Positions 1 to 64,000 of a stretch of 64,000 nt of DNA are shown piece after piece. The stretch spans positions 682,001-746,000 of the forward strand of contig NZ_OZ034915.1 in assembly GCF_964030655.1 (NCBI RefSeq). Reading direction: 5' to 3'. Both the position numbers and the translations under genes were made by a program. This DNA comes from Spiroplasma endosymbiont of Poecilobothrus nobilitatus. Lineage in GTDB: Bacteria; Bacillota_I; Bacilli_A; Mycoplasmatales; Mycoplasmataceae. Under the pieces are notes generated by a model. That model was not told the DNA's origin and did not search any database. It was given only the letters and a program-made list of their open reading frames with translations. Every line of letters begins with the position of its first letter. Position 1 is the first letter of the stretch.

Positions 1-99
1 GAAGATAGTTTTGACTTGGTAGATAATTTAAACGATGATGAGTTAGATGACATTGATGATGAACTTGATGAAATTAATGATCAATATGAATTAGATTAA
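1..99 (+). CDS. rpoB: RNA polymerase beta subunit, C-terminal end (partial)
   Basis: Open frame entering from the left edge and ending in TAA at 97-99. The 32 visible residues are very acidic (rich in Asp and Glu), as in the extreme C-terminus of many mollicute and Firmicute RpoB proteins. The assignment rests mainly on position: it ends 13 bp before rpoC, the usual rpoB-rpoC order. No catalytic part is visible. Confidence 0.8.
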   Translation, partial: EDSFDLVDNLNDDELDDIDDELDEINDQYELD

Positions 100-112
100 G
101 GGGGAAGAAAAA

Positions 113-3863
<3,751 letters not shown>

Positions 3864-3865
<2 letters not shown>

Positions 3866-3888
3866 AAAGACCCAATGGTCTTTTTTTC
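3864..3888 (+). terminator. Rho-independent terminator after rpoC
   Basis: Stem AAAAAGACC / GGTCTTTTT with a CAAT loop, followed by a T run, overlapping the rpoC stop codon. It closes the rpoBC unit and separates it from the IS insertion downstream. Confidence 0.85.
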
Positions 3889-3911
3889 TTGGGAATATTG
3901 AGAATAAATCT

Positions 3912-5615
3912 CTTTAATTTTGTAGAAAACTCTTGATATTTATAAAATATACCTAAAATTAGGTATATTTTTAATATAAGAGGTGAATAATTAATGGAAA
4001 AAATAATTGAAGAATTAATAAATAGTTTAACAGATGATTAATTTTTAGAATTTCATGAAAAAGTCAAAAAAGAAGCAGAATTAATTAAAAAACAAAAACG
4101 CTTAAATGAAATTGATCAAAAATTTAGGGATAAAGGTATTAAATGTCCTAATTGTCAATCTTTTTATTGTGTTAAAAATGGTCATAATCCTGAAGAAAAA
4201 CAAAAATATTTATGCAAAAAATGTCGTGCTAGTTTTGATGCTTTTCGTGATCATTTTACGTATTGAAGTCATTTAAATTATGAACTGGATAGGCTACAAT
4301 TATTAGGACCATAATTATATATACTTCAAAATTAGATAAAATTATTAAGAAAGAAGGAATATAAAAATGGGAAATAAAACTTCATACTCTGAAGAATTTA
4401 AAAAACAAATTGTCATGCTATATAAAAATGGTAAAAGTGTTATTAATCTAGGGCCGAATAAAACAGCCGAACTGGTCCAATAAGCTTTTCATAAAATAAC
4501 ACGACCATTAAATCAAATAACTCTATTTCATACTGATCGTGGTAATGAGTTTAAAAATAAAATCATTGATGAAATTTTAATAACTTTTAATATTAAAAGA
4601 TCATTAAGCAATAAAGGCTGCCCTTATGATAATGCTGTGGCTGAAACAACTTACAAAACTTTTAAAACTGAATTTATTAAGGGTAAAAAATTTAAAAATT
4701 TAACACAATTAAAATACGAAATTTTTGATTTTGTGCATTGATATAACAATATTCGAATTCATGGCAGTTTAAATTATTTATCTCCAGTTACTTTTATAAA
4801 ACAAATGTCTATATAAAAAGTGTCCTAAAAAGTGTTGCCATTCCAAACAGTGAAATTTATTGATTCAAATTTCATTATTAGGCCAATCTAGTAAAATTAT
4901 TTCCCGCTTTATTAAAACATCACCGAAAACCGCTTGATATAATCGCCAAAAAATAATGAAATCAAAACAATTAGAAAACACCCAATTAAAATTTAAAACG
5001 TTAAATGGCCAAATTCAAATCGATGAAACATTTATTAAAGAAATCCACAAAGGTAATTTTAAAGATAAATTTGATAAAAGAAAAATTCATCTTGATTCAT
5101 TTTCAACCAACACTAAATGTTGTATTCAAATGGCTGTTGATAGCAATAATAATATTTATGTTAAATCAACCAACACAAAACGATTACAAAAACAGTGAAT
5201 TATTGAAAATATTAATAAACAATTAATCAAATAAAATTCAATTATTATTTCTGACATGCAACCATTATATTTATTAGTAGCAAAACAAACAAATTCTATT
5301 TTATTAGCAACTAAAACTAGTACAAATCCTGATGCTAGTTATCGGAAGTTAAATAAAATTAGTAAATTACAATCAAATCTTAAAGAATCATTAATTAATT
5401 ATCATGGCTTAGGTTTCACGAACATTCAAAATTATTTAAATCTCTGAAAATGAAAATACCAGCATAAAGGTTTAACGCCAAACCAACAATCATCGGCATT
5501 ATATTTTAACGTATAAAAAAGTTAAATAACAATATTAAAAGTTTATATAATTTTCTTTTAAAGTTACCATATTGATGTTTTTTTTATTTCATCAAGAGTT
5601 TTATACAAAATTAAA
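3912..5615 (+). mobile_element. IS1595-like element copy A1 (decayed, interrupted by IS3 B1)
   Basis: Left end CTTTAATTTTGTAGAAAACT, right end its inverted complement with one change (5591-5615). A 9-bp repeat AATAAATCT flanks it (3903-3911 and 5616-5624), a target duplication (8 bp plus a shared A is also possible). The transposase start is at 3994 (MEKIIEEL...). It encodes a CPNC...CKKC zinc ribbon and a DDE-type domain beginning 'QIDETFIKEI'. It is dead: TAA replaces CAA at 4039-4041, a second TAA sits at about 5231, and IS3 copy B1 interrupts it at 4286-4845. Without B1 it is about 1141 bp. Family assignment is by motif; IS1 is a possible relative because of the 9-bp duplication. Confidence 0.85.
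4286..4845 (+). mobile_element. IS3-family copy B1, internally deleted, nested in A1
   Basis: Carries both IS3 ends (TGGATAGGCTAC... and ...GTTGCCATTCCA) and a clean 3-bp target duplication AAC (4283-4285, 4846-4848) inside element A1. About 660 bp are missing: the sequence passes from orfA (start 4367) directly into the middle of orfB at a shared GGG near 4451-4453. It also has a TAA in the orfB remainder near 4482. It encodes no functional transposase. Confidence 0.9.
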
Positions 5616-5623
5616 AATAAATC

Positions 5624-5652
5624 TTGACTTAATTTTTTGTTTTATGTAATAT
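5624..5652 (+). promoter_or_regulatory. Promoter of the rpsL-rpsG-fusA operon
   Basis: TTGACT (5624-5629), 17-nt spacer, TAATAT (5647-5652) preceded by TG (5645-5646, extended -10). It lies about 60 bp before rpsL. Its first base is the last base of the target duplication of IS copy A1. Confidence 0.8.
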
Positions 5653-5712
5653 TATATATGGATTGTATTCTTTGATACACTCGGATATGTGAAACAGAAA
5701 GGAGAAAGTTTA

Positions 5713-6135
5713 ATGCCAACAATTAATCAATTAGTGCGTAAACCACGTAAAGATAAAGTGTGAAAAACAAAAGCTCCTGCTTTAAACAGGGGGCTAAACT
5801 CTTTACAAAAAAAACCTACTAATGTTACGGCACCACAAAGAAGAGGTGTTTGTACAAGGGTTGGAAAAATGTCACCAAAAAAACCGAACTCAGCATTACG
5901 AAGTTATACTCGTGTTCGTTTAACAAACAAATTAGAAGTAACAGCATATATTCCTGGTGAAGGACATAACTTACAAGAACATAGTGTTGTATTAATCCAT
6001 GGTGGAAGGGTTAAAGACTTACCAGGGGTTCGTTACCATATTATTCGTGGTACTTTAGATACTGCTGGAGTTAATAACCGTCAACAAGGAAGATCACTAT
6101 ATGGAACAAAAAGACCAAAAGCTGCAAAAGCTTAA
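5713..6135 (+). CDS. rpsL: 30S ribosomal protein S12
   Basis: Decoding-centre protein of the small subunit, 140 aa, standard length. Starts at ATG after AAAGGAGAAAG. It has the universal segments 'RRGVCTRV' and '[10 protein letters not shown]' (the streptomycin-site lysine is kept) and 'GVRYHIIRG'. One TGA is read as Trp near residue 17. First gene of the str operon; rpsG follows 25 bp later. Confidence 0.97.
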
Positions 6136-6160
6136 TTAAACAGAAAGGAGGATTATTACG

Positions 6161-6628
<468 letters not shown>

Positions 6629-6649
6629 AAAATAGAAAGGAAAAGAAAA

Positions 6650-8719
6650 ATGGCAAGAAAATATTCTCTAGAAAATACGAGAAATATTGGAATTATGGCA
6701 CATATTGATGCTGGAAAAACTACAACAACAGAACGCATTTTGTTCCATACTGGTAAAATTCATAAAATTGGTGAAACCCATGATGGAGCTAGCCAAATGG
6801 ATTGAATGGCTCAAGAACAAGAACGTGGAATTACAATTACTTCTGCGGCAACAACGGCGTTTTGAAAAAATATGCGCTTAAATATTATTGATACTCCAGG
6901 GCACGTTGATTTTACTGTTGAAGTAGAAAGATCATTACGAGTGTTAGATGGAGCAGTAGCTGTTCTTGATGGACAATCAGGAGTTGAACCCCAAACAGAA
7001 ACGGTTTGACGTCAAGCAACCACATATGGTGTACCACGGATTGTCTTTGTTAATAAAATGGATAAAATTGGAGCTGACTTTTTATACTCAGTAAAAACAA
7101 TTCATGACCGTTTACAAGCAAATGCCCATCCAGTTCAAATTCCAATTGGAGCTGAAGACCAGTTTACAGGAATTATTGATATCGTTGAACGAAAAGCTTA
7201 TCATTATGATGGAGCAGCAAACGAAGAAGCAAAAGAAATTCCAATCCCAGATGATTTAAAAGACTTAGTTGAAGAATACCAAATGAAATTAATTGAAGCA
7301 GCGGTTAACTTTGATGAAGAGTTAATGTTGAAATACTTAGATGGTAATGATATTTCAATTCCAGAAATTAAAAGTGCAATTCGTACTGCAACATTAACTG
7401 GTGATTTTTTCCCAGTCTTTTGTGGAAGTGCTTTTAAAAACAAGGGAGTTAAATTAATGTTGGATGGCGTAATTGATTATTTACCTTCACCACTTGATAT
7501 TCCATCAATTAAAGGTGTTATAGAAGATGGGACTGAAGTTGAACGTCATGCTGATGATAGTGAACCATTTTCAGCATTAGCATTTAAAATTATGACAGAC
7601 CCATTTGTTGGAAAATTAACATTTTTCCGTGTTTACTCAGGAGTGTTAAAAAAAGGAAGTTCTGTATTAAACTCAACAAAAGATAAAACAGAACGTATTG
7701 GCCGTTTGTTAAAAATGCATGCTAATAATCGTGAAGAAATTGAAGCTGTGTATGCTGGTGATATTGCAGCAGCAGTTGGTTTGAAATTAACAACAACAGG
7801 AGATACGCTTTGTGATGAAAAAAATGAAGTAATCTTAGAATCAATGGTTTTCCCAGAACCAGTTATTAACTTAGCTTTAGAACCAAAAACAAAAGCTGAC
7901 CAAGAAAAAATGAGTTTAGCATTACAAAAATTAGCAGAAGAAGATCCAACTTTCTGAACATGAACAGATGAAGAAACAGGACAAACAATAATTGCTGGAA
8001 TGGGAGAGTTACACTTGGATATTTTAGTTGATCGAATGAAACGTGAATTTAAAGTAGAAACTAATGTTGGAGCACCACAAGTTTCATATCGCGAAACATT
8101 TAAAGATAGTGCTGAAGTGGAAGGAAAATACATTAAACAATCAGGAGGGCGTGGACAATATGGGCACGTATGAATTAAGTTTGAACCAAATCATGATAAA
8201 GGATTTGAGTTTGTTGACGCAATTGTTGGTGGAAAAATTTCAAAAGAATTCATTGGTTCAGTTAAAAAAGGTTTAGAAGAGTCAATGCAAACAGGAAAAT
8301 TAGCAGGATATCCAATGATTGATATTAAAGCAACATTATATGATGGGTCATACCATGATGTCGATTCATCACAAATGGCTTATGAGTTTGCGGCTAGTTT
8401 AGCTTTAAAAGAAGCAGCTAAAAAATGTAAACCAGTTATTTTAGAACCAATTATGGCTGTTGAAGTTACTGTTCCAGAAGAATACTATGGGGATGTAATG
8501 GGAAACTTATCTTCACGTCGTGGTCAAATCGAAGGAAATGATCAACGTGGAAATGCCCAAGTTGTAAAGGCAAAAGTTCCATTGTCAGAAATGTTTGGAT
8601 ATGCAACTGGCTTACGAAGCTTTACCCAAGGACGCGGAACTTATACAATGTTGTTTACACATTACCAAGAAGCACCAAAGTCAATTACAGAAGAAATTAT
8701 TAAAAAAGCAGGAAAATAA
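6650..8719 (+). CDS. fusA: Elongation factor G
   Basis: Ribosomal translocase GTPase, 689 aa, full length. ATG at 6650 after GAAAGGAAAAG. G1 motif 'AHIDAGKTT' near residues 17-25, switch II 'DTPGH', G4 'NKMD' at residues 135-138, then domains II-V ending '...EEIIKKAGK'. Several TGA codons read as Trp. Third gene of the str operon; a 127-bp gap with its own promoter separates it from tuf. Confidence 0.98.
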
Positions 8720-8768
8720 ACAGATTAATTATTACAAAATTGTTTAATCTACCATTACTAAAAAAAGA

Positions 8769-8797
8769 TTGCAAAGTAAAAAGAATTAATTTACAAT
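8769..8797 (+). promoter_or_regulatory. Likely tuf promoter
   Basis: TTGCAA (8769-8774), 17-nt spacer, TACAAT (8792-8797), 50 bp before the tuf start. It implies that tuf can be transcribed separately from the upstream str genes; no clear terminator was seen in the fusA-tuf gap. Confidence 0.6.
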
Positions 8798-8846
8798 AGT
8801 TATGACATTTGTCTATTAATTAAAAATATAGGAGGAAAAGATTAAA

Positions 8847-10037
8847 ATGGCAAAACAAAAATTTGATAGAAGTTTACCACACGTAAATGTTGGAACAATT
8901 GGCCACGTTGACCATGGTAAAACTACTTTAACAGCAGCTATTACAACTGTATTAGCTAAAAAAGGATTTGCAGAAGCCCAAAAATATGACAATATTGATA
9001 AAGCTCCCGAAGAAAAAGAACGTGGGATTACAATTAATACTTCACACGTTGAATATCGTACTGATAAAAGACACTATGCACACGTAGACTGCCCGGGACA
9101 TGCCGATTATGTTAAAAACATGATTACGGGTGCTGCACAAATGGATGGTGCGATTTTAGTTGTTGCAGCAACAGATGGACCAATGCCTCAAACAAGAGAA
9201 CATATCTTATTATCAAGACAAGTTGGTGTACCAAAAATGATTGTTTTCTTAAACAAATGTGATATGATGGATGGCGATACTGAAATGATGGATTTAATCG
9301 AAATGGAAGTTAGAGATCTATTAAGCGAATATGGTTTTGATGGTGAAAAAACACCAGTTATTAGAGGATCAGCTTTAAAAGCTCTTGAAAGTGATGCTCA
9401 ATGAGAAGAAAAAATTATGGAATTAATGAACGCAATTGATGAATGAATTCCAGAACCAGAAAGAGATACTGCAAAACCATTTATGATGCCAGTTGAAGAT
9501 GTTTTCACAATTACAGGTCGTGGAACAGTGGCAACAGGTCGTGTTGAACGTGGAATTGTTAAAGTTAATGAAGAAGTTGAAATCGTTGGATTAAAAAATG
9601 AAACTAAAAAAGTTGTTGCAACAGGTTTAGAAATGTTTAGAAAATTATTAGATGATGCTAAAGCTGGAGATAATGTTGGGGTTTTATTACGTGGAGTTGA
9701 TCGTAGTGATGTTGAACGTGGGCAAGTTATTGCCAAACCAGGTTCAGTTAAACCACATAAAGAGTTTAAAGCACAAGTTTATGTTTTAACAAAAGAAGAA
9801 GGTGGGCGTCATACACCATTCTTCGGAAACTACCGTCCACAATTTTACTTCCGTACAACGGATGTTACAGGTTCAATTAAATTACCAAGTGGTGTTGAAA
9901 TGGTTATGCCAGGGGATAATGTTGAAATGACAGTTGAATTAATTGCCCCAGTTGCGATTGAAGAAGGAACAAAATTCTCAATTCGTGAAGGTGGACGTAC
10001 AATCGGTGCCGGAACAGTTGTTTCAATTAGTAAATAA
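8847..10037 (+). CDS. tuf: Elongation factor Tu
   Basis: GTPase that delivers aminoacyl-tRNA to the ribosome, 396 aa. ATG after ATAGGAGGAAAAG. G1 'GHVDHGKTT' near residues 18-26, 'DCPGHADY', 'NKCD', and the domain II/III segments '[13 protein letters not shown]' and '[18 protein letters not shown]'. TGA-coded Trp at 9402-9404 and downstream. Followed at once by a strong terminator. Confidence 0.98.
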
Positions 10038-10044
10038 TAAAATT

Positions 10045-10074
10045 AAAAAATAACTCTCTTTGAGTTATTTTTTT
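10045..10074 (+). terminator. Rho-independent terminator after tuf
   Basis: Stem AAATAACTC / GAGTTATTT, loop TCTTT, followed by a T run (10068-10074). Confidence 0.9.
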
Positions 10075-10149
10075 ATTAATTATAATTAATCTTGTTTTTA
10101 TATTTTTTTCTTATATAATATTAGATAAGTTCTGAGAGGAGTAGTAACA

Positions 10150-10764
10150 ATGGGATATAATCCAACAGTTAATAATGCGGAAGTTACAGCAACAAGTATT
10201 TTTTGAGGAAAATTCTTTGTATACATTTGATTTATTTTAATTATCCCAATTTTCTTATTTATTTTATCAAGAAATAATTTAATTAGAAATAAAGAAAAAA
10301 TTGAAGAAACAGCTTCTGACATTGATGTTCAATTAAAACGAAGAATTGATATGTTAACAAAATTAATTGATAGCACAAAGAAATATATGAAATATGAAAA
10401 AGATACTTTAGCAGCAGTTGTTGAATTGCGTAGTCAAGCAAATAAAAACTTAAATGTTAAGGAATTAGAGCAAATTAATAATTCTGTTACAAGTCAAGCT
10501 GGTAAAATTAATGTATTATTAGAAAATTATCCAGATTTAAAAGCTAATAACAGTGTAAATGAATTACAAGAAGGAATTAGAGATTGTGAAGATAATATTG
10601 CCGCTGCACGACGTTTTTATAATTCAGCAGTTCGTGACTTTAATGCGAGTTTAAAAACATGGCCATCAAATGTTGCAGCAAGTTCATTAAAATTAAGTAC
10701 ATTCTTATATTTTGAAGCTAATGCTGCTGATCGTCAAGATGTTAATATAGATTTAGGCCAATAA
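10150..10764 (+). CDS. lemA: LemA family membrane protein
   Basis: 204 aa. An N-terminal transmembrane segment (about residues 21-42, 'FVYIWFILIIPIFLFILS') is followed by 'RNKEKIEETASDIDVQLKRR', the LemA-type start of a helical bundle, then 'AARRFYNSAVRDFN', the most conserved LemA motif. Cellular role is not well defined in the family. ATG at 10150 follows GAGAGGAG. A DUF3137 remnant directly downstream matches the usual lemA neighbourhood. Confidence 0.9.
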
Positions 10765-10824
10765 TTATTTTGGTTTAATTCTATTTTTTAATTAATTAAA
10801 AAAATATAAAAGGATAAAATAAGA

Positions 10825-12924
10825 ATGATTAAATAAGATTTAGAAACAATTGTTGAACATGATTTTCAAATGTTAATACAAAAACATAAATTAAAAAATA
10901 TTAATTTTAAATATTTTAAAAAACGGTATATCTTTTTGAATTTTATCTTAGTTGTTATTACTTTTTTCTTGTGATTTTTATTATTAGCAATAATTATGCA
11001 AATGCCAATTAGTTTTTTAAAAAAATTATTAGGTATAGGTATTGCTGGCAAAATTATTTTAGTTTTTAGTAGTTTAGTTACTTTAAGTTTAGGGATTTTA
11101 TTATTTAAAAAGTATTATCAAGCAGCAAAATTACAAAAAATTATTATGCAAGAACTACCGTTTGAGAAATTTTATCAAATTGGTCTTAATACTTTGGCAA
11201 AAAAACAATATCAAATTGCTACTATTACTCAAAAATTTAATCTTTTTCCACGCATGGGAGTACCTAAAACGAAAGATATTAAAGAAGACTATGTTATTAA
11301 TTTTTATGAAAATGATATTAATTACTCATTTGGAAAATTAACACGACGCGAAGTGATTGGTTGAGGTAAAGATGAAGAAGTTACTTATACGCGCGATATC
11401 CACATTTAACGCTTGATGTTAAACAAATGCCAGAATTAGTTGCTACAATTAAAACAATGCATACTTTCTTAAAAATTTTTAAAACAAGAGATAATACAAC
11501 GTTAGAATCAACATAATTTGAAAAAATGTTTGCTGTTAATGCAAATGACCAAATTTTAATACGAAAATTATTAACACCAAAATTAATAGTTAATTTAATT
11601 GAGTTAGCAAAAGAAGAAGCAAAAATCCCAACAATGCACTTTGATGATGGATACTTGACAATTGTTTTCTTTAATTTTGTAGAAAACTCTTGATATTTAT
11701 AAAATATACCTAAAATTAGGTATATTTTTAATATAAGAGGTGAATAATTAATGGAAAAAATAATTGAAGAATTAATAAATAGTTTAACAGATGATAAATT
11801 TTTAGAATTTCATGAAAAAGTCAAAAAAGAAGCAGAATTAATTAAAAAACAAAAACGTTTAAATGAAATTGATCAAAAATTTAGGGATAAAGGTATTAAA
11901 TGTCCTAATTGTCAATCTTTTTATTGTGTTAAAAATGGTCATAATCCTGAAGGAAAACAAAAATATTTATGCAAAAAATGTCGTGCTAGTTTTGATGATT
12001 TTCGTGATAATTTTACGTATTGAAGTCATTTAAATTATGAACAGTGAAATTTATTGATTCAAATTTCATTATTAGGGCAATCTAGTAAAATGATTTCTCG
12101 CTTTATTAAAACATCGCCGAAAACCGCTTGATATAATCGCTAAAAAATAATGAAATCAAAACAATTAGAAAACACCCAATTAAAATTTAAAACGTTAAAT
12201 GGCCAAATTCAAATCGATGAAACATTTATTAAAGAAATCCACAAAGGTAATTTTAAAGATAAATTTGATAAAAGAAAAATTCATCTTGATTCATTTTCAA
12301 CCAACACTAAATGTTGTATTCAAATGGCTGTTGATAGCAATAATAATATTTATGTTAAATCAACCAACACAAAACGATTACAAAAACAGTGAATTATTGA
12401 AAATATTAATAAACAATTAATCAAAGAAAATTCAATTATTATTTCTGACATGCAACCATTATATTTATTAGTAGCAAAACAAACAAATTCTATTTTATTA
12501 GCAAATAAAACTAGTACAAATCCTGATGCTAGTTATCGGAAGTTAAATAAAATTAGTAAATTACAATCAAATCTTAAAGAATCCTTAATTCATTATCATG
12601 GCTTATGTTTCACGAACATTCAAAATTATTTAAATCTCTTAAAATGAAAATACCAGCATAAAGGTTTAACGCCAAACCAACAATCATCGGTATTATATTT
12701 TAACGTATAAAAAAGTTAAATAACAATATTAAAAGTTTATATAATTTTCTTTTAAAGTTATCATATTGATGATTTTTTTTATTTCATCAAGAGTTTTCTA
12801 CAAAATTAAAAATTGTTTTTGATAATTATTTTGTTAATAGTTTTGATGACCCAAACTCGGATTTTATTTTATTGGAACTTATCAAGATATTTTGACAAAT
12901 ATTATTGATGTTATTCATCATGAC
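10825..12924 (+). pseudogene. DUF3137-family membrane protein, pseudogene interrupted by IS A2
   Basis: Starts at ATG 10825 but has TAA at codon 4 (10834-10836). The frame then reads two hydrophobic segments (about 10920-10995 and 11055-11105) and a stretch ending 'TYTRDIHI' before TAA near 11407-11409. More stops and shifted frames follow. IS copy A2 (11669-12810, 9-bp duplication AATTGTTTT) cuts it, and about 115 bp of reading remain beyond A2 before IS3 B2. The family call rests on position after lemA and two N-terminal membrane helices, so it is tentative. Clearly not functional. Confidence 0.55.
11669..12810 (+). mobile_element. IS1595-like element copy A2 (transposase with one nonsense codon)
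   Basis: Complete 1142-bp element with both inverted ends and a 9-bp duplication AATTGTTTT (11660-11668, 12811-12819). The transposase starts at 11751 with a zinc ribbon (CPNC...CKKC) and the 'QIDETF' catalytic Asp, but TAA replaces CAA at 12141-12143 (codon 131). A stem (AAAATATACCTAA / TTAGGTATATTTTT) lies between the left end and the gene, as in the other copies, and may block read-in transcription. Confidence 0.9.
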
Positions 12925-14128
12925 TGGAATGGCAACACTTTTTAGGACACTTTTTATATAGACATTTGTTTTCTAAAAGTAACTGGAGATAAATAATTTA
13001 AACTGCCATGAATTCGAATATTGTTATATCAATGCACAAAATCAAAAAGTTCGTATTTTAATTGTGTTAAATTTTTAAATTTTTTACCCTTAATAAATTC
13101 AGTTTTAAAAGTTTTGTAAGTTGTTTCAGCCACAGCATTATCATAAGGGCAGCCTTTATTGCTTAATGATCTTTTAATATTAAAAGTTATTAAAATTTCA
13201 TCAATGATTTTATTTTTAAACTCATTACCACGATCAGTATGAAATAGAGTTATTTGATTTAATGGTCGTGTTATTTTATGAAAAGATTGTTGGACCAGTT
13301 CGGCTGTTTTATTCGACCCAGCACTATAACCAATTATTTCAAGATTAAACAAGTCAATTAATAAACAAATATAATGTAATTTAGCGCCAACTTGAACATA
13401 TGTTAAATCACTAACAATAACTTCATTAGGTTTTTTGTTGTTAAATTGACGATTTAAAATATTATTAATTTGGTCATTATTGACTGTTGTTTTATGATTA
13501 TGATATTTTAATTTGGTGTATTTAGAAACCAAATTATTTTTGATCATAAAGAATCTGATTTTTCGCCGCGATAAGATGATATCTTTTCTGTTTAAAATAA
13601 CTTTAATTTTGCGACTTTTATTAAAGGCACTGATAATTTCTTGTTCATAATTATTAACTTGCTTGTTAATACATTTATTAGTTTGATAATAATACGTTGA
13701 TTTTGATAAACCCAAAATCTTACATATTTTTCTTACTGAATATTTTGTTTTGTTGTTATTAATTATTGTTATTTTTTGGCCATTATCAGTGCGGCTTGCT
13801 TTAAAATGTCATTTTCCATTTTCAAGTCTTTAAGTTCTTTTCGTAAAGTTATTATTTCATTTTCTTATAGTGTGCGATTGTCTTTTGCTTTAAATGAACC
13901 AGAATTATTATAATTTTTAACTCAACTATAAATAGTTAATTTTGGTAAATTATATTCTTGCCCTAGATTAATAACACTTTTACCATTTTTATATAGCATG
14001 ACAATTTGTTTTTTAAATTCTTCAGAGTATGAAGTTTTATTTCCCATTTTTATATTCCTTCTTTCTTAATAATTTTATCTAATTTTGAAGTCTATATAAT
14101 TATGGTCCTAATAATTGTAGCCTATCCA
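12925..14128 (-). mobile_element. IS3-family copy B2 (inactive)
   Basis: Reverse-oriented copy bounded by TGGAATGGCAAC (left) and CCTATCCA (right); no flanking duplication seen. orfB (12954 to about 13715, reverse) is open but has lost 12 bp coding 'IYGA' in the segment before the DDE core. orfA (start 14047) has a nonsense codon (TAA for GAA) near 13866. It borders the DUF3137 pseudogene and cuts the small zinc-finger gene on its right. Confidence 0.9.
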
Positions 14129-14227
14129 ATTAAAACATTTATAGTGTAGTGTCATATTATATTTATTTACTATATTTCCATGATTAATATTTTTATTACA
14201 AAAATTACATTTAATTTTGCTATTCAT
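14129..14227 (-). pseudogene. Small CxxC...HxxC protein, 3' end removed by IS3 B2
   Basis: Reverse-strand frame from ATG 14227 running into IS3 copy B2; 33 codons remain. It encodes 'CNFC' and 'HYKC' about 20 residues apart, a likely zinc-binding pair. The start overlaps the end of the upstream frame (ATGAATAG), which suggests translational coupling. Family not recognised. Confidence 0.5.
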
Positions 14228-14441
14228 ACTTATCATCATCATCTATAAATTTATATATTTTTAGTTTCTGATTATTAAAGGTTTTTTTCTTTGTTTTAGC
14301 AATAATATTAGCTATATATCTTTTTTTAAATTGATAATTTTTATCTGATGGGCCAATTCCAAACAAAAAATATATTATTTCTTCATACGAACTATAAGTT
14401 CCTAAATAATTATCATCTCAGTCATAAATTACAAAAAATAA
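14220..14441 (-). CDS. Unrecognised short reading frame, probably the 3' part of the gene upstream
   Basis: About 70 codons from just after a TAA to TAG at 14222-14220, ending with an acidic 'DDDDKYE'. It has no ATG, GTG or TTG near its 5' end. It begins next to the stop of the 148-aa frame at 14446-14892, so the two may be one gene broken by a frameshift. No family recognised; the mix of aromatic and charged residues looks protein-like. Confidence 0.4.
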
Positions 14442-14445
14442 TTAT

Positions 14446-14892
14446 TTAATCTCATATTATTTTTTCTTCTTCTGTATTAAATAAATTTTCTTCTTCTGAA
14501 TTGGTAAAACTAGTTTTATTGTTATCAATAACTTCTTTTTTATTTAAAACTGATAAATTTTCTGCTTGATTATTGTAGTTTTTAATATTATTTTTCGCTC
14601 TAACCTCTATTGCATTCTTCAATTCAATGCCAACAATATATCCTAATATCATTTTTGCACCATTTTCCATAATAAATTCTTCATACTTTTGACTTGGAAA
14701 TAACCCTAATTTTAATTGATTTGAATATTTTGCATTATAAATAAGTTGCTTAGGAATTAATATGCTACAGCCTGGCGTAATTGGACTAATTATATTTCTA
14801 CAAGTTAATGTATCAAATTCAATTAATCTAATATAATTTTTGTTTAAATATACATAAACCAATTTTTTCTTTATAAATATTAACACCACCAA
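14446..14892 (-). CDS. Hypothetical protein, 148 aa
   Basis: Reverse-strand frame from a TTG/GTG cluster (14892-14887) to TAA at 14448-14446, with one TGA-coded Trp near the end. The N-terminal half is beta-rich ('KKKLVYVYLNKNYIRLIEFD'); the C-terminal 45 residues are Asn/Glu-rich and probably disordered. No convincing ribosome binding site, so the start is uncertain. Downstream in the same direction lie two more small frames, the last cut by IS3 B2. Upstream lies a 12-bp tandem array that could control it. I do not recognise the family; plasmid or phage origin is possible but not shown. Confidence 0.45.
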
Positions 14893-14922
14893 TCTAACAA
14901 TTTTGCCCTGAACAAGGTGCTA

Positions 14923-15006
14923 AACTTGTTAAACAACTAGTTATTTAACTAATTATTTAACTTATTACTTAACTTGTTAATAAACTAGTTAATTAACTTG
15001 TTGTTA
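14923..15006. repeat. 12-bp x 7 tandem array (AACTWGTTAWTT-like)
   Basis: Seven contiguous 12-bp units starting at 14923, 14935, 14947, 14959, 14971, 14983 and 14995, each beginning AACT or AACTT and most containing the half-palindrome AACTAGTT/AACTTGTT. All frames are closed by stops, so it is not a coding repeat. It lies between the leftward hypothetical operon and the rightward E2-like gene. An iteron or operator array is plausible. Confidence 0.85.
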
Positions 15007-15100
15007 TTAATTAAAATTGCACAATGAAAAACATTTGTTGCATTTTTTTTACCACAACAAATCAATATTTAGTTATTAACAAGCTTGCAATTTAACAAAT

Positions 15101-15127
15101 AAAAAAGATTTACTTTTTCAGTAAATC
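15101..15127 (-). terminator. Hairpin with T run on the reverse strand
   Basis: Stem GATTTACT (15107-15114) / AGTAAATC (15120-15127), followed on the reverse strand by six T. It would stop leftward transcription entering from the right, shielding the array and small operon. Confidence 0.55.
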
Positions 15128-15162
15128 CGTATCTTTGTTACTCGCCCAGAAATGTAAAAATT

Positions 15163-15190
15163 TTGCATTTTTTTATTTTTTGTGTATAAT
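15163..15190 (+). promoter_or_regulatory. Candidate promoter for the E2-like gene
   Basis: TTGCAT (15163-15168), 16-nt spacer, TATAAT (15185-15190) with TG just upstream. A second TATAAT with TGA before it lies at 15232-15237. Both precede the gene starting at 15324. Confidence 0.5.
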
Positions 15191-15323
15191 ATTATTTTTT
15201 ATTTTAATACTAAAAAACAATGAATGTATGATATAATTACTTTGTAATAAAATGAGTATAAAAGTGGCTAAACTAAATTTAATAAAACATATTAAGTTTT
15301 TTTGAATGGGGTAATCAGAAACA

Positions 15324-18296
15324 ATGAAAAAAATTAGAGTACTAACGTTAGAAAAAAAAGGAATTTTAAAAAAATTCTTGTATCAGAATGAAGAAATTAA
15401 ATTAGGTGATAAAATTGCTTTAATTGAAAATGAAAATGGTCAATCTATTATTACAGCCCCAATGGATGGAATTATTGTTAAGCCAATTAAAGAAGGCACT
15501 AAAATTAAACCCAATGCTGTTATTGCTAATTTGCTAACAACTGAAGATGAAATTGAAAAGTATTATTTCAAACGCCTTGAAGATAACGAATTTACTCGTT
15601 TAAATAAAAAAGGGGTAAAATTTTCGACAACAAAAAATGGTCAATTTGGGACAAAATGAAATGATGTTGAAGAAGATGATTATTCAGGAATTAGTATTAC
15701 GAACGAAAATACTTTACATCCAACTTTTACGCCGCCTTTATTGAATCAACAACAAGTTTACAATAATGAAAACATTATTAATTCAAGAGCTGCATTAATT
15801 AATAAACAACAGCCATATGATACTTCGATATTATCACAAAATTTTAACCAAAATGGTGGGAGTCCCTTTTCTGAAGAGAATGCTATTAATAATAGTCCTT
15901 ATTTTTCAACAAATATTGAACAAAATCAATCTATTAATTTTCAACAACAAAACAATATATCATCACAAAAACAACTTTTTGAACAACCCACTAAAATAAA
16001 ACAAGAAGAACACAAACGATGGGATGAAACAGCATTATCTTTTGGTCCTAAGAAAACACGAAGATTATCATTTAAAAATTTAAAAATTGATGATAATGAT
16101 ATTATTAATAATCGAGAAAAAATTCCTTCAATTGATACAATTAAAAACCCAATGAATAAAGAAAGAAAAAGTGAGGCGAAGACAACAATGGTTAATATTC
16201 CTGTTTTGAATAGTAATATGTTTCAAGAAGGTAACTTTGAATCACAAATAAATAGTTTGAATCAGCCGCCTTCTCTTCCCAACCAAAATATTATAACGAA
16301 TGCTATTCCAATTGGACAAACAAAATTAACAGAAGAAAATCAAGCAAAAGAATATGCAAAATATTTAGTTAATACAACAAAGCATCAAGATGAAGCACCA
16401 ATTAATGCAGCAGCATTTTTTGGTTGTCAAAATGAAAATACTAGTTTTCGTAATCTTGTAAATAAACGTTGTGAGCAATTGCATAATAATAATGATTTTC
16501 ATGAGTTATCATTAGAAAGTGATAATTCCAAAAATTCAATGGATTTTTTAGATGAAGATGGACGTCCTAAAATTTTACGTAATATTGTCCAAAGAAGAAT
16601 GAATGATTTAATTAAAAGAAATGTATCACCAGAAGTACAAACTGGGTATAGTAGTTCTGCTTCTAATTATAATGACAATGTTAATACTTTTAAAACAAAT
16701 GACAAAGAATTATCTGATGAAACTTATATTTCTGCTGATGGTTACATAATTGATCCAAATGAGTCAAATGAAGCGAAAGAAAAAAAACAAGGACATTTTT
16801 CCCCATTAAAATCTTATCGTGATCGTTTATATGAAAAATTAAATGATAATGGGCAACGAGAAAAAATTTTAAAAACAAGAAATCAACGAGAGTTAATTAA
16901 GAAAAGAATGGAACAAATTGCAAAAAGAAATGTTGAAGTTGATTCTGTTTTAGGAGGAATTAGTAATTATCAGCGTCCTTCTTTTGAAGAAGACGAATGA
17001 CAATATAAAATATTAGATAATGAATATTATGATAATAATTCGCAGCAGAAAAAAACAAATGATGATATAGTTAAACCATCTTTATCATACGAAAAACAAC
17101 AATCATCTAAGCAACTAACTCAACTTGAAAACAGTGATGAAAGTAACTGTAGTTTAAAAGGCACAATTGATAATAATGTAATGATTGAATTGGCAATTTT
17201 AAAAGAACGTTTAGCTAATCAAGAACAAAATAATCGTCAAAATGAATTATTACGAGAAATTCAAAGTTTACATCAAGTAAATAATAATAATAATAATAAT
17301 AATAATACAGATGGAACAAACATTGAAAAAATGATGCAATATATGTTAATGCAACAAATGCTAAAAACAATGAATGAATCAGATACTGTTTTAAAAGAGA
17401 TGTTAAAAGAATTTAAATTTAATAATAAACAAGGGCCTGAATCAAGAACTGAACATAATTGTGAAACACATAATTTACAAGTTAAAAAATTTAATTCCGC
17501 AGAAACTACAATTCCTAATACTTATGGAAACTTGGTGCAACCATTAAATAACAATTTAAATATTATTAATACTAATAGTCAAATTGAACCACAGGGATTA
17601 GAAACAAGAGAAGAAATTAAATCAACAAGATATCCTGCGATTCAATCAATGATTATGTCTCAAGCACATGTTCCACCATTAACAATTAATACTGAAATTG
17701 ATATGTCAGCAATTATTGATCAACAACGAAAATTAAAAAATGCTAATGCTGACCATGGTGTTCGATTTTCAACAATGAGTTTTTTAGTAAAAGCAGTTTC
17801 GTTAGCTTTAAGTGAATATCCAAAATTAAATTCATATTATGATTCAAAAACAAATCAAATTGTAATTAAAAATTCACAACATATTGGGTTATCAACAGAA
17901 ACTAGTGAGGGATTAGTTATTCCAGTTATTAAATTTGCTGAACGAATGAGTTTAAAACAAATTGCAATTAACATTCAAGAAACAATTGAACGTTTACGCC
18001 AAGGTGAATTATATGATTATGAATTAAAAGGAAGTACTATTACTATTGCCAACTATGGAATGGTTGGAGCAGTTAATGCAACACCAACAATTTTTTATCC
18101 TAATTCAGCAGTAATTGGTGTTGGGCGTATTGTTCGTAAACCAATTGTCATAAAGGGGGATAAACTAGTAATTCGTTCAATAATGAATCTTTCTTTAACA
18201 ATTGACCAACGAATTATTGATGCTGCAGAAGCGGGGATTTTCTTAACACGATTAAAAGAAATCTTAGAATTGCCAGAATTAATTACGTTATCATAA
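15324..18296 (+). CDS. Degenerate E2-like acyltransferase with long Asn/Gln-rich linker
   Basis: One continuous frame of 990 aa (TGA read as Trp at 15657 and 16998). Residues 1-75 resemble a lipoyl/biotinyl domain ('IITAPMDGIIVKP') but the usual lipoyl-lysine turn (DKA) is absent; 'ENGQS' stands there. Residues about 90-770 are low-complexity, Asn/Gln/Ser/Glu-rich, with a (AAT)9 run coding nine Asn. Residues about 775-990 align by eye with the 2-oxoacid dehydrogenase acyltransferase core ('GLVIPVIKFAERMSL', 'ITIANYGMVGAVNATP', 'AVIGVGRI'), but the catalytic HxxxDG reads QRIIDA (Q962). It stands alone, without E1 or E3 genes. Probably a non-catalytic, perhaps structural, E2 derivative; function unknown. 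Confidence 0.75.
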
Positions 18297-18321
18297 AAAA
18301 ATCTTATTAATTAAAAATTAA

Positions 18322-19402
18322 CTTTAATTTTGTAGAAAACTCTTGATATTTATAAAATATACCTAATTTTAGGTATATTTTTAATATAAGAGGTGAATAA
18401 TTAATGGAAAAAATAATTAAAGAATTAATAAATAGTTTAACAGATGATTAATTTTTAGAATTTCATGAAAAAATCAAAAAAGAAGCAGAATTAATTAAAA
18501 AACAAAAACGATTAAATGAAATTGATCAAAAATTTAGGGATAAAGGTATTAAATGTCCTAATTGTCAATCTTTTTATTGTGTTAAAAATGGTCATAATCC
18601 TGAAGGAAAACAAAAATATTTATGCAAAAAATGTCGTGCTAGTTTTGATGATTTTCGTGATCATTTTACGTATTGAAGTCATTTAAATTATGAACAGTGA
18701 AATTTATTGATTAAAATTTCATTATTAGGCCAATCTAGTAAAATGATTTCCCGCTTTATTAAAACATCACCGAAAACCGCTTGATATAATCGCCAAAAAA
18801 TAATGAAATCAAAACAATTAGAAAACACCAAATTAAAATTTAAAACGTTAAATGGTCAAATTCAAATCGATGAAACATTTATTAAAGAAATCCACAAAGG
18901 TAATTTTAAAGATAAATTTGATAAAAGAAAAATTCATCTTGATTCATTTTCAACCAACACTAAATGTTGTATTCAAATGGCTGTTGATAGCAATAATAAT
19001 ATTTATGTTAAATCAACCAACACAAAACGATTACAAAAACAGTGAATTATTGAAAATATTAATAAACAATTAATCAAAGAAAATTCAATTATTATTTCTG
19101 ACATGCAACCATTATATTTATTAGTAGCAAAACAAACAAATTATATTTTATTAGCAATTAAAACTAGTACAAATCCTGATGCTAGTTATCGGAAGTTAAA
19201 TAAAATTAGTAAATTACAATCAAATCTTAAAGAATCCTTAATTCATTATCATGGCTTAGGTTTCACGAACATTAAAAATTATTTAAATCTCTGAAAATGA
19301 AAATGCCAGCATAAAGGTTTAACGCCAAACCAACAATCATCGGTATTATATTTTAACGTATAAAAAAGTTAAATAACAATATTAAAAGTTTATATAATTT
19401 TC
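18322..19402 (+). mobile_element. IS1595-like element copy A3 (right end lost)
   Basis: Left end at 18322 and transposase start at 18404, but TAA at codon 16 (18449-18451) as in A1. The rest of the frame is largely open. The last 70 or so bp are missing because IS3 copy B3 abuts at 19403. The centre of its leader hairpin reads AATTTT instead of AAAATT as in the other copies. Confidence 0.88.
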
Positions 19403-20624
19403 TGGATAGGCTACAATTATTAGTGCCATAATTATATAGACTTCAAAATTAGATAAAATTATTAAGAAAGAAGGAATATAAAAATGGGAAATAAAACTTC
19501 ATACTCTGAAGAATTTAAAAAACAAATTGTCATGCTATATAAAAATGGTAAAAGTGTTATTAATCTAGGGCAAGAATATAATTTACCAAAACCAACTATT
19601 TATAGTTGAGTTAAAAATTATAATAATTCTGGTTCATTTAAAGCAAAAGACAATCGCACACTAGAAGAAAATGAAATAATAACTTTACGAAAAGAACTTA
19701 AAGACTTGAAAATGGAAAATGACATTTTAAAGCAAGCCGCACTGATAATAGCCAAAAAATAACAATAATTAATAACAACAAAACAAAATATTCAGTAAGA
19801 AAAATATGTAAGATTTTAGGTTTATCAAAATCAACGTATTATTATCAAACTAATAAATGTATTAACAAGCAAGTTAATAATTATGAACAAGAAATTATCA
19901 GTGCCTTTAATAAAAGCCACAAAATTTATGGGGCTCGCAAAATTAAAGTTATTTTAAACAGAAAAGATATCATCTTATCGCGGCGAAAAATCAGATTCTT
20001 TATGATCAAAAATAATTTGGTTTCTAAATACACCAAATTAAAATATCATAATCATAAAACAACAGTCAATAATGACCAAATTAATAATATTTTAAATCGT
20101 CAATTTAACAACAAAAAACCTAATGAAGTTATTGCTAGTGATTTAACATATGTTCAAGTTGGCGCTAAATGACATTATATTTGTTTATTAATTGACTTGT
20201 TTAATCGTGAAATAATTGGTTATAGTGCTGGGCCGAATAAAACAGCCGAACTGGTCTAACAAGCTTTTCATAAAATAACACGACCATTAAATCAAATAAC
20301 TCTATTTCATACTGATCGTGGTAATGAGTTTAAAAATAAAATCATTGATGAAATTTTAATAACTTTTAATATTAAAAGATCATTAAGCAATAAAGGCTGC
20401 CCTTATGATAATGCTGTGGCTGAAACAACTTACAAAACTTTTAAAACTGAATTTATTAAGGGTAAAAAATTTAAAAATTTAACACAATTAAAATACGAAC
20501 TTTTTGATTTTGTGCATTGATATAACAATATTCGAATTCATGGCAGTTTAAATTATTTATCTCCAGTTACTTTTAGAAAACAAATGTCTATATAAAAAGT
20601 GTCCTAAAAAGTGTTGCCATTCCA
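19403..20624 (+). mobile_element. IS3-family copy B3 (orfB nonsense)
   Basis: Full 1222-bp copy. orfA (19484-19762, 92 aa) is open and ends GCC AAA AAA TAA. A -1 slip on the A run would fuse it to orfB ('[17 protein letters not shown]...'), the usual IS3 mechanism. orfB runs to TAA at 20593-20595 but has TAA for CAA near 20257, and 'VSDLTY' reads 'ASDLTY'. Flanks show no duplication; a neighbouring deletion removed the end of A3. Confidence 0.9.
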
Positions 20625-20661
20625 ACCACAACAATATGATTTAGTAATAGAATTTTATTAA

Positions 20662-20695
20662 AAAAGAAGATATATTACAATATATCTTCTTTTAA
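20662..20695. terminator. Bidirectional hairpin terminator
   Basis: Perfect 15-bp stem AAAAGAAGATATATT / AATATATCTTCTTTT with a 2-nt loop, AT-rich ends on both sides. It lies just beyond the stop of the leftward glucosidase locus. Confidence 0.7.
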
Positions 20696-20699
20696 TCTT

Positions 20700-21328
20700 T
20701 TATTTAGAAAATAACCGAATTGTTGACAATCGTTCTTTATATTTACTCATTTTAATCTCATAATTAGCTAATTGCTTTGGTGATAATAAGTCTAAATTTC
20801 GTTTTAACTCATACATTTGCATATAAAAGCGAATAACCTCAGCTTTAAGATAATTATTCCGCATAATTTGTTCTAAATAACCTGTTTTTGCTTTTAAACT
20901 TTTAACAATTTCTAAATAAATAATCTTTGTTTCTTGTCCACTTTTTTTACTAAGAAAACGAAAATTTTTACTAATTCAAGCTTCGGATGTGAATCATTCT
21001 AGTGTTACTTCTTCATTTTAATTAAAACAAGCTAAATGAATTTCTCGTTTCTTATCCTTTGTTCCCGCTCGGTAAAAAGCATCATTTTCTAAATCATCAT
21101 ATGTTAGGTTAGGTTAGCATTCATATCATATGCCAACATTGTTAAAAACATATGAAAAGTTTCACCTAATGTTTTTTTAACTTTAATTACCAGAATTAAC
21201 TTTAAAATTCGTGATGCTTCACTATACCGCGAAACATACACTTGTTGATTAAATTTGCTATGATTATCATCATATTCTTTTTGTAAAGCAATTAGACGCT
21301 CTGAATTTGTAATTTTAATTTTAAATCC
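20700..21328 (-). pseudogene. Decayed gene next to phospho-beta-glucosidase (possibly DUF3284-like)
   Basis: Reverse-strand remnant ending at TAA 20702-20700. Readable pieces include 'YDDLENDAFYRAGTKDKKR' and 'RNNYLKAEVIRFYMQMYEL', broken by a stop near 21018 and a slippage-prone GGTTA repeat near 21105-21117. DUF3284 proteins often neighbour phospho-beta-glucosidase genes in Firmicutes, but the match here is only suggestive. Nonfunctional. Confidence 0.35.
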
Positions 21329-22732
21329 TTAAATTAATTCTGATTCATATTCAAATACACCTGTTTTAGCAGTTTCAGCAATAAAATTAGCTGATTTTTT
21401 TAAAACCCTTTTGCCGTTATTAGTTAAATCTAATTGAACAAATCCATAACGATTTTTATACGCATTCATTCATGAACAATTGTCAATGTAAGCTCAAGAA
21501 TTATAACTAAAACAATTGGAACCTTCCTTAATTGCTTGATGAACTCAAACTAAATGTTCTTTAGTAAAATCAATGCGATATTGGTCATTAATAATACCAT
21601 GTTCTAAAAAACGTTCTTCATTCTCAACTCCCATTCCATTTTCTGAAATATAAACGGGAATGTTATTATAATGTTCTTTTAAATTCATTAATGTGATATA
21701 AATTGCCTTAGGAAAAATTTCTAATCCTCGGTATGGATTAATGCGACGCCCTGGTATTTCATAAGGTTGGTAAAAATAATGTGGTGTAATTGCTCCATTA
21801 GTAAAATCTGGAATAAAATCAACGCCTTTTACTCAAGCTGGTTGATAAAAATTAACTCCTAAGAAATCAATTTTTAAGTTCTCATCTTGAATTAATTCTT
21901 CATCTCAATCAACAATTTGTCACATAAAGTTATATTTCTTAGCAACTTATTTCAATTCTTGTGGATAAGCATTTTTAACCATTGGATCTAAAAAACAATT
22001 AATTGTAAACAAATCATGTCATTTTTCTGCTTCTAAGTCAGCCTTATTTTTGCTACGAGGAATTGAAGGTGAAATGCTTAAAATGCACACAATTTCTCCT
22101 TTTAATTTTAATTGTCGAAATACTTTAATTGCTCATTTAAAAGAAATTAAAGTATTCCACTGGGTTTGCATACCGTGTTGCATATTAACTTCATTTGGAA
22201 AATGTCAATCATATCAATAACTACCTTCAATTACAACAATTGGTTAATTAAAAGTGGTAAACATTTCAACTCGATCACCAAATAATTCAAAACAAGTTTT
22301 TGCATAAAAAAAAGCATCAACTACTTATCGCGAAAGCCAACCGCCTTTTTGTTGTGCTCAATATGGCATATCAAAATGAAATAAATTAATAATTGGCTTA
22401 ATGTTATTTTTTAATATTTCATTAATTACATTATTATAAAATTCAACTCCTTTTTGATTAACTGTTTTTCCATCAGGAATTAATCTAGTTCATTGAATTC
22501 ATGTTCGTAATGAATTAAAATTTAACTCCCTTGCAATTTTAATATCTTCTTGATAACGATGGTAAAAATTATTTAAACAAGGTTGTTGATTAAAAAAACT
22601 GTATTTTTCTAACTTAAATAAATGATCTCAATTTGATGCAGATTTTCCATTTTCCAAAGATACCCCTTCTGTTTGCGAACCAGAAAAAGCACTGCCTAAT
22701 AAAAAATTTTTTTTAAAATTATACTGCCCCAT
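21329..22732 (-). pseudogene. 6-phospho-beta-glucosidase (GH1) pseudogene
   Basis: Reverse frame from ATG 22732 (ribosome site GAGGAGA) to TAA 21331-21329, about 467 codons, the size of GH1 6-phospho-beta-glucosidases that hydrolyse PTS-imported beta-glucosides. 'FLLGSAFSGSQTEG' opens the barrel and 'VYISENGMG' holds the nucleophile Glu. Three in-frame TAA codons kill it: 22327-22325, 22246-22244 and 21949-21947. The middle one replaces the Glu of 'TFNEP', the acid/base catalyst. No PTS transporter is nearby. Confidence 0.85.
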
Positions 22733-22795
22733 TAGAAATCTCCTCTCTAAAACACTTTTATTATATCTATTATTTAGAGAATAAACAATAAAACA

Positions 22796-23338
22796 TTATT
22801 TAAGTAATTTGGATTTTAATACTAAATATTGTTGCCATAACGTTTCTACACGACTATGTTCAAAAATAAAAAGTTTATTTTTAATTAAATGTTTTAAATT
22901 ATCAATTTCTGTTCAAATTGCATTAACAATATCACGACTATATTTTCAAGCAATACGATTTCGATTAAACTCTTTTAGATCTAAAATTTTATAACTACCA
23001 TCGGCAAAAACTTTAATGTCTAAATCATAATCAATATACTTAATTGTTTTTTGATCCATAATAAATGGCGATGCAATATTACAATAATAATTTATCCCGG
23101 TATCTTTAAGCATACAAATAATATTACTTCAATTTTTCCGATTAAAAATCCAGATTGCTGGTTCATTTGTTTTTCATTTTCTACCATTCAATTCTGTAAC
23201 AGTAACATCTCCATTTACTAAAACAATATATTCTTCTTCTAGTAATAAAACAACTGCCGATTCTCAACTACGGTAAACTGAACCATTATGTTTATAAGCA
23301 TGTACTAAGACACTAACTCCAACTTGTAACGAGTCCAT
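22796..23338 (-). CDS. DUF402 protein, nucleoside tri-/diphosphate phosphatase (Ntdp-like)
   Basis: Intact 180-aa reverse frame from ATG 23338 (GGGAGGTAAC upstream) to TAA 22798-22796, with TGA-coded Trp. The core '[10 protein letters not shown]' followed by '[17 protein letters not shown]' and 'ILDLKEF' matches the DUF402 fold of the YgaC/Ntdp family, whose members hydrolyse nucleoside tri- and diphosphates. Length is normal for that family. It is intact between pseudogenes, which suggests it is still selected. A terminator for leftward transcription lies upstream at 23636-23677. Confidence 0.8.
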
Positions 23339-23872
23339 AATGTTACCTCCCATAATTTACTTTTTCAAAATTACAGCAAAAAACAACTAAAAATAATACA
23401 ATAAAAAATTATGTAAAATTATTAAATTTAAATTGCCATAATATTTAATTTTATTTTGATATTAATTACTTTAAAATAAAATGCTATTTTAAATACGTCA
23501 ACATTTTCATTATATCAGTTGTATTTATTAAGTAAATAGACAGGCTTTAACTAATTAGAATTTTTTTTATTGTAAATAAATTATTTTGGAAATTATAAAT
23601 TTATATATTGCTTTTTATAAGATCTTATAGTTAAGTAAAAAACTCCCCTATTTGTTTAACAATTTTAATAGGGGGGATATTATATTATATTTTTTTCTTT
23701 TTAAAATGTAAATTGTACTATGAAGTGTAGCAGCTTATTTGATATCATTATAACACCAATAAAATAAATGTTCAATATAATTTATTTTTAAAAAATTTAT
23801 TAGTTTTGTCTTAAATTTATGAATTTTGGCACACTGAAAAATAAAATGATTAAAATTTATGATAACTATCAC
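23339..23872. other. Non-coding stretch
   Basis: Very AT-rich, no convincing gene in either direction. The only clear structure is the hairpin at 23636-23677, listed separately. Confidence 0.6.
23636..23677 (-). terminator. Rho-independent terminator, leftward
   Basis: Stem TCCCCTATT (23644-23652) / AATAGGGGGGA (23667-23677). On the reverse strand the stem is followed directly by six T. It would end transcripts coming from the IS30/SpV1-like remnant. Confidence 0.75.
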
Positions 23873-24725
23873 TTAAAATTTAAACATTTGTATAAAAACT
23901 TCTTTTGAAGATAGTCAATGTAAAGATTTTTTAAGTTTAGAGTTTATTATATTAGCAACTTCTTGATAGTAATTTATTGAATAAATACTTAAATCAGTAC
24001 CTTTTAAAAATCAATGTCTAAAATCGCGGATTGCTCTTTCAACTTTGGGTTTTTGTGTTGGAGTTCCAGCATCACAAAAATACACTTTAGCATTTGTTAT
24101 TTTTTCAATTTTTTCTCAATCAGCAAATTCTTTTCCTTGATCTGTTAATCTGTTATTATTCCTTTGCATCTATCTTTGAAAAATCTGTTAGAAAAAATTC
24201 GTTTTACTGCGTTTGTAACTTCTTTTGTTGTTTTTTCTTTTAATGGTTCAATGATTTTAAATTGGGTTAATTATTCTATTAAAACTAAACAAACACTATT
24301 ATTTTTACCAACCATAGTATCCATTTGAAATCAACCAAATTCATATTTATCATGTTTTGCTTGGTCAATAGTTCTAAAATTTTTTATTTTTCCGCGATTA
24401 TCAATTCTGTTTTTCGTTTTATATTTTTTGCCATGAAAATACAAATTATACTTATTGAAATTTAAAAATCCCAAATTAATATATTTATATAAAGTTTTAA
24501 AAGATACCGGAAATTTAATACTAAACTCTTTTTCATATTTTTTACAAATTTGTTCTGGTGAATCATGAAATTTGTTATATTTTTCATCTAATCATTCTAA
24601 AATATTTAACAATAATGATGATTTTTTAAAACATTTTTGTCGTTTTTGTAAATAATTTTCGTGTGCTAATTTAGCATCATATTTATTATCTTTGTAAATT
24701 GTAAATGCAAATGTAGCACTTTATT
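23873..24725 (-). pseudogene. IS30-family transposase of spiroplasmavirus (SpV1) type, pseudogene
   Basis: Reverse-strand remnant lacking the N-terminus. Readable in order: 'KFHDSPEQICKKYEKEF', 'KTLYKYINLGFLNF', 'FGWFQMDTMVGKNN' (first catalytic Asp), 'LTDQGKEFADWEKI' (second Asp) and 'THKQ'-like 'TPTQKPKVERAIRDFRHW' (catalytic Glu). IS30-type integrases of this kind are carried by plectroviruses of Spiroplasma. It is broken by a TAA near 24268 and a frameshift near 24150-24170. Its 5' side runs into a long palindrome at 24691-24766. Confidence 0.75.
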
Positions 24726-24766
24726 TTTTTCAATAAAGTGCTACATTTGCATTTACAATTTACAAA
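24691..24766. repeat. Perfect 35-bp inverted repeat at broken IS30 end
   Basis: Arms 24691-24725 and 24732-24766 are exact reverse complements with a 6-nt centre. The left arm continues in frame into the IS30-like transposase remnant ('ATFAFTIYKDNKYD'), so the right arm is an inverted duplicate of transposase coding sequence. Confidence 0.9.
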
Positions 24767-24785
24767 AAAACTACTTTTGTAGTTA
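24763..24785 (-). terminator. Terminator of tRNA-His
   Basis: Stem AACTAC / GTAGTT with a 4-nt loop (24769-24784) and a T run on the reverse strand, seven bases past the encoded CCA. Confidence 0.8.
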
Positions 24786-24791
24786 AAAATG

Positions 24792-24866
24792 GGGCGGATG
24801 ATGGGACTTGAACCCACGAATGCCGGAGCCACAATCCGGAGCGTTAACCTCTTCGCCACAACCGCC
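24792..24866 (-). tRNA. tRNA-His (GTG anticodon)
   Basis: Reverse-strand cloverleaf: acceptor G-GCGGTTG with CATCCGC-C-CCA, anticodon stem CCGGA / TCCGG with loop TTGTGGC (anticodon GTG), T arm GTGGG-TTCAAGT-CCCAT. The extra 5' G opposite C73 is the tRNA-His hallmark and CCA is encoded. One acceptor position looks like a T-T mismatch. A TATAAT box lies 7 bp upstream (24879-24874). Confidence 0.95.
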
Positions 24867-24928
24867 ATATCTGATTATATAAATAACCTTATTTATTATA
24901 ACTTAAAACAAAAAAATGTAAATAGAAT

Positions 24929-26070
24929 CTTTAATTTTGTAGAAAACTCTTGATATTTATAAAATATACCTAAAATTAGGTATATTCTTAATATAAGATG
25001 TGAATAATTAATGGAAAAAATAATTGAAGAATTAATAAATAGTTTAACAGATGATCAATTTTTAGAATTTCATGAAAAAGTCAAAAAAGAAGCAGAATTA
25101 ATTAAAAAACAAAAACGCTTAAATTAAATTGATCAAAAATTTAGGGATAAAGGTATTAAATGTCCTAATTGTCAATCTTTTTATTATGTTAAAAATGGTC
25201 ATAATCCTGAAGGAAAACAAAAATATTTATGCAAAAAATGTCGTGCTAGTTTTGATGCTTTTCGTGATCATTTTACGTATTGAAGTCATTTAAATTATGA
25301 ACAGTGAAATTTATTGATTCAAATTTCATTATTAGGCCAATCTAGTAAAATGATTTCCCACTTTATTAAAACATCACCGAAAACCGCTTGATATAATCGC
25401 TAAAAAATAATGAAATCAAAACAATTATAAAACACCCAATTAAAATTTAAAACGTTAAATGGCCAAATTCAAATCGATGAAACATTTATTAAAGAAATCC
25501 ACAAAGGTAATTTTAAAGATAAATTTGATAAAAGAAAAATTCATCTTGATTCATTTTCAACCAACACTAAATGTTGTATTCAAATGGCTGTTGATAGCAA
25601 TAATAATATTTATGTTAAATCAACCAACACAAAAAGATTACAAAAACAGTGAATTATTGAAAATATTAATAAACAATTAATCAAAGAAAATTCAATTATT
25701 ATTTCTGACATGCAACCATTATATTTATTAGTAGCAAAACAAACAAATTCTATTTTATTAGCAACTAAAACTAGCACAAATCCTGATGCTAGTTATCGGA
25801 AGTTAAATAAAATTAGTAAATTACAATCAAATCTTAAATAATCCTTAATTCATTATCATGGCTTAGGTTTCACGAACATTCAAAATTATTTAAATCTCTG
25901 AAAATGAAAATACCAGCATAAAGGTTTAACGCCAAACCAACAATCATCGGTATTATATTTTAACGTATAAAAAAGTTAAATAACAATATTAAAAGTTTAT
26001 ATAATTTTCTTTTAAAGTTATCATATTGATGATTTTTTTTATTTCATCAAGAGTTTTCTACAAAATTAAA
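24929..26070 (+). mobile_element. IS1595-like element copy A4 (heavily mutated)
   Basis: Complete 1142-bp copy with 9-bp duplication AAATAGAAT (24920-24928, 26071-26079). The transposase from 25011 has at least four stops (for example about 25126, 25401, 25427, 25840) and one zinc-ribbon Cys changed to Tyr ('FYYV'). Inserted between tRNA-His and the YigZ remnant. Confidence 0.9.
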
Positions 26071-26227
26071 AAATAGAATTATTCCTACATCTTAAAAACA
26101 TATTTTTTATAACATTAAAACAAATAAGATGTTAGTTTAAAAAGGATTATTATGTTAATAAATCTTATCATTAATTTTATATTATATAATATATTAGGTA
26201 CAGATATGTAGTACCCAAAGGAGTAAA

Positions 26228-26853
26228 AATAGAAAAAGAATAACAAAATATATATAGTTAAGAAAAATAAAATTTTAACTAAAGAATTAATAATTCGTAA
26301 TGTTAAATTTCTTTGTTTTGCTAGTTACGTTCAAACAGAAACAGATGTTATTAACTTCTTAAAAAAGTATAAAGATAAAAAAGCAAACCATAATGTATAT
26401 GCATATGTCATTGGGAATCGTCGTGAAAATATTTACAAAACCGATAATGGTGAAACACGACATATTGCAGGGAAAACTATCTTAGAAAATATTCTTGAAA
26501 AAAATATAACAAATATTATTGTTCTATTTCTTCGGTATTTTAATCCAATTTACAGTTTACCCGAATATTGAATTAAAAATGGATATGCAACAATTACGCG
26601 TATTATTTTAAATTCTGCTCAGTTAGAAAAAATTAATGAACAAATTAAAATTGGAATTTTATTGCGCCCATTAAATGAAGTATTTTTACGAGAACTTTTA
26701 GACAAAAATAAAATTAATATTATATCTAGATTAATTTATCGTGGTGACTTAATTTTTACTATAATTATTGATCGTAACAACAGTGTACTAATTGAATTAG
26801 ATAATTTAATTATTAAAGGAAAAATCTATAGTTATAAAATTTTAAAAAATTAA
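26228..26853 (+). pseudogene. YigZ/IMPACT-family protein, pseudogene
   Basis: Frame ending at TAA 26851-26853 reads 'VKFLCFASYVQTETDVINFLKKYKD', 'VYAYVIGN', 'DNGETRHIAGKTILENIL' and 'NIIVLFLRYF', which follow the IMPACT/YigZ order (the family has GEPSGTAG and VVRYFGG). The conserved glycine-rich KLGAGGL segment is scrambled to 'PIYSLPEYW', and the start region has TAG in frame with ATG changed (AGGAG then ATA). Probably dead; the C-terminal domain is readable to its end. Confidence 0.7.
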
Positions 26854-26871
26854 AAAATCTTATTAATTTTT

Positions 26872-27171
26872 TTTAATTTTGTAGAAAACTCTTGATAAAA
26901 TAAAAAAAATCATTAATATGATAACTTTAAAAGAAAATTATATAAACTTTTAATATTGTTATTTAACTTTTTTATACGTTAAAATATAATACCGATGATT
27001 GTTGGTTTGGCGTTAAACCTTTATGCTGGTATTTTCATTTTCAGAGATTTAAATAATTTTGAATGTTCGTGAAACCTAAGCCATGATAATGAATTAAGGA
27101 TTCTTTAAGATTTGATTGTAATTTACTAATTTTATTTAACTTCCGATAACTAGCATAATGATTTGTACTAG
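26872..27171 (-). mobile_element. IS1595-like fragment A5 (right half)
   Basis: Reverse-oriented right end of family A from TTTAATTTTGTAG at 26872 up to IS3 copy B4. It stops in transposase codons at '...GTACTAG'. The exact missing remainder begins at 40723 (fragment A7), sharing TAG. Confidence 0.88.
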
Positions 27172-27200
27172 TGGAATGGCAACACTTTTTAGGACACTTT

Positions 27201-27980
27201 TTATATAGACATTTGTTTTCTAAAAGTAACTGGAGATAAATGATTTAAACTGCCATGAATTCGAATATTGTTATATCAATGCACAAAATCAAAAAGTTCG
27301 TATTTTAATTGTGTTAAATTTTTAAATTTTTTACCCTTAATAAATTCAGTTTTAAAAGTTTTGTAAGTTGTTTCAGCCACAGCATTATCATAAGGGCGGC
27401 CTTTATTGCTTAATGATCTTTTAATATTAAAAGTTATTAAAATTTCATCAATTATTTTATTTTTAAACTCATTACCACGATCAGTATGAAATAGAGTTAT
27501 TTGATTTAATGGTCGTGTTATTTTATGAAAAGCTTGTTGGGCCAGTTCGGCTGTTTTATTCGGCCCATCACTATAACCAATTATTTCGCGATTAAACAAG
27601 TTAATTAATAAACAAATATAATGTCATTTAGCGCCAAATTGAACATATGTTAAATCACTAACAATAACTTCATTAGGTTTTTTGTTGTTAAATTGACGAT
27701 TTAAAATATTATTAATTTGGTCATTATTGACTGTTGTTTTATGATTATGATATTTTAATTTGGTGTATTTAGAAACAAAATTATTTTTGATCATAAAGAA
27801 TCTGATTTTTCGCCGCGATAAGATGATATCTTTTCTGTTTAAAATAACTTTAATTTTGCGAGCCCCATAAATTTTGTGACTTTTATTAAAGGCACTGATA
27901 ATTTCTTGTTCATAATTATTAACTTGCTTGTTAATACATTTATTAGTTTGATAATAATACGTTGATTTTGATAAACCCAA
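27201..27980 (-). CDS. IS3-family transposase OrfB (copy B4)
   Basis: DDE integrase-domain protein, about 259 aa from TTG 27980; in practice made as an OrfAB fusion through a -1 slip on the A run at about 28037-28042. HTH-like N-terminus ('ICNILGLSKSTYYYQ'), 'KIYGARKIKVIL', catalytic triad in 'SDLTY', 'FHTDRGNEF' and 'NAVAETTYKTFK', ending 'HWYNNIRIHGSLNYLSP'. One change from the other copies: 'VQFGAK' for VQVGAK. Confidence 0.85.
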
Positions 27981-28033
27981 AATATTACATATTTTTCTTA
28001 CTGAATATTTTGTTTTGTTGTTATTAATTATTG

Positions 28034-28315
28034 TTATTTTTTAGCCATTATCATCAGTGCGGCTTGCTTTAAAATGTCATTTTCCATTTTCAAGTCTTTA
28101 AGTTCTTTTCGTAAAGTTATTATTTCATTTTCTTCTAGTGTGCGATTGTCTTTTGCTTTAAATGAACCAGAATTATTATAATTTTTAACTCAACTATAAA
28201 TAATTGGTTTTGGTAAATTATATTCTTGCCCTAGATTAATAACACTTTTACCATTTTTATATAGCATGACAATTTGTTTTTTAAATTCTTCAGAGTATGA
28301 AGTTTTATTTCCCAT
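28034..28315 (-). CDS. IS3-family transposase OrfA (copy B4)
   Basis: 93-aa HTH/leucine-zipper protein ('[18 protein letters not shown]', '[13 protein letters not shown]', then a Leu/Glu-rich helix). One codon longer than in other copies (extra Met before AKK). Stop follows the slip site GCT AAA AAA TAA. Confidence 0.85.
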
Positions 28316-28395
28316 TTTATATTCCTTCTTTCTTAATAATTTTATCTAATTTTGAAGTCTATATAATTATGGTCCTAATAATTATAGCCTATCCA

Positions 28396-28833
28396 ATACG
28401 TTGATTTTGATAAACCCAAAATCTTACATATTTTTCTTACTGAATATTTTGTTTTGTTGTTGTTAATTATTGTTATTTTTTGGCCATTATCAGTGTGGCT
28501 TGCTTTAAAATGTCATTTTCCATTTTCAAGTCTTTAAGTTCTTTTCGTAAAGTTATTATTTCATTTTCTTCTAGTGTGCGATTGTCTTTTGCTTTAAATG
28601 AACCAGAATTATTATAATTTTTAACTCAACTATAAATAGTTGGTTTTGGTAAATTATATTCTTGCCCTAGATTAATAACACTTTTACCATTTTTATATAG
28701 CATGACAATTTGTTTTTTAAATTCTTCAGAGTATGAAGTTTTATTTCCCATTTTTATATTCCTTCTTTCTTAATAATTTTATCTAATTTTGAAGTCTATA
28801 TAATTATGGTCCTAATAATTGTAGCCTATCCAA
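28396..28833 (-). mobile_element. IS3-family fragment B5 (5' part)
   Basis: Reverse-oriented IS3 left end (CCTATCCA at 28826-28833) with orfA and the first codons of orfB, ending at ...ACGTAT next to B4. The complementary 3' part with a shared TAT starts at 48231 (B8). Confidence 0.88.
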
Positions 28834-29651
28834 TTTCTTTAGTATATCCATCAATAATTGTTGATTGATAATATCTTTCTCCTTTTCAAATTAAATATGT
28901 TACATCAGTATATAGTACTGAAAACCTTGTTTTTATATCATTGAATTTACGATTAATTAAATCAGGATATTGCAATAAGCTTTTTTCTTTATTCTGTTTA
29001 TACTTTATTTTTCTTCTCATTTTTATTACATATTCAGGTTGTATTTGATTATCACGCATAATTCTTAAAACTTTTTTTGAATTATATTTTATACCATAAT
29101 CTTCTTTTAAATATTTAGTAATTATTCGATAACCAAATTGTTTTAAATTTTCTTCATAGACTTTTACAATATCATTTATTGCTTTTTTATCTTTTTTGCT
29201 ACTGTCATAATTTTTATATTTATCTCAATAACTACGTTTTAACCCTGTTACTTCTAGTAATAATTTTATTTAATATTCACGACAATTTTTTTAATAAAAG
29301 AGACTATTCTTAGTTTGCTTAATTGCAAAAGTCATGGAGCTTTTTTAATAATTCATACCTTGTTTTATAATATTATAAATTTCTTTTGCCAAAAGAAATT
29401 TTAGGTCCTTTAGGATTGTTTAATTTTCCTTTTTTATGATTTGTTCATCAAGATTCTACTGTATTTGCATTTATATTATATTGTTTTGCTACTATTCAAC
29501 AACTTTTTTGTTTAATTTCCTCAATGATTTTTGTTCTAAATTCTGATGTATATTTGTTATATTTTTGCCCTTTTTTGCCATATAAAAATTCACCCCCTAT
29601 AAAAATTTAACAAAATCTTTTTTTATTTTACTTACTTTTTGGGGCGCAGTC
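28834..29651 (-). mobile_element. Second IS3-type element, copy C1 (5' part, decayed)
   Basis: Reverse-strand remnant: orfA region starting near 29581 ('SCWIVAKQYNINANTVESW', frameshifted in an A run) and the first half of orfB ('FGYRIITKYLKEDYGIKYN', 'VLYTDVTYLIWKGERYYQS' with the first catalytic Asp). The outer end GACTGCGCCCC (29651 inward) resembles the inverted end of copy C2. It cuts the MupG/DUF871 gene on its right and is cut by IS3 B5 on its left. Confidence 0.75.
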
Positions 29652-30604
29652 TTATTTTAATCGCTTTTTACAATTAACAAAAACAGCTAATAAATTAGGA
29701 ATTGATGTTTATGGTGATGTCAATGGTGCTGTTTATGAAGAATTTTAATTATATAAAAATAATCGTGAACAAGTTATGAATTTTTTTATGACTGAATTAG
29801 GATTAAAAGGAATTCGTTTTGATGAAGGAATTAGTGGCGAAGATGTTGCAAAATTAACACATAATAAAGAAGATATTAAAATCATTTTAAATGCATCAAG
29901 TCCTGCCCAAGAATTAGAATATTTATTATCATTAAATGCAAATAAAAATAATTTGGTTGGATGTTGGAATTTTTATCCACAACGTTATACTGCTAGTTCG
30001 TTAATGCATTTTATTGAAAAAAAAATCTATTTATAAAATGTTAGGAATTCGATTACAAGTTTTTGTTGCTTTGCAACGGAATGATGCACAAGGACCTTGG
30101 CAATATAATAATAAATTACCAAGCATTGAAATGCATCGTGATTTAACATTAGATTTTCAAATTCTTCATTTTGTGGCCTTATGTGTAGACGACATTATTG
30201 TATCAACGCAGTTTTTAAATGATGAAGAATTTGCAACTTTACAAAACATTAATTTACATTTAATTACATTAAGTTTAAAAACAGATAGGGGATACTTCTT
30301 GACAAAACAATTAATTTTGTTCGCCCAGAATTTAGCAGAGTACATGATTCGTAGTACATTTGCTCGGATTAAATATCAAGATTGTGATTTGCCTGCCCGC
30401 CCCCTTAGTGGTAAATATTTTGAAAAAGGTGATATTGTTATTTTAAATAATAAGGCACAAAATTATAAAGGTGAAGTTCAAATTATTACAAAACGGATGA
30501 TAAACGATGGTATTCGTAACCTTTTTGGTCAATTAGACGAAAATGAACAAAAAATTGTTGATTGTTTATTACCAAATCAAGAATTTAGATTTAATTTAAG
30601 TTAA
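29652..30604 (+). pseudogene. MupG/DUF871 TIM-barrel protein, pseudogene
   Basis: Lacks the first 40 or so residues (replaced by element C1). Readable: 'TKTANKLGIDVYGDVNG', TAA at about 29746-29748, 'GIRFDEGISGEDVAKLTHN', 'NLVGCWNFYPQRYTASS', a frameshift in an A run near 30020, then the C-terminal domain to TAA 30602-30604 including 'DCDLPARPLSGKYFEKGDI'. The family includes the 6-phospho-N-acetylmuramidase MupG, which would have little use in a wall-less cell. Confidence 0.8.
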
Positions 30605-30640
30605 AAAAGTTGTAGTTAAAACCTATGGCTTTTTTATTTT
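30604..30640 (+). terminator. Possible terminator after the MupG remnant
   Basis: Imperfect stem AAAAAGTTGTAG / CTATGGCTTTTTT. Weak pairing in the middle. Confidence 0.35.
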
Positions 30641-30780
30641 GAAATGACTTTTATAATATTAAAATTATTTTCTTATTTTGAGGGATATAATTAAAAAATA
30701 AAAAATAATATTGCAATATTAAATAAATAGTTATTAATTTATTAACTCTTATTATTTTAAAGAAAGGAGTTATTAAGTTA

Positions 30781-31305
30781 TGAAAAAAATTTTAAGTTTA
30801 TTAGGAGCAATAATAATGTTTGATAATGGCGCTTCTATTGTTACAGCTAATAAGGTACAAGAGCCTTGACAAAATAATAATAGTCAACAAAAAGATAAAA
30901 CTTATTTAATATAATCTGAAGTGTTTTGAAATAAAGCATTAATAATAGCAAAAATTAACTATCAAACAGAAAAAGTTAATTTAACAGCGTTAGGAATTAA
31001 TAATTTAAATGAGTTAAAAACATTTTCTGTCGTTTGTTTGCCTGACTTTGAAATAACAGTTAATGATAATAAGATTGATAATCCAAATTATTTTGCATTA
31101 TTTATTCCTACAAGTGATTTAAAAGTACTTACGAATTAATTTGATTGGGTAATGTTAGATAATAAAAATGATTTTAGAACAACTATTAATAAAGAATGAT
31201 ATTAGGGTTATTTTTATATGAAGGGAGTTGTTTGAAAAGATATCAACACTGGAATTTTATATTTAAAATTATTTTATAGTTTTGAGATTACAGAAGAAAC
31301 ACCTT
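30781..31305 (+). pseudogene. Secreted or surface protein, pseudogene
   Basis: ATG 30781 after AAAGGAGTTATT. A typical Spiroplasma-like signal peptide ('MKKILSLLGAIIMFDNG') is followed by a Gln/Asn-rich stretch, then stops at about 30913, 31138 and 31204. No lipobox Cys is visible. The frame still reads protein-like up to 'FYSFEITEETP'. It cannot be expressed full length. Confidence 0.6.
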
Positions 31306-31370
31306 AATCTTCTAATTACATTAATCTAAGGATAAAATCAGGTTCAACATTACAAGTGGTAAGAAAATAA

Positions 31371-31462
31371 CTTTAATTTTGTAGAAAACTCTTGATATTT
31401 ATAAAATATACCTAAAATTAGGTATATTTTATAAATATCAAGAGTTTTCTACAAAATTAAAG
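31371..31462. repeat. Perfect 45-bp palindrome made of two IS1595-like left ends
   Basis: Arms 31371-31415 and 31418-31462 are exact reverse complements around two bases (AA). Each arm is the left end of family A up to the centre of its leader hairpin. No transposase sequence remains. It sits 78 bp upstream of upp. Confidence 0.95.
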
Positions 31463-31540
31463 AAGTAATTCCAAATTAAATCTTGGTATTATCTTTATAA
31501 TTATGTTAAAATCTAATAAATTAAGGAGGAAAAGTAATTA

Positions 31541-32164
<624 letters not shown>

Positions 32165-32213
32165 AAAAAATAAATTAAATTGAAAAAACCATTTTAAAGG
32201 TGTAGAATATAAA

Positions 32214-32591
32214 TTGTCAATAATAAGTTTAGTAATGTTTTTGGGAATACTAATAGTATTGACGATGATATATTTGACATTAAAACGAGATTGAACTTTA
32301 TACACAGGATTAGTTTTGGGGTATTTGTTTTCTCTTATAGGTTTCTTAATCATTTGCTTTTCTGGATGATTGTTAAGTATAAGTTTAAATAAGTACTTTT
32401 TTATCTTATTGTACCTAGTTCGCTTAGTGATTTATGCTATACCTATAGTTATTTATGCTGAGAATACTAGTTTTTTTAGTATCTACACAATAATTATTGG
32501 AATTAGTTTATGACCATTTTCATCGTTATTTGCAAATGTTAAATTTCCCATTCATCAACGCAGAAAGGAAGGAAAAAATGGCAATGAATAG
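32214..32591 (+). CDS. atpI: AtpI-like membrane protein of the ATP synthase operon
   Basis: 125-aa hydrophobic protein from TTG 32214 (AAAGGTG upstream) to TAG 32589-32591, with four likely membrane helices. It overlaps the atpB start by 14 bp, which suggests translational coupling. AtpI-type proteins occupy this place in atp operons and assist assembly of the c ring. The identity is by position and topology rather than sequence motif; the start codon is uncertain. Confidence 0.65.
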
Positions 32592-33396
32592 TAACTTTGG
32601 TCAATTTCTTGCAATGGATTTAATCCCTGATCCAAATAAAAGTGGAATGGATGCATGAAGTTATACAATTTTATTACCGCAATTAGTAACGATAGTTATT
32701 ACTACCTTTATTATTATGCTTTTATCAATAGGTTATTATAAACGCTTAAAAAAACTTGGTCCAACCGATATTCCAACTGGCTTAGTACTTTTTGCTGAAA
32801 TTACAATTAAGTGAGTTGAAAAACAAGTTGTTGATTTGATGGGACCAAAATATAAATTTTTAACAGTTTATGTTATATACTTATTATTGTATATTGGGAT
32901 TGGAAATTTAATGAGTGTTGTTGGGTTTGAATCACTTGCAACCGCTTATACTGTCCCATTATCAATGGGATTGGTTACCTTTTTTGGAATATATTATTTT
33001 GGGATTAAATATCAAAAACTAGTATATTTTAAAAAGTTTTTTATCAATCCATTAGAATTATTAACCCAATTTGTTCCTTTGATTTCAATTTCATTCCGTT
33101 TATTTGGAAACATTTTGGGAGGAACAGTTATTATTACCTTGTTCACAGCTTTAATGAGCTTTATTTGAGGACATATTCCTTATATTGGGCCTGTTGATTT
33201 ATTAGCTGGTGTATTTTTACCTTTTTTAAGTATTTATTTTGATGTTTTTGATGGTTTAATTCAAGCATATATTTTTGCAATTTTAACAATTGCTTATTGG
33301 GCAATGGAAATGAAAACAGAAACCAAAGAAAAAAACGAAAAGATAATTAAGTTAAAAAAAGAACAAAAAATTAAAAATGTTAATTTAAATGGATAA
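32578..33396 (+). CDS. atpB: ATP synthase F0 subunit a
   Basis: Proton-channel subunit, 272 aa. ATG 32578 after AGAAAGGAAGGAA. Several membrane helices, the essential Arg in 'SISFRLFGNILGG', and a conserved C-terminal helix ('AYIFAILTIAYW'). In-frame TGA as Trp. Upstream neighbour atpI overlaps its start. Confidence 0.95.
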
Positions 33397-33448
33397 AAAA
33401 GGATTAAAATAAAATTATATATTTGTTAAGGAAGAGGAGAATTATAAT

Positions 33449-33751
33449 ATGATAAATTTTATGACAATAGATTTGCTATCGAATATGATGACAATATGAT
33501 TCATGGCCGGAATTAATGATGGTTTTACAAAGGGAATGTCATTATTAGGAGCAGGATTAGCTGCCATTGGTTGTTGTGGTTCAGGAATTGGACAAGGGTA
33601 TACTGGCGGAAAAGCTGTTGAAGCAATTGCTCGAAACCCAGAAGTTGAAAGTAAAGTTCGAACACAATATATTATTGCTGCTGCGATTACTGAATCAGGG
33701 TCAATTTATGCATTAGTTATTGCGATTATTTTAGCATTTGTTACTGGTTAA
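33449..33751 (+). CDS. atpE: ATP synthase F0 subunit c
   Basis: 100-aa rotor-ring subunit: hairpin of two helices with the glycine-rich 'GLAAIGCCGSGIGQG', the polar loop 'ARNPE' and the ion-binding Glu in 'ITESGSIYAL'. ATG after GAAGAGGAGAAT. The 20 residues before the first helix are longer than in many homologues. Confidence 0.96.
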
Positions 33752-33786
33752 TGAAAAGTAAAAAATTGGAAACAAAGAAGGCTTAG

Positions 33787-34323
33787 ATGTCTATGACAAT
33801 GTGATTAATGTCAAAACCAATTGAACCAGCAGAAATTATTAATCAATTATTTCCTAATATATGGGTTTTTATTGCTCATGTTATTGCGACAATTATTTTA
33901 TTAATTTTATTATCAAAATGAGTTTATAATCCATTTCGAAAAGCAATGCGTGCTCGTCGCAATAAAATTCGAGAATTAATTCAAGATGCTGCTGAAAAAC
34001 AAGCAAAAGCAACAATTGATCAAAAAGAAGCATCGAAATTGTTAACAACAGCGAAGGTAGAAGCAAATAGTATTATTGTTGCGGCCCGAACTGAAGCAGA
34101 GGCAAAACGTCATCAAGTTTTAGAAACAGCAAAAGCTGAAGTTATGCAGCTAAACGAACAGGCCCATAAAGAAATTCAAAAAGAAAAAGAGCAATATTAT
34201 GATGATATTCGAAAATCAATTATTAATGTTGCTTTTAATGCAGCTGAGCAATTATTAAGTAAAGAAATTAATAAAGAAAAAAATGAAAAATTGGTAGAAG
34301 AGTTCATCAAAGAATTAGAGTAG
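33787..34323 (+). CDS. atpF: ATP synthase F0 subunit b
   Basis: 178-aa peripheral stalk subunit: one N-terminal membrane helix (about residues 25-42) then a long charged coiled coil. The start may be 33787 or ATG six bases downstream. 6 bp separate it from atpH. Confidence 0.92.
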
Positions 34324-34329
34324 TAGGTT

Positions 34330-34875
34330 ATGTTAATTAGTGAAAAATTTATTGATAATTATGCAGCTGCTTTAATGGCATTGGCGCTTGAAACAAAAAA
34401 AATTGATCATTTTTTAGAAGTTAGCAATATAATCGTAGATTTATTTAAACAAGAACCAGATTATATTAAGTTAATGGTGAATGCTGACATTACAAAAGAA
34501 GAACGAAAGAACATTTTAGCAAAACCATTTCAAAAAGTTATTGATCCGTTAATTTTAAATGCCCTTTTTTTATTAATTGATCGCGAAGCTTTTTGTTATG
34601 TTAGAAGAATTTTTAAAAGTTTAAGAAAATTAATAAATATTAGTTATGATGTTCAATATGGAAATATTTATTCAACCCAACCATTAACAAGAAAACAAAT
34701 TACAACAATTAAAACAAAATTAAGTAAAAAATTTGGCTATCATATTGAGTTAATTAACAAAATTGATTCATCTTTATTAGGCGGAGTTCGGATTAAAATT
34801 AAGCACGAAATTATTGATAGTTCAATTGCGGGACAATTAGAAACAATGCGACAAAAAGCAATACATAATAAATAG
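34330..34875 (+). CDS. atpH: ATP synthase F1 subunit delta
   Basis: 181 aa; '[14 protein letters not shown]' is the usual delta N-terminus and '[19 protein letters not shown]' the C-terminal signature. Joins the b stalk to the alpha3beta3 head. Confidence 0.93.
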
Positions 34876-34891
34876 AAGATGGGGTGAAAAA

Positions 34892-36463
34892 GTGGCTTTA
34901 AATGTAAATGATATTTCCGAAATAATTAAAAAACAGATTAAAGAATATGGTAAAAAAATTGAAATTCATGAAGAAGGAACTGTTGTGACAGTTGGTGATG
35001 GAATTGCTTTAATTGATGGTCTTGACAATGCAATGATGAGTGAATTGATAATTTTTCCGAATGAAATTTATGGAATGGTATTAAACTTAGAAGAAGGTGC
35101 TGTTGGGGCCGTTTTAATGGGCGATGATACAACAGTTCGTGAAGGTGATCAAGTTCGCCGATCAGGAAAAATTGTTGAAACGCCAGTTGGTGATGCGTTG
35201 TTAGGGCGTGTTGTTAATGCATTAGGACAACCAATTGATGGGAAAGGACCATTAAAAGCAACAAAAACACGTCCTGTGGAACGAATTGCGCCTGGTGTTA
35301 TGACTAGAAAATCGGTTGATGAACCAATGGAAACGGGAATTATGACAATTGATGCGATGATTCCCATTGGTAAAGGACAACGAGAATTAATTATCGGTGA
35401 TCGCCAGACAGGAAAAACAGCAATCGGAATTGATACCATCTTAAATCAAAAAGGGAAAAATGTAAAATGTATTTATGTTGCAATTGGGCAAAAAGCATCA
35501 ACTGTTGCACAAATTGTCGAAAAATTACGTGCTGCTGGTGCATTAGAATATACAACAGTTGTTTCAGCCACAGCAAGTGAATTAGCGCCATTACAATACT
35601 TAGCACCATATACTGCTGTTACTATTTGTGAAGAATGAATGGAATCTGGTGAAAATGTCATTATTATTTATGATGATCTTTCAAAACATGCTGTTGCTTA
35701 TCGAACAATGGCACTATTATTACACCGCCCACCTGGCCGTGAAGCATATCCTGGTGATGTTTTCTATTTACATAGTCGTTTATTAGAACGCGCCGCGCGA
35801 GTAACAAAAGAATATGGAGGCGGAAGTATTACTGCTTTGCCAATTATTGAAACACAAGCGGGTGATATTTCAGCATATATTCCAACTAATGTTATTTCAA
35901 TTACTGATGGGCAAATTTTCTTAAATAATGATCAGTTTAATGCTGGAATTCGCCCCGCGGTTGATGCGGGATTATCGGTGTCACGGGTAGGGTCAACAGC
36001 ACAAATTAAAGCAATGAAACAAGTTGCGGGTTCATTAAAATTAGAATTAGCACAATATCGCGAACTACAAGCCTTTGCTCAATTTGGTTCTGATTTGGAT
36101 GATGCGACAAAAGAAGTATTAGAACATGGAAAACGAGTAATTGAAATTTTAAAACAAAAACAATATTCACCGCTTTCACAAATTGACCAAGCAATCATTT
36201 TATTAGCAGTTAAGAAAAAAAGAATTCGTTGAATTCCAGTTGATAAAATTCAAGAATTTAAAGAAGAAATAATTGAACATTTTAATACAAAAGCAAAAAA
36301 ATACTATGCTGAATTAGCAAAGGCCAAAGCCTACAGCGATACATTAATGACTAATGTTGATAATGAAATTATTAATATTGTTAAAAAAAATACCAATAAA
36401 ATTGCTGATTATAAACCAGAAATGTTTGGACAAATTGAAGAGTGAAAAAAATTAGGACAATAA
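34892..36463 (+). CDS. atpA: ATP synthase F1 subunit alpha
   Basis: 523 aa, GTG start after GATGGGGTG. Walker A 'GDRQTGKT' at residues 169-176, '[12 protein letters not shown]', and the '[18 protein letters not shown]' signature. TGA-coded Trp at 35636-35638 and later. Non-catalytic nucleotide-binding subunit of the head. Confidence 0.98.
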
Positions 36464-36478
36464 GGTTAAAAGAACAAA

Positions 36479-37339
36479 ATGGCAGTCGGAACAGGTTTAA
36501 AAAAACAAATTACTTCAATTACTTCAACATCTAAAATAATACAAGCAATGAAATTGATAGCGACAGCAAAATTAAAAAAAGTTGGTAAACGAATTTCTAA
36601 TTCAAAACCATATTTTGCTGAAGTTTATACTGTTTTTAATGACATTATTAGTAAAACAGATGATTCAATTTACCAAAAAAAAGATGGTACAAAAGCTAGT
36701 AAACGTACTTGTTGAATCGTTGTTAATTCAAATTTAGGTTTATGTGGTGGTTATAATATTAATATTAATAAGTTTGTGTTACAACAATTACGAAAAAGTG
36801 ATTGTATTATTGCAATCGGTTCTAAAGCAGAAACATTTTATGCTCATAAAGGTTATGAAATTATGCAAACAAGAAAAGATATTGATATTAATTTTTCTTA
36901 TGATGATGCACGTGAGTTTGCACAAGAAATTTTATCTGGTTTTAATGGAAATACTTATGATGAAATTAAAATTGCTTATACAAAATTTATTAATAATGTA
37001 ACTTTTGAACCAACAATTTTACAATTGTTACCAATTATTAAGGTAACGCAACATGAAGAACCAAAACACATTAATGTTATTACCGAATTTGAACCAGATC
37101 CAGCAACGATTTTAGAAAATGCGGTGCCAATGTATTTAAATACCATTTTATTTTCATCAATCGTTGAATCACAGGTTTCAGAACAAGCATCACGGCGAGT
37201 AGCAATGGAAAATGCAACAGATAATGCAAATACGATGTTAGAAAAATTATCGTTATTATATAACCGCAAGCGCCAAGCAGCAATTACACAGGAAATTACA
37301 GAAATTGTTGCTGGGGGGGCTGGCGCGCAAGAAAATTAA
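36479..37339 (+). CDS. atpG: ATP synthase F1 subunit gamma
   Basis: 286-aa rotor shaft. N-terminal 'ITSTSKIIQAMKLIATAKL' and C-terminal 'ASRRVAMENATDNANTML' are the two halves of the family coiled coil. TGA-coded Trp near 36713. Confidence 0.95.
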
Positions 37340-38752
<1,413 letters not shown>

Positions 38753-38753
38753 A

Positions 38754-39017
38754 ATGGCGAATCAAATTAGTTTAAAAATTATTACACCACAGGGTGTCAT
38801 TGTTAATCGCTTAGTTGATATTATAACAGTGAAAACAATTACGGGATATATGGGTATTTTGTATGGTCATATTCCTCTTGTTTCAACAATTGTTTCATCT
38901 GAAATGACATATAAAGTTAATAATAAAGAATATAAATTAAGTATTGCTGGTGGAATTTTGCAAGTTGAACAAGAATTTGTTAAAATTCTTGCTGATGAAG
39001 TTGAACCTATTAGTTAG
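38754..39017 (+). CDS. atpC: ATP synthase F1 subunit epsilon, N-terminal domain only
   Basis: 87 aa; ATG one base after the atpD stop. It reads as the beta-sandwich domain of epsilon ('ITPQGVIVN', 'TGYMGILYGHIPLVST', 'AGGILQVE'). The family is usually about 130-140 aa with a C-terminal helical hairpin; here TAG follows 'DEVEPIS' and element C2 begins about 13 bp later. In the gap the frame reads IRK before another TAG. Truncation by the IS is likely. The remaining domain is the part that binds gamma and the c ring. Confidence 0.88.
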   Translation: MANQISLKIITPQGVIVNRLVDIITVKTITGYMGILYGHIPLVSTIVSSEMTYKVNNKEYKLSIAGGILQVEQEFVKILADEVEPIS

Positions 39018-39029
39018 ATACGAAAATAG

Positions 39030-39500
39030 TAGAGTGCACACATTTTAGTAAGTGTACTAATAAAAAGTATTTACTATTTTTTTAATTATATCTTTTTCTT
39101 TACGATTTGAATATCATGTATTTCATTTTATAACATCTTGTATATTTTCTTCATGTGAATTATATATTTTATTATGGATTGTAGCTTTCTTAAGTAATAA
39201 ATGAAAACTTTCTATAACAATATTATCTGCACAGTGGTATTTTTTCCCCATTGAAATTATAATACCGTTAGATAAACATTTATCGTGATAAATAGTGGAT
39301 GTATATTGATATCCGTGATCTGAGTGAATTATTATTCCATTCAGATCTTTTTTTATTAATTTTATTTTATTAATTGCATCATTTAAATTATCCATTACTA
39401 ATTTATTGTAATTATATTTAGATCACTTTACATCAACTATTTCTTTAGTATATCCATCAATAATTGTTGATTGATAATATTTTTCTCCTTTTCAAATATG
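39030..39500 (-). mobile_element. Second IS3-type element, copy C2 (3' part)
   Basis: Reverse-strand 3' half of orfB: 'GIIIHSDHGYQYTS' (second catalytic Asp) and 'DNIVIESFHLLLKK' (catalytic Glu). The end near 39030 (GAGTGCACACATT...) resembles the inverted end of C1. Cut by IS3 B6 at 39501. The last 64 bp (39437-39500) duplicate 28834-28897 of C1, so these are two separate copies. Confidence 0.8.
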
Positions 39501-40722
39501 TGGATAGGCTACAATTATTAGGACCATAATTATATAGACTTCAAAATTAGATAAAATTATTAAGAAAGAAGGAATATAAAAATGGGAAATAAAACTTCAT
39601 ACTCTGAAGAATTTAAAAAACAAATTGTCATGCTATATAAAAATGGTAAAAGTGTTATTAATCTAGGGAAAGAATATAATTTACCAAAACCAACTATTTA
39701 TAGTTGAGTTAAAAATTATAATAATTCTGGTTCATTTAAAGCAAAAGACAATCGCACAATAGAAGAAAATGAAATAATAACTTTACGAAAATAACTTAAA
39801 GACTTGAAAATGGAAAATGACATTTTAAAGCAAGCCGCACTGATAATCGCCAAAAAATAACAATAATTAATAACAACAAAACAAAATATTCAGTAAGAAA
39901 AATATGTAAGATTTTGGGTTTATCAAAATCAACGTATTATTATCAAACTAATAAATGTATTAACAAGCAAGTTAATAATTATGAACAAGAAATTATCAGT
40001 GCCTTTAATAAAAGTCGCAAAATTTATGGTGCTCGCAAAATTAAAGTTATTTTAAACAGAAAAGATATCATCTTATCGCGGCGAAAAATCAGATTCTTTA
40101 TGATCAAAAATAATTTGGTTTCTAAATACACCAAATTAAAATATCATAATCATAAAACAACAGTCAATAATGACCAAATTAATAATATTTTAAATCGTCA
40201 ATTTAACAACAAAAAACCTAATGAAGTTATTGTTAGTGATTTAACATATGTTCAAGTTGGCGCTAAATGACATTATATTTGTTTATTAATTGACTTGTTT
40301 AATCGTGAAATAATTGGTTATAGTGATGGGCCGAATAAAACAGCCGAACTGGCCCAACAAGCTTTTCATAAAATAACACGACCATTAAATCAAATAACTC
40401 TATTTCATACTGATCGTGGTAATGAGTTTAAAAATAAAATTATTGATGAAATTTTAATAACTTTTAATATTAAAAGATCATTAAGCAATAAAGGCTGCCC
40501 TTATGATAATGCTGTGGCTGAAACAACTTACAAAACTTTTAAAACTGAATTTATTAAGGGTAAAAAATTTAAAAATTTAATACAATTAAAATACGAACTT
40601 TTTGATTTTGTGCATTGATATAACAATATTCGAATTCATGGCAGTTTAAATTATTTATCTCCAGTTACTTTTAGAAAACAAATGTCTATATAAAAAGTGT
40701 CCTAAAAAGTGTTGCCATTCCA
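39501..40722 (+). mobile_element. IS3-family copy B6 (orfA nonsense)
   Basis: Complete 1222-bp forward copy. orfB (from about 39914 to TAA 40691-40693) is open with all three catalytic residues. orfA (start 39582) has TAA for GAA at about 39791. Left flank is element C2, right flank fragment A7. Confidence 0.9.
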
Positions 40723-41569
40723 TAGTTTTAGTTGCTAATAAAATAGAATTTGTTTGTTTTGCTACTAATAAATATAATGGTTGCATGTCAGAAATAATAA
40801 TTGAATTTTCTTTGATTAATTGTTTATTAATATTTTCAATAATTCACTGTTTTTGTAATCGTTTTGTGTTAGTTGATTTAACATAAATATTATTATTGCT
40901 ATCAACAGCCATTTGAATACAACATTTAGTGTTGGTTGAAAATGAATCAAGATGAATTTTTCTTTTATCAAATTTATCTTTAAAATTACCTTTGTGGATT
41001 TCTTTAATAAATGTTTCATCGATTTGAATTTGGCCATTTAACTTTTTTTAAATTTTAATTGGGTGTTTTCTAATTGTTTTGATTTCATTATTTTTTGGCG
41101 ATTATATCAAGCGGTTTTCGGTGATGTTTTAATAAAGCGGGAAATCATTTTACTAGATTGGCCTAATAATGAAATTTGAATCAATAAATTTCACTATTCA
41201 TAATTTAAATGACTTCAATACGTAAAATGATCACGAAAAGCATCAAAACTAGCACGACATTTTTTGCATAAATATTTTTGTTTTCCTTCAGGATTATGAC
41301 CATTTTTAACACAATAAAAAGATTGACAATTAGGACATTTAATACCTTTATCCCTAAATTTTTGATCAATTTCATTTAAGCGTTTTTGTTTTTTAATTAA
41401 TTCCGCTTCTTTTTTGACTTTTTCATGAAATTCTAAAAATTGATCATCTCTTAAACTATTTATTAATTCTTCAATTATTTTTTCCATTAATTATTCACCT
41501 CTTATATTAAAAATATACCTAATTTTAGGTATATTTTATAAATATCAAGAGTTTTCTACAAAATTAAAG
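40723..41569 (-). mobile_element. IS1595-like fragment A7 (left half)
   Basis: Reverse-oriented left part of family A ending in CAAAATTAAAG at 41569. Transposase start 41487, then a stop (TAG for CAG) near 41195 and a small rearrangement near 41041. It begins with TAGTTTTAG, continuing exactly where fragment A5 stops at 27171 with a shared TAG. Confidence 0.88.
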
Positions 41570-41662
41570 ATTATAAATATAAAATAAAACATGATAGAAT
41601 AATAATGTCTGAGACTACTTATATGATAAACTAAGTAATATTAAAAGAAGGTAGGCAATGCA

Positions 41663-42493
41663 ATGATAGTAAAAATGATTGTGTGTGATATTGATGGAAC
41701 ATTAGTAACTGATAAAGATAAAAAGATTCCAACTATAAATATTGAGGCTTTAAAAAAGGCCCAAGCAAGGGGTATTTTAGTAACGATTGCTTCAGGGCGG
41801 GTTCCTAGTAGTTTATCTGATTATGCAACAACATTAGGAATCCTTGAACATTGCCCGTATGTTATTGGTGCTAATGGTGGGACTGTTTTAAATTTAAAAA
41901 CAAAAGAATATGTCTATGATGAAATAATTTCATATCAAGATACATTATGAGCAATGAATATTGTCCGAGAATTTGGTCATGATTTTTATTTAGCACCACT
42001 CAATGAACAAGAAGCTTATGTTTCAAAGTCAAGCATTATTAAGGATGATCTTTTTTTATTTCGTAATACTGACATTAAAGCAATTGTTTTAGAATGAAAT
42101 GAAATTCCGCAAATGCGTAAGGTTGTAATTTCTTGCCATGATGAGAAAAAACAAAATTGGTTACGACAACAAATTGCGGTTAGTAAAACATTAAGGACAG
42201 AAGTTACAGGGTATGGGTTTATTGAAATTATTCCTAAAAATGTTAATAAATGACAGGGAATTTTAAAATTAATTGAAGTACTTAAACATAAAGAAAATCA
42301 CCATCTTGATTCAGATGAAATTATGTGTTTTGGTGATCAAATGAATGACTATGAGATGATTAAAAATTCAAAATATGGAATTGCATTAGCCAATGCTACA
42401 CCGCAATTAAAAGAAGTTGCTTTTGCAGTAGCTGCAAAAGATAATAATGCGGCAGGAATTGCTGATTATCTTTATAAGACAATATTAAAATAG
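41663..42493 (+). CDS. HAD-superfamily phosphatase (Cof type)
   Basis: 276 aa. Motif I 'CDIDGTLV' (Asp9, Asp11), 'TIASGR' motif II, C2-type cap, and the C-terminal 'CFGDQMNDYEMI' motif IV. These enzymes dephosphorylate sugar phosphates, nucleotides or flavins; the substrate cannot be told. TGA-coded Trp at 41948-41950 and later. Paired with a paralogue 14 bp downstream. Confidence 0.88.
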
Positions 42494-42507
42494 AAGATGA
42501 GGTTGTC

Positions 42508-43359
42508 ATGTTAAAAATTAATGGTAATCAAATTAAATTAATTGTTACTGATGTTGATGGCACATTGATTACTGATGAGAAAGAATTACCAACTATTGTT
42601 CAAAATAAATTGCTTGCATTGCAAGCAAAAGGGATTGCTGTATCAATTGCATCAGGACGAATGCCTCTTGGTTTTGATAATTACACAAGAGAATTAAAAA
42701 TTAAGGATTATTGTCAATATGTTATTGGCGCTAATGGTGCTTTAGTGTATGATGCTAAAAACAATAAGTCAGTTTATAGTAATTTAATGCCAATTTCGGT
42801 TTTAGTTATTGTAATTGATATTTTAATAAAATATCAATGTGATTTTACAATTTCGTATCAAGATGATGATAATTTATATTGTGCTGGTGAAAAATTATTA
42901 GAAATTAAATCAAAACCGGGTGCATTTTTAGATGGGATGAAACAAGCAAAACCATTTTGCTCTGATGATATTAAAATAGCCAATAAAATTGTTGCAAAGC
43001 ATTCATTTAAAATGATGTTTCAAGAAATGTATACAGCTTTAAAACAAGTTTTAAATATTAATGTTGAACCACTATCTGAATATGGATGTGATATTGTACA
43101 TGGTAATTCAAATAAAGGGCAAGCAATTTTACATTTAATTGATATTTTAAATCAAAGGCAAGGACGAGAAATTAAATTAGAAAATGTTTTATATTTTGGT
43201 GATAATTATAATGACCGTTTTGTGTTTGAAATTTTACCTTATGCAATTGCAATGGAACATAGTCCAACTCCGATTTTAAATTTAGCATACGATGTAGCTA
43301 GCAGCAATAATACCGGAGGAATTTATCATTATTTAAGCAACCTTGAAAAAAATAATTAA
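42508..43359 (+). CDS. HAD-superfamily phosphatase (Cof type), second copy
   Basis: 283 aa. 'VTDVDGTLI' (Asp15, Asp17), 'SIASGR', 'YFGDNYNDRFVF'. Same subfamily as the gene just upstream, probably an old tandem duplication; cotranscribed. Confidence 0.88.
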   Translation: MLKINGNQIKLIVTDVDGTLITDEKELPTIVQNKLLALQAKGIAVSIASGRMPLGFDNYTRELKIKDYCQYVIGANGALVYDAKNNKSVYSNLMPISVLVIVIDILIKYQCDFTISYQDDDNLYCAGEKLLEIKSKPGAFLDGMKQAKPFCSDDIKIANKIVAKHSFKMMFQEMYTALKQVLNINVEPLSEYGCDIVHGNSNKGQAILHLIDILNQRQGREIKLENVLYFGDNYNDRFVFEILPYAIAMEHSPTPILNLAYDVASSNNTGGIYHYLSNLEKNN

Positions 43360-43441
43360 AATTAATTTAAAATACAATAATTTTGGTAATTTTATAGTAT
43401 TATTAATAAGAACATAATTTAATTTAGAGAGGGATGTTTTA

Positions 43442-43738
43442 ATGAACCTATCAAGTATGATGTTTTTAGCAATTGAACCACAATTAGCCAATACAATTAT
43501 TTATGTTTTTGAAATAATTGCTTTAATTGTATCAATTATTATGATTATTATTGGTTTATTACAAAACAAAAAAGCACAAACAGGATTAAGTGCTTTAAAT
43601 GGTGGTAATGATGAATTATTTGCTAATAGTAAAGAACGTGGGTTAGATCAAACATTATCTATTTTTATGTTAGCATTTGGTTCAACATTATTAATTATTA
43701 CATTATTGATAAATTTATTAACGAAAGTTATATTGTAA
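43442..43738 (+). CDS. secG: Preprotein translocase subunit SecG
   Basis: 98 aa with two membrane helices flanking the SecG loop 'GLLQNKKAQTGLSALNGG'. Part of the SecYEG channel. ATG after AGAGAGGGATG. secG-rnr-smpB is a common order in Firmicutes and mollicutes. Confidence 0.9.
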   Translation: MNLSSMMFLAIEPQLANTIIYVFEIIALIVSIIMIIIGLLQNKKAQTGLSALNGGNDELFANSKERGLDQTLSIFMLAFGSTLLIITLLINLLTKVIL

Positions 43739-43768
43739 TAATTAAGTCTTTAAAAATATCATTAATTT

Positions 43769-43797
43769 AAAAGAGATTTAAAAATGTCTCTTTTTTC
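43769..43797 (+). terminator. Terminator-like hairpin between secG and rnr
   Basis: Stem AAAAGAGA / TCTCTTTT followed by T run, ending 18 bp before the rnr start. It may end the secG transcript or act as an attenuator. Confidence 0.7.
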
Positions 43798-43815
43798 ATT
43801 TAGGGGGAAAGGTAT

Positions 43816-45933
43816 ATGCACGATCGAATTGTAGCCATTTTAAAAAAACAAACAAAACCAATTGATACGATTGAATTAGTACAGTTATTAGATATTAATA
43901 AAATTGATGATAATAAAATGATGTTAAAAGTTTTGGTTGAATTAGAAAATGATAATATTATTGGAGTCACACAACAACATAGTTTTTATTATTTTGATCC
44001 AAAAATTTATTTACGAGGAGTTATTAGCATTAATAAAAAAGGTTTTGGTTTTATTAAAATTAATAAAAACCAAGAAGAATACTATGTTAAACAAGATGAT
44101 TTAAATAATGCCTTAGACCAAGATCAAGTTTTGTTTATTTTAAAAAAACAAAAAAATGATAATAATTCTAAAAAAGCAGAAGCACAAGTAATTAAAGTTC
44201 TGAAGCGAAATAATGAATATGTAGTTGGAGTTATTAAAAATAATCGTCATCAACAAAAATATTTAGAAATTTTAAATAATAAATTAACGCAATATCGTGC
44301 TGAAATTATTAATTTAGCTGATGCAATTGAAAATACAATTGTCAAGGGAATCATTACAAATATTAATAGTAAAAACAATTTAATGCAAGTTAAAATCATT
44401 GATATTATTGGTAATACTAATCAAGTCGGTGTTGATGTCTTGGCTATTTTACATGAATTTAATATTCGCACTAAATTTAATGAAGAAACATTAAATGAGG
44501 CAAACCAAATTAAACAAGATGTTGATGTTGCAACAATATTAGCAGATAAATCACGCCGTGATTTACAAACAGAAATGTTTGTTACAATTGATGGGAATGA
44601 TTCAAAAGATTTTGATGATGCTATTTTAGTTAAAAAAAATCAAAATGGTAATTATTTATTATTGGTTGCGATTGCTGATGTTGCACATTATGTTCCACAG
44701 AATAGTTATCTTGATAAAGAAGCTTTTGACCAAGGATGTTCAGTTTATTTAATTGACCGGGTTGTCCCAATGTTACCAGAAAAATTAAGCAATGGGATTT
44801 GTTCGTTAAATCCTTTTGAACCACGATTAACATTAATTTGTGAAATGGAAATTAATCAGCAGGGACATGTTGTTAATTCTAGTATTTATGAAGCTGTCAT
44901 TATTTCAAAAGCGCGATTAACTTATGATGAAGTTAATAAGTTATTCTTCCAAGAAAAAAATCAAATCTCAGGAGAAATTGCTCAAATGTTGCTTTTGGCG
45001 CAACAGTTATATAAAATTTTAGTTTTAAAAAAAGAACATGATGGGGTTGTTGATTTTGATTTAGATGAACCAAAGTTTATTGTTGATAAAAATGGTAAGA
45101 TTAAAGATATTGTTGTGCGAGAGCGTGCTGATGCAGAAAAATTGATTGAGAGTTTTATGATTCGTTCTAATGAAGCGGTAGCCGAAACAATTTATTGAAT
45201 GGATTTGCCATTTGTTTATCGAGTGCATGATAGGCCAAAACCAAAAAAATTGTTTGATTTGTATACGCAATTATCTTATTTAGGTTTAAATATTAAAGGT
45301 AAGTTAGAAAATATTCACTCTAAAGATTTACAGCAAATTTTAAATAAGTTAAAGGATAAGGAAAATTTTAAAGTTATTTCAGCTTTAGTATTACGAAGTA
45401 TGGAAAAAGCTAAATATAGTGCTATTAATGATGGTCATTTTGGGTTGGCATCTTGATGTTATACGCACTTTACTTCACCAATTCGGCGTTACCCCGATTT
45501 AGTTGTTCATCGTTTATTAAAAGAGTATTTATTTCAAGGAAAAGTTAAAATTACTGATTTAGAACAAACGCGAACTTTTGTTAGTCATGCTAGTCAACAG
45601 TCATCCCTTGCAGAATTACGGGCAATGGAATGTGAACGAGAAGTTGATAAAATGAAAGAAGCTGAATATATGGAAGATAAAATTGGTTATGAATATGATG
45701 GTATTATTGCTGGAGTTACTTCGTTTGGAATTTTTGTTGAATTACAAAATACGATTGAGGGATTGGTTCATATTACTGATTTAAAAAATGACTATTACGT
45801 TTTTGATGAAAAAAGTTTAAAATTAATTGGAGAACGGAAACGAAAAGAATATTTTTTAGGAAAAAAAGTACGAATTAGAGTAAAGAAAGCAAGTAAAAAA
45901 TTACGGCAAATTGATTTTGAACTAGTTAATTAA
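43816..45933 (+). CDS. rnr: Ribonuclease R
   Basis: 3'-5' exoribonuclease for structured RNA and trans-translation, 705 aa. ATG after AGGGGGAAAGG. N-terminal helix-turn-helix, cold-shock domain ('[15 protein letters not shown]'), RNB domain with the catalytic acids in '[11 protein letters not shown]' (about residues 258-268) and 'RYPDLVVHR', and C-terminal S1 domain ('[11 protein letters not shown]'). TGA-coded Trp at 45196 and 45454. smpB follows 13 bp later. Confidence 0.96.
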
Positions 45934-45946
45934 GGAGTTGATATTA

Positions 45947-46378
45947 ATGTTGACAATTACAATTAATAAAAAAGCACGGTATAATTATGAAATTATTGAA
46001 ACCTATGAAGCTGGTATTGTTTTGACAGGCAGTGAGATTAAGTCAATTCGTAATAATGATGTATCAATTAATGAGGCGTTTGTTATTATTCAAAAAAATG
46101 AGGCCTTTGTTATCAATATGATAATTGCTCAATATAAATTTTCAACATCATATGCACCAGATGCTGATCGGACTAGAAAATTGCTTTTGCATAAAAAAGA
46201 AATTAAAAAGATTTTGCAACGGATTAAATTAGAACGTTTAACATTAGTGCCATTAAAGTTATATCTTAAAAATAATTATGCTAAATTAGAAATTGCTTTA
46301 GTCCGTGGAAAGAAGAATTATGATAAACGAGAAACAATTAAACAACGCGATAATGAGCGTTTACGTCGGAAATATTAA
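45947..46378 (+). CDS. smpB: SsrA-binding protein SmpB
   Basis: tmRNA partner in ribosome rescue, 143 aa. ATG 45947 chosen over TTG 45938 because AAGGAG (45932-45937) sits at normal distance. '[18 protein letters not shown]', '[10 protein letters not shown]', C-terminal '[15 protein letters not shown]', all family hallmarks. Confidence 0.95.
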
Positions 46379-46567
46379 TTTTTAATTTAAAGATAGTTAT
46401 GATTTTAAACAGAAGGGAGGAACTTTATATATAAAGTTAAAACAAAAGAAGAGATAATTATAATAAATATGATTAATAATAAGGAAATATATTATTTTTT
46501 AGTTAATATATGAGTGTAAAACTGTTAGAAGTTATAATAAAAGTGTAAATAAGAGAGGAAGTAAGAA

Positions 46568-46877
46568 ATGAAGTACGGGAGAAATAGTTACCGTTATTGT
46601 TGCTTCGTTATCATTCATAAGAACAATTATTTCTTCAATATTTACTTTTATTTCTAGTAAAAATAGTCAACTAAATGAAGTAAAAATTGATGAAATACAT
46701 AAAAAGTTAATAGAAAATCATTCAAGAATAATGGAAATTCTAATAAACAAAGCATCTTCCACAATTGACAATGCGATTAATGGTTTTATAAAATTATTTA
46801 AACAAAGTAATAAAGATCAATCATATGAAAAAATGGTAGGGGAAATAACAAACTCAAATGAACCTGATATTAGTTAA
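46568..46877 (+). pseudogene. Small membrane-anchored coiled-coil protein, frameshifted start
   Basis: ATG 46568 after GAGAGGAAGTAAG reads only a few plausible codons. The protein-like frame (from 46575) encodes a hydrophobic segment ('VTVIVASLSFIRTIISSIF') and a helical Lys/Glu-rich tail ending 'SNEPDIS' at TAA 46875-46877, about 100 aa. A one-base shift near the start would join them. Family not recognised. Confidence 0.45.
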
Positions 46878-47008
46878 AAAATGCTTATTAAAATAAAAAA
46901 GTCATATGAAATAATGATGTTTAGGAGGAAGAATTATGACTTATAAAGATAAAGAAAAATTACAAGCAAAATTTATTGATGGGTTTATTAAAAATGAATT
47001 TTATGATG

Positions 47009-48230
47009 TGGAATGGCAACACTTTTTAGGACACTTTTTATATAGACATTTGTTTTCTAAAAGTAACTGGAGATAAATAATTTAAACTGCCATGAATTCG
47101 AATATTGTTATATCAATGCACAAAATCAAAAAGTTCGTATTTTAATTGTGTTAAATTTTTAAATTTTTTACCCTTAATAAATTCAGTTTTAAAAGTTTTG
47201 TAAGTTGTTTCAGCCACAGCATTATCATAAGGGCAGCCTTTATTGCTTAATGATCTTTTAATATTAAAAGTTATTAAAATTTCATCAATGATTTTATTTT
47301 TAAACTCATTACCACGATCAGTATGAAATAGAGTTATTTGATTTAATGGTCGTGTTATTTTATGAAAAGCTTGTTGGACCATTTCGGCTGTTTTATTCGG
47401 ACCAGCACTATAACCAATTATTTCACGATTAAACAAGTCAATTAATAAACAAATATAATGTCATTTAGCGCCAACTTGAACATATGTTAAATCACTAACA
47501 ATAACTTCATTAGGTTTTTTGTTGTTAAATTGACGATTTAAAATATTATTAATTTGGTCATTATTGACTGTTGTTTTATGATTATGATATTTTAATTTGG
47601 TGTATTTAGAAACCAAATTATTTTTGATCATAAAGAATCTGATTTTTCGCCGCGATAAGATGATATCTTTTTTGTTTAAAATAACTTTAATTTTGCGAGC
47701 CCCATAAATTTTGCGACTTTTATTAAAGGCACTGATAATTTCTTGTTCATAATTATTAACTTGCTTGTTAATACATTTATTAGTTTGATAATAATACGTT
47801 GATTTTGATAAACCCAAAATCTTACATATTTTTCTTGCTGAATATTTTGTTTTGTTGTTATTAATTATTGTTATTTTTTGGCCATTATCAGTGCGGCTTG
47901 CTTTAAAATGTCATTTTCCATTTTCAAGTCTTTAAGTTCTTTTCGTAAAGTTATTATTTAATTTTCTTCTAGTGTGCGATTGTCTTTTGCTTTAAATGAA
48001 CCAGAATTATTATAATTTTTAACTCAACTATAAATAGTTGGTTTTGGTAAATTATATTCTTGCCCTAGATTAATAACACTTTTACCATTTTTATATAGCA
48101 TGACAATTTGTTTTTTAAATTCTTCAGAGTATGAAGTTTTATTTCCCATTTTTATATTCCTTCTTTCTTAATAATTTTATCTAATTTTGAAGTCTATATA
48201 ATTATGGTCCTAATAATTGTAGCCTATCCA
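47009..48230 (-). mobile_element. IS3-family copy B7 (orfA nonsense)
   Basis: Complete 1222-bp reverse copy. orfB is open (47113-47817 region). orfA has TAA for GAA near 47959. Its 5' end abuts fragment B8 head to head. Confidence 0.9.
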
Positions 48231-49018
48231 TATTATTATCAAACTAATAAATGTATTAACAAGCAAGTTAATAATTATGAACAAGAAATTATCAGTGCCT
48301 TTAATAAAAGTCGCAAAATTTATGGGGCTCGCAAAATTAAAGTTATTTTAAACAGAAAAGATATCATCTTATCGCGGCGAAAAATCAGATTCTTTATGAT
48401 CAAAAATAATTTGGTTTCTAAATACACCAAATTAAAATATCATAATCATAAAACAACAGTCAATAATGACCAAATTAATAATATTTTAAATCGTCAATTT
48501 AACAACAAAAAACCTAATGAAGTTATTGTTAGTGATTTAACATATGTTCAAGTTGGCGCTAAATGACATTATATTTGTTTATTAATTGACTTGTTTAATC
48601 GTGAAATAATTGGTTATAGTGCTGGGACGAATAAAACAGCCGAACTGGTCCAACAAGCTTTTCATAAAATAACACGACCATTAAATCAAATAACTCTATT
48701 TCATACTGATCGTGGTAATGAGTTTAAAAATAAAATCATTGATGAAATTTTAATAACTTTTAATATTAAAAGATCATTAAGCAATAAAGGCTGCCCTTAT
48801 GATAATGCTGTGGATGAAACAACTTACAAAACTTTTAAAACTGAATTTATTAAGGGTAAAAAATTTAAAAATTTAACACAATTAAAATACGAACTTTTTG
48901 ATTTTGTGCATTGATATAACAATATTCGAATTAATGGCAGTTTAAATTATTTATCTCCAGTTACTTTTAGAAAACAAATGTCTATATAAAAAGTGTCCTA
49001 AAAAGTGTTGCCATTCCA
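48231..49018 (+). mobile_element. IS3-family fragment B8 (3' part)
   Basis: Forward IS3 lacking the first 430 or so bp; starts within orfB at TATTATTATC ('YYYQTNK') and runs to GTTGCCATTCCA. The catalytic-Glu motif reads 'NAVDETTY' (Ala to Asp beside the Glu). It complements B5 with a shared TAT. Confidence 0.9.
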
Positions 49019-49202
49019 AGATAATAATTCAAAACAATTTATTTTTTTTGCAAAGTACTTTTTAAAAGAAATTAATAACAATATGATTAAAGAATGAGAA
49101 GAAAAAATTAATAATAAAAAATTAAGCAATGATGTGATAACATCTATTTCTAATTTTTATCATACATTGAAAAATAAATATAATTATCATATATCTAATT
49201 AA

Positions 49203-49655
49203 AAATTCTTCTTGCAAAATAAAAAGTTTTATAAGAAAAATTTTTAGTAATTAAATATTACAATATATTATTACTAAAGTTAACTTTAAAATAATAGTGA
49301 GGAGTTTTATTTATGGCAGCAAAAACAACAGATAAAAATTAGCAATTGTTTAAAATATTATTTAAAAATGTAAATAATTGATTTAATCTTTTTAAAAAAT
49401 AATCTTTAATGGAAAATAAAAAATAAAGATTAAATTTAAATAAAATATCAAAATGTTAATCTGTCTCAGTAACTTATTAATTATCAATATAATTTGTTGT
49501 TTTTGTTGGTTTGACTTGCCCATATTATTTTTTAAATCCACGATGAAATTTAAATAATTTGTTTTTTAAAATAATGGTTGGCACTATGTTCTTCCTTCTA
49601 AATTTATTTTAAAGACTTAAAAGGTTATGGTTTTTAAACTATAACCTAATAATTG
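49203..49655. other. Gene-poor stretch with traces of tiny frames
   Basis: A short frame at about 49314-49402 with ribosome site GTGAGGAG reads 'MAAKTTDKN', a stop, then 'QLFKILFKNVNNWFNLF'. On the reverse strand around 49475-49590 a similarly short frame reads 'PTIILKNKLFKFHRGFKK' before a stop. Both look like remnants, perhaps of phage genes, but nothing can be assigned. Confidence 0.4.
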
Positions 49656-50798
49656 CTTTAATTTTGTAGAAAACTCTTGATGAAATAAAAAAAATCATCA
49701 ATATGATAACTTTAAAAGAAAATTATATAAACTTTTAATATTGTTATTTAATTTTTTTATACGTTAAAATATAATACCGATGATTGTTGGTTTGGCGTTA
49801 AACCTTTATGCTGGTATTTTCATTTTCATAGATTTAAATAATTTTGAATGTTCGTGAAACCTAAGCCATGATAATGAATTAAGGATTCTTTAAGATTTGA
49901 TTGTAATTTACTAATTTTATTTAACTTCCGATAACTAGCATCAGGATTTGTATTATTTTTAGTTGCTAATAAAATAGAATTTGTTTGTTTTGCTACTAAT
50001 AAATATAATGGTTGCATGTCAGAAATAATAATTGAATTTTCTTTGATTAATTGTTTATTAATATTTTCAATAATTCACTGTTTTTGTAATCTTTTTGTGT
50101 TGGTTGATTTAACATAAATATTATTATTGCTATCAACAGCCATTTGAATACAACATTTAGTGTTGGTTGAAAATGAATCAAGATGAATTTTTATTTTATC
50201 AAATTTATCTTTAAAATTACCTTTGTGGATTTCTTTAATAAATGTTTCAACGATTTGAATTTGGCCATTTAACGTTTTAAATTTTAATTTGGTGTTTTCT
50301 AATTGTTTTGATTTCATTATTTTTTGGCGATTATATCAAGCGGTTTTCGGTGATGTTTTAATAAAGTGGGAAATCATTTTACTAGATTGCCCTAATAATG
50401 AAATTTGAATCAATAAATTTCACTGTTCATAACTTAAATGACTTCAATACGTAAAATGATCACGAAAAGCATCAAAACTAGCACGACATTTTTTGCATAA
50501 ATATTTTTGTTTTCCTTCAGGATTATGACGATTTTTAACACAATAAAAAGATTGACAATTAGGACATTTAATACCTTTATCCCTAAATTTTTGATCAATT
50601 TCATTTAATCGTTTTTGTTTTTTAATTAATTCTGCTTCTTTTTTGACTTTTTCATGAAATTCTAAAAATTGATCATCTGTTAAACTATTTATTAATTCTT
50701 CAATTATTTTTTCCATTAATTATTCACCTCTTATATTAAAAATATACCTAATTTTAGGTATATTTTATAAATATCAAGAGTTTTCTACAAAATTAAAG
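49656..50798 (-). mobile_element. IS1595-like element copy A8 (full-length frame)
   Basis: Complete reverse copy with both ends; flanks (ATAATTG.. and GGGGCTT..) show no target duplication, so it may have been moved by recombination. It is the only copy in the window with an unbroken transposase frame. Confidence 0.9.
49757..50716 (-). CDS. IS1595-like transposase, full length but catalytic Asp lost
   Basis: 319 aa from ATG 50716 to TAA 49759-49757, reading five or more TGA as Trp. Residues 50-82 form a zinc ribbon (CPNC...CKKC); residues about 90-130 are helical; the DDE-type domain starts near 150. The conserved 'QIDETF' of all other copies reads 'QIVETF' here (Val156), removing the first catalytic Asp. 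'VKNG' also reads VKNR and 'DKRK' reads DKIK. Probably inactive. Confidence 0.8.
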
Positions 50799-50851
50799 GG
50801 GCTTTTTATGATATAATTAACTTAATTAATTTATAATAAGGGGTAACCAAT

Positions 50852-51610
50852 ATGAAGTGAGAACCGCAACAAACGATTGAAATATTAAAAGAATATGTTT
50901 ATAGTAAAAACAGACTTGATGAATATCGTAATCGTGTGGCATTATCAAATTTACAATTACCACCTTTTTATTTAAAAGAAGATAAAAGTCAATCTGTTTC
51001 ATCAGTTGTTGTTCGTTTTATTAATGAAAAAGAAATTAAAAAAGCATATGATAAAAATACTTATCAATGACTTATAAATAGTTTAGAAGAAACTATTTTA
51101 AATTCTTTAAAAATGGGTGAAAATATTATTGGAATTCATCGCCATGAAAATATTTATTTGGCATTATACGAAGATGATGGGGATTTAAATTATTTAATTG
51201 AAATTGCTAATTATATTAATACAACTGTTAAAATTATTAATTATACATTATATGAAAAATATCAAGCTGTCCGTGAGGTTAGAATTGGCATTGGGATTGC
51301 GAATGATCCATCAATTGAAAGAATTAGAGATTTAGAGGATAGTTTTATTGTTCCATTTGATGAAGATATTAAGGATAGTGTGCAATTAGCAGAAACATAT
51401 GCGGCAGAAGTTATTATGTTTAATAATTTACCAGTTTGTACTGATGCCTGGGTTTTTATGAATTTAACTGATGATAATCAAGAACTAATTCGAAAAAATT
51501 CACGTCAATATTTTAATTTAAGAACACCTCGTCAACGTTTATTTACGGATTTAATTGATCCTAATGTTGCAGTAGAACTTGAACGAGGTACCTTGCAAGT
51601 TGAAGAATAA
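50852..51610 (+). CDS. Hypothetical protein, 252 aa
   Basis: ATG 50852 after AAGGGGTAACC, with TATAAT upstream (50812-50817). An intact mixed alpha/beta protein with acidic patches ('YEDDGDLNYLIEIANYINT', 'DRIRDLEDS'-like 'ERIRDLEDSFIVPFDED') and no membrane segment or signal peptide. TGA-coded Trp near the N-terminus. I do not recognise the family. It is monocistronic, between an IS element and a pseudogene, yet undamaged. Confidence 0.75.
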
Positions 51611-51711
51611 GATAAAAATAATTAGGTTAAAGTTATTTAGTCTTATTCTTTTTTTGTTTAACATCATTATTATTTCGGTATAATCATAAGTAGAAAGTGA
51701 AGTGGAAGAAA

Positions 51712-52715
51712 ATGCAGGCATTAATTTTTCAAGGAAAAAATAAAATTGAATGAACCGAAACTAACGAGCCAATTATTAAAAAAGCAACAGATATTATTGT
51801 TAAAATTGAGGGATTTACTTTTTCACATGCGGATTATCGTCCATATTGGGGGCATGATAATATTGTTGTTCCTAACACAATTATGGGGCATGAAGGAGTC
51901 GGTGTCGTGACAGCCAATTGGAAGATGATGTTACAAAACTTAAAATTGGTGATCGCGTTGCAATTGGATGTGTTACTCATTGTAATATTTGTCAATGATG
52001 TGAACAAAAAGCATTTGCTAATTGTACTAATGGTGGTTTTATTTTGGTAACTAAAATTAATGGAACGCATGCTGAGTATGTTCGTGTTCCTTATGGGGAA
52101 AAAAGTGTTATTAAAATTCCAAAAACAATGAATTTAACTGATGCACCAATGTTAAGCGATGTGTTACCAACAGGATATGAAAATGTTATTAAAAAAATTG
52201 ATTTAAAACAAATTAATAATATTGCTATTATTGGTGATGGGCCAATTGGTTTAGGCATTTTATTATTATTAAATAAATATAATAAAAAAATTGATATTTA
52301 TGGTCATCATAGCCAAAAATTAAATTATTTTAAAAAAATGGGGGCGCATAAAATTTATTATAGTACTTTAACTACTTTTGATATTAAATATGATTTAGTA
52401 ATTGAATGTGTAGGTAATGACCGGGGTACTTTTGAACAGGCACAACAAATGATTAATTTTAATGGTACAATTATTACAATTGGTGTTTTTAAAAAACCAG
52501 TTGTCTTTAACTTACAACAATTATGAAATCAAAATATTACTATTCATACCGGAATTTTAAATTGTTATACTTTAAAAGAACTTGTATTAAAAATTGAAAA
52601 TAAAGAAATTATTCCGAAGTATTTAGTATCAAAAACTTTTAATAAAAATGAAGTGTTAAAAGCATATGAAACTTTTATGGAGACAGATATTTTTAAAGTT
52701 GTTGTGAAATTATAA
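51712..52715 (+). pseudogene. Zinc-type alcohol dehydrogenase, frameshifted
   Basis: ATG 51712; N-terminal part to 'MGHEGVGVVTA' in one frame, then a frame change near 51917-51924 into the rest ('DDVTKLKIGDRVAIGC', structural zinc cysteines CxxCxxC...C, NAD loop 'IGDGPIGLGI') to TAA 52713-52715. Apart from the indel it is well preserved, about 334 aa. A recent pseudogene, or a sequencing error at the G/A-rich spot. Substrate unknown. Confidence 0.85.
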
Positions 52716-52744
52716 CAAGCAATAGAATAGGGCGAAGGAAAGAA

Positions 52745-53731
52745 ATGGGTTTTTTTCAAAAATTAAAAGCAAAACGTGAAGAAAAAAAACAAATTAAATT
52801 AGAAAAGGCTTTACGAAAAACACGTTTAATCTTTTCTAATGATATTAAAAAATTAGCACATAAGTATAAAGAATATGATGATAAATACTTAGAAGAATTA
52901 GAAGAAATTTTAATTGCAAGTGATATGGGAATGAATATGGTTTTACAAATTACTAATCAAATTCGTAAAAAAGTACGAAAAGGTTGAAGCATTGAAGACA
53001 CGAATGATTATTTGGTTGAAGTAATTATGGATTTATATAATGACCCAAAAAGTAAACAAAATAAATTAAATATTAAAGACCAGCGATTAAATGTTATTTT
53101 AATGGTTGGTGTTAATGGCGCCGGTAAGACAACAACTATTGCTAAATTAACAAAACAATTTATTGACCAAAAGAAAAAGGTCCTATTAGTTGCTGGTGAT
53201 ACTTTTCGGGCAGGGGCGGTTGAACAATTAAACCAATGAGCAGAACGTTTAGATGTTAACATTGTTAAACCGTTAAAAGAAGGTCAAGATCCAGCTAGTG
53301 TTATTTATGATGGAATAGTTAAAGGAAAAAAAGAACAAGTTGATATTATTATTATTGATACAGCTGGGCGTTTACAAAATAAAGTTAATTTAATGAATGA
53401 ATTAAATAAAATTAATCGTATTATTAAACGCGAAATTCCCGATGCTCCACATGAAACCTTATTAGTAATTGACGGGGTTACTGGTCAAAATGGTATTTCG
53501 CAAGCAAAGAATTTTTCGGAGGTAACCGATGTTAGCGGGATTGTTTTAACAAAAATGGATGGTACGGCTAAGGGGGGCGTTGTTTTAGCGATTAAGGATC
53601 AATTAAATATTCCCGTTAAGTTAATTGGCTTGGGTGAGCAACCAACTGATTTACAAGAATTTGATATTGAGCAATATATTTATAATTTGACCAAAGATTT
53701 ATTTAACAAGAATGAAGTGGAAATAGAATAA
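52745..53731 (+). CDS. ftsY: Signal recognition particle receptor FtsY
   Basis: 328 aa; short charged N-terminus, NG GTPase domain with '[10 protein letters not shown]' (from residue 122), '[12 protein letters not shown]', 'DTAGR' (from residue 205), '[10 protein letters not shown]'. Docks SRP-ribosome complexes at the membrane. Overlaps ylxM by one base (TAATG). Confidence 0.97.
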
Positions 53732-54051
53732 TGAAAGATTTGGAAAAATCAAATGAGTTAATTCTTTTATATGAATTATATCGGGAATTATTAACAACAA
53801 AGCAAAGAGAATATTTTGAATTATATTTTTTTGATGATTATTCATTAAGTGAAATTGCGGGGTTAAAAAATGTTTCGCGTAATGCTGTTTATGATTCATT
53901 GGTAAAAATTACAAATGCTTTGCATAAATTTGAAAATAACTTACAATTAGGTTATAAGCAGCATCAACGAGGTATCATTTATCAAGAATTTGAAAATATT
54001 AAGGAATGTGCTGGGTTAATAAAAAAATTAAAAAAAATTGATAGTGATTAA
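53731..54051 (+). CDS. ylxM: SRP-associated HTH protein YlxM
   Basis: 106 aa. 'LTTKQREYFELYFFDDYSLS' and 'NVSRNAVYDSL' are the family signature. YlxM binds SRP components in Gram-positives. Coupled to ftsY by the TAATG overlap. Confidence 0.92.
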   Translation: MKDLEKSNELILLYELYRELLTTKQREYFELYFFDDYSLSEIAGLKNVSRNAVYDSLVKITNALHKFENNLQLGYKQHQRGIIYQEFENIKECAGLIKKLKKIDSD

Positions 54052-54063
54052 GGAGAAACTAAA

Positions 54064-54864
54064 ATGAATATTTTAATGATTGGTGATATTTATGCACAAG
54101 CTGGACGGACAGCTGTTAATAAATATTTGCCACAAATAATAAAAAAATATAAGCTTGATTTAATTATTACAAATGGTGAAAATACTACCCATGGGAAATC
54201 ATTATCAAAGCATCATTATAATGAATTAAAAGAAATGGGGATTAATATTATTACTTCCGGAAATCATATTTTTCGTAATCCAGAAGTTTTAAATTATATT
54301 GAGGAAGTAAATGATTTATTAAAACCAGCAAATATGAATTCGTTTACACCGGGGAAAGGAACAGTTGTTGTTAAGAATAATAATAAAAAAATTCGTGTGA
54401 CTAATTTAATGGGTCGTAGTTTTATGGGACCAGTAGATAATCCATACACAATTTTTGAAGAAATTATTAATAATGATGATAGTGAGCTTCATTTTGTTGA
54501 TTTTCATGCCGAAGCTAGTGCAGAAAAATTAGCTTTTGCTTGGAATTATGATGGTATTATTACTGGTTTTTTTGGAACGCACACTCATGTTCAAACAGCA
54601 GATAATCGAATATTACCAAAAGGAACAGCATATATTACTGATGTTGGGATGTGTGGTAGTTATAATTCAATTATTGGTGCAAATCCAGAAGAAATTATTC
54701 TTAAGGAAAAAACTGGTTTACCAGTGCGTTTTGAACCAGCAGCTGAAAATGATAAATTAATTTTTTCAGCAGTATGATTACAAGTAGATGATAAAACTAA
54801 CCAAGCAGTGAAAATTGAACGAATTTTAATTAATCCAGAAAATGAAACTGATTTTTTAGGATAA
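54064..54864 (+). CDS. ymdB: YmdB-family metallophosphoesterase
   Basis: 266 aa; 'IGDIYAQAGR', 'TNGENTTHGKS', 'SGNHIF', 'DFHAEASAEK', 'GTHTHVQTAD' give the complete metal-binding set. The family (cAMP-phosphodiesterase-like) affects biofilm and gene regulation in Bacillus; the role in mollicutes is unknown. Confidence 0.92.
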
Positions 54865-54880
54865 TAAAGGAGTATCTTAA

Positions 54881-55819
54881 ATGACTAGTTTAATTAAAAC
54901 GAATGTAATCATTATTGTTGTTTGTATTATTCTAGGAATTTTTTTGTGTTGTTATTTTTTTCTACGTTGTTATCGTCTTTTAAGCAAGAAAACAAAACGA
55001 GGAGAAATTCAATTACCTGAATATATCGAACATAAAAACTTTATTACTTCTGATCAATATGAATTATCAACATTAGTAACAATTGATAAAGCTGGTCAGG
55101 ATATTATTTTAGCAGTTCATGATTTATACGGCAGTAAGGAAAATTTTGCTGGTTTAATTAATAATGAAATATGAGCTAATCATAAAGTTTCAGTAATTGC
55201 TTTTAATCAACGCAATGTCGTAGATAATGTGCCAACTAGTATTAAAAATGTTGGAGTTTTAGTGAATGATATTATTGACGTAATTACAGCTTTAAAAAAT
55301 AAATATGAACAACAAAGAATTGTTTTATTATTAGAAGGATTTTCATGTGGTTTAATTAATTTGTTATTGAAACAAAAACAATTAATTGAAAAAGTTATTT
55401 TTGTTAATCCAATTACAAATTTAAATGGAATAAGATTTTCAATGATTAGTAAAATTGGGATTGGATTTGGTTTTTTATTTAATTTAAACAAAACTCTTAA
55501 AATTCATATTGATTATCAACTTTTAAGTCAAAATAAAGACTATAGTACTTTAATGATGGAAAAAGAACAAACTTATTTTTTAAATCAAATTTTACAATTC
55601 AATTATCTTAATAAAAAGATAGTAAAACAAATTAATAATATTAAAGTAAAAACTTTAATATTACAAGCAGAGGCTGATAAATTTTATGATGCAAAACAAG
55701 TAACTTTAATTAATAATGGACTAGTTAAAATAAAAAAAATTGAGACAGCAAAACATTACTTATTCACTAATCAAAATATTAGTGCTGAAATTATTACCGA
55801 AATAATTAATTTAAATTAA
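54881..55819 (+). CDS. Membrane-anchored alpha/beta hydrolase
   Basis: 312 aa. One N-terminal membrane helix (residues about 8-30), then an alpha/beta hydrolase-like domain with the nucleophile elbow 'GFSCG' (GxSxG) and a late His in 'TAKHYLF'. 'ILQAEADKFYD' supplies the usual Asp strand. Likely lipase/esterase or peptidase-like; substrate unknown. Last gene of the ftsY-ylxM-ymdB run. Confidence 0.75.
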
Positions 55820-55870
55820 AATTAACTAATTTTTAAGTTATAATATATTTGTTGTCAAGTAACAACATAA

Positions 55871-55987
55871 AACTTATTCAGAAGTGGTTAGTACGCTAAG
55901 CAATGATCCACTAGCAACCCTATATTTAACTAGAAGGTGCTTTTAGCAGGGCAAAATGATATGCTACCAATAAGATTTATTAGTTAT
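55871..55987 (+). promoter_or_regulatory. SAM-I-type riboswitch aptamer upstream of metK
   Basis: P1: AACTTATT (55871-55878) with AATAAG-TT (from 55979). P2: AGTGG (55883-55887) with CCACT (55908-55912), containing a TTAG/CTAA inner stem and an ATGA bend like the SAM-I kink-turn. Then GCAACC (55914-55919), the P3 strand GGTGC (55936-55940) and P4 TAGCA (55944-55948)/TGCTA (55972-55976). This four-stem order with GCAACC and GGTGC fits SAM-I. Found by eye; no covariance check. Confidence 0.7.
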
Positions 55988-56036
55988 TAAATAGAACTTA
56001 ACTATTAATTTATATGTAAACATATTGTTATTAATG

Positions 56037-56062
56037 CCACATTATTCTGATGTGGTTTTATT
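56037..56062 (+). terminator. Regulated terminator before metK
   Basis: Stem CCACAT (56037-56042) / ATGTGG (56050-56055), followed by TTTTATTT. It lies 20 bp before the metK ATG and is the natural expression platform of the aptamer: SAM binding would favour termination. Confidence 0.7.
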
Positions 56063-56083
56063 TATGATTAAGGAGAAGAAAAG

Positions 56084-57235
56084 ATGGGAAAAGAGCGAAT
56101 TTTATTTACATCAGAATCAGTATCAGAAGGACACCCTGATAAGATTTGTGATCAAATTTCAGATGCTGTTTTAGATGCATGCTTAAAAGAAGACCCTTTA
56201 TCACGGGTAGCATGTGAATGCTTTATTACAACCAACCGGGTTATTATTGGCGGTGAGATTACTACAAAAGCAAAAGTTGATTATGTTAATGTGGCGCGTA
56301 AGGTGTTAAAAGAAATTGGTTATAATGATGCAGAATGAGGAATTGATTGACAAACTTGTGAAGTTGAAATATTAGTTAAAACACAATCACCAGATATTTC
56401 TCTTGGCGTTGATAAAGCTGGAGCTGGTGATCAAGGAATCATGTTTGGTTATGCAACAAATGAATCAGATAATTATATGCCGTTAGCAATTTCTATTGCT
56501 CATGCTTTAGTAAAGCGAGCAAGTATGCTACGTAAAAAAGGAATGTTTATTGGGGCACGACCAGATATGAAATCACAAGTAACATTAGACTTAACTAATG
56601 TTAAACATATTTATATTGATACAATCTTAATGTCAATTCAGCATGATGAAGATATTGATGAAGCTAAATTTAAACATTTTGTTATTACGGGAATTATGGA
56701 ACCAGTTGTGCAAGAATTTAAAATGAATTTAGATTTTAAAGTTTTAATTAATCCAACTGGTCGATTTGTAATTGGTGGACCAAAAGGTGATGCTGGGTTA
56801 GCGGGGCGAAAAATTATTGTTGATACATATGGTGGCTATGCACGGCATGGCGGTGGTGCTTTTTCGGGAAAAGATGGAACAAAAGTTGATCGTTCAGCAG
56901 CATATATGGCCCGTTATGTTGCAAAGAATATTGTTGCGGCAGGATTAAGTGAACGATGTGAGATTCAATTATCTTATGCGATTGGAGTTGCTGAACCAAT
57001 TTCAATTTTTGTTGAAACATTTGGAACTAATTTTGTTGCAAATGATATTATATTAAAGGCGATTAAAGAAAATTTTGATTTTCGTCCCCAAGGAATGATT
57101 GAAACATTAGATTTACAAAAACCAATTTATCAACAAACGGCAACTTATGGGCATTTTGGTCGTTACCACACTGAACTACCATGAGAAAAATTAGATAAAG
57201 TTCAAAGTTTAATAAAATATTTACCAGTTGTTTAA
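56084..57235 (+). CDS. metK: S-adenosylmethionine synthetase
   Basis: 383 aa. '[20 protein letters not shown]', '[16 protein letters not shown]', 'GGAFSGKD' and '[18 protein letters not shown]' are family hallmarks. TGA-coded Trp at 56336. ATG after AAGGAGAAG. Controlled by the leader just upstream. Confidence 0.98.
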
Positions 57236-57278
57236 TTTTTAGATATAATTAACATAAAGAATAAGAGGAGAAAAACTA

Positions 57279-58100
57279 ATGAAGTATAAGTTAATTGCTC
57301 TTGATTTGGATGGTACAACAGCAAGTAGAAATCGAATTTCAAAGCAAAATGTTGCAGCAATTAAGTGGGCATTGGCAAAAGGGATTAAAGTGATTATTGC
57401 AACTGGGCGTAGTATTGGTGCAATTAGAAAAGTTGCAAAAAAATTAGGCATTATTGAAAATAAAATGCCAGTAATTGGTTTTAATGGTGGCATAATTTAT
57501 GATTTTGCGAAAGAAAAAATTATTCAACAAAATGTTTTTTCTAATGATGAATTAATCAATGTTTTTTATCTTGCTAATGAGTGTAAAATTCAATTATGAG
57601 CATATTCAGTTAAGAATGAACATTTTGCTTATGTTAATACTAAGCATAGTTTGATGACTAAATGAATGAGTTTTCACACAAAACGAAAAATAATATTAGT
57701 GCATGATCCTACTACTTTATATGACCAATCTTACAAGTTTGTTGTTAGTGGTAAAAAAGAGAATGTTCTAAAATTTAAAGCAAAACTTTTAGTAAAATAT
57801 GAATTTAATATTTTTGATTGGTCATATTTGCCAAGCCAAAGTTTAAATTTAGAAATTAGTCCAAAGGGTAGTGACAAAAAAGATGCCTTAGAATATCTTG
57901 CTAAAATATATAATATTCAACCAGCAGAAGTGATTGCAATGGGTGATGGTTCAAATGATTATGAAATGTTAAAATGAGCTGGCGTTGGAATTGCGATGGG
58001 AAATGCTAAAGCGGATATTAAAACTATTTCTGATGATACAACTGCCCATTATCGTCGCTCAGGAGTAGCAAAAGCAATTAATAAATATTTTAAAAAATAA
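57279..58100 (+). CDS. HAD-superfamily phosphatase (Cof type), third copy
   Basis: 273 aa. 'LDLDGTTA' (Asp9, Asp11), 'IATGRS', 'AMGDGSNDYEML'. Related to the two at 41.7-43.4 kb but more distant. Followed by a terminator. Confidence 0.88.
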
Positions 58101-58133
58101 AAAATATCATCAAAACTATTGATATTTTTTTTG
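58101..58133 (+). terminator. Terminator after the third HAD gene
   Basis: Stem AAAATATCA / TGATATTTT followed by a T run. Confidence 0.85.
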
Positions 58134-58215
58134 TTTTTTTTATAATTAATGTGGTCGTAATTTAAAAACAAAAAGTTTAATATAACTAAACAAAATTACC
58201 AAAGGAGGGTTGTCT

Positions 58216-58749
58216 ATGCTACTAGGAGAGAAAATTAAACTATTACGTCAAAAAAATAATTTAACAATTGAAGAATTAGCAAATCGTTGTGAATTAACGA
58301 AAGGATTTATTAGCCAACTTGAACGCGATATTTCTTCTACGAGTATTGAAACACTAGAAAGTATTTTAGAAGTTTTAGGCACCAACTTAGCAGATTTTTT
58401 TAAACAAGAAAAAAATAGAAAATTCGTTTATGCAGCAGAAGAACATTATGAAGTTGAGCAAAATGATTATCGAATTGAATGATTAGTTCCTAATGCGCAA
58501 GTAAATGAATTAGAACCAATTTTAATTAAAATAAAGCCGCAAGGAGAAACAGAACGGATATTACCATTTGAGGGTCAGATTTTTGGTTATGTTTTAAAAG
58601 GGACAGTGTTAGTTTATTATGGGCAAAAAGTACAAACAGCACATACTCGTGATAGTTTTTATTTATATGGTAATAATCAACACTATTTAAAAAATGAAAC
58701 AAATGAAATTGTTGAGGTATTATGAATTTCAACACCACCAATATTTTAA
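58216..58749 (+). CDS. XRE-family regulator with cupin domain
   Basis: 177 aa. ATG 58216 after AAAGGAGGG; an in-frame TTG at 58210 is possible. HTH at residues 5-60 ('IKLLRQKNNLTIEELANRC', 'FISQLERD'), C-terminal cupin strands. XRE-cupin proteins next to potABCD usually repress polyamine or amino-acid genes when the effector binds the cupin. It starts the pot unit, 24 bp before potA. Confidence 0.88.
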
Positions 58750-58773
58750 AAGATTAGAAAAGGAGCAGGAGCA

Positions 58774-59826
58774 TTGGAAACAAATATTTTAGAGTTACGA
58801 AACATTTCAAAACAATATGAAGGAAAAGTGGTTTTGAAAGGAATTAACTTAAACATTAAAGAAGGAGAATTTGTCACATTACTAGGACCATCAGGATGCG
58901 GAAAAACAACAACATTAAGAATTATTGCTGGATTTGAACAACCTAATAGTGGGGAATTATTATTTTTAGGAAAAGACTATTTAAAAACGCCAGTTCATAA
59001 ACGAGAAGTTAATACTGTTTTTCAAAATTATGCTTTATTTCCGCATTTAACTGTTTTTGATAATATTGCTTATGGTTTAAAAGTTAAACGCAATAAGTAT
59101 GATGTTATTGAAACTGAAGTAAATAAATTTTTACAATTGGTAGGATTAGAAGGTTTTGAAGATAAAACAGTTGAACAATTATCGGGTGGTCAACGCCAGC
59201 GCGTTGCATTAGCACGAGCATTAATTAACAAGCCAAAGGTTTTGTTATTAGATGAACCAATGGCTGCATTAGATGTTAAGCTGCGAAAAAAAATGCAATC
59301 AGAATTAAAAACTTTGCAAGGAGAAATTGGAATTACTTTTATTTTAGTAACGCATGATCAAGAAGAAGCATTAACATTGTCTGATCGTATTATTGTAATG
59401 AATGATGGAGCAATTCAACAGGTTGGAACACCAGCGGAAATTTATAATGAACCAGAAAATTTATGAACAGCACAATTTATTGGTGACTCAAATATTATTT
59501 CAAATGCAATTTTTATTAAAGATAATTTAGTAGAAATTGATGGCAAAAAAATTGTTTGTGTTGACCGTGGATTTGGTGAAAATGAAGACCAAATTGATAT
59601 TATTATTCGTCCTGAAGATATTGACATTGTTCAAGTTGGAAAAGGATTCTTCACAGGAACAGTTAAAATAGTTAATTTTAAAGGAGTTCATTGGGAAATT
59701 ATTGTTAAATGTAAAGAACAAAAATATTTAATTCATTCAACAGATAGAGTTGAAGAAGGTGATCAAGTTGATATTTCGTGAAATGTTGAAGATATTCATG
59801 TTATGTGGAAAGAGATTGATGATTAA
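58774..59826 (+). CDS. potA: Spermidine/putrescine ABC transporter ATPase PotA
   Basis: 350 aa, TTG start after AAAAGGAGCAGGAG. Walker A 'GPSGCGKTT' (residues 38-46), signature 'LSGGQRQR' (from 136), Walker B '[11 protein letters not shown]', and a C-terminal TOBE-like regulatory domain. TGA-coded Trp at 59464. Confidence 0.95.
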
Positions 59827-59835
59827 GGAGCAACA

Positions 59836-60807
59836 ATGATGGAAAACAAAAATATTTATGCAAAAAAAGGTAAAGGATGATTTAAAAAACAAGGTAGTAA
59901 AATTAAATCAATTAGTCAACATTTTGCCGCTTGATGCCGAACAAAATATTTAAACATTTCTTATCATGCAAAACAAAACAAATGGTTTAAAAGAGGACTC
60001 AATCCAATTTTATGGCCACACCTTATTATTATGATTTTATTAATTGTTGTACCATTATTAATTATTTTATTATATTCTTTTATCCAACCAACGGGAAATA
60101 GTTTAGTTTTTGAAATTAATTTTAAAAATTTTGTAACTTTTTTTTCAGAGCAAAAATTTGTTATTGCATTATTCTTAGCTTTAGGATATTCATTAATTGC
60201 GGCCTTAATTGCAATTGTGATTGCTTATCCAGTTGCTTATGTGATGGCATTTTGTAAATCAAAACTATTGTCAAAAAATATTTGAATTTTAGTAACCTTA
60301 CCAATTTGAATTAATATGTTACTAAAAATTATTGGATTACAAACAATGTTTAATATTATTGCTCCAAGTTTACTTGGAACACCAATTTCGGTTGTTATTG
60401 GAATGGTGTATGCATTTTTACCATTTGTAATTTTACCAATTTATAATAGTTTAGATAAAATTGATACATCATTAATTGAAGCTTCAAAAGATTTGGGAGC
60501 AAATGGTTTTAAAACATTTTGAAAAGTTATTTTTCGTCAATCAATCCCAGGAATTATTGCAGGTGGAACATTATTATTAGTGCAAGCAGCAACTTCGTTA
60601 ATTATTGTTAAATTTATGGGAAATGGTCGAATTAATTTAATTGTTGATGTAATTGAAGCATATTTCTTTAAAGGAGAAAACTTTGGAATTGGCGCAGCAA
60701 TCTCAGTTGTCTTATCCCTTATTGTTTTTTTAATTATTGTGCTATCAAATTCATTATCAAAATATTTTGAAACAAGAAAGGGGCGTCGCAATGAAAAAGT
60801 TTTTTAA
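59836..60807 (+). CDS. potB: Spermidine/putrescine permease PotB
   Basis: 323 aa. ATG 59836 (or the ATG 3 bases later) after AAGGAGC. A basic N-terminal extension of about 55 residues precedes six membrane helices; the EAA loop '[19 protein letters not shown]' contacts PotA. Overlaps potCD by 17 bp. Confidence 0.93.
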
Positions 60808-63379
60808 ATCATCTTATATGGCATTAATTATGTTATTTATTTATATTCCAATTATGATTTTAATTTTATTTTCATTTAATAGTGGTGAAAGTATGAGTAT
60901 TTTTAATGATTTTTCTGATCGTTGGTATAAACAACTTGCTAGTGAGAAACCTTTTTTACAAAGTATTATTGTGTCAGTTTTTGCAGCAGTAATTGCAACT
61001 GTCGTGTCAGTTATTATTGGCACTTTAGCTGCAATTGGATTAAGTCGAGCACGGCTAGTTACACAAAAAATGACATTATCAATTACTAATATTCCATTAA
61101 TTAACGCTGATATTATTACAGCTGTTTCGTTGATGATGTTATTTATTGCTTTAGGAGCAAATTTTGGAATGTTAACATTAGTTTTAGCACATATTTCATT
61201 TGATGTTCCATATGTAATTATTACAGTATTACCACGCTTACGGAAAGTTGATCCAAAATTAATTGAAGCTTCACTAGATTTAGGCGCAAAGCCCTCACAA
61301 ACTTTGCGAAAAATTATTTTACCAATTTTAAAACCATCAATTGCTGCAGCTGCAGCAATTGCTTTTGCAATTAGTTTTGATGACTTTATTATTTCTTATT
61401 TTACTGGTGGTGACGATGTCAATGTTGCAACTTTTATTTATACAATGAAAAGAATTAAACCTTTTATTAATGCTTTTGGTACCATTTGTATTGCAATTAT
61501 TGGGGTTATTATTATTGGATGAAATGGGTGAAATGTTTATAAAATTAATTATAATAAATTTCGCCGAGAAATGTTAAAAGGAACTTATAAAGATAAAGAT
61601 ATTATGCGCTATGAAAAGAAATTAGCTTTCCTTTATCATCAATTAAATAATAAAAAAATTAATAATGAAAAACAAAAAGAACAATTACGTTGAAAAATTG
61701 TTAAACTAGAAAAAAAATATGATAAAAGTGTTTTATGAATTAAGAATAAAAAACAAACTTTTATTGAACGGCAAGAAACTAAAGAAAATATTAATAAAAT
61801 ATCACGGAAAAAATTCCGCTGATTGGCAAAAAGTTGAAAGCCATTATCATTAGCAACGATTTCAGTTGGTTCAATTGCTTTGCTAACAGCAGTTTATATT
61901 AAAAATAATATTTATGATTTAGCAGTAGCAAATTGAGGCGAATATATTACTTCAGATTTAATTGGCAAGTTTGAAAAAAAATATAATGTAAAAGTTAAAT
62001 ATAGTGTTTATGATAGTAATGAAACATTATATAACAAATTATATACGACACATTATGACGTGATGGTTCCAAGTGACTATATGGTTAATAAGTTAGCACA
62101 AGAAGGACGTTTAGAAGAAAATGATTATCAAAAATTAAATGATGTTGATAAAAATTTCAACATTATTAAACCTAATCTAAATTATCATGGACAAGATGTC
62201 AAAGAACGAACAATTGGGAATGAATATTTTAATTATTTAAATGTTGATGTAGCAACAGTACAAAAAACAAATCCAGAATTTTATCAAAATTGTATTGTTC
62301 CTTCTACTTTGGATCCAACAACAGCAAAATGTTTTGATAAAAATTATGCGGCATCATTAGCTGATGGATTATTAAATGTTTTAAATAAAAATAAACTGAA
62401 AGATGTTACTCAAAAAACAATTGTTAATTATAGTTTACCTTATTTTTGAGGAGAAGTATCACTTGTGATTAATCCAACAGAAAGTAACTTAAAATTTTTA
62501 GATGAGATGTTTGCTAAAACAAATCAAAATTTACCAACAACAGCTCAAGGCAAATTTGGTTATCAACGCGCAGAGTGAGAACCTAGTATAAAACGCGATC
62601 AAATTAAACTTAATGATGTTGAAAATAATAAGGTTATATCAAATGGAATTTCATGAGATATTTTATGACAAGCAGCCGCAGCAAATAAACGAGTTTTAAT
62701 TAATAATGATCAACGAAATTTATTTATGTTAACTACTGAAAAAAATTATTTCAAACCAGCACCAACAATGCAAATGGAAGTTGATCATGGTTACAACGAA
62801 TTAGCAACATTACTAAAACATAATAATGTTGCCTTAATGAATGATGAGTTAATCAATGCAGTTGGTGATGGACGTTTTGATTTTGCTTTTATGTATAATG
62901 GTGATGCAATTTATGCTGATACATTATTTGCTAAGAGTCATGAAAAAGCGAGGGGAACAAAATTAATTATTACCCGCCCACGAGCAACAAAGGCGTGAAC
63001 ACCAGAAACAGTTGAAGGAACTAACATTTGAAGTGAAAATATGGTTTTATCAAAAAATGCTAGAAATCAGGAGTTAGCTTATAAATTTATGAATTTTATT
63101 ATTCAAAATTCATCAGCATTAACAGAAGAAGCTAATTATACTTCACCATATCAACAAGTAATGGATTATGAAAATAATTATAATTATTATAGTAATGGTC
63201 ATAATCAAGAATCTGGCGCAATGATTAATTATCAACATGATTATGTTCCTGCGGCGAAACTTAATGAGAAGGGAATGTATGTTGCTCAACCAGAAATGGC
63301 CGATAGACCATTTGAAATAACTGATTTAGATGGTTATATATTAAATAAATATAATATTTTAATTGCTGGGAAAAACTAA
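60791..63379 (+). CDS. potCD: PotCD fusion: permease plus substrate-binding protein
   Basis: One frame of 862 aa with many TGA-coded Trp. Residues 1-255: PotC permease with the EAA loop 'EASLDLGAKPSQTLRKIILP'. Residues about 265-350: basic coiled-coil linker. About 353-371: an extra membrane helix ('LATISVGSIALLTAVYI'). About 375-862: PotD-like binding domain ('VANWGEYI', 'YDVMVPSDYMV', 'FMYNGDAIYAD'). The fusion keeps the binding protein tethered at the outer face of a cell without a wall; it is known from mollicutes. Confidence 0.93.
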
Positions 63380-63395
63380 TAATTATTTTAAAAAT

Positions 63396-63430
63396 AAAAA
63401 ATAGAAGTTAATTACTCCTATTTTTTTTAT
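63396..63430 (+). terminator. Terminator after the pot operon
   Basis: Stem AAAAAATAG / CTATTTTTT with T run. Confidence 0.75.
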
Positions 63431-63448
63431 TTTTTAACATTAAATTTT

Positions 63449-64000
63449 TTTAATTTTGTAGAAAACTCTTGATGAAATAAAAAAAATCATCAATATGATA
63501 ACTTTAAAAGAAAATTATATAAACTTTGATAGTAAGAAAAAAGTTGAGGTTTGTAAGTATAACAAACAAAATTAAATTTACTTTTTAATTAAGTAATGCA
63601 AAAAAAATGCTTAATATTAGGTTTTTAGTAAATTTATTTAATTTGTTTAGTTGTTTTTATTTATATTTTTTTGTAAAATATCAACTTTTGTAATGCTATC
63701 TAAACTTTTAATATTGTTATTTAACTTTTTTATACGTTAAAATATAATACCGATGATTGTTGGTTTGGTGTTAAACCTTTATGCTGGTATTTTAATTTTC
63801 AGAGATTTAAATAATTTTGAATGTTCGTGAAACCTAAGCCATGATGATGAATTAATGATTCTTTAAGATTTGATTGTAATTTACTAATTTTATTTAACTT
63901 CCGATAACTAGCATCAGGATTTGTACTAGTTTTAGTTTCTAATAAAATAGAATTTGTTTTTTTTGCTACTAATAAATATAATGGTTGCATGTCAGAAATA
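63449..64000 (-). mobile_element. IS1595-like element copy A9 (partial at window edge)
   Basis: Reverse-oriented right end of family A from TTTAATTTTGTAG at 63449, running off the window. Readable transposase C-terminus includes 'NPDASYRKLNKISKLQSNL'. Interrupted at 63528-63700 by a small element with 8-bp duplication. Confidence 0.88.
63528..63700. mobile_element. MITE-like 173-bp element
   Basis: Flanked by an 8-bp duplication TAAACTTT (63520-63527, 63701-63708) within copy A9. Ends GATAGTAAGAAAAAAGTTGA and, inverted, GATAGCATTACAAAAGTTGA match at 16 of 20 positions. No coding capacity; an internal stem GTTTGT/ACAAAC lies near the left end. These ends differ from those of families A, B and C. 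Confidence 0.85.

Follow-up and report, generated by a model that had tools for sequence, protein, structure and literature searches.

A SAM-I aptamer in a Spiroplasma metK leader and a probable divergent SAM riboswitch branch in mycoplasmas

The metK leader in the window (the whole 64-kb stretch of DNA that was analysed) carries a SAM-I riboswitch that very probably acts as an off switch through transcription termination in this Spiroplasma. We also consider it likely that this element is the canonical end of an order-wide metK riboswitch lineage, one branch of which, in family f7 (Metamycoplasmataceae), would be a SAM riboswitch variant not yet described. On this reading the variant combines a SAM-I scaffold (P4, P2 internal loop and pseudoknot) with a SAM-I/IV-type core (C43-G59), has no standard 8-86 pair, exerts feedback on metK in the majority of these near-minimal mycoplasmas and goes unflagged by Rfam; another branch, belonging to family f3, would have lost P4. 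The window element itself is an additional example of a known riboswitch class, ordinary in kind.

A sequence-only reading of the stretch had proposed a SAM-I-like riboswitch and named an Rfam covariance search as a check. Run over both strands of the 64-kb window with 4227 families, this search returned RF00162 (SAM, S box leader) at 55871–55976 on the + strand with E 5e-7 and 45.0 bits, against a gathering score of 44.4. All 108 model positions are aligned by the 106-nt aptamer, and the proposal is borne out by this full-length match, whose score exceeds the gathering score by 0.6 bits only. In a 341-nt scan around the aptamer, from which one overlapping, lower-scoring match of a clan was dropped, RF00162 was the sole SAM-clan match kept, and in the 1.43-Mb genome the aptamer is the sole RF00162 match at E ≤0.1. 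A mollicute SAM-I model, which had this same element among its training sequences, scores it at 107 bits. The folding energy of the metK leader is ordinary (z −0.81). The gene 3′ of the aptamer, metK, is methionine/SAM-related, as is expected of SAM-I members. At the level of sequence, 55871–55976 is confirmed as a SAM-I (S-box) aptamer. A suggestion that it might be a compact variant was abandoned because the entire RF00162 model aligns to the 106 nt; there is nothing unusual in the form of P2a (5 bp) or P3, and only P4 is short. The four stems, ATGA bend, GCAACC and GGTGC named in that reading all lie in the order and places given there, and the parts of the aptamer are as follows.

55871–55976 (+), SAM-I riboswitch aptamer, RF00162 match over model positions 1–108
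55871–55878 (+), P1 5′ strand, with A6 = 55876 and U7 = 55877 (RF00162 alignment)
55879–55882 (+), J1/2 (CAGA), with G11 = 55881 (RF00162 alignment)
55883–55912 (+), P2, its internal loop a candidate kink-turn (alignment)
55883–55887/55908–55912 (+), P2a, fully paired (100%) across the 21 distinct SAM-I sequences from mollicutes, with double changes in 4 of 5 pairs
55895–55899 (+), pseudoknot strand in the P2 loop, GCUAA (folding and covariation)
55902–55906 (+), AATGA (sequence)
55914–55919 (+), GCAACC (sequence)
55914–55940 (+), P3, with SAM-contact positions C44 = 55915, A45 = 55916, U57 = 55938 and G58 = 55939 (RF00162 alignment)
55936–55940 (+), GGTGC (sequence)
55943–55947 (+), pseudoknot strand in J3/4, UUAGC (folding and covariation)
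55950–55965 (+), short P4, GGCA/UGCU, 55950–55953/55962–55965 (alignment and covariation)
55969–55976 (+), P1 3′ strand, with A87 = 55970 and U88 = 55971 (RF00162 alignment)

The numbering of the SAM contacts, which we take to be that of the solved SAM-I structure, the Thermoanaerobacter tengcongensis aptamer, was transferred via RF00162 model positions. On this numbering A6, U7, G11, C44, A45, U57, G58, A87 and U88 are all canonical and are identical in 14 of 14 rows from the genus. The P2 internal loop contains UUAG and AAUGA and may form a kink-turn.

Among 60 related genomes, of which 57 contain metK, 21 gave an RF00162 match at E ≤0.1, 11 of those above the gathering score. Twenty of the matches sit just upstream of metK; the other (G024, locus L021) falls by eye inside a coding frame and was excluded from the metK-leader count. 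We then inspected the metK leaders of the 37 genomes having metK without a true RF00162 match. Further SAM-I elements were found in four, all below the gathering score (G004, 39.0 bits; G010, 39.3; G025, 36.6; G029, 29.9), and an altered form, in which GCCAACC (CCAACC in f10) and AAGGTGG replace GCAACC and GGTGC, in another four (three from f7 and one from f10), while 29 show neither motif pair. Since G004 and G010 belong to the same genus as the window host and 12 other genomes of that genus were found by RF00162, the switch lies upstream of metK in each of the 14 genus members that were examined, whereas it is missing from many of their relatives in the order.

Covariation was assessed on 24 mollicute SAM-I aptamers (21 distinct). 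Across P1, P2a, P3, P4 and the pseudoknot (28 pairs) 90.5% of cells are paired, with changes on both sides in 13 of the 28 pairs, found in P1, P2, P3, P4 and the pseudoknot. The covariation score was 0.237 versus a shuffled mean of 0.124, with 0 of 500 shuffles as high, and it fell to ≤0.138 when the partner strands were slid; the number of pair types was not above shuffles (314 of 500 as high). Pairing is weakest in the pseudoknot, at 73.5% of cells, and 4 of its 5 pairs have double changes. Within the genus the aptamer helices are 98.8–100% kept in the 14 members and the spacer diverges; the aptamer is thus nearly invariant there, and the genus set yields conservation but little covariation. 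A model built from the mollicute SAM-I set (R2) also matched the window at 60353–60452 (−) with 24.5 bits, antisense within a potB-like gene and with distal P3 and P4 aligning poorly, and this candidate for a second aptamer was set down to chance, as were additional R2 matches in G008 (L164, L165) that resemble coding sequence.

The surroundings of the aptamer include the following features.

55816–55844 (+), probable promoter, TTAAAA, 17 nt, TATAAT (10 of 12 consensus positions matched)
55851–55866 (+), small hairpin (GUUGU/ACAAC) on the 5′ side of the aptamer; over the 14 genus leaders 98.6% of its cells pair
55950–56038 (+), predicted antiterminator, 55950–55986 pairing with 55999–56038 (folding)
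56036–56063 (+), predicted intrinsic terminator, 9-bp stem 56036–56056, then UUUAUUU (terminator scan and genus alignment)
56070–56076 (+), Shine-Dalgarno-like AAGGAGA (sequence)
56084–57235 (+), metK, S-adenosylmethionine synthetase, 383 aa, genetic code 4 (ORF and Pfam)

Promoter-like sites were no commoner in the scan than in shuffles; the TATAAT of the probable promoter stands at the same place in 13 of 14 genus rows as cut for alignment. The 5′ hairpin lies near the likely metK transcript start and shows almost no sequence variation in the genus. The assignment of the downstream gene to metK agrees with the S-AdoMet synthetase domains PF00438, PF02772 and PF02773, all present in its product. 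A mollicute host, also proposed earlier, fits the three TGA codons in metK, read as Trp. It also fits a match, at 88.8–90.1% identity, between 9% of the window's last 24 kb and three plasmid records from a Spiroplasma endosymbiont, which points to Spiroplasma as the host. A terminator-like hairpin is likewise present ahead of metK as had been claimed, with 27 nt between its end at 56056 and the ATG; the U tract after it is interrupted (UUUUAUUUAU from 56056). Because about 1.0 such hairpin is expected by chance in the 2 kb scanned and one was found, its identification as a terminator rests on position and conservation. It recurs in 12 of 14 genus rows; G004 and G010 differ in sequence there, and the double changes counted for the terminator helix stem partly from rows that are not truly aligned. 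By eye, a hairpin with a T run lies between aptamer and metK in genus leaders and in several other SAM-I leaders.

Folding of 55851–56062 gave −41.3 kcal/mol for the fold constrained to contain aptamer and terminator and −41.2 kcal/mol for the unconstrained optimum, which has neither P1 nor the terminator. As the aptamer-plus-terminator and antiterminated folds are isoenergetic, SAM most likely turns metK off by termination; SAM as the ligand, the direction of control and the antiterminator are inferred. The predicted antiterminator would sequester P4, J4/1 and the 3′ strand of P1, together with the 3 nt that open the 5′ arm of the terminator. In the folding model the probability of P1 is 0.99 when the RNA ends at 55980, 0.61 at 56035 and 0.04 at 56045, at which length the spacer and the three bases that begin the terminator arm are paired with the aptamer 3′ half; the course is non-monotonic, with 0.58 at 56056 and then 0.004 at 56062, the full length, at which the terminator has a probability of about 0.01 in the ligand-free ensemble. 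The antiterminator pairs are 90.8% paired in 14 genus leaders. Their covariation exceeds that of shuffles only slightly (26 of 500 as high), and individual pairs are missing in up to 5 of 14 rows. An alternative antiterminator from the unconstrained fold, in which the P2 5′ strand pairs with the terminator arm, was set aside in favor of the P4/P1 version, its second half not being kept in L029–L031; both pairings occur together in the full-length optimum. At low SAM, then, the aptamer 3′ half (P4, J4/1 and P1 3′ strand) would pair with the spacer and the terminator base, blocking the terminator so that metK is transcribed. At high SAM the ligand would lock P1–P4 and set the spacer free, whereupon the hairpin at 56036–56056 could form and transcription would end before metK. 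By analogy with the usual S-box logic, a SAM-stabilized P1 would favor the terminated state.

Some of these observations could also be accommodated if translation or RNA stability were the main target of the aptamer and the hairpin were incidental: the U tract is interrupted, antiterminator covariation is modest and the number of terminators found equals the chance expectation. We regard this as unlikely, given that the Shine-Dalgarno-like site lies outside both predicted structures and that a hairpin with a T run recurs by eye in the genus and in several other SAM-I leaders. The RF00162 score barely above threshold and the weak P4 might instead point to a decayed riboswitch that no longer responds. 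Decay would hardly leave the ligand-pocket residues invariant in the genus and the helices kept in its 14 members despite a diverging spacer, which makes this reading very improbable.

The gene neighborhood bears on a further alternative, that a SAM-I-shaped aptamer has changed its ligand, for example to spermidine. As far as the accessible text of the source goes, spermidine riboswitches are SAM-I variants altered in J1/2 and the P3 internal loop, and one of them derives from a metK leader (PMC10853860); in the window, polyamine-transporter-like genes begin about 1.5 kb past the end of metK. The contact residues of the window element are nonetheless canonical and genus-invariant, and the transporter genes are preceded by signals of their own:

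58100–58129, hairpin rich in AU and bearing a long T run, located after the HAD phosphatase gene and ahead of the regulator gene (by eye)
58119–58146, promoter-like TTGATA-16-TATAAT (promoter scan)

The hairpin does not appear in the terminator scan, for which it is too poor in G+C. Because this hairpin and promoter-like site precede them, the transporter genes are probably a separate unit, and control of the pot-like operon by the metK switch is thought unlikely. A change of ligand thus seems extremely improbable to us, and the preferred reading remains SAM-dependent termination ahead of metK. Separately, a single 880-aa frame at 60737–63379, which comes after the ABC ATPase, permease and HTH-cupin regulator genes, fuses permease and solute-binding domains (PotC- and PotD-like).

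The altered leader form proved widespread in f7, where metK is present in 119 of 119 genomes and the GCCAACC/AAGGTGG pattern in 26 of 30 metK loci fetched. These 26 loci and two more f7 leaders were aligned (28 rows, 27 distinct; the f10 leader was excluded). RNAalifold, supplied with no structure, returned P1, P2a, P2b, P3 and P4; of the 22 pairs in this fold, 13 show double changes. With the pseudoknot included (25 pairs), 93.2% of cells are paired and 16 pairs show double changes (7 of 500 shuffles as high), and covariation is 0.498 versus 0.196 in shuffles (0 of 500 as high) and ≤0.095 with slid strands. A6, U7, G11, C44, A45, U57, G58, A87 and U88 are constant in all 28 rows. Every row has C at position 43 and G at 59, so that the G-C pair is flipped to C-G; position 86 is also C throughout, and position 8 is A in 23 rows, U in 4 and C in 1.

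A model built from the 28 rows (R1; training members are counted in the f7 totals) matched 77 of 119 f7 genomes in 7 of 14 genera (loci L106–L149 and L075–L104); 42 of the 119 gave no R1 match under stricter filters. Of 79 matches, 77 end 34–106 nt before the metK match, one per genome, and the remaining two (G048, G059) do not precede metK. In a sample of the order R1 matched 45 of 198 genomes and R2 41 of 198, the latter all in f1, f9 and f3. In a sample of the class R1 matched 59 of 395 genomes, 19 of them f7; the 40 others are weak (28.6–49.3 bits), and with the weakest f7 match at 51.9 bits R1 alone does not sharply separate f7 from them. Rfam models respond poorly to these leaders: in 20 f7 loci RF00162 found nothing at E 10, RF01725 matched 11 of the 20 below its gathering score (best 35.6 versus 41.1 bits), and five other f7 elements (L061, L064, L065, L150, L151) gave no SAM-family match at E 5, so that 0 of 25 f7 elements put to Rfam reach a SAM-family threshold. 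Since R2 matches 9 of the 20 f7 loci at the aptamer (E ≤0.015) and R1 matches 21 of 24 SAM-I loci there (E ≤0.2), the two sets appear to be divergent relatives. On the basis of covariation, position and model searches, the f7 leader is a divergent SAM-I-shaped RNA.

An exact-pattern scan gave five matches, three of them f7-type leaders upstream of metK in Mycoplasma enhydrae, Metamycoplasma auris and Mycoplasma simbae; the other two are unrelated. The Metamycoplasma auris leader equals that of G087 over 200 nt, which ties f7 to Metamycoplasmataceae; NCBI taxonomy places Mycoplasma enhydrae and Mycoplasma simbae in Mycoplasmataceae. Among the matches listed in a search of openly accessible literature, there was no description of the f7 mycoplasma variant or of a SAM riboswitch in Spiroplasma. 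Two f7 loci also hold second aptamer copies (L150:2696–2793 and L151:2682–2779, − strand), and after each copy comes a hairpin with a T run. The copies face the end of an opposite-strand gene, and on their own strand the stretch read contains no subsequent frame of 60 aa or more. In f7 leaders such as L163, L115 and L130, a GGAG resembling a Shine-Dalgarno site is often part of the 3′ arm of the pre-metK hairpin, and a T run and the ATG come after it. A crude count with visible misses placed this pattern in 10 of 43 f7 leaders (44 tried, one without a core match). With GGAG in the 3′ arm, one hairpin could block both transcription and translation.

Genus g45 of family f3 provides five elements (L154, L155, L156, L157, L166) that by eye have no room for P4. 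The 43-59 pair is C-G in two (both G234) and G-C in three (G244, G255, G259), which suggests a switch of the pair inside a single genus. metK lies downstream of four of the five elements; the L155 element precedes a 130-aa frame instead. Three of four g45 elements scanned pass RF00162, and the f3 branch is therefore partly known to Rfam.

Mycoplasmas have few regulators and are used as minimal-cell models. Taken alone, the window adds another mollicute gene with a metabolite switch and helps annotation. The mycoplasma branch below Rfam thresholds matters more and may be less expected by specialists: if the reading is correct, SAM feedback on metK would be common in mycoplasmas yet lie below the thresholds of standard RNA libraries, and a SAM-I core would be seen swapping a strongly conserved base pair beside the ligand pocket. 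The f7 variant is directly testable with short synthetic RNAs.

Like SAM-I riboswitches (RF00162), the window element has P1–P4, a pseudoknot between the P2 loop and J3/4, a canonical pocket, metK downstream and a terminator-like hairpin; unlike typical members it is A+U-rich with a P4 of only 4 bp, and the first base of J1/2 is C versus a weakly conserved A in the RF00162 consensus. With the spermidine riboswitch, so far as the accessible text describes it, it shares the overall SAM-I fold and, as a prediction for the window, an off switch by termination; unlike there, the J1/2 and P3 internal loop changes are absent and the contact residues canonical (PMC10853860). SAM-I/IV (RF01725), of the same Rfam clan, has the pocket core in common with the window element, which differs in that it possesses P4 and G43-C59 and obtains its best score from RF00162. 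The f7 leaders share the C-G form of 43-59 with the RF01725 consensus line, so the flip is not new in itself, but they keep P4, the P2 internal loop and the pseudoknot, unlike SAM-I/IV, which in the accessible text of its source is without the P2 internal loop (PMC2864571).

What the first reader, a model, noticed from the sequence alone, without database searches (positions are those of the whole stretch)
63528..63700. MITE-like 173-bp element with 8-bp target duplication
Clear 8-bp duplication TAAACTTT and 20-bp imperfect inverted ends, no coding capacity, inserted in an IS1595-like copy. Its ends match none of the three IS families seen here, so its driver transposase lies elsewhere.
Basis: seen in the sequence. 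Interest (0 to 1): 0.65.

Follow-up and report, generated by a model that had tools for sequence, protein, structure and literature searches.

The report
Mini-transposon derived from a transposable phage
A 173-base gene-less hopping element in a Spiroplasma genome appears to be made of two copies of one end of a transposon-like bacterial virus, so it is probably moved by that virus's transposase rather than by an ordinary insertion sequence.

Summary
In detail: 63528-63700 is a 173-bp element with 16/20-matched inverted ends and perfect 8-bp duplications (TAAACTTT), inserted in an IS1595-type IS that has 18 uninterrupted copies. It is a true MITE. The genome has 17 full copies (97-100% identical). 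S. phoeniceum has about 60 copies of 151- and 148-bp relatives. Of 73 catalogued copies, 53 have exact 8-bp duplications.

The MITE's ends are those of a ~16-17 kb Spiroplasma prophage family with terminase- and capsid-like genes. At its right end each carries an Mbov_0401-family (Mutator-like) DDE transposase. Five prophages have perfect 8-bp duplications. The MITE's first 25 bases equal the left end of a prophage in the same genome. Both MITE ends match the phage LEFT end, not its right end, so the MITE looks like a fold-back of two left ends. Two fresher left-left fold-backs occur in the same genome; one has an 8-bp duplication.

Inferred, not shown: that the phage transposase moves it. The matching transposase copy in this genome is broken, though S. 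phoeniceum has intact ones. I found no earlier report of a MITE tied to such a phage.

The parts
63528..63700 (.). 173-bp MITE (non-autonomous, fold-back type)
   Evidence: 17 full copies in the genome
63520..63527 (.). left copy of the 8-bp target duplication TAAACTTT
   Evidence: single in 18 empty copies of the host IS
63701..63708 (.). right copy of the 8-bp target duplication TAAACTTT
63528..63552 (+). left arm GATAGTAAGAAAAAAGTTGAGGTTT, identical over 25 bp to the left end of the prophage at G000:C1:1349753
63630..63700 (-). right arm, read from 63700 inward: GATAGCATTAC, then homology to the phage LEFT end from position 12 inward (about 60 bp)
   Evidence: z about 7-8 against dinucleotide shuffles
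63448..63999 (-). 3' part of the IS1595-like host IS that the MITE interrupts; transposase ORF from 63730, reading off the window's right end (outer IS border approximate)

Best explanation
The element is a MITE descended from the left end of a transposable prophage family of Spiroplasma. The phage (about 16-17 kb) carries at its right end a Mutator-like (p-MULT 5 / Mbov_0401-type) DDE transposase gene, has ends beginning GRTAGT, and duplicates 8 bp of AT-rich target on insertion. A fold-back copying event at an inverted repeat near the phage left end produced a short unit with two left ends head to head. Such a unit has what the transposase needs, so it can be moved in trans. Copies then diverged into 173-, 151/152- and 148-bp families and amplified to tens per genome. 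Shown: element, copies, target duplications, shared ends, prophages with the transposase and the same duplication length, left-left fold-backs. Inferred: that this transposase binds and moves the MITE, and the snap-back origin.
For: (1) Copies and duplications: 17 full copies in the genome; 53 of 73 catalogued copies in two species with exact 8-bp duplications and 6 more of 9-10 bp; precise empty sites in 18 copies of the host IS. (2) Prophages with perfect 8-bp duplications: GTTAACAA, AAAAAAAC, TAATTTCT, AAGAGTTT, ATAATTTT. (3) 25/25 identity of the MITE left end to the left end of a prophage in the same genome (0 control matches). (4) Both MITE ends align to the phage left end (z 6.5-12 against the closest ones) and not to its right end (z mostly 0-2). 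(5) Transposase NF046004 at 226 bits, cut-off 162, with invariant D169, D257, H286, E370. (6) Intermediates: a 152-bp perfect fold-back of 71-bp left-end arms at G000:C1:265193 and a left-left element at G000:C1:907062-908561 with 8-bp duplication AGATTTTT. (7) Both MITE-bearing species carry the phage; S. phoeniceum has 5 full-length transposases and MITEs inside prophages.
Against: No transposition was observed. In the window's own genome the transposase of the end-matching prophage has an in-frame stop and a frameshift, and that prophage lacks a duplication. The outer 11 bp of the MITE right end (GATAGCATTAC) occur at no phage end examined. Six of 17 own-genome copies lack a target duplication. 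Genomes G002, G004, G007 and G009 have the phage but no MITE.
Confidence: 0.78

Rival explanations
1. The MITE descends from the phage left end but was last mobilised by the transposase of another prophage clade in the same genome (the intact 41-48% relatives), recognising the ends in trans.
For: G000 has intact-looking relatives at 752528-753742 (48%) and 144031-145317 (41%) while the end-matching clade is broken there. Copies are 97-100% identical, so amplification was recent.
Against: Those clades have different ends (GGTTGTATGTATTATTTAAGGG, GGTCGTATAAA..., GGTCGCATGG...) that fit the MITE poorly. S. phoeniceum has intact transposases of the matching clade and the largest MITE burst.
Confidence: 0.2
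2. An unseen or lost IS with GATAGCATTAC-type ends drives the MITE, and the resemblance to the phage left end was acquired by recombination.
For: The outer 11 bp of the right end are not found on any phage end seen here.
Against: Searches for both ends with up to 3 mismatches in 14 genomes of the genus gave MITEs, phage ends and coding-sequence chance hits, and no IS; an exact search of 84,980 genomes gave only MITE-bearing S. phoeniceum. Phage homology extends well past the terminal repeat.
Confidence: 0.1
3. The IS3-family (IS150-like) transposase found between MITE halves at G000:873-875 kb is the driver, i.e. that is the autonomous form.
For: An IS3-type OrfA/OrfB pair lies between MITE positions 1-121 and 119-173.
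Against: The MITE is cut at 121 with a 3-bp repeat, as expected of an IS3-family IS inserted into a complete MITE; the IS has its own ends; MITE duplications are 8 bp.
Confidence: 0.02

Closest known systems
Bacterial MITEs derived from insertion sequences
   Same: Short, no coding capacity, inverted ends, uniform target duplication, tens of near-identical copies
   Different: Ends belong to a prophage, not an IS, and both come from the same (left) end, as in fold-back elements
Spiroplasma phage MaM-2019a (OL689226, OL689227; particles from S. poulsonii)
   Same: About 19-kb phage with a right-end UPF0236/COG3328-type transposase, 39-40% identical to P0001; related capsid C-terminus; a left/right end junction with a 5-bp spacer in the particle DNA record
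   Different: Different end sequences and largely different gene order and sequences; no MITE reported
Mycoplasma integrative conjugative elements with p-MULT 5 / CDS22 transposase (PMC3942029, PMC7466169)
   Same: Same transposase family (NF046004), gene next to one inverted repeat, large element
   Different: Here the cargo is phage structural and packaging genes, not conjugation genes; PMC3942029 mentions no MITE
Mu-like transposable phages
   Same: Prophage that uses a DDE transposase and inserts at many sites
   Different: Unrelated transposase and 8-bp duplication; the particle DNA of the relative shows joined ends rather than host DNA at the ends

Membership tests
MITE | short, non-coding, terminal inverted repeats | tested here: met
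   173 bp, no ORF, 16/20 ends
MITE | uniform target-site duplication | tested here: met
   53/73 exact 8 bp
MITE | multiple dispersed, near-identical copies | tested here: met
   17 in G000, about 60 in S. phoeniceum
MITE | shares ends with an autonomous element | tested here: met
   prophages with transposase
MITE | mobilised in trans by that element's transposase | not testable with these tools
   needs an assay
Mbov_0401 / p-MULT 5 element (the parent prophage) | transposase above the family cut-off | tested here: met
   226.5 bits, cut-off 162
Mbov_0401 / p-MULT 5 element (the parent prophage) | DDE triad | tested here: met
   invariant D169, D257, E370 plus H286 in 8 sequences
Mycoplasma ICE | conjugation (type IV secretion) genes | tested here: not met
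   the listed ORFs look phage-like; no conjugation gene was recognised, though most proteins gave no family hit
ISLre2 family | transposase above the NF033529 cut-off | tested here: not met
   90.7 bits, cut-off 200
Prophage (tailed-phage type) | terminase, portal and capsid genes | tested here: inconclusive
   Terminase_3 at 22.5 bits, just under the 23.2 cut-off; capsid C-terminus 63-83% identical to that of phage MaM-2019a; portal assigned only by position and size
Fold-back element | arms are inverted copies of one sequence | tested here: met
   both arms match the phage left end; whole-length hairpin

The most novel reading that the evidence does not exclude
A MITE lineage born repeatedly by snap-back copying at inverted repeats near the left end of a DDE-transposase phage, giving left-left fold-backs that parasitise the phage's transposition (possibly circularising with it) and outnumber the phage several-fold in the genome.
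Probability: 0.45. Interest if true: 0.75.

Novelty: new variant of a known kind. Interest (0 to 1): 0.58.

Why it matters
Most bacterial MITEs are thought to be worn-down insertion sequences. Here the parent appears to be a transposon-like phage, with intermediates in the same genome that show how one phage end can become a self-complementary mini-element. If right, phages can seed genomes with dozens of small insertions that disrupt genes and provide recombination sites, which would help explain the unstable genomes of Spiroplasma. It also turns the question of how MITEs arise into a testable one, with a defined transposase and substrates.

Tried and rejected
IS3-family IS between two MITE halves (873-875 kb) as autonomous form: rejected as a nested insertion (3-bp repeat at the cut). 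End-pattern hits in G002, G003, G005, G006, G007 and G011: coding sequence, chance. Phage and plasmid collections for the MITE DNA: no relevant match. IMG/VR for the ends: none; for the transposase one 6.6-kb contig at 99%, not studied further. PHROGs and Pfam on the phage proteins: almost nothing. Structure prediction was not run, because the family model and conserved residues sufficed. Stretches that read N (withheld) were left alone.

Full report
OBSERVATION. The element is exactly 63528-63700. TAAACTTT flanks it on both sides, the ends match at 16 of 20, and it has no ORF. The ends do not recur in the window within 3 mismatches, where chance expects about none. The host is an IS1595-type IS (PF12762). 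Eighteen other copies of that IS are uninterrupted, with a single TAAACTTT, which proves insertion.

COPIES. A search of the window's own genome (G000, 1,434,273 bp) gave 17 full copies at 97-100% and several fragments. Ten have perfect 8-bp duplications, one has a single mismatch and six have none. It has a 151/152-bp subfamily (48 catalogued) and a 148-bp subfamily (8 catalogued), most with exact 8-bp duplications. Thirty-three of the 48 are identical, so the burst is recent. Targets are AT-rich, roughly AAAWTTTT.

PARENT. The same left end occurs as the left end of a much larger element in G009, G002, G004, G007, G008 and G000. The complete G009 copy runs for about 16.6 kb, from GGTAGTAAGAAAAAAGTTGAGGTTTT to ...AAAACCTCAAAATAATGTATACTACC, between two copies of GTTAACAA. 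Four S. phoeniceum copies of 15.8-17.4 kb also have perfect 8-bp duplications. Genes include a terminase-like protein (weak Terminase_3), a protein whose C-terminus is 63-83% identical to the capsid of Spiroplasma phage MaM-2019a, and a RuvC-like and other phage-like ORFs. At the right end is a 440-aa transposase of the Mbov_0401 ICE family (226.5 bits, cut-off 162; ISLre2 below cut-off) with invariant D169, D257, H286 and E370. This corresponds to the p-MULT 5 group of Mutator-like transposases known from Mycoplasma ICEs (PMC3942029; the correspondence is inferred from the family name). The family is above cut-off in 20 of 60 genomes of the bacterial family.

LINK. In the window's own genome a prophage at 1349753-1367199 starts GATAGTAAGAAAAAAGTTGAGGTTT, identical to the MITE's first 25 bases, including GATAG where other phages have GGTAG. 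Against dinucleotide shuffles, both MITE ends align to phage left ends (z 6.5-8 for the 173-bp MITE and up to 12 for the 151-bp form against the closest ones) but not to right ends (z mostly 0-2). On the right arm the homology starts at position 12 and runs on for about 60 bp, well past the terminal repeat. So the MITE is not a simple internal deletion of the phage: it is two left ends head to head.

INTERMEDIATES. G000:C1:265193-265344 is a perfect hairpin of two 71-bp phage left ends whose turn lies in the phage's terminator hairpin (only one in 14 genomes; no target duplication). G000:C1:907062-908561 is a longer left-left element, with an IS1595-type copy nested in it, and has the 8-bp duplication AGATTTTT. 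This shows that a unit with two left ends can transpose. The junctions sit at inverted repeats in the phage left end, which suggests snap-back copying (inference).

MECHANISM. Most likely the phage transposase recognises the shared left-end sequence at both MITE ends and moves the MITE in trans. Particle DNA of the related phage MaM-2019a (OL689227) contains its right and left ends joined through ATAAT. That fits a circular or concatemeric form; IS256-type transposition goes through circles (PMC3299598, abstract seen). Whether MITEs also form circles is unknown.

LIMITS. The end-matching transposase in G000 has an in-frame stop and a frameshift, so movement there is past, or is driven by another copy. 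The outer 11 bp of the right end have no phage counterpart in the loci examined. No assay exists. Literature searches in the held library found no MITE in Spiroplasma and none tied to such a phage; most subscription papers are not in that library.

VERDICT. Confirmed MITE. The driver is very probably the transposase of a prophage family, not of an IS. Known kind, unusual parent.

Noticed in passing
L019/L020 (G000:C1:873-877 kb): A MITE copy is itself interrupted by an IS3-family IS with a 3-bp repeat, and the same lipase-like gene fragment and MITE end appear twice in opposite orientation, suggesting a local inverted duplication.
   Followed up: partly
G000:C1:755.6-761.2 kb (L161:10125-15665), outside the window: A large ORF with ankyrin-like repeats lies beside an Mbov_0401-type transposase in a prophage-like region; part of it is withheld. 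Only noted.
   Followed up: no
L181 (OL689227) about position 121-141: The phage particle record contains the right and left phage ends joined by 5 bp (ATAAT), pointing to a circular or concatemeric form.
   Followed up: partly
L168:2420-2570 and L169:14528-14678 (S. phoeniceum): MITE copies sit inside prophages of the family that presumably moves them.
   Followed up: no
L241 (G008:C1:1550252-1550326): A 75-bp, almost perfect palindrome made of two MITE/phage left ends, without a target duplication.
   Followed up: partly
L170, L171, L172, L174-L176: A second group of Mbov_0401-type transposase elements with different ends (GGTTGTATGTATTATTTAAGGG or GGTCGTATAAATTATTTTGGGG) is multi-copy in G008 and G009.
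   Followed up: partly
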